A stretch of DNA of 64,000 nt from Xylona heveae TC161 (lineage: Eukaryota > Ascomycota > Xylonomycetes > Xylonales > Xylonaceae), in NCBI RefSeq assembly GCF_001619985.1, contig NW_017264197.1, positions 1,674,001-1,738,000 of the forward strand, written 5' to 3'. Numbering within the stretch: the stretch's first letter is position 1; each line of letters starts with the position of its first letter. Shown here in pieces: positions 1 to 64,000 of this stretch. Made by a program: the position numbers and the translations under genes. The notes beneath the pieces are model-generated. The model was not told the origin of the DNA and did not search any database. It worked only from the letters and a program-made list of their open reading frames with translations.

Positions 1-1
1 T

Positions 2-289
2 CTGTGGATGTGGCCCAATGCTCGCATTGGAGTCATGGGATCCGAGCAGCTCAGCGCCGTCATGGAGACTGTAGGCGGCAAGTCCGCGGATCCGGCGCTC
101 AAACAACGCATTGAGAGCGAGAGTCGCGCAACCTTTTCGTCGGCTCGGCTCTGGGACGATGGTGTCATTCCTCCCGCGCATACGCGTATGGCGCTGGGAC
201 TTGGATTAAGTGTTGCCATGGCCGGACTGGAGAGACAGCGTGCCCAGGCTGGGTGGAAGGGGACAAAGTTTGGGGTGTTTAGAATGTAA
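2..289 (+). CDS. mccB: Methylcrotonoyl-CoA carboxylase subunit beta, C-terminal end (partial)
   Basis: This is the last 95 codons or so of the carboxyltransferase (beta) subunit of 3-methylcrotonyl-CoA carboxylase, a mitochondrial enzyme of leucine degradation. The reading frame is open from base 2, so the gene begins outside the window. The residues LWMWPNARIGVMG, followed by a segment with SADPALKQRIE and a closing block with LWDDGVIPPAHTRMALGLGL, match the conserved C-terminus of biotin-dependent acyl-CoA carboxyltransferases, where the PP-HTR element closes the second crotonase-like domain. The stop is at 287-289. It converges with the GTPase gene on the other strand, leaving about 290 bp between the two stops. 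Confidence 0.9.
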   Translation: MWMWPNARIGVMGSEQLSAVMETVGGKSADPALKQRIESESRATFSSARLWDDGVIPPAHTRMALGLGLSVAMAGLERQRAQAGWKGTKFGVFRM

Positions 290-581
290 CTTCATTCTTA
301 TTTTTTTTTTTTTCCTCCATTTCGCTTGTATCTCGTTTGCAGAATTCTGCTTGGTGAAGAAATGAATCAAAGTTTCTCTATAGGTTAATATATATGTGCT
401 CATGAATAAGACAAGTAATATATATGTGACATGAAACTGAATGGCGCTTTCTAGGTCGGTAAGAAAGATGTATATAGTTCATCAACCGCAACGACAAAAA
501 ATGATGAAGAGAAAGGGAAAAGCCAAAAGAAAAAAAAAAAGGGGGAGAATAAATGACAAAATCCTCCCATGTTCGTGAAAA

Positions 582-1831
582 TCATAAAATTACGCAGCGC
601 GGTCCATTATCTCGGCGTCGCCGTCGTCGGCGGTGGCGGCCGTAAAGATCCCGCTTGCTCGTACTTTTGCCGCCCAAGGGGCCATATACTGCTTCTTGGG
701 CTTGCATGAATCGGTCTTGTTCCGCATCCGCTTGAAGCATCTGTCGACAGAGGTCGGTAAAGACTTGGTCGATGTTGAGTCGGCTACGGGCCGACGTCTC
801 GTAATAGTGTGTCTTGTTCCAGCTGTGCGAGACGGCAAAGGCATGGGCGCGTGAAACGGCACGCTCCTCTGCTAAATCGCATTTGTTACCCACAATAACC
901 ATAGGAACCTGGTCCGTTCCTTTGATCTGAATGATGGTATCGCGTAGCGCTTTGAGCTCGTTGAAGCTGTTTTTGCTTGTGATGGAGAAGACGAGTAGAA
1001 ATCCGTGGCCTATTGGGGTTGTTGTGTCAGTCGGTTGGTACGTTTGAGTAGGGGTGGGTCCTATGGATCTGCAGGAAGCGGGAGTGGATTCCGACGAACC
1101 TGATTTCATGTAGAGTTCTCTGCAAATAATAGCAATACGTAAGCTTGGTTCTGTTCATTCAGAGTGGGATGTTTCAAACTGGTGGTGTTGTACCTCATAG
1201 CCGCTGATGGAGGACGCACCGTTAGCATGAGTTGTATAGGCAATTTAGAGGCACTTACTAAATTGTTCTGTACCGGCCGTATCTAATCTTTGTGTTGTTA
1301 GTCAACTCTGCTGCATCAACGACTTGAGGCGCCCGCTGGATCCTACATTTCTAGCATGCATTGTCGGCCCTGTATGAAGTACACAATATAGTTAGCTTCG
1401 AACGGCACAGCGAGGGAGGAAGAGGCTCTCTGATGCCGGGGCCTCAGATCAGGGCTGACAACGCACATCTATAGGAATCTGTTTTGTATAGGAATCTTCT
1501 ATGGTGGGGTCATAACTCTCAATCCAGACGCCCTGAACGAATTGCGCTAAAGTGCAAGCATCACACCGCGTCAATTATCTGCCAATGTGTCCATGTCCAC
1601 TTGGAGGAAAAGCATACCAGTCAAGCAGCTCTTTCCGACACCACCTGTCGGCCCACATTCGTATTAGATCTCTCATGTATTGATCATTATATATCGTGGA
1701 CGGAATCGGGGGAAAAACGCACCGGCGCCTAGAACGACAACTTGATATACTTGGCTATACAGATTGAGCGACTGGTCAGCAAAGCTTCAGGATGGAATTC
1801 AATCTATTGAGCTGCAATACCTCTGAGCCAT
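582..1831 (-). CDS. RSR1: Rap-type small GTPase, RSR1/Bud1/Krev-1 homologue, nine exons
   Basis: Ras-superfamily GTPase expected to act at the plasma membrane in polarity-site selection, as RSR1/BUD1 does in yeast and Krev-1 in Neurospora. The model is complement(582..1009, 1100..1119, 1194..1203, 1259..1287, 1347..1369, 1467..1546, 1618..1644, 1723..1754, 1821..1831), 219 aa. Visible motifs are the P-loop GAGGVGKS (13-20), effector loop YDPTIEDSY (35-43), DTAGTEQF (60-67), NKCD (119-122), ETSA (148-151), an arginine-rich tail and CaaX box CVIL (216-219). Thr64 in DTAGT, where Ras has Gln, is the Rap hallmark. A final Leu suggests geranylgeranylation. All introns are GT..AG, 55-97 nt, and four internal exons are only 10, 20, 23 and 29 nt. 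The 11-nt first exon (M-A-Q) was chosen because its frame has no other ATG and the intron carries a GCTGAC branch site. The family assignment is secure; the first exon is less certain. Confidence 0.85.
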
Positions 1832-4292
1832 GTCCTTCTATACTGAAATGGGAAAATCAAAGAAATATGTGCGATACGGCATACGTAGGCGGCGTGGACA
1901 GATCGTGCATACAGGATAGAGGTCAAACTATAGGGGAGACAATGGTTCGAACACTAGGTGCCTCGATCGGCGCTTTTGAGATGTGCTTTTTAAGGGCGGT
2001 CTAAATATTTAGGAGACGGAAGATTTATAGATAGAACGATCCAAAATTGAGGCCTGAAAGAAAGGCCCGAGAGAAAGACGATTAAAGCCGACGCGGACCC
2101 CGGCAGTTGGACGATGCCAGGAACGAGCAAGCTACTAGTTAGCTCTAGACTCGCGACGAAGACGATCGGTGCGAATGATTTAGAGCTTGGCGAGTGGCGG
2201 TGTTGAAGAGGCAGCAGGGAACGAGGGAAGTCGGGAAAGCCCGATGAATCAACGTCGAACACGCTCAAAGTGCTCCATGCTCAGGATGCTGGCGTCGTCA
2301 GGCAGATCCACGTCTGCAAAAAGGAGCAATTTGGGGGAGCGGACGGGGTTGTGGTTTCAGATGTGCGGGAGAGGGAAAAAAGGAAAAAGAAAAAGGGAAA
2401 AAAAAAATTAATTAGAGATACAACTGCGGTTGGGCCGTGGTCGGAAGAAGGAGCTCATTTTCATTTGCTTTAAGCTTATCGATTAACGGGTGACCACAAC
2501 CCATCTGGCAAAGTCGCAGTTAAAGGGGGGCGTGAAATGTCACTTGTCAGGTTGCATGTCAATTGTTTCGTGGATTCTTTTGGGTATCAAGTCTAGTATG
2601 ATCCTGTACAACCAAGAAGGCCTTGAATGAACATTTTATTCGTTCCAGCGCAGATTAATTGAATGATTGATGAAGCCATCTACGGTACATAGTGTAAAGT
2701 GATATTTTTGGTTCAGTGGATTGGGTGTTGGTTGGTGTCGATTCAGCTGGATTTGTGTCTGACGCTAGATACTAGTCTTGCTTGAGAATCATCTATATCC
2801 CTGCGACATCTTGATGCGATTTGATAATCAGCTCTCATTGTTCACTGTCTCAGCTTCCTCAGACCTCTTCGTCTTGCCGCTCCGGCTCGACCCTGAGAAC
2901 CGCCTGTGATGGATGGTCCGCTTTTGAAAAAAAAAAAAAAAAAAAAAAAAAAAAACACGATCTTGTTTAGATCAGGTCGGTCACAGTGAGCTTGGTCATG
3001 TACAGCTTTGTTGCTCGTCACGTGGTGCCGTCTTTGATTCCTTAAAGGAGATGAAAATATTGATGACGATTAAAAAGAATTGTTCAATTAAATATTACTG
3101 TGAGAAATATAGTTAAAATGATCAGCGATAAATTATCGTAAACTTCTCTTGGTTCAAACAACACACGGCGACATTCGTATTGCCACATGTGCGACCCACG
3201 ATGGTGCTATTTATTTCATACACGAGGCACGATGGTGGATAAGAGTTACACAGCAAGTTGTGATTTTGTGTATTTTATGCATTTGGCTAATTTTGTGCTT
3301 AATAATTTGGAGAACCGTGGCCGTCGCCATTGCCCTTTTGCATGCATCTTGTCGATCTGTCAGAGAAATTGCCTCAAATTTTGTCATACCAAATGATAAT
3401 AATAATAATATTAATGATAACGATATCAATAATAATAATAATTCTTGTAATTATCATATTGTAGTAATACTTATGATGCGAATTGAAAACTTGCGCACGC
3501 TTACCGGCACTTGCGGGTCTCAGACAATATTCCTGGAAATTACCTACTGCGTGGGGGGAAGCAGAGAACGTGTTCCTGTGTCAAATACCGCACATAAGGC
3601 TGATGCTCTTAGGAAATGTCCTGACAAGATGCTGACTGGTTGATCGTGGGGGAGGTCCCACTCACCGCATTGTCTTGTTTGTACTTTGTAATCCCGCAAA
3701 ACACCATTTCTTTTGCTGTGGGGTTGTTTTCAAGGGCCCCCCAATTTAGATTAACTGTGGGGTGGGAAAGTTGGGGAACGTGGAGCCCTTTTCTCATGGA
3801 CCACTGAAACTAGGGAGGTCTATGACGAGCATTTGATTGTGTCTCAAATAAAAAAAAATTATACCGCAGATAGATAAGAAGATGCAATCCTTCACTCACA
3901 AAACAACATGGATGTTGGTATCACAAATTCAACTGCCGAAAAGCCTGCTTTTGAAGACCCTGTACCCGGCAAAGGAAAGCGACGGGTGGTCGGGTCGGTT
4001 CAGGGATGAAATGGGAATGGGTGAGCCATCATCACGTGGTTGATATGAGTGTGAGAGTCCATGTGGGGCAGCCCCAAACTCCCACCTTATTCTCCATTGC
4101 GATTCTAACTGGCTCCCTGGGTCCCTTAAACTGCCTTGTCTTTCAATTGAATAGACCAACAGATCTTCTTGATGTTCTCCCATTGCCGTTCCTTCCCTTC
4201 CTTCTGCTAGTTGTCTATCGTGTCGATTCAACTCATCTCTCGATGGGCTCTGTCATGGCCGCTTTTTGACATTCGCTAGCAAGAGAGACCCG
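1832..4292. other. Intergenic, AT-rich, no convincing gene
   Basis: About 2.5 kb between the divergent GTPase and regulator genes. It holds an uninterrupted A tract (2927-2955), an AAT-rich patch near 3398-3450 and only short open frames without ATG starts or family resemblance. It presumably contains the promoters of both flanking genes. Just upstream of the regulator there is a CGG-rich patch near 3985-4005. Confidence 0.6.
2927..2955 (+). repeat. Homopolymer A tract (A29)
   Basis: Twenty-nine consecutive A residues in intergenic DNA. No target-site duplication or element body was recognised next to it, so it is scored as a simple repeat. Confidence 0.9.
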
Positions 4293-6186
4293 ATGGCGGG
4301 AAGCACTAATCGTGCCTGTGATGCCTGCGCCGTGAGGAAGGTCAAGTGCGATGGAAATCAACCGTGTCGTCGCTGTGTCCAAAACTCCTTTCGATGCACC
4401 TTCCTCAAGACTCGCGCAAAGTCCGGCCCAAAGGGTCCACGGGCCGCGACCACCAACATTATTCTGAGGAGACAGAGTGACTATAGCAAACGGAGGGATG
4501 GGTCCAGGCCGGCTGCAGGCTCCCAGCATGCCTCAACCTCCGAGACCCCAGGGCAGCCACCCGAGGACGTTCCTCGTGCGAGTCTCGAGACCGGTGAAGG
4601 TTTCTTTGTCTGGCAAAATCAGTCCCAGCAACCACACTTGCCACCGCGCGTTGGTCCTACCGTGCCCATCTTTCGCCAGCGAGTACCTATGCCTATCGTG
4701 ACATCGTACCTCCAAATGTACCAGGCTCGCATGTACCCTACGTGGCCCGTTGTCAATTACAAAATACTACTGGAGCGCCTTCATGAGAACGAGAATGACT
4801 TGGAAGCCTATGCATTGGCGCTGGCCGCCTGTGCAGCCACCCGGGCTCGACTGAAGCTTTCCGACGGCGAGAATGACCAGTCCAGTCCGTTTACAATGGA
4901 ATATATGGCGGAAGAAGCCAGACACACACGCTCGAGCATGTGCTACGAAGAGCACCTAACCATAGATGTACTTTTAACTTCCTTCTTTCTTCATGTGTAC
5001 GCCGCCGATGTAGGCAAGCTGCGAAGTTCCACCTTGCTCCTCCAGGAAGCCATTACCTTTGCTCATTTGATTGGCCTCCACAAGGAGACTTACTATACGC
5101 CTTTGAGCGTCCCAGAGCAACAGAGCGCCCTTCGAGTGTATTGGCTGCTCTTCGTAACGGATAGGTATTTCGCCTTCTCCATCGAACAAGGAAAACAGTT
5201 CACGTGACTAATGGGCATTCCAGAGCGCATTGCATCCAATACGATCTTCCAAATATTCTCAAGAGAAACCGCAGCTTACCGGCATTGTTTTTCGAAGAGG
5301 AAGCGTTGCGCTCGTCTGCATTTCCCCGGTTATGCAATTTATTTAGCATTTTTGATGATGTTGCCAGCTGCGACAGCTCCCAGCAGACCCGGGAAGCTTT
5401 TGCACGAGTTCAAGATCTTCTGCAAGGCGTGCCAGAGCTACCAAATCACAGCAGCGAAATCCAGCGGGCCGATATTGGCATTACGCAGCAATGGATGAGA
5501 GTGCTTGTGTGGCAGCTTTCGCTGTCACATGTTATGCTCTCAACCGACTCGACCATGCAATCTCTTTCGCTTTCATTCCCCGCCCACATTGCCAAGAGCG
5601 CTGTCGCATTTATGAGCAGCCTGTCGCCAGAAGCATTGGAAGCTCATGGGATTGGCATGGTATGAACCTTTTTCTTTTACGCCTTCCTACCGTCGCGTGG
5701 AACCCGCTTACCTAACCTTTTATCCAGGAAATGAAATTATTCGAGATTGCAAATGCGTTGGCAGATGTGATCCTTTGCGTACCCTCAAATGCAAGCACCA
5801 TCCCTCTCGAATCAGGCGCTGGAGAGAGCCTCCTGAAACTTTTTGGGACTCTGGGATCTTTCCGGGGAGGAAATTCTGCCCTACTTCCGATACTCCAAAG
5901 CAAGGCACTTAAGATGGGTATGGCATTGCCCTCACCTGGTCGCGTACTGGGTTCCCCAGAAGAGATTTCCACCAACTCTTCCTCTCGACATTCCCCCGTC
6001 ACTAGCGTCAGCGATACCAGTCGCCAGCCTCCCAGCGAGGCGAGTTCTATGGCCAAACACCCATACCAAACGGCACCATTTCCCTCGCTTGGGACGCATC
6101 CAATGATACCCTTTGGTGGTCGCCACGACGAATCCGACTCGCCACCGGATCAATCATCCGTGGTAATCTGGAACAGTTCTTATTGA
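4293..6186 (+). CDS. Zn2Cys6 transcription factor of the MAL-like sugar locus
   Basis: Binuclear zinc cluster regulator with a fungal-specific TF middle domain. Exons are 4293..5164, 5224..5659 and 5728..6186, giving 630 codons plus stop (588 aa) from the first in-frame ATG. The zinc cluster is C9-x2-C12-x6-C19-x5-C25-x2-C28-x6-C35, followed by a basic linker with KTRAKSGPKGPR. The middle domain (about 120-420) contains YWLLFVTDRAHCIQYDLP; that motif is only restored when the first intron is spliced at AG|GTATTT, which has an ACTAAT branch site. The C-terminus is Ser/Pro rich. Its position next to an alpha-glucosidase and a sugar permease parallels malR of Aspergillus oryzae and MAL63 of yeast, so control of those two genes is inferred. 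It is tail-to-tail with the glucosidase. Confidence 0.85.
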
Positions 6187-6835
6187 AGTTACTACTTCGC
6201 ATTCCATATTCCATTGACCTTTAATTTCCCGTTATCCTCATGCACCAACCAGCATAGTGCCGGCGATCTCGAGACTGAGGTGAAGAACGTGCTATGTGCG
6301 ATTCTCGAATCGGTTCTTATGGTTGATCCCGTTCCACATCAGACTTCGATTGGCAGCCTTTTCAAAGGCCCTTTCTCTATATCTATTGAAGGCGTAGCGC
6401 CATCTCCAGGCCGCTCGGGTCGCACAGGACATCTCGCACACGTGAATAAATCCGTGACGAATGAGAGAGGGCAGGCCATCCTGAGATTTGGCCTGCTACA
6501 TAGATCCCTGCTGAAGTGAGATGCATTGAGGCTTGCAAAGCTCAATAATTTGATACAGTCCAGTGCTGCTCTACAATCTTTAGATCATACTGGCGTTGAC
6601 CTTGAAAAAAGGTCAGTATCCCGAATCTTCCATTTCCTGACCTGCAACAGGTTTCTTTCTTCTCAGCATGAAAACAAACTATGATCGTTTCTCATATGTT
6701 TTCCCTTTTCTGCGAAATTCATTCCATGTAACGACACATCGATGTTTTGCATTCTGTTTCAATATTTTTGTACGATGATATCCGATACATAGCCATCTAT
6801 AACCTTGGCGCCAACTATAGCCTTTATAAATCAAA
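6187..6835. other. Convergent intergenic region
   Basis: The 3' flanks of the regulator (+) and the alpha-glucosidase (-). A frame at 6214-6519 begins without an ATG and shows no family features. Nothing else is seen apart from presumed 3' UTRs. Confidence 0.6.
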
Positions 6836-9002
<2,167 letters not shown>

Positions 9003-9118
9003 TTATGAAGGTGAAAAAGTTGAGAATTCTCTTTCTCTTTGCTGCAGGCTGCCACTCTGACACGAGGCGACAGCTACAACACGATTTCTGCCCACTATCT
9101 CGTGCAAGCTCGGCCGGG

Positions 9119-9125
9119 TTATATA
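9119..9125 (-). promoter_or_regulatory. TATA-like element of the alpha-glucosidase gene
   Basis: TATATAA read on the minus strand, about 150 bp upstream of the alpha-glucosidase ATG, a plausible distance for a fungal TATA element. It is inferred from position and sequence only. Confidence 0.4.
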
Positions 9126-9338
9126 CAAGTCCATCGTTTCCTTTTCGCGATCTATAGCTGTCGCGTCAAGACAGATACCGGTATTTTTTTCTTGGGACAC
9201 TGAACGTCTGATCAAATTCATCCTGCCCCATTTGTCAAACCAGTCTCCAGTTTCCCCACATTTTCTCCTCATACCAATTCCAAACAAAAGTCCGTCTACC
9301 TCGGCCTACGTTTTCTTCCAAAAGAGACACAATTCTTT

Positions 9339-9353
9339 CCGAGAATCTCCCCG
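9339..9353 (-). promoter_or_regulatory. CGG-N9-CGG site 1 (putative regulator binding site)
   Basis: Minus-strand reading CGGGGAGATTCTCGG. It shares CGG-NNN-G-N-TT-N-T-CGG with the two sites that follow. CGG direct repeats with fixed spacing are the standard targets of Zn2Cys6 dimers. Confidence 0.55.
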
Positions 9354-9362
9354 AATATTGAT

Positions 9363-9377
9363 CCGATAATCATCCCG
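9363..9377 (-). promoter_or_regulatory. CGG-N9-CGG site 2 (putative regulator binding site)
   Basis: Minus-strand reading CGGGATGATTATCGG. It starts 24 bp from site 1 and matches the same spacer pattern. Confidence 0.6.
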
Positions 9378-9403
9378 GGTTACTTTTCCAAGGCAATTTT
9401 GAT

Positions 9404-9418
9404 CCGATAAACAATCCG
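9404..9418 (-). promoter_or_regulatory. CGG-N9-CGG site 3 (putative regulator binding site)
   Basis: Minus-strand reading CGGATTGTTTATCGG. It starts 41 bp from site 2, again with spacer positions G, TT and final T conserved. Confidence 0.6.
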
Positions 9419-9756
9419 ACATTTCCAACGAAAATCTTACCGAGTTCCACGTGGAAAAGAAAAGCTTGTGGACAAAGTACCGAGAGTGATGATGATGATT
9501 CTGCATCGTGCCCAGCCTCGAACTGCTTCTCGGCAGTCGCGAACCGTTCTCGAAGTATGTCTTGCATCAAGGGTTATGATATCTCGGGAACCTGACTAAC
9601 GGCCCTGGACGGCTAGCCCTAAACTCTTTGGCGTACCGAACCAACACCCGTCTCCCCAAGTTATGTCAACTTGGCCAGACGAGGGCTCGAACTAGAGGGT
9701 TGGCCCAAGAGGAAACCCCCCCGCATTCCCCATGGCTACCTCTTCAGCTCCTGGAT

Positions 9757-9819
9757 CTGGGGCACCCAATTCAAGTCGTGTGGGGATTACCCTTTTCAGC
9801 AACGTGTGGCCACCCCCAG
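9757..9819. promoter_or_regulatory. Cluster of CreA-type (SYGGRG) sites
   Basis: Three matches to the carbon-catabolite repressor consensus lie within 63 bp: CTGGGG at 9757-9762, GTGGGG at 9780-9785, and CCCCAG (minus-strand CTGGGG) at 9814-9819. Clustered CreA sites in a sugar-gene promoter suggest glucose repression. The six-base consensus is degenerate, so this is only suggestive. Confidence 0.35.
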
Positions 9820-10079
9820 TGCCGGTTGAGGTTTGGTAGGTTCTAGCCCGCGGACCACCCATGCGGGCGAAGCCACCGCTCGGATATGTCAGTCCATTGG
9901 ACATTGGATCATCACGAGATGCAGCTTTTTGCACCTCATCAAATCCGAGCAAAACTCACAGATCGACTAGCCAAGCTCATAGCTTGGGACGGAAATCAAT
10001 CCAGCGGAAAAGTATACGGGCTTCTCTGGATTGGCATGGCTTCCTGCTTCTTTCTTGTCTTTGCGGTTTTATTTGCGTC

Positions 10080-10086
10080 TATAAAG
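10080..10086 (+). promoter_or_regulatory. TATA-like element of the sugar transporter gene
   Basis: TATAAAG about 190 bp upstream of the transporter ATG at 10278. Its place argues against using the upstream in-frame ATG at 9861 as the translation start. Confidence 0.4.
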
Positions 10087-10277
10087 ACCGCAGGCATTTC
10101 GCGGTAGTTTTTGTCGATTTCTCTCTGGATTGTGGTCAAGACACAATTTTGCTCTTATATCGAGCTGCATCTTCCGTCTGTTACCTGTTTGACGATTTAC
10201 ACTTCTTCATACAATCTCCTTCACGGCTTCTTTTCGTTCCCGGCTCTCTTCAATATACATTACCTCTCGTCGACATC

Positions 10278-12115
10278 ATGGGTGGGCCTGCAGGAGTTGT
10301 CTGCAGCTCTGGTGGTGCTGTCTACAAGACGCTTCGCAATAATACGCACAAGAACTGGATAAGAGATCCAGGGCTTCGGCATCTCAATATCGGCGTGGCG
10401 ATGATGTTTGCGTCTGCCGCTGCCAATGGCTATGACGGAAGTTTGATGAATGGACTTTTGGCCATGAAGAGATGTAAGACCCCTCTTCTACGTTTTCTTC
10501 TTCTGAAAGATTTTCCGGTTTTTTCATTGCTAACATTCTATAGTCACTGATGATCTTGGACATGGTTATGATGACAAGAACATCTTGGGACTGATCATTG
10601 CTGGAATCAGTCTCGGAGGTCTGCCCAGTTTTATCCCTGCTTCCTACGTGAGTGACTGGCTTGGAAGACGAGGCACTGTTGCCATTGGATCTTCAATCAT
10701 GGTGGCTGCAGCACTCATTCAGGCATTCACCCATGGCCCATGGGCGTTCCTAGGCACCAAAATCATGCTTGGTGTCGGATTGGGGTTCTCTCAGACTGCG
10801 GCACCACCTCTGACTACCGAAATCGCGCATCCCCGTCAGCGCGGTCAAGTCACTGCCCTCTTCCAAGCCGTCTGGTTCTGGGGCTCCATTCTCTCAGCCG
10901 TCATTACTCTTGGTTGCCTCTTTGTCAACAACAACTGGGCCTGGAGAGCGCCTTGTCTCATGCAAGGATTCTTCCCTGGTATACAGTTGTTGGGTCTTCT
11001 CATCATCCCCGAATCCCCACGTTGGCTCGTCTCCAAGGACCGTGGAGATGAAGCTTTCAACATTCTCGCCAAATACCATGCCAATGGCGATCGAGATGAT
11101 GAACTTGTACAGTATGAGTTTCAAGAAATTTGCGAGGTCATTGAAAAGGAGAAAGAGGCAGCTCGGAATTCGGGCTTCATGTCTTTTTTCGAAAGCAAGG
11201 GCAATATTCACCGATTTGCAATTTGTGTGCTCGTTGGCGTCATGATCCAATGGGCAGGAAACGGTATGGTATCCAAGATCTGCAACAAGAATAATGAAGT
11301 CGCGTACTGATCATTCTTTTTCTGCTTAATAGGTATCGTCTCATACTACCTTACCCCCATCCTCAGGAGCGTCGGCATCGAGGATGCCGTCTCTCAGTCT
11401 GCTATCAACCTCGGTATGCAGATATGGAATGCCATACTGGCTGCATGCGGTGCCATGGCCGCTGAACGCTTCGGTCGTCGTCCGCTCTGGCTTCTGTCCA
11501 CCGTCGGCATGCTGATTTCCTTTACCATCATCACTGCTCTCTCCGCCGTCTTCGCCGAACACGGCGTCAAAGCCGCTGGTAGTGCCGTGGTTGCGTTCCT
11601 CTTTGTCTTCTTCGGCTTCTACGTCATTGCTTATACACCTCTATCTATCGCCTACCCCGTCGAGGTCCTGCCCTTCCGTCTGCGTGCCAAGGGTCTTTCC
11701 ATCAACTTGACTGTCGTTTTCGGAACTGGTTTCTTCAACCGTGAGTTTTTCCACTCTTACACCCTTCCACTTTCACCATCTTTTCCTTGAACCCAATGAT
11801 GAGAATAATTTGCAACCGGCTTCTAACAACCTTTTGCCAAAAACAGAATACGTCAACCCGATTGCCCTCAACGCCATCCAATGGAAATTCTACTTTGTCT
11901 ACATCGGTTGTCTCGTCGCCATGCTTTTCATAATTTACTTTCTCTTTCCCGAAACAAAGGGACGCACGCTTGAAGAGATTGCTACTGTCTTTGATGGTCC
12001 CGCCGCTGAGACCGATGTCGCTCGAAATCTCTCCGTCGCAGTGGCCGCCGACCAGGCCGAAAAGGCTGTACATATGGGCAAGATGGAACATGTCGAAATC
12101 AAGCACCTGCCTTGA
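10278..12115 (+). CDS. MFS sugar transporter (sugar porter family, lactose/disaccharide-permease-like)
   Basis: Twelve-helix plasma-membrane sugar:proton symporter of the sugar porter family. Exons are 10278..10473, 10544..11263, 11333..11740 and 11847..12115, giving 530 aa. Signatures are GYDGSLMNG in TM1, the loop motif DWLGRRG (D-x3-GRR), PESPRWLVSK after TM6, ERFGRRP in the second half and the terminal PETKGRTLEE. The sequence resembles the LAC12 / fungal lactose-cellodextrin permease clade more than the MAL61-type alpha-glucoside permeases, judging from the TM1 and TM7 regions (IQWAGNGIVSYYL). Substrate is therefore uncertain. Its divergent pairing with the alpha-glucosidase implies uptake of that enzyme's disaccharide substrate. 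The start was chosen by family length and the TATA element upstream. Confidence 0.88.
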
Positions 12116-13053
12116 CATCCATCATCATTTTTTTTTACCTTGTCCAGACACGTCGCATGATGATAGCATCGCCGTTCTGTCATTCGTGTAATGCGTTTCA
12201 CCTAAGTCGCCTATTGGCATTCTGTCTACATGTCCATATTTGATACCACCCTACATCTACATCATGACTTCATGTCTCAATATCTTTTGTCTATTTCTCT
12301 TGCATATATCGCCGGGCGCCACAAACTTTCTCATCTTTCTGACTACATGATCATATCGCATTAGCATTCCTCTTTTCTTTCTCCAAGCATCATTTATTCA
12401 TTGTATATTCTGTATTTGCATCTCACTGTGCATTTTGGAGGTCGGTCTGTGTGTTTAAAGGAGTTGTGTTCAGTTTTAACGAAGTAGGAAACCAGGCGGC
12501 TTGTTTTGAGCATCGTTGCGTCAAAATATGTAGCTGTATTCGTACCGTTTTTCGCACCTTTTTTTTCCCTATTTTTTTATATTTACTTTTACAAAACAAG
12601 TATTATCACAAAACGAGAAAGTAACATGTATAAACAAACTAAATGTAGGAACTATTAAATTTCGATTTTGTCTGAAATGGCTCCTGTTCGCCATGATACA
12701 TTCGGTCGTAGAGTAGCATACAGGCAGCGGACTCGGTAACAGACCTCACCAGAACCCCTGGTCCGAGCGTTGAATGTTGACGAGTGTGGAGAACTACCCC
12801 GGTATAATCAACCTACGTCGTTTGATCCTTCTGAGCAGTGACTTTTTCTTCCAAAGTAACTGTAAGCACAGGCAATAGGTACGGTGGATATGTTAGAGGT
12901 GATAGCATTGCCTGGGCAGGTTGCGATATCACTGCATCCTAGACTTACCTATCGTGAACCTTGCCCTTGACTCCTTGTGATTGTGTTACAGAAGATACTT
13001 GTTCAGTGATATCCATTTCCCCTGCCTTTCTTCCAACTTAGTCAGATACAACC
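12116..13053. other. Intergenic, no gene seen
   Basis: T-rich 3' flank of the transporter followed by the upstream region of the first AIM9-like gene. No coding or RNA feature is supported. Confidence 0.6.
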
Positions 13054-15081
13054 ATGAAGAGAGCGGCCAGACTTAAGCATTACGCGCTCAGCAAATATCG
13101 ACCGTGCATATTGTCTACAAGACGTCGTCATCATAATGCTTTATTATACAGCCCTACTTCAGGAGTGTATTTGAGACAGGAGTCTCCTTCAGCTCACAAT
13201 TATCATTTGCAAACACGCCTAATGAGTTCGGCGGGTGTCGAGCATCGATTCGCAGAACTATTTCATTATACCAGTGGTCGCTGGCTCTGGGACGAAGAAA
13301 AGCAAAAGGGCGATCGATTCGCTGCTTTTAATGTACCGGAACTTCAAAGAGTTGCTGCAAAGAGCATTGGAGCAAACGAATGTATTGCAATCACGAAACT
13401 AGCCGAGGGATCCTTCAACAAGACTTTCAAACTCCGGATGAATAACGGAACAAATGTCATTGCGAGAATTCCCCACCCAATTGCAGGTCCGCAGTACTAC
13501 ACTACGGCATCCGAAGTCGCAACGATGGATTTTGTAAGGATTCTCACGGGACTCAGAGTCTACATCAAGTCTGTTTCTAATCCATGTACAGGCCCGCAGT
13601 GTGCTAGAAATCCCAACTCCGAAAGTGTATGCGTGGAATGCGGATAAAAACAATCCCGTTGGCTCTGAATACATAATTATGGAAGAAGCCCGTGGCACAC
13701 AATTAGACGATATATGGAACGACCTTTCTCTGGAAGAAAGGATAGTGATTATGAAAGACCTTGTATCGATAGAGAAGAAAATGCTTTCCGTATCGTTCAA
13801 TAGGTTTGACATCGCGGTGAACTTGGGTCGTATCTCCTAGCACTAATCAGCACCTAGATACGGAAGCCTGTACTACGCCACCCAAAATATACCAGGCGCT
13901 GCAATGGCAGAAGTGGTGAGCGATGTGCCAGAAGAAGTCAAAAACACTGTGATGCGTCGCTTTGCAATCGGCCCTGTTGTAGAGAGAGATTATTGGAACA
14001 ACGAACGGGCTACGATGGATATTGACCGCGGGCCGTGTATGATTTCTCTCCCTTCTCATCACGCCATGTAGTTCCCCGTTAACTCTTCGAAGGGAAATGT
14101 GCTCAAGACTACGTCACCTCGCCAGCTCGTCGAGAGCTGCAATGGATTAAGCATTATGCGGTTCCCAAAACCCCGGACGATCCATTGATAACTTCTGTGA
14201 CACAAAATTCCCCCGATAGCCACCTTTCGCTGCTTCAGAAGTACCTAGAGGCTGCCCCATTTCTCCTCCCGGATGATCCTGCTATTGTTGCGCCTCATAT
14301 ATGGCATACGGACCTCCATTCAGCAAATATCTTTGTGGACCAGGGACATATCTGCAGTGTGATCGATTGGCAAGGAACGTGGGCAGCACCGTTGATACTT
14401 TGTGCGCGCCACGCCCGGCTGGTTGATTATCAAGGGGAGATTATCTTAAAGGCTCCCGCCAACTTCAACGATCTTGAACCGGATGAGAAAAATAAAATAA
14501 GGAGACAGATGAGCAGCTCGATAATTCTTTACCTCTACGAGAAGCAAATCGCAAAGGAAGCGCCCCTGCTGAACAAAGCTCTTCGCTTTAGTCATGGTCG
14601 AACAAGATGCGATCCTATCCATTTTGTTGGCGACACGTGGGATGATGATATATTTCCTTTACGAGAATCCTTGATCCGAGTAGAGAGGTAAGTTCAGCAT
14701 GCCATCTGAAGGCCATTCTGGGAACCTGAGTTGAGAGTGAAAGGTTACATCTCGCTGTCAAAGTGTTTGTGGCTAATTTTGCTCAGGTATTGGGACGAAT
14801 TGGGATTTGACTTTCCATGTCCTATACACTTTACAGAGGATGAGGTTTGCGCTCATGCGAAAGACGGTGAAGGTTGGAATGACGTTCAAGATTTCTGGAG
14901 TTCCGTTGCAGGTATTGTTTCGAGGGACGGATGGACTCCTAATCATCTTTACAATGATGCTGTTGCTCTTTTTCAAGAGTTGAGAGAGATCGGTCTAAAG
15001 TCCTTGGTGGACAAGGAGAGAGTGGAGTTTAAAAATCAGACTGAGTGGATTGAAACGCATTCTCGGGATCACAGAGTTTGA
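13054..15081 (+). CDS. AIM9-like aminoglycoside-phosphotransferase-fold protein (paralogue 1)
   Basis: Protein kinase-like/APH-fold family related to yeast AIM9 (altered inheritance of mitochondria 9), whose biochemical substrate is not established. Exons are 13054..13533, 13592..13803, 13858..14036, 14093..14687 and 14787..15081, giving 586 aa. The first 50 residues are Arg/Ser/His rich with almost no acidic residues, compatible with a mitochondrial presequence. Family landmarks are FHYTSGRWLW, FNVPELQRVAAKSIG, KLAEGSFNKTF, ARIPHPIAGP, EVATMDF, DLHSANIFVDQG and VIDWQGTWAAP. The catalytic-loop motif HTDLHSAN (His362, Asp364, Asn369) and the metal-binding IDWQ are intact, so it may be an active phosphotransferase. 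It lies beside an old yellow enzyme and is paralogous to the gene at 20241-22111. Confidence 0.85.
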
Positions 15082-15538
15082 AATGGGGCACATTTTGCAT
15101 GAAATATTGTTTTAAATGGATTACTGATTTGAACAGTCATTAAAGCCTCGGATACTTTACTACAGGTAGGATTATAGGATGCGATTGAAATATTCATATG
15201 ACGAAGACATTTGAGTAAAGTTGATAATTTCTTGGTCAAAATATATGGCTCGTAAGAAGCTGGTTTCAACAAAAAATAAAAGAGTATCTTGGGACAAGTC
15301 TTGGGACGAGTTAAAAATATACCTGGCTTGATATCTCTTAAAGAATCTAAAAAAACTTAGGCCTCTAAGAAATTAAAGCTTGAGATCCAATATTACTCTA
15401 TCAAATCGTCTTCCCTTTCTTTGCTAGACTTCGAGATAGGCCTCAAAACTACCTATAAGGGATTATTACATCTACAATTTATTTGTGATATATTACAACA
15501 TAATGCATGATTCTGGGAGCATGCTATGCATCGACAAT
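15082..15538. other. AT-rich convergent intergenic region
   Basis: Lies between the 3' ends of paralogue 1 and the old yellow enzyme. It holds a short direct repeat, CTTGGGAC at 15288-15295 and 15300-15307, and low-complexity AT-rich DNA. It may be a decayed repeat, but no family could be recognised. Confidence 0.4.
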
Positions 15539-18696
<3,158 letters not shown>

Positions 18697-20113
18697 ATGG
18701 CTGCCGCTGCCGGTCCCGTGGGCCAGCCCGATATCACGTACACCCCAGATTTCGACAAATATCAAGCTCGGACCAAGCGCCGTACCGCAACTGAGAAGCT
18801 TCAGCAAACTCTACCAGAGGGATTCCCTGCGAAGCTAGAGTCGGATCTTGTATGGGATGGAAATAATGTGGCGGAACACTATGAGTGGAATTACCAGCTG
18901 ACACCGGCCGACCTTGGTGAAATTGACGCAGCCGTGAAGCACTTCAAGTGTATGGAGCATTATCCTTACCAGAAAACCTTAGGGGAGAGTTGATGAGCTA
19001 AAATATCGGGATTTATGCAGCATTGAACAAGCCGCTCGGCGAGATCACGCAGGAGACCTTTCCCCTGCCGAACCTTCATGCGACGTTACGAGAAATCTCC
19101 CTGGAGATTCACAACGGACATGGCTTCAAGGTTGTCCGCGGTGTTCCCGTGGATAACTATTCACGAGAAGAGAATATTATCATCTATGCTGGTATTTCGT
19201 CTCATGTGGCACCCATTCGGGGCCGCCAGGACAACACTTGGGACGGAAAGCCGGCAGATGTTGTGTTGGCCCATATTAAAGATCTGAGCTCAACGGTCGA
19301 TGCCAAGGACATTGGCGCGCCGGTCTATACAGCAGAGAAGCAAGTGTTTCATACGGACTCGGGCGACGTCATTGGACTTTTTGCCTTGAGTGAAGGTGCC
19401 GAGGGAGGAGAAAGTTATCTCGCAAGTACTGGACAAGTGTACAATGTGCTTGCCGCATCAAGGCCAGACCTTATCCACACTCTTGCTGAGCCTTGGGCGT
19501 TTGATGAGTAAGTGGGCGGCGTATTTGCACTCATAATTTTTACATATATGTTTGGCCATGCAGCCATGCTAATGCCGGAGATGTAGATTCGGTAAAAATG
19601 GTGATGCATATATTCCTCGCCCAGTCCTATTTTATCTGCCAGCAACATCCGACCATCCTGAGCGACTAATCATTCAATATGCCCGTCGTAGCTTTACGGG
19701 ATACTGGGGCTATCCACGCTCAGCGAACATTCCACCCTTGACAGAGGCGCAAGCTGAAGCACTAGATGCATTGCATTTTACCGCTGAGAAATATGCCTTG
19801 GCTCTCAACTTCCACAAAGGTGACATTCAATATGCTAATAACCTCAGCATTTACCATGCGCGAGGCGGCTTCCGCGACACAAAGGAAAAACAGTGAGTCT
19901 CTCGAAGAGAAAAGAATTGAGCAATTGACCTGTTTGCTGACTCTCCTTGCTAGACGTCATCTTCTCCGGGTTTGGCTTCGTGATCCTGAATTCGAATGGA
20001 AGAAACCAGGCATCTTGAAGAAACGGTTCGATCGTGTGTATGCCGACCTGAATCCTGAAAGATCGGTTTTTCCGTTTGAACCCTACATTCGACACGTCAA
20101 TGGGGGTAATTGA
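18697..20113 (+). CDS. TauD/TfdA-type Fe(II)/2-oxoglutarate-dependent dioxygenase
   Basis: Non-haem iron oxygenase with the double-stranded beta-helix fold. Exons are 18697..18949, 19021..19507, 19587..19892 and 19954..20113, giving 401 aa. The iron-binding facial triad is visible as VFHTDSGD (His195, Asp197) and IYHARGGF (His337), with the 2-oxoglutarate-binding Arg expected in the following segment RHLLRVWLRDPE. The conserved NLSIYHAR context and the 400-residue length fit the fungal TauD-like group of unknown substrates rather than true taurine dioxygenases. Splice sites were confirmed by continuous family-like sequence across each junction (FDE-FGKNGD and KEKQ-RHLLR). It lies between the old yellow enzyme and the second AIM9-like gene and converges on the latter with 127 bp between stops. 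Confidence 0.87.
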
Positions 20114-20240
20114 TACAAAAAATGGCTGTTCGGAAAGATATGACTGTCTGCTGTGTATCAGCTGTTCTACCGTACATTTCTCAGCTATACACACAGTAAT
20201 GAAATAAAGAAATAAGTTCCTGAAGTCAAGATCCAACCAA

Positions 20241-22111
20241 TTACATGTACTCTTCCTCATCAAAGTCGTCAAAAATCCAATTCTCCTCTAATCTCAACTT
20301 TTCCTCACCAGACTCAGCAAGTTCAATGAACATATTTTTCAGCTTTTGTTCCCGTTGCTTCACCTCGTCATAGATGTCGGGCGGTACCCATCCTTCGGGA
20401 CCAATGCCGCCAATAGCGTCACAGCAAGACTGGAGGTGCTCATCCGCTTCAGTCTTTGCGGCATCCAGCCGCAAACATTCGCTGATTTCTTCCTCTGAAT
20501 ATGCTATTGGGCAAGGAAGCATTGCATCACCCGTCTTACTTGGTGCTGAATTGACAAATCTCGACCAGCTCTTAGCCACATGAACCAGATCCGCTTTGAG
20601 AGTCACATTATCGCCCTCCCAGGGCTCACTCGCGTGGTGGAAAGCCTTGCGTCTCAGTATGCTCAAATCAGCTGACAACGCATTGTAATGAAGTGGATTT
20701 ATTTTCGAAGTCAGCGCAAAGTAGAAGTAATGTAGCTGGCGCCTTCGTAAAAGCTCGAGTTGTTCGAGTCGCTCTTTTTCTTCTAATTCGTTGAAATTGT
20801 CAGGTAAAACAGGGAATTTCAGGGACTCTGAGACGTCGTCCCCGTAATTCTGGATGCTATTTGGAATTCCACATTGTAGAAACAATGGGAGCACTGTGCA
20901 GCCTTGCCAATCAATTAAGCCGGTGATCTCAAGCTCATCAGAGACAAATATGTTGCTCGGTTGAAGATCAGGGTGCCGTATAGTTGGACGTGTGAGAGCG
21001 GGTTCATTCTCTGGTACGAGATAAGGCGCAACTTGAAGATATTTGTTCAAATTTGCTATATGCTCGAGATGCGATTGTGGCTGGTAATTGTATATCTCTC
21101 TACGGAGACGCTGGAAAGGCTGAAGCGGCCGCCCGAATTTTTCCAAGTAAGCAATTTCCTTTTTGGCACCGGCTGTAATTGCTGCCGTACAATCTCTATC
21201 TTTTGAATATTAATTGATATATTTCCTTTACATGACAAGGTTATTGGAAATTAGATACTCACATGGTCCTCGATTAACTGAAAGATTTAGTCTCTTACCA
21301 TACCATAACCCAGGCGTAAGATCAGGCCCAATACAGAAACTGTCCTTTCCAGATGAATGGGTGCTAAGAACAATAGGTTTATCGACTTCAGGTTGTAGAT
21401 CGTCCGTATAATATAGACTTCCACTTGCAGGAAACCCTATATCGAAAAGTCGGGCCTCCAACTCAACAATTTCAGTTATTATTTTGATCCTGTCGCTTTC
21501 AGACAAATCAAACCAAATATCACTCAAATTTGTCCCACGAACGAGCTCCATGAAGATGTACTCTGTGCCCGCAGTGTTTGTGGACACAGGGGAATAGCCG
21601 TAGACCTTCGGTACGGGTATCCCGTTGTTGCGAAGAAAATCCATTGTCGCTACTTCGCTCGCCACGAGCAGATGTTTGGGCTCAGTGACTGGATATGGAA
21701 TGCGAGCAACAAATTGAAAGCCATCCCGCATGGAGATGCGAAATGTCCGATTGAACCCACCTTCTGCAAGTTTCTCGAACCCAGCGACATCTTCTTCTTT
21801 CTGGCCGATTGATGCAGCTGCAAGGCGCTTCAGTTCAGGAACATTAAAGACACGCTTTCTTTCAGATTGTCTCAGTTCATTATTGAAGCTATTGCAATAA
21901 ATCAGCGGTGTTAGTCTTTTTTACAGGCGTTAAAAAAGGTGACAAACATCCATCGCCCAGACGTATATGCGAATAATTCAGGGAATTCCTGTACTCTCTG
22001 GCGCAAAAATGAGCGACATGTAAAATTCTTTCTTAAAGGCAATCTGAGTGTTGGAAATGAAGAACATAGGAAGTTGATAGGCAGGCGCCTTAGATGGTTA
22101 AAACATTCCAT
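20241..22111 (-). CDS. AIM9-like aminoglycoside-phosphotransferase-fold protein (paralogue 2)
   Basis: Second member of the AIM9/APH-fold family. The model is complement(20241..21199, 21263..21888, 21948..22111), 582 aa. It aligns by eye with paralogue 1 through FAYTSGRW, FNVPELKRLAAASIG, KLAEGGFNRTF, ARIPYPVTEP, EVATMDF, YIFMELVRGTNLSDIW and the catalytic loop HPDLQPSNIFVSD (His339, Asp341, Asn346), then LIDWQG. The N-terminus (MECFNHLRRLPINFLCSS) is basic and hydrophobic with no acidic residue after Glu2, compatible with mitochondrial import. The acceptor of the last intron is uncertain. The AAAAG site used restores the length expected between NRGP and KKEIAYLEKFGRP but gives Tyr where paralogue 1 has Trp; acceptors 15 and 24 nt further in would also keep the frame. 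The C-terminus is very acidic. Confidence 0.83.
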
Positions 22112-22336
22112 GATTTCATTGTGTTGAATGAATGAAGTGTGTGAGGTTGAAGGTGCAAGGATCCAGATTTAGATTCGACCCTGCAAGGCTGAGCGGCAAG
22201 GGGTTCAGCACATGGGTACCCGGTAAATTTATTGAAGTAGGAGATTGTGACCTCACAGCAAACGTTCATATGTACAATAAATTGCGAAGCCGCCCTCTCA
22301 TTTCTTTTTCTTTTTCTTTTTCCTTTTGGAGGAAGG

Positions 22337-22546
22337 TCAAGATAAAGAAAGAAGAATAATATGCTGCGAAGTCTGGCATCTGTAATATATTATATAACCC
22401 ATCAAGGTATCATGTCGTTCTCGATCTCCAACCTTCATATCTTGAAAATTGCTGCCGAGAATCTCTTGGGTGTTTGCCATCTCAATATATCTGTCAATAA
22501 TTGTTTCCGTCTCTTCCCTGACGAGCTTGGCTTCATCAATTATTCT
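22337..22546 (-). pseudogene. Protein-like open segment, possible exon of an unrecognised gene
   Basis: Sixty-nine codons open after a possible CATTAG acceptor and ending in TGA. The sequence is strongly helix-like and charged: RIIDEAKLVREETETII, then RYIEMANTQEILG and DMKVGDRERHDTLMG. Composition and periodicity look coding, but I do not recognise the family and could not find an ATG exon or neighbouring exons. Confidence 0.25.
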
Positions 22547-24947
22547 CTAATGCTCGGCACTGAGAAACGAGAGTACGGATCCAGCAAGGATTTATTAAAT
22601 TAGTAGTCTTAGAAAGCTGATTTGCCTTTTCAAAAGCCTAAAGAACAGATAATCAGGAGAACAAGATCAAGACCTCCTCCAAAAAGATGATTGTCTGCCT
22701 GAATGCAACCCGAAAAAAAAAGCCCCCAAATAATCCGATCTTGATGATTTAATCGGTTCCTCCCATGACCACTGGTTCCTTTCCCGTGACGCTGCCCTCA
22801 TCTACTGTCATTTCCTGCTCCACAGTACATGTACAGTCTGGAGGTACTTTGAAGATTATAATAAAGAGGCATATTCTTCTCAGACCAGGATACAAAGCAA
22901 TGGAATTAACGAACATCTCAAGCTCGGTCTAGATAATAAATAGACATCTGGAAATATGTCAACAATTTCGGCAAACAACTATAGAAAAATGAAAGCTTCA
23001 TCCAAGTCGTCAAACAACTCATCATAGGGAAACCTTTCGACTTGACAAGAAATATGTCGTTATGATCGCTCTTAAACAAGAAATGGACGAGCAGAATGCA
23101 ATATAATTAGATTTATATAATGCACTCCTAGAGGCAGCTTCAGAGCGTTCGCGTTTGGAAATAACACCAAGTATGATGAAGAAAGATCCAGAATGCCAAG
23201 ACGCGTAATCTTTCGGCCTTGCAAGAAAAGCATGACTGCATGGGGTATGAACTCCAATGCTTAGTTCCTTGTTGTGGTTGGAGGGCTTTTCTCTCTCAGA
23301 CCTGCCATGTCAAAGTAAAGCCGAGCTGCCATGCCACCCCAATTGACCTGATGTGCCGTTATAGCACAAGGATTTGTCAAAGATGAAGAAGTATTGGATT
23401 CTTAGCATATGAAGCTGTAGATTGAAGTAGGATGATCCGACGTGTTTCCACCAAATATAATTATGCTTGCTGAATTTGTTGGACCTTCCCAAATGAGCAA
23501 TTTCCACTTTTTCCTGAAAATGAGCGCTACACCGTTGTTTTATCTCTGACCTAGGATCACAATTGAATTGTATGCTTAGCAATATGTATGAGATTTGAGC
23601 GTAGTACGGCAGTCTGAACAGGTACGCATCACCTCCCTCGTGAGTTATAATTGCTCTTCGAAGGTCTGGCTGAGCACTATCTTGTTGTCCCTTTGAACGG
23701 GAGAGAAATCTGGAATTAATAGTTCCTATGCACATATTACCTGCACTGTGTTGACGGAAGAACCTGATGTATCGACTGAGAGCTAGGCTCCTAAATTGAG
23801 GAAGAAGGACCAGCCAGGAGATATCCCATGCACAAGATGGTAGCAGAACTGCAGCTGAGGACACTTGATGCCGTCTGTTCAACCCAGGCAGCCCCTTTTT
23901 GGATCGATGAGCTCAAGGTTTGCAAAGAAAATAACGGCGTGTCTTCCGCTCCACGACAAGCGTCCCGAAAGGATATCTTTCACACATGCTGAGTGGGGTC
24001 ATTCTTGTCAGTGCAGAAAGCAATCAATTGCTTCTGTGAAAGATCCGCCGCGCCAGGCATGGCACCGGCGCTCTTCCTCGAACTTTTGTATGTTCTTCCT
24101 TTTGTTCGTATGCTTTTCTTGATTTGAGACCGGAGAGTCCTTTAAAACCCTCGGTTATTTTGCAGTGCATGAGCTTGGAGATTGGACCAGATTGGGATTT
24201 CCAGGGTTGCAGACTTATAAGAGATCTATAGAAGCTTAGCATTTGCAAAGGGTCATAGATATCCAGGCGGAGCCATACCAGTATTATTATGTTTTTAATA
24301 ATGCGGGTTCCAATTCCTGTTCAGCTTCTGCATGAAGCTAAGATCTTGTTTCAGTTATAAAAATACATTCTGGCTGCTCTGTAAAACACACGTAGGATGT
24401 CCATGATGAAGAGATGTTTTTCGACCTCTGATGCGACCATCGCTTAGCCTTCTCCTGCTTCGGGCGTCAACCAGCGTTGAAGAGCTGCGTTGTTGTTATC
24501 CCGGACTATGTTATCATGATCACCCCAAATTGTTTTGTCACGTAGATTGTCATCTTGTCGGCTCTTTGTGATGGCTGAATGCAACAATAGGTCGCCACCA
24601 CTGTTTCGAAGTTGATATAAGGCGCTGTACATGTTGCTACAAATGTCTGTTGTGTTTGTTCCACCCCTTCAATATATACAATTCATCCTGCGCCTCCTTG
24701 ACCTTAATTCATTAATTTAAAGTCGGGCCTGCCCAGATTGCGAAATTGATAGATTTGGTATGAGATTGGATGTGGTGTTTAGATTTGGCGGGCTTGAAGT
24801 CTTGGATGCTGGATGTGATTGCTCGTTTCATATTGTAGTACGGTCGAGCTTTTGCGCGAAGTCTTTCAAATGGTCATTGTATTTTTAAGGGTTACGCATC
24901 ATCCAATAACATAGGACTTTTGACGGTTCAACTATTGACGTTAAACG

Positions 24948-25517
24948 TCAATTCCCATGTGCAAGTCGTACTGAAACGTGACGGCCACAATCATGATGAT
25001 ATCCGTAGCGGCTGTCCGAACAGCCACTTTTCTCTGATACTGTTGCAAGAGCGAGAATAAGTTGATAGAGCATTGTGAAAGTTGCAATATTTGACTGGCC
25101 TGTAGGAAGCAGCAAGCGTTGTGACAAAACTTGGATATGTTGGGTCGTAGATGTAAATCTAGAGTTGGAATATCTTTTTCTTGATTCCATATGCACTCCA
25201 GTATGACAATCAACATTCCCATCTGGATTGAGCCACCCGTCTTCACGCATCTCTGCATGGTGAGCACTGTATGGTTTCGACTTTTCCTTGAGCAAGTGCT
25301 TGCACAATGAACTAATACTAGCATATTCTCTGTTGCACTCTGCATATGGGCAGCATAGGCATCCGTCTCCCTGCCTTGGAGATGTATGGGATGACGATGG
25401 TGACGAGATCAGGGTCTCCATTATTATAAGGTCGGATTTGTTCCACCCTAGAGCTTCCGACCCATACGCACCGAAGTCGAAGGAGTGAGGGGAAGGACAG
25501 GCCTCTCGGTCGCTCAA
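24948..25517 (-). CDS. Uncertain ORF with a C2H2-like cysteine/histidine motif
   Basis: Open frame of 189 codons. It lacks an ATG at its upstream end; the first in-frame Met is at about 25421 (METLISSPSSS). A segment CPYAECNREYASISSLCKH has the C-x4-C-x12-H start of a C2H2 finger, but the closing His is not at canonical spacing (next His residues follow SKPYSAHH). No homologous family is recognised. It may be a small zinc-finger-like protein with a missing first exon, a remnant, or chance. Confidence 0.28.
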   Translation of the reverse strand: MSDREACPSPHSFDFGAYGSEALGWNKSDLIIMETLISSPSSSHTSPRQGDGCLCCPYAECNREYASISSLCKHLLKEKSKPYSAHHAEMREDGWLNPDGNVDCHTGVHMESRKRYSNSRFTSTTQHIQVLSQRLLLPTGQSNIATFTMLYQLILALATVSEKSGCSDSRYGYHHDCGRHVSVRLAHGN

Positions 25518-27072
25518 TTGAGATTATAGCGTGTATATAAATTTGCTTGTCGTTGGTGAGAAGATAGTGAGAAATTCTTTGAGATTAAAGTAAGAATGAA
25601 GGAGACTTGCGCTGTGTAGGTTCTTATCAGACTAAAGTGAAACGTTAGTGAGAGACTTGATGATGCTGAAGTGAGAAGACGTCGTCAATGAATTAGAGAA
25701 GACAGTAAACCTAAGTTGTAATGAAGTATACTTACCACTGAATGCACCTTTTCTAAAAGATTCTACCTCTATTTTGCTCCATTTCGAATGACACGTCTTG
25801 AACGGGTTCGTTCGTTCGAATACATTATTTGGTGGTGTTGCCAGCAAGAAAAGAGTCCCACGAGATTTGGTTTTACAAACAGCGTTTGCCACTGTGTCAA
25901 ATATGTACCACCGGAAGGAACTGATGAGAAATCGTGGAAGGAAGCAGGAGCTGGTACGTTCTATCTCCAGCCGTTTGGAATACCTCCAATGATCTCTCCT
26001 CTCTTGCAAGTCTCTCGTTCGGGCCTTCCACGGTATGGTCTCAAAGACAGGAAGCAGCGACAGATGAAGCTACAAACGGCCAATGACACAGATCCGCTCC
26101 ATCAAGAGCTGCAAGCAGCATGGTCTCGAGTCTCGACCAAACCTAGTAGTATCACTGTTGTATCCAGAAAAAGAGGCTGCGTGGCATTGATGATGTCGGT
26201 CGAGTAAACAGTTCAGCTTGGACCAAAAGACCTGGAAGATTTTTGTAATCAATATATTAAATGATATAGTCCATTCATTTTTAGGGCAATTATGGCCCTT
26301 AGTTCTTAGGTAAACAAACATGCAGTAGGTTCAGGCTGCCTTCTCTGATTTTGAGGCAATTTTTGTTTCGTCTGGGGCCATTTCCGCCATCCCCAAGAGC
26401 ATTTGAATTCAGCCGCAGTAGGTATCACTATAATGGAACAATCTACCAATCAGCACACGTGGGAAATAAGAAAAACTTATCTAAACCACGAGACAACATG
26501 TATTGACTGCGGAGGAAGTTGGAACAATACATCGACGGCCTAGGAACAATGCTCCCGCGCAGCCAACCACGGCACATCGTTTTTGGCTATATTTCCAGTG
26601 CCACGGTACTGCTCGACGACATATTTCAGGCTCTTCGCCTTCTCGTGATGCCTCTTTGAAGCCTTGCGTATTGCCTTTACAGCACCTGGCATGCCGCATG
26701 CACATCTTTGGTCTCAGGTTGCAAAGCCAATCCGTAATAATTTGATCCCATTAGTTTCTGTGGTCGCCATAGTAGTAATAGATTTCATATTCAAGTCTGA
26801 GCAGTTCTTTTCCCTCCATCCATTGTGTTACTAGGTTTAGAAGCTGAACAATCAAGGTCGGTTTGAATGGAAGGTAGGTCCTTCGTCTATTTTATAGCCG
26901 CCGTCTCTCGGGCTACTTCTACGAGACATTGTTAGCACATATGAACGCTTTTACAGAGTACTGCAGGTCAAAAAAAAAGGCTCTCAACTTATGTGGATTC
27001 TCCACTCCATGATGACGCAAGTCAGCAAATAAACCAAGAGTAAAAAAAAGGAGGGAAAAAAGGAAAGAAAAT

Positions 27073-27163
27073 TCCGGTACCGGGAATTGAACCCGGGGCC
27101 TCGCGGCGCTGGATAATGAACACCCATGAAAACGCGAAATGTTAGCCACTACACCATACCGGA
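27073..27163 (-). tRNA. tRNA-Glu (anticodon UUC) with intron
   Basis: Minus-strand cloverleaf. The acceptor stem is TCCGGTA paired with TACCGGA, the D-arm TGGTGTAGTGGCTAACAT contains the A box, and the T-arm CCGGGTTCAATTCCCGG contains the B box. The anticodon stem TCGCG/CGCGA encloses TT-TTC-A, so the anticodon is TTC (Glu). About 19 nt of extra sequence follow the base 3' to the anticodon, the canonical position of nuclear tRNA introns, leaving a 72-nt mature tRNA. Confidence 0.93.
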
Positions 27164-27334
27164 TTGTCGTGTAAATAACAAGCGACTATCTCGTTGACTA
27201 TCTCGTGCAAAACAAGCTCAGGGCTGTAGAGCGTCAACCAGCATGTATCAGGGTTCAATAAACGTCTGGGCACTGGACACGTCAGGATCTTCTGTAAGTT
27301 CAAATTCTTCAATGTACTTGACTTTAATTTTGTG

Positions 27335-27523
27335 TCAGGACTCGATGAAAAAAGCTTGGGACATGGCCACCGTGTTATATCGTATCTCAAGTGCATCATT
27401 TTTTCTTGACATCTCGTCAAGCTGTCTCTGCATCAGATCGTGCTGAGCCAACATTATATCCAAGATCTGGGAATTGGTTGTAGAAGTCATTTGAATAAGT
27501 CGCACAATCTTCTGAAAGACCAA
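27335..27523 (-). other. Short coiled-coil-like open segment
   Basis: Sixty-two codons with a heptad-like, charged sequence (LAQHDLMQRQLDEMSRKNDAL). A downstream piece in another frame reads KYIEEFELTEDPDVSS and could be joined by a GT..AG intron of about 53 nt. This may be the tail of a small unannotated gene or a remnant. No family is recognised. Confidence 0.25.
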
Positions 27524-27829
27524 ATATTAGTATAATCCGGTAACTTTGTCATCATTCATTATATTATTTTGTATGGAGAAAACAAAGAGCGAGAAAGCAG
27601 CACTTCTGAGTTATGGCCAGATATAGACGTCCGTAGAAGCTTTGTTTTTGTAAGAAAGAGGTAGAACCCAGGAAGGAAAACCAGTTGGGTGATGATTGGC
27701 ATCAATATATATGCCCGTAATGTCGCCCATGGAGTCGGGCTGCTTCACAGCTTTGAATTGCCTCGTCGACTTCACCGCCAGGCTCCCACGCAAGAATGCG
27801 CTTCACAACTCCTCCAAAATTCACAGCCT

Positions 27830-29067
27830 TTACAGCTTTCCCTCGCCCGAAGGCAATTCGACAATCTGGCTTAATCCCTCATACTTGGGGATTTCCAAAT
27901 CATACTTCTGCGCAATCTGCGGGCTGACAAATCTGCCTCCTAGGAAGTGCCTTCCCTTGAACCACTTCGCAAGGGGCTTGGGTGCAGTCAAGCTGATCAA
28001 AGCATCAGGTTGGAACCCTTTTCCGGGGCCAGATGATGGCGGGCCGTCCTCAATGTCCCATGAAGAGGGAGCATCTACTGAAGTCACTGGTAACTTTGTG
28101 TCGCGTAGAGCTTCAATGACGGCGGGGAATGGCTCTCTGACTTCACCGGAGAAACTAAAGCCTGCATTGGGATTAGTATATCCCAGGGTGTGTTGTGAAG
28201 CATTGCTTGTCTCGAGAGCGATGAGAGGTTGGGATATTCATAATATTGTGATGGACTCACCAAAAATTGCATCGACAATGTGGTCGGTTTCTTTCAGAGC
28301 AGACTGAAAGTCCTCCGTGAATGGAATATCCAGGGTCTTTAGCTGCGTGCATAGCCTCTATGGATTGTAAGAGTTGATCAGTACAATGACTACAATATGC
28401 GGACATTGTGTCATTGAGACGAAAACAATGTGTTGTCTAACCTGGTAGAGCTCATTTTTGCTCTGCTTGGGATAGTAAATGGTAGGCTTATAGCCGTAGT
28501 GCCAGAGATGTCTAGCCGCAACGAGACCATCGCCGCCTGAAGAAATTAGCATTCTTTGATTTAAAAATACTTGGATGTTTGAAATTAAAAATCGAAAAAC
28601 GATCGGTTCAATGCCAAATACGCATACTCTACGTGTAGAATATCAGGTACAACTAGGAACTTACCGTTGTTTCCCGGTCCACAAGCAACGAGAATTCTGT
28701 TACCCTTGCTCAACGGCTGAAGGTGATATACTGATCAATCCTATCAGCACACTCTCACATTTATGGCTGATCATATGGTTCAATGGTAACCGACCGACTT
28801 GCGAAACGGACAGTCCCGCCAGCTCCATCAGCTGATCGATGGAAAAGGCCCCAGAGCTCATAAGGTCCTTGTCGAGCTCAGAAGCATTCTTCGCAGAGAG
28901 CGTCTATGCCATAGTTAGTCACACGATCCCCACCTCTGCATCAAGACCCTTTATTGTCTGGAACAAAATGCGAAGCTTCATTGACAGCATATAATGTGGG
29001 TATGCGGAGCGGGATACAAGAAATAAAGGTACAGAGTAGATCTACTATGACTTACTTTCAGCGACAT
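27830..29067 (-). CDS. NAXE: NAD(P)HX epimerase (YjeF N-terminal domain, AIBP family)
   Basis: Metabolite-repair enzyme that interconverts the R and S hydrates of NADH and NADPH so that the dehydratase can restore them; the YjeF_N fold. The model is complement(27830..28161, 28261..28357, 28442..28536, 28665..28730, 28795..28903, 29056..29067), 236 aa. The first exon codes only MSLK. Landmarks are [11 protein letters not shown] near 30, [18 protein letters not shown] (the glycine-rich nucleotide-binding loop, split by an intron inside NNG-GD), [32 protein letters not shown] with the Asp of the active site, and a final SLTAPKP. The junction giving [13 protein letters not shown] was selected because it restores the family sequence. 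It is divergent from the bS16m gene. Confidence 0.92.
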
Positions 29068-29817
29068 CGTGAAAATGCGAGTAAATCTTTTTAACGGTAA
29101 TCTGGTCGTAGATCGAGAGAGAATAAAAGGCATAAGTAAGTTTCAAGGTATGTTTATGAGAAGAGAAGCATGGAGCAAGCTCCGCATGTTGCATCTCGCG
29201 TCAGTCGTGGGGACACCACCATTTCGTCATACCTGTGGCACCACTACGAGCACATGCATCAACACATTTCCATATCAATGCTCATAATTTCTGTATTTCT
29301 TATTTACGCATAAATGCAGTCTAATAGTTTTTCTAGGTCATATAGATTATAATCAACGCCACCAACAATTATGCGAGCCTTAAGGAAAACAGTCTCTCTT
29401 CCGCATGTTTACATCACAGCCCCTTCGAGGGCCGGGGGCTCGACTCTTCAAAGCCCCCACCGGCAACTCCCGCATCACATCAGATTACCCTCCTAACATT
29501 CCTCTCTGCGGCTGCGCTAAGGATTACAACGATGATTGGCCACAGCGCAAATCCAGAACTATCCGACAGTTCTGCCGTGTGATTGGTCAGTAAGTCCAAA
29601 GGAAAGCATCTAATCTAGATCGCATCTCGAGCAGAACAGACTTGTGAGATTGGAGGATCAGGGAGCATCAGTGCATGTCTTTCTAGTTTCACGACACAAC
29701 CCTCCAGTTCTACCGCGATACTGCAAATCAATCAACTGCCCCAACCCCGCTGGGTTCTGACATTCGAGTTATCCGCCCTCTGTACGAAAACGACTCTCCT
29801 GGAATCCCACCGTCGCC
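29068..29817. other. Divergent promoter region (NAXE / bS16m)
   Basis: About 750 bp between two divergent housekeeping genes. No further gene is supported. Confidence 0.6.
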
Positions 29818-30594
29818 ATGGTCGTCAAAATCCGTTTGGCACGCTTTGGCAAGCGCAATGCGCCGTTTTACAACATTGTCGTTGCTCACGCAAGGTACGA
29901 CTCTTATTCAATCGTCTCATTGCTTTACATACGCTCCCCATTTCGCGTCCCGACAAAGGACAATTGGATCCTGCAACCCCGTTCTCTCAGCGGCTTCACT
30001 CCAATGCACACATCTATATCCATCAAGCGCTGACTCTTTTCACAAAACAGGACAGCAAGAAATAGCAAGCCCCTCGAAGTTCTAGGTACGACTTAATCTC
30101 GTTCTCTCCACTCCTTGAATAGCTCCTCAGCTGGGTGGGCCCGAAAGCACGGGCCGCTTTCTACAACACAATTTCCAAATCGCTGTGTTTTCGGGCAGTT
30201 CATGCTTACACGTCACTCGTCGATATTAGGCACCTATGACCCGATCCCCAAAGAGCCGCTTGATGGTGAGGGCAAGGCCTTCAAGGACATTCGATTGGAC
30301 CGCGCGCGGGCAAAGTACTGGCTTGGTGTTGGCGCGCAACCGTCTGATCCTGCGTGGAGATTATTGACGATGGTGAGTGTTACTGGGATACTCTAGGCTG
30401 ATAGGCTTGGATGTTTTGAGACAAACCTTTTCCTTTTTATGGCGTTCGTCGAAATTGACCAGCCATGCTGCTATTGAAGGGCGGGAAGTGATAGAAGGCT
30501 AATATGCTCTTTGGTTTAGATTGGTCTTATGCCTAAGAAATTCACACAGACCCAGCAGAGTCAGTCGCAAAGTAAAAATGCTGCGGAAGCATAA
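29818..30594 (+). CDS. MRPS16: Mitochondrial small-subunit ribosomal protein bS16m
   Basis: Component of the mitochondrial 37S ribosomal subunit, homologous to bacterial S16. Exons are 29818..29894, 30051..30085, 30230..30372 and 30520..30594, giving 109 aa. The protein opens with the classic bS16 start MVVKIRLARFGKRNAPFYNI and continues VVAHARTARNSKPLEVLGTYDPIP. The central LDRARAKYWLGVGAQPSD is the conserved RNA-binding helix region, and the tail is Gln/Ser rich. One exon is only 35 nt. The introns (144-156 nt) are longer than others in this window; no snoRNA box pattern was seen in them. Confidence 0.95.
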
Positions 30595-31144
30595 GCCTAT
30601 TAGAAGGGGATCCGGCATCCACAAGCTATGGGATCAAAATGGAGATAGAAGTGGCGGGTTCAATTGGTGATTTCTTTTGTCGTCGGATTACGATGACGCG
30701 TTGGGCACATTTTGCATAACTGGCGTTTATATAAGTTTTCCGGAAATTTCTTTCTTTCACTGAGGCAGTGTCTATGCATTTTGACACGGTCACTGTACAA
30801 TATATGTATATTGCTAAATTACGGAGATTTTCTGTGTTTAGAGGTTGAACAAATACAATTGACAATATGGCGAATCAAGAGGGTGCATTACAAGTAATAA
30901 TTTGGAAAAATCGTAGTACATTATGTATTGAAGTATGTCCAAAGAAAGAAGAGGGAAAAATGAGAAACAAGGATATAAAGTCCGACCGGACGTCGCTAAA
31001 TCAACATCTATATGCCAAAATAAATGAAAAATGATCGTCCCAAGTCATGAAACATAAAGGTATACAAAAGAATTACCAAAGATGTGCAGAAAATGCAAAG
31101 CACACATGATGTAAATATAGGGCCAAAGTGCCCCAGGGGTCAAT
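30595..31144. other. Convergent intergenic region
   Basis: 3' flanks of the bS16m gene (+) and the amino acid transporter (-). AT-rich, with no gene supported. Confidence 0.6.
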
Positions 31145-32953
31145 CTAGTGACTGGCGATGAAGAAGGTATTGGTCACTAGGCAGACAACCATAACGACGA
31201 ATCCGTAGACGGCAAGACTAAGACTCAGTCGCCGGAGTAAAGTATGGCGCCAGTGCGCAGACTTTGAGATGATACCGCTGAGCAAGCCACCAGCCTCTTG
31301 GTCATCCTCCGCGTAAGCGCCGTCATCATCCTCCTTAACTAGGCGCTGATGGTGCGGCGAGTCTGGCGAGGAGATCTTATAGTAGAAAAGCCCGGGGAGG
31401 ATGAAACTAATACTCGTGCTGCCGGTACTGCCAACGTATGCAAGCACAGCCTCCAGTGACGAAACAGTCATGGCGACAACGTAGCTTAGTACAATAATGA
31501 CGGTCGTGAGGATGGCGAAGCGCAGATCGCTCATGCCATCTCCAGCCTTCCCTTGCTGGTTCTTTCTCCCGTTTGGCAACAATGGCACGCGTCGAGGGGA
31601 TGTACCATCCGTGTGCCCAAGAGCCGAATTGGAACGGACAGGCCTCCATTTAATAACAGCATTGGTTGACGCACGGCAAGGATGAACTTGTAGAGGATAA
31701 GAAAACATGACCAGGATCACAATCGCCAGTCTGCCAATGGTGGCACTGACAGACGGAGGATCTAAAAGCAGTTAGATTAAAATCTTTGACAGGCGCGATA
31801 CAGGAATACGTACACATTCCCACGAGGTTTCCGCGAACGTTATTTCCAAAGGAAAGGTATCCTGTGATAGCGACGAGGGCGTAGACGGCCGCAGAAGAGC
31901 CAATAGAAGAAGCAACAACACTGGTTGTTGACTTTGGGGAATTGTCGCGAATTTCGTTGAGAATTGAGAACATCTGCGTTCCAGTCAGGATATATCATAC
32001 TAAGATATACCTAAAGTAGACTTACATTTTGATGGCAAGTATACGCAAATACCACCACAGGAAAGCTGGAGAGAGTAGGGACAGCGCCTCCCCAATGAAT
32101 GCCCCGGATGGGACCACGATCTTCCATTGTATCGCCCTTGATAAAGTGGTAAAGGACAAGGATGACGAGGTAACCGATAGAAATCAGAGCGATAACGCTG
32201 GTGTATTTAAGGGAGTCCAGTCGGCGGAAGAATGAGAGCGGAATAACAATAAGCCTTTCCCAAATATCAGTATTGCAGATTCCCGCGAGTTTCCTTGATC
32301 CATGGATAGACTCACATGAACGCAGTGACCCAGAAATGGCGATCTACCAGAAAGCCAATGTCACCCGCGTTGGGATTGAATCCTCTGACAACGTCGGGCA
32401 TCAGATCACCGATAATGATCAAATAGCTCACTCCGACTCCGAAGCATTTGATAGCAATTGCAGCATCGAAGATGACGGCAGCATTCGGATATGTTATCTG
32501 GGATAGGGCGAAAAATGAAGCGGAGCCACGATCGAGATATCTCGCGCACCGCGTCTGTAGATAAAGGCCAAAACCTGAGGTAAGACCGGCCCAGAATATG
32601 ACAATAACACCCAATAGAATGCCCATGTGTGAAAGCGCGAGAGGCATAGCCAAGACACCGGCACCCACAACTGAAGGGGAAAGTCAGCTGTGCCTCATAA
32701 GATCCATCTGGGGAACCCTCACTCGTATTGACCAGATTAATTACACTACTGATCCAACTGGCTTGTCCGGCTACTCCATTCTCTTTCGGTGCACGCCGAG
32801 GGCGCGATCTGATGTGTATCAGCAAGATATATGGACATTCCCATACCAGAAAAGATCAAAGACATACCCTCTGCCTCTTCCCACAGAGATCGGACTAACC
32901 GGGCGGCTGCCATCGCTTTCAGGCGCAGCCTCGAGCGTCGAATAGGTGGTCAT
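31145..32953 (-). CDS. AVT-type amino acid transporter (AAAP family, vacuolar)
   Basis: Polytopic amino acid:proton transporter of the AAAP/SLC36-38 family, most like yeast vacuolar AVT5/AVT6. The model is complement(31145..31761, 31814..31973, 32026..32254, 32316..32670, 32723..32808, 32868..32953), 510 aa. After a 40-residue hydrophilic N-terminus comes the signature of the first helix, SSVINLVNTIVGAGVLAMPL with ALSHMGILLG following. About eleven hydrophobic segments can be counted, including FFRRLDSLKYTS, SFPVVVFAYTCHQNMF and ATIGRLAIVILVMFSYPLQ. A charged loop (about 365-400) precedes the last helices, and an acidic loop with VKEDDDGAYAEDDQE lies near the end. Each splice junction restores family sequence. 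It shares a 413 bp divergent promoter with the dynactin gene. Confidence 0.9.
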
Positions 32954-33366
32954 ATTAAGATACAAGGTGGCAATTCAACAGATTTGTATAAAGAATTATT
33001 TACTACAAAAGAATATATTATTCCCTAAACACGTCCATGAATGCTTAGCGTATTAGACAAGCATCATGAAGGCATTCATAAGGGCTAAACCGAACGATAT
33101 CAGGCGGAGGATTACTGGAATGAGCACGAGCACATCATAACAGGGCGAGATGAGATGTGGCAGATGATGACATAAGCGTGTCACTTATCGGTGCGTCGGT
33201 AAATTTCTTTGACAACCCGAAGATTTGTCCCTTCTAAGTTAATCTTAGCGGGTCAGTGGGGGTTTTTTGTCTATACCTAGATGGGCAAACTGTATCTCTC
33301 CGCCGGGGTTTGGTTGTTCATCTGGCCAATTCGTGCCAAGAGATCCTGGGCAGTTTGGACATCGCC
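32954..33366. other. Divergent promoter region (transporter / RO-3)
   Basis: Short bidirectional intergenic region. No specific element is identified. Confidence 0.5.
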
Positions 33367-34064
33367 ATGGAGGAAGATAACCCTTCGCCAGATCTGATGA
33401 CTCTGGAGACCATTGGTCTCTTAGAGGAGCGTCTCCAGAACCTCTCATATGTCCTCAGTGGAGGCACAGTACCCGCTGCGCGACTTACGGCACACACGGA
33501 GGAGAATGGAACTGTCCTTTCCCGCCTGTCGGCGTTGGAGGAAGAGCTTGAAAGACTTTCCTCCAGATCTGGAGTGGTAAGGGATATTCTCAAGCTACGT
33601 ACGACTCCTTTTCTCTAAATGACCTGTTCCACTCAATGTTAATGAGATGTTCATCTCTAGAGGCTCGACATTCCGATCTTTTCCAAGCATCACCATCAGA
33701 AGAAGCCCCGCCCACATTGAGTTATCCGATGCTCCGCCAGATAGTCCTCGCATGTGCAAGCCTCTATGCGACTACTGCTTCACAATTAGCTTCAGTTAGG
33801 GACTTGCCGCTTCCCGCTGCAAAGGCTTCCACTTCGATGATTGGTCTTCAACCTCGCATTGACCGCGTGAATGAGGTGCAGATGGAGCAGTTGCAGGAGA
33901 TTGCACATTTACGACGGAAGAGCGCGGCGCTAATTGAGCGATGGTACAAACTCATGATCTTGGCTGGGAATGAGTGCTGGTCTGACTGGGAGCATCGAAC
34001 TGCCCAGGTGGAGCGAGAAATCCGCCGGGAAGAAGTTCGCCAGGCTGGAGATGGCGCGATATAA
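33367..34064 (+). CDS. ro-3: Dynactin subunit 3 (p22/p24), nuclear distribution protein RO-3
   Basis: Shoulder subunit of dynactin, the dynein cofactor needed for nuclear migration and organelle transport in hyphae. Exons are 33367..33598 and 33661..34064, giving 211 aa. The protein is almost entirely helical with coiled-coil heptads: TLETIGLLEERLQNLSYVLSG, broken here as TLETIGLLEERLQN and LSYVLSG, then LSRLSALEEELERLSSRSG, and C-terminal VNEVQMEQLQEIAHLRRKSAAL followed by IERWYKLMILAGNECW. This order and the length match Neurospora RO-3 and animal DCTN3. The ATG used gives the acidic start MEEDNPSPD typical of small coiled-coil subunits. Confidence 0.85.
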
Positions 34065-36270
34065 AAGCAACGTGTTCGGCCGACGCATTGCATATTGTTT
34101 TTGGCCTATCTAAGGTAGTCTGCAATTCCATGGCTCAATTTTATAAGGTAGTTGTTTCGCAAGCATGGCCAGGCGTTTCGCGGATAGGATGCCCTTATAC
34201 CAGGTTTAGCGTTCATCGAGCCATTACGGCTCCGAAGGGTTTGGGTTACATTTTACAAGAAAACATGGGAAATTCAATCTTACGGATCCGACAAGGATCT
34301 CTCCAAATACTTGTTTAGAATCAAGGTGAAGTCAGCTGACCGTACAGACATCGGTTCGTCAAGTATTTTGACTGAAACCCATCAGTGCTACCCTCTTTAG
34401 ATGTGCTGGACAGTTTGAATAGGCACTATTCAAACCTTCTAGATCAGACCGGATATCCAGCACTTGGACATGGAAATTGGAAATGCAGTCAATCAATGGA
34501 CTCAGACTATGGAGGTATTTTGGGGCATATATGACACGATATGTTTAGAGACACAAGATTGACGCAACCGACGGCATGTCGGCATGGTGGGCAACCAGGC
34601 CACCAATCAGCGTTTTGATAATTGACGAAAGTTATCGTCTTTCAACCCTGGGGAGAGATGAGTGCTGATCATCAGGCTGTGTCCAAAGATACTGCTGTCA
34701 AAAGGGAAGCAGATGATTGCCGACAGGATAATTGGGGAGCTGTGTGGCGCTGGCTGGGTAGCGATAGTCGCATATCACGCGTGGCGCAATAAGAGCGAGG
34801 TACTCTTAATAACTTATGCGAGGAGGTTGGACAAAAGAGCGAGGCAAGGGAAAGAATCACGGATAATGGCCTTTCAACTGTTCCCTTTCTTCCTTTTGTT
34901 TCTCAGTTCTCAACAACGTGATATTACCTGTTGACGCACACCTCATTCCTAGCTCTCGTCATGTGTTGAATATTGGCCCCTTGCGCGTCAACGCCTCGTG
35001 CTTATTGCGATTTTCGCTTTAAAGATTTTTTCTTCCTTTTTTTTTACGGTCGCAAATAACCTCACGCCCGTCGTCCCGATCAGCCACTGACGGTTGAGAC
35101 CGGGGTGGCCTGGTGGATAGGTTAACCAGTGGACGAGTAACTACAAAGTACTAAGAGAGTCCAAGCCCGTCTCCACCCCCGTACTGTTATACTTACCGTA
35201 GTTAAGTCTCCTGCCTACCCGAACTAAATCGGGGGATGAGGCGTCCGGTGTCTGCGCGTCCTCTCAGCGTCAAATGCATCACTACCGTATGTTACTGTGG
35301 GTGTGGTGATCAATGCAATTCTATCCTTTCTTGGAGCCCAGCATAGCCCGGTGGCCTTCCCTCCATCGCCTATGAATGACCCAGCATTTTGTTGAAGGTT
35401 TATCATTTGTCTGGTCCCTTCTGATCAAAAATTGCTAAGCCTGCCTTTTTATTTTCCTCTCCCGGCTCTCTTTTACTTTCCATCTTACATACGGCCATCG
35501 TTCGTACGTGGGTAGTTAAATGAAAAGAAGCGCAGACCTTGTCTGAAACACGCATTCGAACGCTGGTGTCGTTTTCGTGCCCGTCTCAGTTGGGGACCCC
35601 TGAAAGTTGCATTCAAACTGGAGAAGTTCTGGCCGCCGCATCCAACCGAAATCGACCTATCATCGCTCCCCACTCCATCCTCTCCCCTACCACCAGACGA
35701 AGTTATTTCCCCTTGCCCAGACAGCAACTCCATCCCCCATTTGTCTCAGGATCAACGTCGTCTTCGCATCCTCCAGGCGTATCGATCCTCCGACCATTGT
35801 CCTTCTCAGCCCATCGTTAAACCCCTCATTTCGTAGTTCTTTGACGATCCCTTGGATACTATTCTTTCATTCACTACCAGTCTGCCTTTCCAATTCTCTC
35901 GTCCATCGTTACGCATCGATAAACCGAATCGTTCCCCAGACTCCATTTCTAATTTCGATGATTCTTGGCCTTTGTCCGTACGACGACATTTTCATAACTG
36001 GAATAGGCGCGAATCCAAAGGCTCGACGTCAATAGTCTATCGTTTATTCACTTACGCTCTCTGTCGTGAATCCTCTCATTTGCAGCTAACGGCCTTCAAT
36101 CGCTGCTTCACGCTCTTTCCAATCGACATCATCATCATCACTCCCTTTTACTCCTGCTCATCACTAAACCTTTCTTCTCTCGCCCTCTGTTCTTCTCCCC
36201 TTGGCGGAGCATTCGAAAGCGCTTATCCATGCCCTCCTACGGCTCACTGCAATCGCCCTCTTTCAGCAAA
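34065..36270. other. Long 5' flank of SHO1, pyrimidine-rich near the gene
   Basis: About 2.2 kb without a supported gene. The last 700 bp (about 35540-36235) are rich in C and T and free of long coding frames with family features, so they probably include a long transcribed leader with several upstream ATGs. A GC-richer patch at 35090-35180 was checked as a possible tRNA and rejected. Confidence 0.5.
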
Positions 36271-37418
36271 ATGAACGCGCTTGACTCCCGGCGGCGGGTG
36301 CCCCGTAACAATTTTAGCTTTGCAAACATTCTCGGAGACCCGTTTGCATTGGCAACCATTTCCATTGCGATCGTGAGTAGAATACCGATCCCACACCGGT
36401 CTGTTGTGATCAGGCAACCATGCTAATCACAGGTGTTTGGTTCATTAGCTTGCGTGGCTCCTTGCCTTTATCGCTTCCGTTATTTCAGACATTAAACTCA
36501 AGTTCCCCAACTTTGGCTGGTGGGCAGTTGTCTACATGTTCTTCTGCATTCTAGGTGTCGCAATAGCGGTGGCATCAGATGCAATCCACACCTATCATGT
36601 TGCTGTAAGTGTCTTCGCTACCCTGGGTCGTCCTTTCCGCAGACTTCTTTGATGAACCCTGCTGACCCGCTGGTCTCTAGATTGTTGGTTTCCTCGCGGC
36701 CGGGCTGGTCCTGACGTCGTCGGTGGTGAACAACTTGGTCTACTCTCCCGATGCTGGCATGGAAGCCGTAGCTGCTGGACACATTCTGCTCTCCATGATC
36801 TCTGTATGTCGGCGCTCTCTTGACTTTCTCCCCAACCTCAACCCTTTACTGCCCCGACCATCGCTAACAACTCCTCAGATTGTCTGGATTTTTTATTTTG
36901 GATCTACCCCGCAGGCCACTCACCGTGCCTACGTCGACTCGTTTGCTCTGCACAGAGACCACCATCCCTCCTCTCGCGCCAGCCAGCCCATGTCTCACGC
37001 CTTTGGCAACGGCCGTCCCGACACCTCCGTTTCCTCAAACCATGCCCCGCAAATGTACACGTCCGCTCAATTGAGTGGCTTTGAGACGGCGTCTCCGGTC
37101 TCAGCTTTCCCTGGCGGCCCGGTTGGTGGCAGCAGTGCTGATCAGCGCAGCTCGTCCCGCTTCGGCATTCCGCAATCCTCTACGCCACCCAGCGGTACCG
37201 GCGCGAACAACGAAGGCGATATTTCTGCGCCGACCGAGTACCCCTACCGTGCCAAGGCCATTTACTCTTACGAAGCCAATCCAGAGGATGCCAATGAGAT
37301 TAGCTTCTCTAAGCACGAGATTCTCGAAGTATCCGACGTCAGTGGCCGCTGGTGGCAGGCAAAGAAGGAGAACGGCGACACTGGAATTGCGCCGTCCAAC
37401 TATCTCATCTTGCTCTGA
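36271..37418 (+). CDS. SHO1: SHO1 osmosensor adaptor (four TM helices plus SH3)
   Basis: Plasma-membrane adaptor of the high-osmolarity MAPK pathway, recruiting Pbs2-type MAPKK through its SH3 domain. Exons are 36271..36372, 36449..36604, 36681..36803 and 36879..37418, giving 306 aa. Four hydrophobic segments fill the first 135 residues: [54 protein letters not shown] and [18 protein letters not shown] Ser/Pro/Gly-rich linker follows, then the SH3 domain (about 247-306) with [40 protein letters not shown] and a final ILL. An in-frame ATG at 36229 would add 14 residues; the 36271 ATG has the better context (AAAATGA). Three introns fall at the ends of membrane segments. Confidence 0.93.
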
Positions 37419-39015
37419 ACGAATGGTTGAGAGAGTTCGCTGGCACTTGGCGAGATTAAACCCGAGACCGTGTGAGCAACAGAGCATCAAAGCCCTCTGC
37501 TTCTGCTCCCTTCTTCATTGCACATGGGCGAAGACACGTCGTTCCAAGTTTACTCTCCATCTGTCCATTTCGCGACTCAGCTCAAAAGTCCCAGCTATTC
37601 GCGACAGGACGGGGAGTGTGGCTGGAGCACAACAGGACCTTTCTTCAAAATCAATGTGCAGCTAAATCTCAGGAACCCCCCTGAGTTTTCCATCCATTGC
37701 TGATCGCTCCTGCGTCTCCGCCACCTTTTTTAACCAACTCTCCGACTATTCGTCTTCTTTCCCGCCTCGCCTACCTTACCTTTTTCACTCGAACACTTTT
37801 AACGCCGATCACGTCTTCCCTTTGTTCCTTCAAATCCAGATTCCCATTATCCTCCGACCTGGTCCTATTATATTCTTTTATTCATCACCGATCCTCTTCA
37901 TCTGCGTTACCTCTTTGTTATCCGTGTGTTCTGCGATCAAAAAGATACCTAGGTGTTTCGCAACTGCTTACCTTCTCCCGCCCCTCTATTGCCGTGGCTA
38001 GCTGTGCTATGCCGGGCTTCCGGGGTTGGATATTATTATTATTATTATTTTCTTTTCATCTAAATCTCCTCGCATCAGAGGGTCTGGTCTGGTGTGGTTC
38101 TTTCCTTTCTCATTTCCATCTCCAATTTCCAAAATTTCCCACTTATTTTTCCTCTTCCATATCCCATTTTATTTTCATTCTATTCTACCAAATCTTATCG
38201 AGGAGTTTTTCTGCCTAAAAGAGTCAAATTTGAAATCCGTTTAAAAAAAAGTTTTACAAGACTGTCACGCGTAAACTTCGTAAGCTCTACTCAGTGACTT
38301 AATGAACTTATTGACTCCGACTTAATTTGTGGAATGCACGTGATATGGGAGTAGAATTATATTTGATAAAGAAACACTAACTTTTCGACAAATATATATT
38401 GAGAATCGTCCGGCGGGATGAAAAAAAAAAAGGTCAATGTCATTGATTACATTTCTATATTACTCGACGCTGGTCATCATGCATTGAATCTAACATCTTC
38501 GCTAGCATGTAAAGGAGAAGGAGGGGAAATGGTAACCACGCATGACACAAAAAAAAAGAACCTCTAACATAAAATGAAATTAAAAAGAGACCGAGAAAGC
38601 GCGCAAGAATGGACGAAAATAGAAAAGGGTTGAAGGAGAAAAAGGCAAAGGAAAAAAGAAAAAAAGGAATATACACGACAAGGGACAAAATATTTACGAA
38701 GAGACAAAAAATACAAATAGTGAAGAGCTAACTTAATGTATACGCTATAACATGAGTGCGGTGGAAAGGACATGGACTTTGCGATGAGAGGCCGAAAGGC
38801 GTGGACAGTAGAGAAAATGCCAATCAGAGAAGAGAAAAAGAAAAAAAGGTTCGAAAGAACCACAAGCTAAGGAATATTAAAGGATAAAAAAAAAGGCGTT
38901 CATTTGGATTCGGTGTATTTGTTCCAGGAAATGCCTGTATTAGAGGGAGGGATAAAAAAAACAAAACTAGTTCAACTCAATCTTCCCTACGACCATAGCG
39001 CGAGGATCATTATGG
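37419..39015. other. Convergent intergenic region
   Basis: 1.6 kb between the stops of SHO1 (+) and the BEACH gene (-). T/C-rich DNA up to 38200, then A-rich. Long frames here are low-complexity translations with no family features. A TTA microsatellite lies at 38031-38050. Confidence 0.6.
38031..38050 (+). repeat. TTA/ATT microsatellite
   Basis: About six perfect ATT units in the SHO1 3' flank. Confidence 0.85.
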
Positions 39016-42000
39016 TCATCGGCCCAAGTAGCTTTCCTGGCGTTGGACAATGTCCCATTCGTACTGGGTATTAAAGTGTTAGCTTTGCGATGCCAAAAAG
39101 GTCTCTTCCTAAGAAGACACAAAAGGCAAAAGGACGAAAAGGTGAAAAGGTGAAAATGAAAATAAAAGAAAATAAAATAAAGATAAAAAATAAAAAGGGG
39201 AAAAAAGTCAATGGGACAACGAAATAAAACTTACCACGCGACCATCTTCATCCCCGGCATATACTGCTTGCGACATGGGCAAAATGGCTGTAATCGCCGC
39301 AGAAATATTAAAGCCATCTTCGTTATTGGCATCGACATGATTCAATTGCTTGACGAGATCGAGTACGAATTTGCCATTCCTGATAGTGACTTCCCATACC
39401 TATGAACAGTTCAAGGCGTCAGTCTTCCAGAATGCCATATAAAAATGCTAGATGATCGAAATGCGTACCTTTGCAACACCCCACCTGTGACCAGTGAAGA
39501 TAAGATTCTTTTCCAGCCACTCGCTGCCATTTCCTTCGTAGAATGCGCAAGACAGGATATCATCGTCATCCGATTCGCAAACTTTTTGTTCAAGCATGAG
39601 CTCTCCGTTAAGTGTATAGAGACTTGCGTGCTGCCCTGAGCAAAGCAGAATTTGCCCAGTGACATCGTTAATGCGAGCGCACTGAATTTTTGGTGAGCAA
39701 AACTCGTGTAAACATTTTTATAAATAGAGAGGGTAGCTTACATCCACATGTTTACCAGTCGCCAGTTTCCGTACAAACTCCAACCGGTTGAGATTCCACA
39801 AAATGACTTGGCCGTCACTAGATGCTGAAAGTAGAGCGCTAAAGGAGCGAGAAGCGGCGAGGACGTTGACAGGCGCTCGGTGACCAAATAAAGTCACTTT
39901 TGGTTGCAAGTCTACGCTTCTTGATCCAGATATAACTAGCCAGACGGAGATGGTACAATCCATGCCAGCAGTGATAAGGGTTCTCGAATCGGCAAATTGA
40001 GCACAGGAAAGCTGGCCCTGATGGAGATGCTCAAAGAGCCCAATAAGCTATAAATAATGTTAGCAAAATTCTTCACAGCGAGGTTCATGCTGTAATTAGA
40101 CAACATGATGTACCTTTTTACTATCCGTAGAAAAGAATCTGACACTCTCGTCGGAGAAGCCCCACTCCATGTACCGATCATAGTTTGGTGGCACGTTCAG
40201 CCGAAATGCCGCTGAGCACAGCAGGCGATCGTGCTTCGGTGAGAATAGAAGTGAAGCCACTCGTTCATTGCTCTCTGCTGACTGATTAGACAAATCAAAC
40301 TTTACGTGTAGGGATCGGCCAATCTTTACCTAGCAGCGGAAATGGAAGCCTGGTCAAGGACGCGGCCGTAGCCTCAAGCTTTTTTGGCTGTCGTGAAAGG
40401 TCTTCTCGTTGTGGATGTGGTTTTCTGAAAACCTGATGAGGAGTTTGTCCAAAGTTGTGAATGATGCCAATGGTAGCAAGCCGTTCCAATGGGTCTTCAA
40501 TATTGTCCAAGTCCTTTGCGCCCCGATAAGAAAGATGGTGAAACACATTAGTGGCTTCCAGCGCCGCTTCACCCTGCTGCTTGAAGCCAAAGACAAGGTC
40601 GATCCACTGATGTAGGTGCTCACTGACATAAGAGCTCTCTAAGGCTTCCCTGTGCTTGGCGATAAATATCTTTGGGTCGCCTTTGGCCCATGGCGGAAGA
40701 GCAACCAGATTTATGGGCTCATTTGAACCTTGCCTTAGTCCCAGGTCAAACTTGTTCGGGTTGGTAAGAAATTCCGGCAGGTAGAAAAATTCGGGAATAA
40801 GTTCCCTGACGTCGGTCATGTTATCCCTGGACGCAGAACTCCAGGCCCGCTCAATTGAATAAAAAAGCCGATCTGCATGGTCAAAATTGCCGCCTTGAAG
40901 AAGCAAATAGGACTGAACAAAAGGCGGAAGACGAATCAGATATGACGTGACAATCATTGCGGAAGAGTAATGCGTTCCATAATGAAAAGCAGGAGAATCC
41001 TGGTCCCCCATTTCGGCAAAAGATGCATACCGATCTCGAAACTCGGCTTCGCGTTCCGCACTTTGTGCACCCATTGGTTTAGACAAATCTCTGAAGCTTC
41101 GAGGGTTATTCAAGTCCAACTCCTCGCTTGTATAATCGGCCAAAATCCAGGGGAAGACGGGATATTGCGTAAGGTCGTTAAAAGTCCGCCCGGCCATGGT
41201 GTTCACAAGCATCAAATAATGGAAATTGGAAATTTCTCCCTTCATCCATTTTCTTGTTGCAGGAAGATATGAGTTTGACGCGAAAACATTGGCAAATTTA
41301 GATCCCAACGTCTGAGGAACATCTTCTGGGCTTTTCAACGCTTCAATCCGCCAAGAATCTTCTGGATGAGGTGATGGCGCGTTTCCGATGACGTGCGGAG
41401 CCCTTGAAATAAGTTTAGAGTAAACCTCGTCTCTCAAAGAAAGAGATACAGTGGTCAGTAGATAGCTCCGGCCATCTCTAAAGAAGACCTCAATTGCAAC
41501 GTCACGGAAAAGGAATCGTCGTTTCGAAATACTGATGACATCTGACCAGTTCCAATCCCGAGATTCATGGTCTCTTGTATTTCGCGGTCTGTTCTCACCA
41601 GGATTCCGGCCAGAGATCATTTGAAGATACGGATCACGTTCCTCGTTTGGAGCTTGCCAGGCGTTTACAATCTCTCCGTCCGACCGTTGAAAGAAGTTGT
41701 CCAATAGGTAAAGATAGTTCTTGCCAATGATCAAAAGGCCTTCGCAAGCTTCCAAGCCAACAATTCGAGATACATTGTAGACCAATTGGACTTGATCTCC
41801 ACGCTGCAGGCTTCTCATAACTTTACGGTTCTTGTCTTCGTACCCCCCATCCTCGTCTTTTGGGTCATCAATAATCTCAAATGCTTCGTCGCCATCTTCC
41901 TGTCCTTGGCTGAGCTCGCTGAAGGCCCGAGCTCTTCGACCATTGAGTGTTGGTGTTCCGGGCGAAGTTGGAGTCAAAGACTTGCTCCTGCTGCCGCTGA

Positions 42001-45000
42001 TATCAATGGGCGTTTCGGAATCAGCTCTAGGTCTTGCCCTTAGAGTCATGGTTGATTGTTTCCTCTTCGGTCGGAAATCCTGCTGATAGTTTGAAGTATC
42101 GGGCACCAATCGAAGACGCATACGGTTCCGCCCTTCAGTCTGATCTAGCTGCCACTTTTGTGCATTGCCGGCGTCAAGTAAGCCGCATGGCCGGCGCAGG
42201 TCCCTGTCGAGTCGATTGAAAGTAGAGGTTAAGAATGCGAAATCGTCTTGTTGGTCCTGTAATGCACGCTGGTGCTTCAAATGTTCAGAGGCATAAATGT
42301 TTGCCATCCAATGATTTCGAGCAATACCATGCTTATGCAATATATCATCATCAGCAAGCTCCTCGGATATCCACATGCGAAGTCTCTCTCTTCTCCTGCT
42401 AATCCTTGTCTTTGCTGTTTCTTCAGTCCTCCGGTTCTCATCCTGCACAAAACATTCCCATGATTTCGACATTGCTCCAAAGAAAAACGCATCAAGGTCC
42501 TCGCGGTGATTATCGACCCATGAAATAAAGGTTTCGTTGTCGAGCTCCGTTAGCTTCCTGAATCCAGAAGAAAGATACTTCTGGTCAGCCGTAGTAGCTT
42601 GATTGAAAACTAGAGAAGTCTCGTTAGGTTTCTGGACTAGAAGTATACGCCAAAGATTTGCCGCCGACAAGCGAATATTCTCCTCATCACGTATCAATTT
42701 CGTGTAGAGAAGATAGCAGATGAGCCGTAGAAAGTCGCCTTCCGTATTTTCGGGCGACAGAATGATGGTTTGCCAATACATCATCTTGTCAAGAAAGGAT
42801 ACTACCTCTTCCTCGGAGTCCGTATCATCCAACTCCGAGAGACGTAGCAGTACAACCCGGAGAAATACGGCTCTGATTCCCCCGATGGCTTGACTACAAA
42901 GGCGTACGCCTTTTGTTTGTCCCACGTCTGGTCGTTGTAGATATTCCAGGACTGTGCCTGCAAATTCTAGTAACGGTTCAGCTCCGCTAAGAAACCAGCC
43001 TTCGAAGACTGCTTCCCCCAAGTGAGCTGAAAGCCGGTACAAATTGTTAATCACTCTTGGCTCCCAAAGAAGACTTCTATTGAGCTGTAAGTGATTGTTT
43101 AATTGGGAGAGTGTGTTTCGGAGTATGTATGACTCGAAGTAAGCCTGATGCTCCTGAAAGCCAGGAGGAACTCTCAAAAACAATCCGAATCCCGGAAATT
43201 CTTTCCGTTCCAGAACCTGCTCCATGAAGACGGCCGTAACCAACTCCATTAAGCTTTCCACAATGGTGTTGCTTACGTTCAAAGTTATTGACTGTGACGT
43301 TTTCGGAGACATGACAGGATTTAGTCTTGCAGAGGAGGGACTGTGTTGTTTTTGATGTGATGTAACCAGGACGAAAGACGAACCTCGCCGCAGCGGATAG
43401 GCTCGTTGAAGGTTAGGACTTGGTGGCGAAGTAACATTCATTGTCCGGACGATAGGAGATGGTTGTGATTCAATTCGAGAAATTGGGCGGATCACTACAT
43501 CGCCGCCATCAAAAGTCAAGGCAGAACCTCGAGAATTCAGTTCAGTTTCCGCGCTGACTGTATCAGAGCTGACAATGACCGGATAAAGAACAAACAACAT
43601 TTCCTGGATATAATTCGAATTTGCCGCAAATTGCCGAAAGCTTGGAGATTTGTTATGAATATCGGCCAGAAAGTGGATTACCGTATGCAGAATGATAGCT
43701 CTACGGTCTACATTGAAGTCAAACGGTTTTCGTGCTAGAAAGATGTCAGTAATTTCTTTTCGCCAAGTAGGGAAGAATTTGCAGCATCTCACATGAAGAA
43801 AGCTCGGTATTGTAATCCATAGAGGGGCGTCGCGCGTGCTCCACGTTCATCCCAGTGTGAGTAAGCATCGTCTCATTTGCGGAAGAGACATTCTGCGGAG
43901 CAGTTGCAGATGAACCAGAATCTTGTACAATCTCTTTCACTCCTCTCTGTATCATAGAGGTTATCACGGGTAGGACCTCCGGATAGATAACCTGTGTATT
44001 CGGACCGAAGATATCAAGAAGACTATACAAATCGAATGACCTGCCAAATTCTATCTTCCCAACGTCATGGTTGAAAAGTAGTGCAAAGCATATGGGCCAA
44101 ATTGTCGGTATATTCCACCAACGCTTCAGTCTATGTCGCATAATGACAAAGCCTCCAGACTTATCGGCGAACTTTTTCACATAACTAGCTCCGTGAATAG
44201 TGAGGAGCCGACTCAATATCTTTGCGCCTAGAAGAACGACACGAGGCTCATCCTCAGCAAGAAGAAAAAGAAGCCACTGCGATCTTTTTTAGCAGTTGAA
44301 CAGGGAATATCGACCTTGGTATAAACGTACCTTATTTGTTACAGTTCTAGCAAACTTTTTGATCAGTACAGTGCCGTCTTCGTTGCAGAGTAAGTCGGCA
44401 TAAACTTCTAAAATCCTTATTCCCAGCTGCATACGTGATAGATCCTGTGTCTCAGTCGGGGCACTTGGTTGAGCGGATTGACTCAAAGAACCATGTGAAG
44501 AAGCTGTGCGAAGTGTTCTTTTTGTAGAATTCTGGCGTAAAGGCATGGTGGCCTTTCTTGTCCAGGTTCTTGGAGTAATGCTTTCTGATTTGTGGAGAGC
44601 ATACGTGATGAACAGAGCAAGGGATCGAAGAACTTCTGCTGAGAGACAGGACGAGACAAGAAATTTGAAAGCAGCCAGGAAATCTTCCGTTACTGCACTT
44701 GGAAAAGTCGATGTCTTCATTGCCTCTAGTAATTTCTTAACGATTCCTGCAGAACAGTTCAGCAACACTGTAATAGATCACATTCCGTCTCAGGTGTCTT
44801 ACTCATGCGGGATAGCCGTTTCAAATTAAAGTGCCGATACTTGCTTTGGACTCCAAACGTAACAAACTGGTTATAATAGAGTTTTTGGGTGTCACAGCCA
44901 GTCTTTCTCCAAAGATCAAGATCGACTAGCAAAACACGATAGGCAAGTGGGTTGTTTATTATAGACTCGGAAGGATCAGTGCGATCGTAACCCACAAAAT

Positions 45001-47416
45001 CAAGGATCAAACTCAACAATCCGGAACTGAGACGCTCATGGGTCGTGGAATCGTCGGTGTCAAAGGTAACAGGATTTGCTGAACCCATCGTCATTCCCCC
45101 GCCGAGCTTCCCACGCAGGATAGCACCGAGAATCCCAAAGCCATTTTCACGCTCCACTGCCTCACTATTTCTCCAGTTGTCTTTAACAGTTTCAAAGAAA
45201 ATTCTTACAGCCAGGAGGAGGTCACTCGGGGTCGCTGCGTTCTCAATAAGCTTGAGACCCACAGAACAGCATCCACTTAGGCGCCAGCTATCGTTGTCGA
45301 GAGATTCCGGAATGACCACGGCCGGTTCGCCTGTAAGTATCGCCACGCCATTAGACAGTGTCAGCGCATCGTTGATTGCTGGTATGGCGCCGTTTATAAC
45401 AATCGGATTGCCCCCTGCGCGTGTCAATTGTTGCAAGCTCCTGCCAGCTTGTTTCGATAGTCCAGCAATGATTTGGGGCTTATTTAGATGGTTTTGGTCA
45501 CCACATAATACAGCCACGGGAGAGATATTAAATAAGATTTGTGACTCTGGTAAAAGAGTGCTTGCTTTGGATCGAATCGCTGCGACTATGTCTGATCTGT
45601 CTTCCTTTCCTGGGTGTCTCGATTCATTCAGCATGTTGAGCTTAGCTGACGCATCATATGTCTGAAAAGAGCCCAAGCAATCTTGGAAATTGCCGCTATA
45701 ACGAGGACCAAGCTGATAATATACAGCGATGAGGTCATCACTAAGGGCATCATTGAAGAGATGCGAACTCGCCAGAGACCACTTGGAAGAGACAAGCCCG
45801 CGACCAATATTGCTTGAGAGATCCTGTGGCGTTCCCAGAAACACTTGTACTGGGTTGTGTCTGCTGCTTGAGGTCAAGGAAGCGAAACTTTCGGTGCTTG
45901 TGTTCAGAGCTGGTGGAATACAAGGGTAGTGGCTTCTAACTTGCTCCGTAAACTTGCCGTTAACATAGAGAGAAGCGCGACTTGAAGAGGCAGATCGAGG
46001 TCTTCTATGGACCACAGCAATATGGTACCAAACGCCCTGCTCGAAGATTGTTGACTTAAAACGTACACTCGGCCTAGTGGATCTAATGGAAGTCTGTAGG
46101 ATCAGATTTCGTGTGTCTTTCTCAAGATAAATCAATACAAAACAGGTTTGACTGGTGTCAAATGCCCCAAACACAGTTGTATGTGATTCGGAGTCAAAGG
46201 TATCGACCCTTAGCCACGCAGTGAATGTATAGCCAGCACTAGGAGAAATCGGAGGAAAATTTCGACCAAGATCAGGCAACTCCACCGAGGAATGCCCATG
46301 TAAGGATAAGTCGAAATGGATGAGAGGAGGGGCCCGAGAAACACGGACGGATTGCAGAAGAAATTCAGCTACCTCCGGAGAATGAATGGCATTTTTGAAT
46401 AGGAACTGGCTGTCCTGCAACTTGTTCACGCCCAAGCCCGCCAATGTTACAGCCAGTGATCGTAGTGTGTCGGCTTCAACAGGATGTAGAGACTTGTCAA
46501 ATAAATGCGGAATGATAGAGCTGAGAATCCTCGTTGAGTGCAAAGCTGCTAGGTTGTGGAAGGATGATTCCGCAATCCATCTGAGCGCTGCCACAAGAGC
46601 AAGTGAGGTTATGTTAGGTTCTTGCGTCTCTCTGGGGGCGCGTGGAAAGGCAAGCCAGAAATTGAGTACAATTGCAACCATCTCTGGATTTTGGATAGAT
46701 GTGAAAGCGCCGAAGAAATCTTTCGCTTGCTCCTCGACCACAGACCGGTAATTGCTTCTGCGGGGGCCAACTTTCTCATCAGATCCGCTGGCCTCATTAT
46801 CCGCGAGCTCCTGTGCTCCTGTTTCAAAAGGACCTCTCAAGTTGAAAATGCTTTCGAAATACTTTTTAGGGGTATCATCTCCAAATGCAAACGCTAGAAG
46901 GACGGCAAAAATCTTTCCCTGATCGGCAAGCACATGTTCTATATCTGTGGTACCGCCAATTCCTGTACTGGCAAGCACCTGCTCCAAGCTTGCCCAACCG
47001 CCAACTTTGTTTCTGAAGTATCGCCGGTTTCCCCAGTGATGCTCGAGCGCATCGGACAAAGTACGGAGTGCTTCATCAAGAAGCTCAAAGAAGTCCGTGC
47101 GCTGAGTGTTCGATAGTTTCTGAGTGTCGTAAAATCCAGAAAGTGAGCGGATGGCTTCAAGAACAGCCTCGAAGCCATGAAGATGCCGAAAGGCGTCTTG
47201 AGCCTGGCCGGGATACGCAACTTTGCGAAGCTGTTGACGAACTTGACGGATTTTATCAATCTTTGTACGAAGATCAGTCACAGATGGGTGGACATGTTCC
47301 CTCGAATCGGTGTTCAAGGCCTCAACTGCGGGCCGCAGCTCCGCAATGACTGGCGCAATGGAAGCTGACGCGGACACAGCGGTAGATGACCGATGGCGGC
47401 TGGCTACACTCGTCAT
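39016..47416 (-). CDS. BEACH domain / WD40 protein (Beige/LYST/neurobeachin family, yeast Bph1-like)
   Basis: Giant vesicle-trafficking protein of the BEACH family, implicated in membrane fusion/fission and vacuole or cell-wall traffic. The model is complement(39016..39063, 39235..39399, 39469..39681, 39742..40047, 40114..40277, 40330..43734, 43793..44276, 44331..44767, 44803..47416), 2611 aa. The N-terminal 360 residues are helical repeats. A concanavalin-like lectin domain (about 365-560) holds YTFTAWLRVDTFDSESHT and WYHIAVVH. A PH-BEACH domain (about 1820-1960) holds EGLLIIGKNYLYLLDNF. The BEACH domain proper (about 1990-2285) holds SNFHYLMLVNTMAGRTFNDL, YPVFPWILADY, HYGTHYSS, ELIPEFFYLPEF and HQWIDLVFGFKQQG. 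WD40 repeats (about 2325-2600) hold DCTISVWLV and DGQVILWNL. The last exon codes only 16 residues. The ATG at 47416 gives MTSVASRH. Confidence 0.93.
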
Positions 47417-48457
47417 GGCCACTAACCCGCAGAGTCTTCAAATAAAGCATGAATGCTCTCTCAGCAACATCGATGATTGTCAAGGAGGTAGGTACTCTAA
47501 GCTACCGAGTATAATCCGCGGTCTCGCCTTAATGATGTTAGATATCTGATTCATAGGAAGTGATTCGTCAACGGCAACGCTACTCAGTCAAAATTTTAGA
47601 ACAGTAAGTATTCTGCCCGTCTCAAGACAATCAATATCATCTTCGTACAATCCAACTTCGCGGCCAATAACGTTTCCCGGGCCGGTGAGTTGTTTTGCTT
47701 CAAGGCAGCATGGCCGGAGCTGATCTGCTGAGTCAGCTATTACGTCGATAAGATTTCGGTAGACGGATAGAGTGTTCAGCGCAGTTCAGGGCCACTAAAG
47801 TGTTGAGCGACTTAAGGTCCTCCGTAGGGTTCCTAGAGTGGTACGTATCCGCATAGGGCGAGAGGCAGGCAGCAATCGGCGCCCCACCGCACGGTTATCG
47901 CCCCTACCAAAGTAGAGAGCAACAAGTTAAACTCAGGTAGGTAGAGTACGACTTGTCCCTGCCGGACAGTTATTGTAGTCCAGCCAACTTTCGAGGACAC
48001 GCAGCAGGGTGGAGGCGATGTGCACAGTCCAGACAGGGGGGTACTGCATACTCCGGCTATACTGCGGAGTCTAAGCGGTATGATGTAGGAAACATCCGTA
48101 CAGCCAAGGTAAATGCGTACATGAGTCCGTATCAGCACACACTCCGATTTGCCGATAAGAGTACGGAAGCGGGTTAGCTCAGGGCGGTTCCGGGTTAGTG
48201 GCGGACGGGGAACTCATTGTATCATGAGGCAGCCGTAGCACACGACCAGCAAGCTCACCTCCATTACCTTACCCTGCCTACCTTATCTAAACCAACTTGA
48301 CCGAGTGACCAACCTCCATCCTTCCTTAACTTCTCCTCATCCCTCTCTCTCTCTCTCTTCATCCTCTCTTGCTCTCGCTGCGCATCTCTCAACCGTTCTC
48401 TTGAATCTTTCTTCTCTTTTCTTCATCTTTGTTGTGTCGTCATTCAACAGCTTCACC
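47417..48457. other. Divergent promoter region (BEACH gene / PepC)
   Basis: About 1 kb with repeated short motifs of the GTAGG / CTACC type (around 47490, 47930 and 48260-48290) and a CT-rich tract (about 48335-48420) just before the protease ATG, typical of strongly expressed fungal genes. No coding frame is supported. Confidence 0.5.
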
Positions 48458-50356
48458 ATGAGGAGTTTCCTCACTCTTTCGTTGTTGCCGCTGATTGCGT
48501 CAGCCTCACCAGTGCTCAACGTTGGCACCATTCACAACGAGGCTGCTCCTATCCTTTCTTCATCTCAAGCAAATGAGGTGCCAGACTCATACATCGTTGT
48601 ATTCAAGAAGCATGTCTCGCATACTTCCGCAGCTGCTCACCATGACTGGGTGCAAGACATTCACCTCTCGAGCGAGGATGCCAGGACCGAGCTCCGCAAG
48701 CGGTCTCAGACTCCTTTCACAAGCTCTGTGTTTGAGGGTCTGAAGCATACCTACAATATTGGCAATGGTGCCCTTCTAGGTTACTCTGGACACTTCGATG
48801 AGAATGTCATTGAACAAGTCCGCAAGCACCCTGATGTGAGTCACTTTTTGGGATATAGCTCAAGTCATCTCCAGCACTCCCCTCCATCCCACTCCAATCA
48901 TACTACAAGCTCCCTTCTTCCCGTCCTTCTCTATTCGTCCCTCTCCGGCCCGCCATTACTTCTTCTGGAGTTCGCTGTGGCGCAGCATAGGCGGCTGCTC
49001 CCTACCTTAGGCGTGACCAAAGCACCAAATGAGCATTTGCCACCCCCCTCCCCCTTCCATACATCTTCCGCTTCAATTAGCTTTGGCTAACGATGTGGAT
49101 CTTTAGGTTGACTACATTGAGAGAGATGCCGAGGTTCACACTATGGGGGGTTCTCTCGAGAAAAATGCTCCTTGGGGTCTTGCTCGTATCTCCCACCGTG
49201 ACAGCTTAAGCTTCGGTACCTTTAACAAGTACCTCTATTCCGAAGACGGCGGTGAGGGTGTCGATGTCTATATCATTGACACTGGCACCAACGTTGACCA
49301 CGTCGACTTTGAGGGTCGTGCGGCTTGGGGCAAGACAATCCCTGTCAACGATGCCGATGAAGATGGTAACGGTCACGGTACTCACTGCTCCGGCACAGTT
49401 GCCGGCAAGAAGTTTGGTGTTGCCAAGAAGGCCAACGTCATCGCCGTTAAGGTTCTGCGCTCAAATGGCTCAGGTACCATGTCAGACGTTGTCAAGGGTG
49501 TCGAGTACGCTGCTGAAAGCCATATCAAGAAGGTAGAAGCCGCCAAGGGTGGTAAGAGCAAGAAGTTCAAGGGCAGTGCCGCCAACATGAGTTTGGGTGG
49601 CGGAAAGTCTGTAACCTTGGACCTTGCTGTCAACGCCGCGGTTGACGCTGGCATCCACTTTGCCGTTGCTGCTGGTAACGACAATGCTGACTCCTGCAAT
49701 TATTCCCCTGCTGCCGCCGAGAAGGCTGTTACTGTCGGCGCTTCAACCCTTGCTGATGAGCGTGCCTACTTCTCCAACTATGGAAAGTGCAATGACATCT
49801 TTGCTCCTGGTTTGAACATTCAATCTACCTGGATTGGCAGCAAGTACGCCGTCAACACCATCTCTGGAACCTCGATGGCTTCTCCCCACATTGCTGGCCT
49901 CTTGGCCTACTTCCTTTCACTCCAGCCCTCTAAGGACTCTGCCTATGCTGTTGCGGACATTACTCCCAAGAAACTCAAGGCCAACCTCATCAGCATTGCA
50001 ACCGAGGGTGCTCTGGCCGATGTGCCTAGCAACACCAAGAACGTGCGTTTTATCTGCTTTACTTCCCTTTCTCTCAACCTAGCTAACTTGTTCATTAGAT
50101 TCTTGCCTGGAATGGAGGCGGCTCCTCTAACTACACTGAAATCGTTGAGGAGGGTGGCTACCTGGCCAAGACCAAGGACACCAACACTGTTCTAATCCCT
50201 ACCGCTGAGATTGAGGCGGAGCTGGTCTCTGCTGGACACAAGGTTGTCTCTGGCTCTGAGAAGCTTGCTGACAAGGCCGAGAAGCTCTCTGAGAAGATCG
50301 AGGAGTTGGTTGCCAAAGAGCTTAAGGGAATTTTTGAGGAGCTTCGAGCTGACTAA
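48458..50356 (+). CDS. pepC: Subtilisin-like vacuolar serine protease (PepC / proteinase B type, S8)
   Basis: Secretory-pathway subtilase, homologous to vacuolar proteinase B and to the fungal allergens of group 18. Exons are 48458..48835, 49107..50042 and 50099..50356, giving 523 aa. Residues 1-17 form a signal peptide (MRSFLTLSLLPLIASAS). An I9 propeptide follows (PDSYIVVFKKHVS to VDYIERDAEV), then the catalytic domain with Asp184 in IIDTGTN, His216 in GNGHGTHCSGT and Ser382 in SGTSMASPH. The oxyanion Asn lies in AVAAGNDNADSC. A charged helical tail (SEKLADKAEKLSEKIEELVAK) ends the protein, as in other PepC enzymes. The first intron (271 nt) is longer than most in this window. The CT-rich leader and frequent C-ending codons suggest high expression. 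Confidence 0.95.
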
Positions 50357-51155
50357 ATGCGGTCGGCGGTGTTCTGTATAAATGGGGCAATTGGTGCATC
50401 TGCGATTCGGCTCGCTGAACTCATTCAACTTATGAATGTGCTTCTGGTATACTCATTACATGGAGAACGGTGAAGCGTCCTCATGGCCTGTCTTTTTGTT
50501 TATGTCTTGTTTGGGTTTTTCGTTCGCTGGTCTGCTACATCATCGTTTGAGAGGAGGGATAGGGATTCGTTTATTATAGTTACTGCGCTCTCTGCATAAG
50601 TAGACCAAGTGCACGTCTTTCAAATTTTATGCCAATAATTGATCTTTTTCTCCAATGCTCTGGGCTTTCAGTGTCTATCCAAATCAAAGTCTTTTATAAC
50701 CCGTCGCCATCTGTTTTCTTCAACTCTCCTTGGTGGACAAAGCCCTCAGCGTCCTTCACGAAAGCGAGACCGACGCGGTTTAACGTGACTCACAAGCAAG
50801 TAAGTCTTCCTTTAACATCTGAATGGCGACGATTGGTTGCATGACGAAACTCAACTAACGCACCAAAGACAAACAATCGATGTCGGAGACACTTTCCCAG
50901 GTTGCTTCAATTTATGTCGCTCCTGCTCTTCGCAGCTACATTGTTGACGGAACTCACCATATAAGGAAATAACGACCCAATCCGCCTCAGAGTACTAACC
51001 CGCCAGGATGACGTCTACCTAGGGTGATCTTTTCCTTTCGAATACGCACTTGTTGTTATAATAATATACGGATACATGACATCAGTATGGCTTGTTTGGT
51101 GAGAGCATTACTTCGTACGATAGCATGTTCTTGATGATATTTTAAAACTGCAAAG
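50357..51155. other. Intergenic, no gene seen
   Basis: 3' flank of the protease and upstream region of the disordered-protein gene. No feature is supported beyond short frames. Confidence 0.6.
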
Positions 51156-54100
51156 ATGCATTCTAGACAATCTCGCAGAATATCTTCTCGCATGACGAGA
51201 ACCAAATCCATGTCTTCAGTTTCCACACGGCAGCACTCTATCCCTGGAAACAACAGCGCGGAGGCAAATTCTCCCAAGGGTCAAGCACTAGCAGCGGCTA
51301 CACGCGCCTTCAGTCGCAGTAATGGCCCTGGGCGGGAGATGAGAGCGACTAATGAGCTCCCAGGAAGGCAGAATTCAAGAAAAACAAGAGCTACAAGTCA
51401 CTTCCATCCATTAGCACGCAAGAAAAGCTCCCGTTTATCCTCACTTTCTCAGAGTCATCTACGCTTTGGAAAGCGCGGTGCTTCCGGTTCGTCTTTTGAA
51501 AAACGCAGGGCTTCTCGAACTTCATTCAAATTCGCAGAATCTTCCCAGAACCATTCCAGTAAGGCTAAAGACCGTCACCTAACCGAGTCGGCTTTCGACG
51601 CTCAGGAGGCTTTTGAAAACAGCCTTGGTTCATTGCCTTCTTCGTATCGTCGAGTGAGAAAAGCAAAATCTGCATACATTTTCAGGAGCACTGGGTCTAG
51701 AGATTGCTCCAAGGTAAATGGCCACGAGATCTCGCGGGACTTTTCCAAATATAAGCCTGCCAGTTCGCAGCCCGTGCTTAGGGATAGCAGATCTACGCCA
51801 GCGCTGCGCCATTCCAGATCTCAGTCAAACGAATATCGTGGGGAGAGCCAACATGAAGATGCCGTCATCAGATTAGCACGGGAACGGTATCTAAAGGACT
51901 TGGAAACTCAGAGAATGAAGCCGCGGTCATCGTCGCTTTTCTCTGTTCTTTTACGGAAGCCCTCCGAGCTTGCTCAGGAGAATATCAGCGGACCCGTAAC
52001 TGAAAATAGATCTGGAATGGGATCACTGGAAGATCGTTATTATACTACCGCAGCAAATAGCGTAGGCGTTACGCATCGCGCTCAAGTAATCTCGTCCAGT
52101 ATCAGAACGAGTTTCAAACGCGTCTTCCGCCGTAGTCGTGCCAAACAAGTTCCGAGGCAGCATGTTTCTAGCGATCGTCCCTATTTTAAGGATTATATGC
52201 CCTCGAGCTCTGAGTTTCATGAGCATTACCGGAATGTCCCTTTGCCGGATAGACATACCCTTTCGAGCATGCATTCACGAGAAGCACTCCTCCCCGAACA
52301 ATCGAATCGAGATTCGCGTTATGGGTCTTACAGTATTCGAAGTTCTCAAACTCAAGGCACATGGAGCAACCTGAGATCTCGTGTCACAAGCTGGTCGAGC
52401 TCCTCCGTTGACGACGATACCACTCTCCGGCTTGCAAACGATGTGAAACGACTTTCTGTCATCGATGAGGATGGCGGCCCGTATCATTCATCGTCATCAA
52501 CCGGACACAAGAACGTTGAGCGTGGGCTTTCAGTCTTTCAATATCCAATGTACGATATTGAGGACAGTTCAAAGCCTAAGATCCCCAGTACGAGGCGCCT
52601 ATATTCGGCATTGATGAAAAGGCTCGACAATAGCAGTCAGAGATATAAACGAATTCAGAATTTTCCTGCTATTGACGGGAATCATTCCAGAGAGCCTTTC
52701 GATAGTCTTGGGATTCCACGGAGAGTAAACACTGACTTTAGCCAGCGGACATTTCAGACTATTCGACGTGTTCAAACGATGCCTGAGACGGAGAATCTAC
52801 ATCCGGAAAAGTCAGTATCGTTTCCGCAACTTCGGTATGTATATGATGACAATGAGAAACCGGACTTTAGATCATCCGGAAATCATTCAAGTAGCGCAGG
52901 TGTCTATGTGCGGCAGACGTTGGGACATTCACCGCGGAAGACCCAACACGGGCAACCGCTGCGTGAAATAAGATCTTCTTTCTACCCTCATTCGTCGGAG
53001 AGTAGAATGGTATCTCCAAGTCCTTTCAACCGCGCCAGAGCCGATCAGCGTATTAGTCGAGATAGTTCGGGGATTGTGATCCAGAAACGCGCGGGCTGCA
53101 CCCATTTGGAGCCTATTTCCATTCATCCTTCAGAAAGTGTTGCAGAATCAATGAGTATATACTCGAGGACAACGGGTGGGAAGTCGCCACTACCGGATGA
53201 TCACGACAATCCTAAGGTTTTTGAGGCTGGAACTGCTACCATCATCCAGTCACCACAAACAAAATCGTTGAAAACTTTCCCCTCACTTCGAGTTTCATCT
53301 GATAAATCGAATCAAGAGTGGCAAGCGTGGATGTCCTCCGAGGTCGCGAAATTGGAGACCTTGGACACTGACAAGATTCGTCTGATCTCTGATCCCGAAC
53401 GACGCAAGGGCCATCGACGTGAACATGCCCAGATCGAGGAAGACACGGAAATTGCTAACCCGGAAGGATCAGAGACCAAATCTATCCCATTACCCGGTCT
53501 TATATCTTCCTCAGCTCCTCTTTTGTCCGACAAGTTAACTGATCGCTTGCCTTCAGGGGGTGTCGATAGGCATCGTCCTCTAACAGTCAGGTCTTCGTCT
53601 CAGACCAACGTCGAGCCTAAACGGCAGGGATCCCTACGGAATAGCCCCGCGCGTGAACTTAGTCCTCGAAAACCTTCTGCAAATGAAAATGAAAATCCGT
53701 CTGTGTCGCCATTGAAGTCTAAACAAGCTAGTCAACTCGATGCGATCTCTAAGTCATTGTCATTTACTCCCGGTTCCTCTGGTCAAATATCGAGCTTGCC
53801 AGCGGGCAATAGGGATATCTCTCGTGGCTCGATCGAAATTCCCGTAAAGGTAAACAGCAGTTCGCCCAAGTCGCAAGAGAATGCCAATAGACGTACGCGA
53901 TACAGCCCGGGTAGGACCAGACGCAGCCCTTACGCTGGTGGCCCGTCGGCGGGGCGCTTGAAGCAATCAATGCTCGAGCCTTTCGAGCCGTCAGGCCAGC
54001 AACTGCAACGCGCAGTTTTCTCAGGCCAAGGACGAGGAGAAAATGTCGATCCAGTAGAAAGCTCCGCAGCTACGGGCAGTCAAGCCATGGTTGAAAATTT

Positions 54101-54167
54101 CCTTCGCACTCGACGTATCAACATGGAGGACAGGGTTTCTGAGGAGGATAACAGTGCGTTCCTTTGA
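51156..54167 (+). CDS. Large Ser/Arg-rich, probably disordered protein of unknown function
   Basis: A single uninterrupted frame of 1003 codons from an ATG in good context. I do not recognise the family. The sequence is dominated by Ser, Arg, Lys, Asn and Pro. It has many RS and SP/TP-like phosphosites (SPRKTQ, NSPARELSPRKPS, RYSPGRTRRSPYAGG) and a very basic first 200 residues (ARKKSSRLSSLSQSH, SFEKRRASRTSFKF). Only a few ordered-looking patches occur, such as AVIRLARERYLKDLETQRMK, SNQEWQAWMSSEVAKLETL and a C-terminal AMVENFLRTRRINMEDR. This suggests a disordered scaffold or a nuclear or cytoskeletal regulatory protein under kinase control. Such a long frame without stops makes a real gene very likely. 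Nuclear localisation is inferred from composition only. Confidence 0.8.
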   Translation: MHSRQSRRISSRMTRTKSMSSVSTRQHSIPGNNSAEANSPKGQALAAATRAFSRSNGPGREMRATNELPGRQNSRKTRATSHFHPLARKKSSRLSSLSQSHLRFGKRGASGSSFEKRRASRTSFKFAESSQNHSSKAKDRHLTESAFDAQEAFENSLGSLPSSYRRVRKAKSAYIFRSTGSRDCSKVNGHEISRDFSKYKPASSQPVLRDSRSTPALRHSRSQSNEYRGESQHEDAVIRLARERYLKDLETQRMKPRSSSLFSVLLRKPSELAQENISGPVTENRSGMGSLEDRYYTTAANSVGVTHRAQVISSSIRTSFKRVFRRSRAKQVPRQHVSSDRPYFKDYMPSSSEFHEHYRNVPLPDRHTLSSMHSREALLPEQSNRDSRYGSYSIRSSQTQGTWSNLRSRVTSWSSSSVDDDTTLRLANDVKRLSVIDEDGGPYHSSSSTGHKNVERGLSVFQYPMYDIEDSSKPKIPSTRRLYSALMKRLDNSSQRYKRIQNFPAIDGNHSREPFDSLGIPRRVNTDFSQRTFQTIRRVQTMPETENLHPEKSVSFPQLRYVYDDNEKPDFRSSGNHSSSAGVYVRQTLGHSPRKTQHGQPLREIRSSFYPHSSESRMVSPSPFNRARADQRISRDSSGIVIQKRAGCTHLEPISIHPSESVAESMSIYSRTTGGKSPLPDDHDNPKVFEAGTATIIQSPQTKSLKTFPSLRVSSDKSNQEWQAWMSSEVAKLETLDTDKIRLISDPERRKGHRREHAQIEEDTEIANPEGSETKSIPLPGLISSSAPLLSDKLTDRLPSGGVDRHRPLTVRSSSQTNVEPKRQGSLRNSPARELSPRKPSANENENPSVSPLKSKQASQLDAISKSLSFTPGSSGQISSLPAGNRDISRGSIEIPVKVNSSSPKSQENANRRTRYSPGRTRRSPYAGGPSAGRLKQSMLEPFEPSGQQLQRAVFSGQGRGENVDPVESSAATGSQAMVENFLRTRRINMEDRVSEEDNSAFL

Positions 54168-54709
54168 GACTAAAAATTGACTCAACCAAGGCGCTGTGGT
54201 ATTGTAGTTTTATTTTTGATAATGCTGGAGCGACCCTATGTTATTGTTCTGCTATTATCACCATTTTTATCTTTGCCCGTTCAGCCTAGTCTCGGAAGAT
54301 ACTTTTCATGTCTTTCTTCCGATTCACAGTCACTACTGCAAGCTTATTCCCTGCTGTTGAAGGGCATTGGGTAGATTATCTGGCATTTGTCTGATTGAGA
54401 GAATCCTCTAGAGTATTGTTAGGCATAATTCACAAATCAAATCAGCGGCAATGATTATAATGACAATACTAAATTCATCGTAACCACTTGGTTGATTTTT
54501 GATTAATTGGCGGGCTTGTCAACGAAGCATGACGCGCTCAGAGTTGGAGCGGCGTTGGCCCGTTCGCCTGTCGGCGAGCGACCCTGGAGCTCCGACCTAG
54601 ATGACAATGGCGCCCTGACGAGCTCGTTGCTGTAGTGTTATGTTTTAAACGATACAACCTTATGGAATAAAGCATTCAGTGACCGCTGAAGCTTTAGAGC
54701 AGAGTCATA
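54168..54709. other. Intergenic, promoter of EMC1
   Basis: About 540 bp between two genes on the same strand. No coding frame is supported. Confidence 0.55.
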
Positions 54710-57700
54710 ATGCGCCTCTTCGCAAGCTCGGCGCTTGTGCTGTCTCTGCTATCGCCCGTTTACGCCGTATTTCAGGATGAAGCGTATCACACGGATTTCC
54801 ATCACGCATTGCTAGGGACCCCACAGGAGCACACCACATTCTTTCACCGACCACAATCAGTGTCCAAAGCCTCGCTGCTCTATACGCTTTCAGAAAAAGG
54901 TATACTAGGCGCTGTCAATCCAAGGAATGGATCTCTCGTGTGGCGGCAGGTGCTCGGTGACGGCTTACCTCCCACTAATGCCTTCCTCAGAGCTGGTGAG
55001 GACGAAGATGCAGTTGTCGGCGCAATTGGAGATCATGTTTCATCTTGGAGTGCGCTAGATGGAAAACTCGTTTGGTCAAACGTATTTGGTGATGGTCCGG
55101 CAAGAGACCTTGAGGTCTTGGAGCTTGAGGAAGGAAAAGTCAATCGACCGGCCAAAGACGTGGTCACTTTGTTTGGCACGGAGAAAGGTGTCGTCAAGAG
55201 ATTAGATGGGGCAACTGGTGACGTTAAGTGGGAATTCAAGGACCAAAGGTATTGCACAGTTTATTTCATCTATCCTCACGACTTTTGGAGCCATGCATGC
55301 TAATTGTCTCGCAGCGGTGATCTTCCTTATCAAGTCTCCTCGTCGGCCACAAGCATCTACTACATTTCGCTACATCCCGCTCTCATCAAAGGTTATAAAA
55401 TCAAAGTCACTACATTGGATGCCCTGACTGGAGCTCAGACTGGACAATATACTCTGAATACCGACAGCGATGTGACCTCGGCAGACCTGATACTTTTTGT
55501 GGGATCTAATGCTGCTCTTCCGGTTGTTGCATGGACAGATCCATCGCACAAGACACTCAAAGTCAACCTTCTCGGGTCGAGGCAGATATCCACTTTTAAC
55601 GTCCCTAGCGAGAGCGGGGAGAGGGTCGAGAAGATTATTCTCCACGCGCCCCATGTTATCAACTCTGTTCCTCACTTTTTGGTCCATTATCAATCACCGA
55701 GCTCGCACTCGGCGGAGGTCTACCACATTGATTTGTCGGCAGGCACGGTCTCAAAGGCTTATAGCTTACCCAAATTGGCTGGTAAAGGCACGTTTTCGAC
55801 TACTACTGTTGATGCGAATGTGTTTTTCACAAGAAGCACGCAAGAGGAGTTTGTGCTTGTTTCTTCCGCTTCTCACGGCATCCTTGGACGGTGGCCTGTT
55901 CGAGGAGCTTCTCTGGCCATCGATGCACCCGTTCACGGTGTCTCTGAAGTTGTTGCCAAGACGGGCTCTACCTATGCTGTCAGATCAGCTGTTACCCTCA
56001 CCTCGGGCGAATGGCAGCTTATAAGGAACGGTGATTTCGACTGGTCGCGGCCTGAATACCTGGCTGGTGTTGTTGCAGCAGACTGGGCCGAACTCGAAGA
56101 ACAGAAAGACTTGGCCCGCGAGCTGGAGGTCGAGGGGCACGAGAATGTTCTCTCAGCCTACATCCATCGAGTCAAGCGGCATCTACGGGATCTCGAGGGT
56201 CTTCCTGCGTGGATACAACGGCTTCCGAGTCGGCTCGCTGGCTCTCTGTTTGGAGATCATAATGTAATCCCAACGGATGGTCTTCACGCGGACAGCTTTG
56301 GCTTCCGGAAGCTAATTCTGGTTGCTACAGAGAATGGTCGGGTGCTGGCACTGGATTCTGGTGATGTCGGCAAGATTGTTTGGGCTACCACGGTCATTGA
56401 CCTTGGACCGGGTAAGAAATGGGACGTCAAGGGTATGCTTGTAAACGGTGACGCTGTGCAGATTCGCAGTGGTACCGGAGAGCAGGTGACGCTTGAAGTC
56501 TTGACTGGCAAAGTGCTGCAAAGAGAGCCGGCAAAGCCTGCCAAGGTCGAAAGTACTGCCATCATTGAAGAGGCTGGCCAGCTGTCCCTCTTGTCCATTT
56601 ACGAAGACGAGACCATTGAGGCTCCCGAACTCATCGGCGAAGGTACCGTTATTGTCCTCCAAGGCAAGAACGGCAACGCCAAGGGCGTCCAAGTCGTTCC
56701 TGGACAAAAGTCTTCCGTTCCTGTATGGGAATTCGCCCCGCCTGCTGGTGAGCGGATCGTTGGGTTGACGTCCAGAGCTGCCCATGATCCCGTTGCATCT
56801 ATTGGGAAAGTGCTCGGAGACCGTTCCGTCATGTACAAGTACCTCAATCCGAATCTGCTTCTGGTCACGACAGTCTCGGACGCTCAATCGACGTTATCAT
56901 TCCACCTGCTCGATTCCACTTCCGGAAATGTGCTCTATACTGCGTCTCATGAGGGCGTTGCCACCTCGCGCCCCATCACCTCGGCCTTGTCAGAAAACTG
57001 GTTCACTTACGCTTTCTGGGCTGATGTCGTGGAGGGATCTACTAGCGCTACCTCCAAGGGATACCAACTTGTCGTTGCCGAGCTCTACGAATCTAGCATT
57101 CCCAATGATCGTGGTCTGCTTGGTTCACGTAACAACTATTCCAGCGTCGATGCATCTGCGACGGATAATCAACCTCATGTCATCTCGCAGGCGTACCGCA
57201 TCCCCGAAGAAATCTCCGGCATGACAGTTACCCAGACTCGCCAAGGCATTACGTCGCGGGAACTCCTCTGTACACTATCCTCGTCAAACGCTATTGTCGC
57301 TATCCCACGGATGGTCCTCGACCCTCGACGGCCGCTTGGCCGGGACCCTACCCCGGCTGAGGCCGAGGAAGGACTCTTCCGCTATGTCCCTACTCTGGAA
57401 TTCAACCCGCAATGGATTATCACGCATAAGCGCGAGGTGGCGGGTATTGATCAAGTCATCACCTCTCCGACACTGTTGGAGAGTACTAGCTTGGTGTTTG
57501 CCTATGGCCTGGATGTGTTCGGCACCAGGGTTGCGCCGAGCCGACAATTTGATATCCTTGGTAAGGAATTTGGAAAAGTGCAGTTAATTGGTACTGTCCT
57601 GGCGGTGGCAGCAGGCGTGGCCATATTAGCGCCAATGGTAAGTCTCAATTTCCCCTTTGTTTTCCTCGGAAGGACTTCTAGCTCGGTTCATGTTATGAGA

Positions 57701-57773
57701 TAATTCTAACCTTGTGGTTCTTCTTCTGCAGGTCCGAAGGAAACAAATTAATGCTCAGTGGCAATCTCCGTAG
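54710..57773 (+). CDS. EMC1: ER membrane protein complex subunit 1
   Basis: Largest subunit of the EMC insertase, which places tail-anchored and multipass proteins into the ER membrane. Exons are 54710..55248, 55315..57637 and 57732..57773, giving 967 aa. A signal peptide (MRLFASSALVLSLLSPVYAV) precedes a luminal PQQ-like beta-propeller with KGILGAVNPRNGSLVWRQ, SALDGKLVWSN and DGATGDVKWEFKDQ. The conserved C-terminal DUF1620 region has AYRIPEEISGMTVTQTRQGI, GITSRELLCTLSS, MVLDPRRP and WIITHKREVAGIDQV. One C-terminal transmembrane helix (IGTVLAVAAGVAILAPM) is followed by a 14-residue cytosolic tail coded by the last exon (VRRKQINAQWQSP). Length and order match other EMC1 proteins. Confidence 0.95.
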
Positions 57774-60068
57774 ATGTTCTCAAGGCGTGTAGAGGTCATG
57801 TTTTGTCATTCTCCATAGAAAGCATTAAAGGCATAGTAATAAGCCGTATCAGAAGATTAGCTTGTGCATATTTTTCAACTCTGCAAATAGGTTATTCAAA
57901 GTATGATGTTTAGTCTCCATGAAATTCGTTGGGGCCGACTTTATGTCGGATTGGCTAAAGGATTCAAAGAAGTTGACGGCCAGAGGCTGGCCAAGCGCCT
58001 TTTAGAAAATACAGGGTCCAATGACTAGCTCCACAAATACTTCTCAAGTGGCGGTAAAAATCCGGTGTCGTTTTGGCATTGGTCGGAGCCTTGCATGACA
58101 CCGTGATGCCTATTGTTTTGTCAACAGTACTTGCTTTGCCCATTTTGAAGCCTCGATCGGGACTCTGCATGGCTGTGTCGATGAGGAAGGCTTGTACACG
58201 AGCGAGCACGTTCCGTCGAACGGTGGACCAGTCGACAGTGTGCTTCGTCGCCAGCTCTTTAGAGGATTGTGGCGATAACGTGAAGAGCTTGTCAAAAATC
58301 CATTTGACAAGGGTAGGTTCTGTGGCTCCGAATGGGGTTAAACTCCGGAGTTTGCTCCGGAGATTACAAACGATCCAGCAGCACCAGCAACACTCTCTCA
58401 CTACACAGCACCACGTTCCAAGGCCGACATGAAAAAAAAAAAGAAAAAAAAAAAGGGCTGGTCGCTCTTCGATCTACGTCATCTGCAAAACGAGGAAGAA
58501 GTTATTGGGGAAAATATTATACTTTTCCATGCAGAATGCATCTCCCCTTAAGAATACTTTTCCGAGCAAAACAGCCCACGCGTGCGCAAGGGAGATGTAT
58601 GCTTTTTATATTTGGCTTTTCTTCATTTTTTTACTCGGTTCCTTGAGTCTCCTGCAGTTATCCATATGGAGTGTCACTGTGTTTGTCTCTTGACACTGTT
58701 TGATGAATTACGTAGTCCTGCGGGTAGCTCGTTTGTCGTGTTCAAAAACTCCTTGCATAAAAGGATTCTCGTCGTGCACCGTTTCTGTGCGACCCTACCC
58801 CTCGGCCTTTAACAATGCCGATGCTTTGTGATGGAATATGATTTTAATAAGCAGGATAGAGTTGGGTTCCTTATAGCACGGTTTTGGCTTGCATCAGCAG
58901 TCAGCAGTAACTTGGTTAGAATAGATAAGTCTTTGTTAGTTGTATGGATTAAATAAGCAACAACTAGTTAACTAAGCTTTGAACCAGTGAAAAGGGTTTC
59001 TACGATAGAAGTCAAATAATGGGTCCAATTTAGGTTGGACTTTAGTCCGAGAGTCCCGCACGGGTATCGATTCTACTACGGAATACGGATAGTTAAACCA
59101 CTTCTTTTTGCTGTCTCTCGGAGATATCGCTAATACATCTCCGTTACCTTACAGAGTACTGCCAACTTGCATTACACGTCACTTTTTTTACTCTTTTTGT
59201 TTCTTTCCTTTCTTTCCTTCTTTCTTTTTTTGTACCGATTACTCCGTATTCCTCTGCATTTAGCCCACAGTTATCCTTGTACCTGTATTGCGCCCTTACA
59301 TGATGACAAACACTGCCGACGGGACAACAACTTATTCCATGCCTCTTTTTTTTATTCCCGAGAAATGCATCATTGCTTCATGATGCACCATCTCGGCATC
59401 GAGATTCCCGACAGTTACGCCGGGGCTGTCCCCTCTTAACCCTTGTTTGAAGTAGGTAGGTAGGGAGGTAGGTAGGTAGGTACCTTGGTTCAAGTGAATT
59501 GAGGCTTGTCACCGCCTTCTTCCCCACTTCCAGCTGTTTCCTGTCGTCCGTTTTGAGATATCTCCGTTTCTACTTAATTATCTCCAGACCCCTGCCCCAC
59601 ATCACATCACATCCCATCCCATCCCCACGTCAGGCGATTGAATGCTACGTTCCTGACAAACCAACTTTCAATTCCACTATACGTCCGCAATCACAAGTGT
59701 CATTATTCCCCCGTTGCATTTGCCAATTGAAGCCGTTACGTCCTTGCGTTTATCAGCACCAGTGAAGTTTCTCGGTGGACGCCTGTGCCGCTTTTTCCTT
59801 TCCCTTCTATTTATGTTGACTACTTACCCTGCCCCACTGTGCCGCTGCTCTGCTATGTGTCCGTGACCAACAGTCCAGTTTTCAAGGAGCACATTCTATT
59901 TAAAACCCCTAATTCCCCAGCAAACTTTTCTTCAGCTCATTACCTTTCTTTCAACATATAACCTGACCATCCCCCTCCCACTCATACGGTCTCGATCCAA
60001 CTCACCTCGTTCCACAAGTCGTTCAACACAACGCCAAACAAACACAACAACACAACACCACATCCACA
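57774..60068. other. Long intergenic region with uncertain overlapping frames
   Basis: 2.3 kb between EMC1 and the dehydrogenase. Two overlapping frames on opposite strands (57964-58401 minus, 58073-58432 plus) have no recognisable features. An A-rich tract lies at 58431-58455. A GTAG-type repeat and CT-rich DNA precede the dehydrogenase, where a TATTTAAAA element near 59908 could be its TATA box. Confidence 0.45.
59453..59482 (+). repeat. TAGG tandem repeat
   Basis: About seven TAGG units with one interruption (TAGGGAGG). Single GTAGG units also occur in other promoters of this window, so this is probably promoter low-complexity sequence. Confidence 0.85.
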
Positions 60069-60866
60069 ATGTCTGACCAACAAAAATACACCAACAAGCT
60101 CTCCGGCGCCCGCGTCCTCGTCGTCGGCGGCTCCTCCGGCATCGGCTTCAGCGTGGCCGAAGCCGCGCTCGAGCACGGCGCCATCGTGACCATCTCCTCG
60201 AGCCAGGAGTCTCGCGTGCAAGCCTCCGTCGAGAAGCTCAAAAAGAGCTACCCGTCCCTTGCGGGCCACATCAGCGGGTACGCATGCGACCTGGCCACCG
60301 AAGAGGGGATCGAGAACCGCATCAAGGCCCTCTTCGACCATGCTTCTTCTTCTGGAGGCCATCTTCTGGACCACATCGTCTTCACCGCGGGCGACCGGCT
60401 TGCCGAGATGCCTCTGGAGCAAATCTCGCTCGAGAAACTCAAGGCCGCCGGCATGGTGCGCTTCTTTGGGCCCCTTCTCTTCGCCAAGATCGGGAAAAAC
60501 TACATGTCCGCCGGCCCGAAGAGCTCGTTTGTCTTCACCACGGGGTCCGTCAGCCAGAAACCCATCCCCGGCTGGTCTGCCGTGGCCGGGTACGCGAGCG
60601 CCATGCATGCCCTGGTGCGTAACCTGGCGCTCGACTTGAAGCCGATCCGCGTCAACCTCGTCAGTCCGGGCGCAATCGACACGGAGCTCTGGAAACACTG
60701 GCCTGAAGACAGACTGAACCAGTTCAAGGAGGCAGTGAAGAGCCAGCACACGACTGGCCAGATGGGAAAGCCTGAAGATGTCGCCGAGGCGTATTTGTAT
60801 CTCATGCGTGATCAGAATTGTTCGGGGACCATGATTTCCTCGAATGGTGGCTCGTTGCTCACCTAG
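60069..60866 (+). CDS. Atypical short-chain dehydrogenase/reductase lacking the active-site Lys
   Basis: Rossmann-fold SDR of 265 aa in one exon. The cofactor motif VLVVGGSSGIGFS (TGxxxGxG type) is near residue 16, and ACDLATEEG follows beta-3. VFTAGDR replaces the usual NNAG. The active-site Ser is Ser160 in TTGSVS and the Tyr is Tyr175 in GYASAM. The fourth residue after Tyr is Met179, not the canonical Lys of YxxxK, and His180 follows. Downstream PIRVNLVSPGAIDTELW is typical of a fungal SDR group in which the Lys is often absent, so this is probably an inherited subfamily trait rather than a damaged gene. The substrate is unknown. Codons are strongly GC-ending, which also creates a long empty frame on the opposite strand. 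Confidence 0.9.
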   Translation: MSDQQKYTNKLSGARVLVVGGSSGIGFSVAEAALEHGAIVTISSSQESRVQASVEKLKKSYPSLAGHISGYACDLATEEGIENRIKALFDHASSSGGHLLDHIVFTAGDRLAEMPLEQISLEKLKAAGMVRFFGPLLFAKIGKNYMSAGPKSSFVFTTGSVSQKPIPGWSAVAGYASAMHALVRNLALDLKPIRVNLVSPGAIDTELWKHWPEDRLNQFKEAVKSQHTTGQMGKPEDVAEAYLYLMRDQNCSGTMISSNGGSLLT

Positions 60867-61456
60867 GCATAAGGAAACCGGATTGCGTAGCGCTTGTACT
60901 ACAGACAAGGGCGAATAGGTTATATGGCGATTTAGCATTGCTTATGCTCGTGTCCTCGTGAACAGAATACGATTCATGCATTGTCCAATAAATTCAATGT
61001 TTCAAAGAAGAGTGTGATATGTGATGTATAGTATCCGTGTTCAAGTCGATATAAAAGCCCAATGCGAGTAGACTTATCCTAGCTTCTCTCTAATGAAGCA
61101 TTGGTCAACATGAACGTACTATACAATACTACACAACGGTAGACGACTAAAGATATATCTTACCTACCTTAATCTATATATACAACGACACTGACAGCAG
61201 CCCTTACCGCAGTTCGACAGACCATATAACATTCTTCCGGTAAACGCCTAGGAAAGAACTTGAATCTTCCAATGCTCCCTGTATAGTAAATCAAAACACA
61301 AACGTGTAGAAATCCAACTCCCGCGCATCGATGCAAAATAAACATTACAATCTCCCTTTTCCCCCCACTATGTCTTACACCATTTGGCCTTTTACCCTTT
61401 ATGCCCCAGTTCCCGCGCTCTGGCCCCTTCACCCTCTCCCTCTCCATCTCCTAGGC
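60867..61456. other. Convergent intergenic region
   Basis: 3' flanks of the dehydrogenase (+) and PET191 (-). No gene is supported. Confidence 0.6.
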
Positions 61457-62021
61457 TCATCGCCCTAAACTCTTCTCCACCTCCGCCTCGTCATTCCCAC
61501 TTGTTCGTCGCACTGCACTGCTAAACGCCGGCTTGCCCGCATACAGCTGATGACTCGGCTCGTCCGCGCCGGCTTCGAGCTCCGTGCTCACGGCCACCGG
61601 CTTGTTTCCTCTAAACCGCTTGCGCATATCGATCATGCCGCGCTTGCAGTCGCCGTATCCCTTTTTCAACTGCTGGCACCGCGTCGGCAGCGTGTCCACG
61701 AGCGGAGGGCGCAGGCAGTCCGATGGCTTGTTGCGGTCGACTAGGATGCAGTCGCTGTTCTGGAGACATTCGGCCAATGCGGCCCCTGTGGATTCGATAT
61801 TGCATGTCAGATTTCTATTCTTTCTTGGAGTTTTATTGTTTGGTTTCCTTGGTTTTATTGGCTTTTTTCAAGTTGCATTTTTTGTCTCTGTTTTTGAGTG
61901 TAGAGTATAACGCAGTGCGTCACTCAATATAAATAACGGGAGACGAGCCAGCAAACAACCCGATTGGAAAAGAAAGAGGGCAGAGGAGGAACGTACGAAT
62001 ATCTTTACACGAAGACGGCAT
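61457..62021 (-). CDS. PET191: Cytochrome c oxidase assembly factor PET191 (COA5)
   Basis: Twin Cx9C-type protein of the mitochondrial intermembrane space needed for complex IV assembly. The model is complement(61457..61785, 61997..62021), 117 aa. The first exon codes MPSSCKDI plus one base; splicing gives MPSSCKDIRAALAECLQNSD. Family landmarks are CLQNSDCILVDRNKPSDCL, RPPLVDTLPTRCQQLKKGYG and DCKRGMIDMRKRFRGNKP, which cover nearly the full family signature. The conserved Cys residues (C5, then C in AECL, SDC, SDCL, TRC and GDC) are all present. The C-terminal 45 residues are a variable, fungal-type extension. The intron is 211 nt. Confidence 0.95.
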
Positions 62022-63197
62022 GATTCCTTGACTCTTCAGTGGATATTTTCGTTTGCTTCGCTTGTTTCGATTGCTTCGTTTGTTGGCTTTTCTGTATTGC
62101 TTCGTATCTTTTGACGTCGGATTGTTGCTTCCTCTACTATTCTTCGACTCTATTCGTTGGTGAACTTGAGAGTAATCTGCCTGTCTGGGATTGACGGTCT
62201 TTCTGTTTCAATTGTCGAAAAATAGATCTGCAGGCCGTTGCAGATGCGATACCGTTCGGGTCGTGGGTAGACTTTCTTATTGCGTTCGAAAGGTACAAAA
62301 GACTGACAGTATTGTCAAAACGATAAAGCGCTTGTCTCTGTCCAAAGACGAATAGTTGTTCCGCTGGGCGTATTCGCAAAGAAGAGGTTCACGGTGAAGC
62401 AATTGGATTTGTAAAGTCCGAACGGCAGGCCGACTGGAAATTATCAATCGAGATATGCTTACTGGATCTACGCTTGGTATATATTATGTGGTTAAGACCA
62501 ACTTCGGGTTCGAGTTATGGTGTCGGTGGCGGCAAGTGCCGTTCCGGCTGTGAGTGCAGGTGTCAGGCCTGCAGGGTGCCTTGCAGGCTTAGTTGGCGAG
62601 GGGCCAGTGACAGAAACAACAATACTGGTTGGTTTAAGAGGGTATACTACATGGTTTTTACATTTTACATTTTGGTTTGATTGAGGCATCAAGAGGGAAA
62701 GTATGTATGTGTGTCTGTGGGGTTTTTCTTTTTTTTTTTTTTTTTCCCAGAATTTTCTGCCATGATTGGATTATTTTCTGACGTTTTTGAATTACTCGTT
62801 AAACCATCTGAAACATAATTGGTATGAGTTCTTGTGTAAATATTTGAAAAGTAATACAGGATCAATGATAAAATTAGAAAAAGTAATACTTGTCATGGAG
62901 GGTTAAAGAATTTCAATTGGTGAAAATTTATATTGTTTATATTCCAACGCTCATTAATCATCTGTTGCCCTATGCCAAAGTTGCTTCTAATGATACTAAT
63001 TCTGTGACTCTGTCACATGTGTAAAATATTCCTGGCTGACCAGCTCTATATTTCTCTGTATATTTCCTCCAACGAATAGAGATGGTGATAATCAGTAGAA
63101 AACTCCCAAGATAGTGAATCATGACGCGGAGACACACGATGAATGGGGAGAAGAAGCACAAAATGTGCAAGGATATCGTTGACGTCATGTGAGACAA
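62022..63197. other. Intergenic, AT-rich
   Basis: 1.2 kb upstream of PET191 and downstream of the RTA1-like gene, both transcribed leftward. It contains a T tract near 62729-62746. No gene is supported. Confidence 0.6.
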
Positions 63198-64000
63198 TCA
63201 TGCTTTGAACTCAGCCTGACTTCCGGTCACGCTCTCGTCCACCACCTGTCCCCGATTCTTCTTCCCCATTTTGACAGCATAGCCTTCAGAGAAGCAGTAG
63301 CCCGGATGAAAGACGTTCAGGACAAGGACGGCGAGGGAAATAATGGCGCCCTCGAAACCAATAAAGAGATTTTGATTTTTAATCAGAGCACCCTCCCAGC
63401 CCTCGGCGAGTTCAGCCACACGATAGATTGATCGGATGAAGATGCAGAGGGTTGACAGGGCGAGCGCGACAAGGAAGCCGCGGAACTTCCATGAACCCCG
63501 AAGCCTGGCATGGGTGGGATCGAGAGCTTCGGCGGAACCAAGTCGGCGCATTCGGCCAAGTGTGCGAATGGCAAAGTCGGTACACAGAACGATGAACAAT
63601 GCCAAGGTGAAGACCTGGAAGGCCAGTCCGGCAAGCATAATGTGGTCTCCGGTCTTTGTTGATTTGTGTTGGTGAGATTCGCTCGACGCGGTACCACCAC
63701 CAATGGCCTGCAGCACTAGTGAAATGACATCGCAAGGGATGAAGATGCGTGGGTAAGACCGCGGCTTGAGGCGTGAGTTTTCTGCGCCAAAAATGTGGAC
63801 AATTCGTGATAGGCAAAGGTAGATTCCGGCAGCCAGAAAAGCCGGCGCAATGGTTAGGCACACAATCTGCATCAGGAAACCATTCTGCGTGGAGTGTCAG
63901 CATTATTTATCTGCATGTAAAAACAGCGAAGGAATAGATTTGAGAGTATTATACCTCGTTGAAAGGGTTGCTGTTTGACATTAAGCGCCCAACGTAGCCT
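63198..64000 (-). CDS. RTA1-like membrane protein, 3' part (partial at window edge)
   Basis: Seven-helix fungal protein of the RTA1/RTM1 lipid-translocating exporter-like family, linked in yeast to resistance to toxic lipophilic compounds. Visible exons are complement(63198..63884) and complement(63955..>64000); the 5' exons lie outside the window. The join gives YVGRLMSNSNPFNENGF followed by LMQIVCLTIAPAFLAAGIYL, then CLSRIVHIFG, typical of the family (APAxFAAxIYxxLGRI). Later landmarks are FIPCDVISLVLQAIGGG and FIRSIYRVAELAEGW, the conserved RxxYRxxE motif. The closing segment is the last helix with VFHPGYCFSEG and a short polar tail. Confidence 0.9.

What the first reader, a model, noticed from the sequence alone, without database searches (positions are those of the whole stretch)
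9339..9418. Triple CGG-N9-CGG operator in a divergent sugar-gene promoter, next to its likely regulator
Three 15-bp direct repeats lie within 80 bp between the alpha-glucosidase and transporter genes. On the minus strand all read CGG-NNN-G-N-TT-N-T-CGG, so the nine-base spacer is conserved at four positions as well as the CGG ends. That goes beyond chance CGG pairs and beyond the N8 spacing of the amylase regulator AmyR. The linked Zn2Cys6 gene at 4293-6186 is the obvious candidate reader. The layout recalls the yeast MAL61-MAL62 divergent promoter with its several MAL63 sites, but here the regulator family, spacing and transporter type differ. The link between regulator and sites is inferred.
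Basis: partly seen in the sequence, partly recalled or inferred. Interest (0 to 1): 0.75.

Follow-up and report, generated by a model that had tools for sequence, protein, structure and literature searches.

The report
Fungal MAL-type sugar-gene control array
A short stretch of DNA between two divergent fungal sugar genes carries a row of evenly spaced CGG marks that looks like the landing site of the neighbouring regulator, a relative of the well-studied yeast maltose activator, so it is probably a new example of a known type of switch rather than a new one.

Summary
The repeats are real and beyond chance (0 of 5000 shuffles). There are four CGG-N9-CGG sites at 9339-9418, not three: four CGGs stand exactly 12 bp apart (9339-9377), plus a pair at 9404-9418. 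Two more sites (9636, 10005) lie nearer the transporter.

The genome is Xylona heveae TC161. The linked regulator is a homologue of Saccharomyces MAL activators. CGG(9N)CGG with an AT-rich spacer is the published site of one of them, the palatinose/isomaltose regulator Yfl052w (PMC4172970). The enzyme has the Val-Ile signature of isomaltases.

A second isomaltase-type gene lacks such sites in the stretch fetched.

Not shown: binding, inducer, conservation in other fungi. Verdict: new member of a known kind. The 12-bp phasing and the Ser/Ala at the specificity position of relatives are worth testing.

The parts
9339..9377 (-). Phased array: four CGGs at exact 12-bp steps = three overlapping CGG-N9-CGG sites (9339, 9351, 9363)
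   Evidence: placement test
9404..9418 (-). Fourth CGG-N9-CGG site (CGGATTGTTTATCGG)
9428..9442 (-). Degenerate continuation of the 9404 row: CGG-N9-CGT, in 12-bp register with 9404/9416 (weak evidence)
9354..9377 (+). First copy of a 24-nt imperfect direct repeat containing site 9363
9395..9418 (+). Second copy of the 24-nt repeat (83%), containing site 9404
9636..9650 (-). Isolated CGG-N9-CGG (CGGGTGTTGGTTCGG)
10005..10019 (+). Isolated CGG-N9-CGG with AT-rich spacer (CGGAAAAGTATACGG), about 60 bp before the TATAAA on the transporter side
4293..6186 (+). Zn2Cys6 regulator, MAL-activator homologue; exons 4293-5164, 5224-5659, 5728-6186 in my reading; the deposited model P0001 has 33 further residues at the N terminus and the same C-terminal end
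6836..8969 (-). GH13 alpha-glucosidase, 598 aa, six exons, isomaltase-type motif [11 protein letters not shown]
10278..12115 (+). Sugar porter (PF00083), 530 aa, four exons, identical to deposited P0158
9120..9125 (.). TATATA on the glucosidase side (consensus match only)
10080..10085 (+). TATAAA on the transporter side (consensus match only)

Best explanation
The array is a shared upstream activating sequence of a three-gene MAL-type cluster (regulator, isomaltase-type alpha-glucosidase, sugar porter) in Xylona heveae. The linked MAL-activator homologue binds the CGG-N9-CGG direct repeats, probably as a head-to-tail dimer; overlapping 12-bp half-sites raise occupancy or offer several binding registers. 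With an alpha-glucoside present (isomaltose, palatinose, sucrose or maltose) it turns on both divergent genes. Shown here: the sites, their non-random clustering, the gene content, the regulator's homology and the enzyme's signature. Inferred: binding, dimer register, inducer and activation.
For: Clustering beyond shuffles and 12-bp steps beyond random placement (20 of 200,000; any distance 4-39, 116 of 50,000). Regulator homologous to MAL activators (26% over 469 positions, E 1e-39). MAL activators read triplets nine bases apart, and Yfl052w reads CGG(9N)CGG with an AT-rich spacer; deleting the sites abolished induction (PMC4172970). Three of four spacers here are 7-8 of 9 A/T. Cluster layout as in yeast MAL and A. 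oryzae malR-malT-malP (PMC8180590). Enzyme with Val-Ile after the catalytic Asp, as in isomaltases. CGG-N9-CGG in the intergenic region: 6 against about 0.65 from the window's density. The residue that makes yeast Malx3 promiscuous (Arg12) is Ala here.
Against: No binding or expression data. Another isomaltase-type GH13 gene (C6) has no CGG-N9-CGG in the stretch fetched upstream. None in 3300-4292 upstream of the regulator. The older MAL consensus MGCN9MGS is not enriched here: 3 matches, none in the array, while the window holds 221 (about 4.5 per 1308 bp by its density); CGCN9CGN 1 against about 2.1. The 15-mer is not enriched genome-wide. A second MAL-activator-like gene exists on C4. What Ala at position 12 does is untested. 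Conservation in other fungi could not be tested.
Confidence: 0.7

Rival explanations
1. The array is a real operator but is read mainly by another Zn2Cys6 protein, for example the MAL-activator-like paralogue on contig C4 or an AmyR-type regulator.
For: A paralogue with a similar zinc cluster (GRACDACASRKIRC...GPKGPW) lies on C4, and a further distant relative on C2. CGG half-sites are common to many Zn2Cys6 proteins (general knowledge).
Against: Linkage of the array to this regulator gene. AmyR's CGGN8(C/A)GG occurs once, outside the array. I found no zinc-cluster motif for the C2 relative in the stretches held, so its class is unknown.
Confidence: 0.15
2. The phased CGGs are chance plus a small local duplication, without regulatory role.
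For: The 15-mer is no commoner than its reversed control (62 against 70); three phased CGGs are less common than theirs (466 against 735). Two of the sites sit in a 24-nt duplication. Groups of three CGG-N9-CGG within 80 bp occur elsewhere: one in the transporter's last exon (12000-12059), and in 2 of the 37 other loci scanned, 126,427 bases with overlaps. The tested stretch was picked after it was seen.
Against: Shuffles and placements. TRF finds no tandem repeat in 9000-10280, and the spacers differ. The duplication accounts for at most one of the four sites. Position in a divergent sugar-gene promoter beside a MAL-activator homologue.
Confidence: 0.08
3. The array is an operator of the linked regulator but serves only the nearer glucosidase gene; the transporter is driven by its own sites (9636, 10005) or by another factor.
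For: The array is about 370-450 bp from the glucosidase ATG and about 860-940 bp from the transporter ATG. A separate site with AT-rich spacer stands at 10005, shortly before a TATAAA at 10080.
Against: Yeast MAL promoters are divergent and carry shared activator sites (PMC6142294, passage); one site may still act with the array.
Confidence: 0.07

Closest known systems
Saccharomyces Yfl052w and its CGG(9N)CGG sites at palatinose/isomaltose genes (PMC4172970; passages and sections 7 and 9 read)
   Same: MAL-activator family; CGG triplets nine bases apart with AT-rich spacer; isomaltase-type target gene
   Different: Yeast palatinose genes carry one site, here four clustered and overlapping; position 12 is Cys in yeast, Ala here; binding not shown here
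Saccharomyces MAL63/Malx3 with the divergent MALx1-MALx2 promoter (PMC6142294, PMC5997316; passages)
   Same: Regulator homology; N9 spacing; divergent transporter/alpha-glucosidase pair; several sites; cluster with regulator
   Different: Malx3 sites are CGC(9N)CGN or MGCN9MGS, here CGG; Arg12 there, Ala here; enzyme there a maltase
Aspergillus oryzae malR-malT-malP cluster (PMC8180590; passages)
   Same: Filamentous-fungal cluster of MAL-activator homologue, alpha-glucosidase and sugar transporter
   Different: malT is called a maltase; MalR's binding sequence was reported unknown in 2021; no sequence of that cluster was compared here
AmyR and CGGN8(C/A)GG (PMC8180590; passages)
   Same: Zn2Cys6 activator of alpha-glucan genes with CGG half-sites
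   Different: Spacing N8, not N9; one such match in the region, outside the array

Membership tests
MAL activator (MalR) family | N-terminal Zn2Cys6 cluster and fungal transcription factor middle domain | tested here: met
   PF00172 and PF04082 above gathering scores
MAL activator (MalR) family | Sequence homology to Saccharomyces MAL activators beyond the zinc cluster | tested here: met
   26% over 469 positions, E 1e-39 against P0121; yeast proteins align up to query residue 451-527
MAL activator (MalR) family | Gene clustered with alpha-glucosidase and sugar transporter | tested here: met
MAL activator (MalR) family | Target sites of two triplets nine bases apart, CGG(9N)CGG type | tested here: met
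   six in the intergenic region; presence of sites, not binding
MAL activator (MalR) family | MGCN9MGS or CGC(9N)CGN sites (Malx3 type) enriched in the promoter | tested here: not met
   3 and 1 matches, none in the array, not above the window's density
MAL activator (MalR) family | Binding to the sites and activation by an alpha-glucoside | not testable with these tools
   needs experiment
Isomaltase-type GH13 alpha-glucosidase | Val-Ile at positions equivalent to 216-217 of yeast IMA1 (residue after the catalytic Asp) | tested here: met
   [11 protein letters not shown], aligned at this motif with an oligo-1,6-glucosidase; criterion from PMC6070925 and PMC5074314 (passages)
Isomaltase-type GH13 alpha-glucosidase | Hydrolysis of isomaltose or palatinose rather than maltose | not testable with these tools
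   needs enzyme assay
AmyR operator | CGGN8(C/A)GG in the array | tested here: not met
   one match in 1308 bp, at 9934, outside the array

The most novel reading that the evidence does not exclude
Reading of CGG(9N)CGG by MAL activators is the old, widespread state in filamentous ascomycetes. None of the 95 query-like relatives whose zinc cluster could be read has the Arg12 that makes yeast Malx3 promiscuous; 86 have Ser and 8 Ala there, small residues as is the Cys12 of the CGG-specific yeast paralogue. If so, that paralogue returned to an older specificity instead of inventing one. And the overlapping 12-bp row would be an operator on which several activator dimers line up head to tail.
Probability: 0.25. 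Interest if true: 0.55.

Novelty: new member of a known kind. Interest (0 to 1): 0.4.

Why it matters
A 2021 review says the binding sequence of the filamentous-fungal MAL activator MalR is not known (PMC8180590, passage). This locus offers a concrete candidate, CGG-N9-CGG, beside a MAL-activator homologue and an isomaltase-type gene in a lineage far from yeast. It also gives an outgroup view of the published yeast model, in which a promiscuous Arg12 regulator gave rise to a CGG-specific Cys12 copy (PMC4172970).

Tried and rejected
A tighter form, CGGNNTGWTTATCGG with up to one mismatch, gave 47 against 29 in the control, so some excess remains that I did not follow up beyond the exact matches. 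Of its five exact matches two are here; the other three were fetched and lie in or beside open frames (frames not curated), so I read them as chance.

Sites at paralogous genes: no CGG-N9-CGG in the stretches fetched upstream of the GH13 genes on C5 and C6 or at the C2 regulator relative; one isolated match in the stretch at the C4 regulator. The start of the C2 gene was not located, so that stretch may not be pure promoter. No CGCN9CGN in the C5 stretch and one in the C6 stretch.

A fourth exon for the regulator (6253-6519), modelled, was dropped: 0 of 160 alignments to the proteins then held reach past residue 585, and the deposited protein ends at 6186. The 669-aa model with that exon was the query.

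Comparison across fungi could not be done. Scans of genome contigs and viral contigs with one homologue (P0003) found no relative; a second genome-contig scan was allowed and not used. The cap for metagenome contigs is 0 by the tool's description and I did not try it. No structure prediction was run.

Full report
What was checked. The window is C5:1674001-1738000 of a genome of 24,276,669 bases in 17 contigs. Regulator and transporter match deposited Xylona heveae TC161 proteins at 100% (P0001, 87% of my query covered; P0158), so I take the source to be X. heveae.

The observation. CGG-N9-CGG occurs 32 times in the window (mean of 100 shuffles 18.2, 1 of 100 reaching 32). Four of these lie on the minus strand within 9339-9418, starting at 9339, 9351, 9363 and 9404. 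The first three overlap, so that four CGGs stand exactly 12 bp apart. In the intergenic region (8970-10277, 1308 bp) there are five on the minus and one on the plus strand; no other spacing from 0 to 21 has more than two on a strand except N21 with three, which follows from the 12-bp rows. Of 5000 dinucleotide shuffles 0 reached five on one strand, 0 had four within 80 bp at N9, and 1 had four within 80 bp at some spacing from 4 to 30. Seven CGGs placed at random between 9339 and 9442 gave four 12-bp steps in 20 of 200,000 trials, and four steps of some one distance from 4 to 39 in 116 of 50,000; the stretch was chosen after it was seen. TRF reports no tandem repeat in 9000-10280.

How strong is the spacer rule. 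Sites 9363 and 9404 lie in a 24-nt repeat, 83% identical, 41 bp apart. The 15-mer occurs 62 times in the genome and the reversed pattern 70. Three phased CGGs with any spacer occur 466 times, reversed 735 (only the first places listed). With A/T-rich cores there are 5, reversed 6; two of the five are the overlapping frames of this array. In the window one other group of three sites within 80 bp exists, in the transporter's last exon; among 37 other loci scanned two have one (126,427 bases, overlaps included; 12 loci overlapping the cluster were left out). So the clustering in non-coding DNA is unusual; the 15-mer as a genome-wide motif is not.

The genes. The regulator (4293-6186, three exons in my reading; the deposited model has 33 more residues at the start) has PF00172 and PF04082. 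It aligns with Saccharomyces MAL activators over the zinc cluster and middle domain (26% over 469 positions, E 1e-39; with a recalled Mal63). One search scored 7999 candidates and found 158 relatives, 120 listed; some are named 'sucrose utilization protein SUC1' and a few 'transcription activator amyR', depositor names that test nothing. The glucosidase (8969-6836, minus, 598 aa, six exons) is GH13; its best PDB matches are BaAG2 (7p01) and oligo-1,6-glucosidases, and yeast isomaltase (3a47) also matches. Its [12 protein letters not shown] motif gives the Val-Ile pair that PMC6070925 reports for isomaltases of A. niger (AgdC), F. oxysporum (Foagl1) and a Bacillus enzyme (passages); PMC5074314 places the deciding residue right after the catalytic Asp (passages). 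The porter is PF00083; several relatives are named hexose or general substrate transporters, and I did not compare it with MAL61. TATATA at 9120, TATAAA at 10080, six CreA-like SYGGRG and five CCAAT matches are consensus hits only.

Link to known systems. Yeast MAL activators bind triplets nine bases apart: MGCN9MGS (PMC5997316, passages); CGC(9N)CGN for Malx3 and CGG(9N)CGG with an AT-rich spacer for the palatinose regulator Yfl052w (PMC4172970, outline, passages and sections 7 and 9; also PMC6142294, passages). In that work deleting the sites abolished induction, and adding a second CGG site let Malx3 act on a palatinose gene. The nearest filamentous-fungal layout that I found in print is the A. 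oryzae malR-malT-malP cluster, whose regulator's binding sequence was not known in 2021 (PMC8180590, passages). Listings show no title that reports it since; I opened none of the later papers, and the library lacks most subscription journals.

Specificity residue. In the yeast model Arg12 allows CGC and CGG, while Cys12 requires CGG. This regulator has Ala there. I could read the zinc cluster in 123 of 157 proteins held (120 listed, 37; 34 did not fit the search pattern and were dropped). Of 95 query-like ones 86 have Ser, 8 Ala, 1 Tyr, none Arg; of 28 from the yeast search 26 have Arg and 2 Cys. At position 15 the query-like set has Lys in 91, Arg in 3, Gln in 1, the yeast set Arg in 28. Many of these are close kin, so the counts are not independent, and what Ser or Ala does there is untested.

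Results against. A second isomaltase-type GH13 gene (C6, FRLDVINMISK) has no CGG-N9-CGG in the stretch fetched upstream; nor has the Thr-type GH13 gene on C5 (FRIDTMTIYGK). There is none in 3300-4292 upstream of the regulator. MGCN9MGS has 3 matches in the intergenic region, none in the array, and CGCN9CGN 1, neither above the window's density. Another MAL-activator-like gene lies on C4, with a sugar-porter-like open frame about 3 kb off, judged by eye. Conservation could not be tested.

Conclusion. The most likely reading is a MAL-type operator read by the linked MAL-activator homologue and controlling an isomaltase-type glucosidase and a sugar porter (0.7). Binding, inducer and any benefit of overlapping sites are inferences. 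It is a new member of a known kind; the phased row and the position-12 survey are the points worth following.

Noticed in passing
L017 (G000 C4:2361643-2364819) and L040 (C4:2364900-2370000): A second MAL-activator-like Zn2Cys6 gene (zinc cluster GRACDACASRKIRC...GPKGPW), with a sugar-porter-like open frame about 3 kb away, judged by eye.
   Followed up: partly
L021 (G000 C5:1787718-1789418): A GH13 gene matching in one open frame, 46% identical to the window's enzyme, with Thr at the specificity position (FRIDTMTIYGK), about 104 kb from the cluster; no CGG-N9-CGG in the stretch fetched upstream.
   Followed up: partly
L022 (G000 C6:871631-875545): A further GH13 gene with the isomaltase-type motif FRLDVINMISK but no CGG-N9-CGG in the stretch fetched upstream.
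   Followed up: partly
L045 (G000 C1:1158627-1158665): A short array of CGGAGTCATTCC-like units in direct and inverted order that also forms phased CGGs; unrelated by sequence.
   Followed up: no
window 9056-9076 and 9155-9175: A 21-nt inverted repeat, 81% complementary, flanking the TATATA on the glucosidase side.
   Followed up: no
window 6163-6519: An open frame after the regulator can be joined to it by plausible splice signals, but no homologue alignment reaches it and the deposited model stops at 6186.
   Followed up: yes
window 14185-14691 (+) and 20241-21146 (-): Two open frames with phosphotransferase-like motifs (HTDLHSANIF, HPDLQPSNIF), judged by eye; no search made.
   Followed up: no
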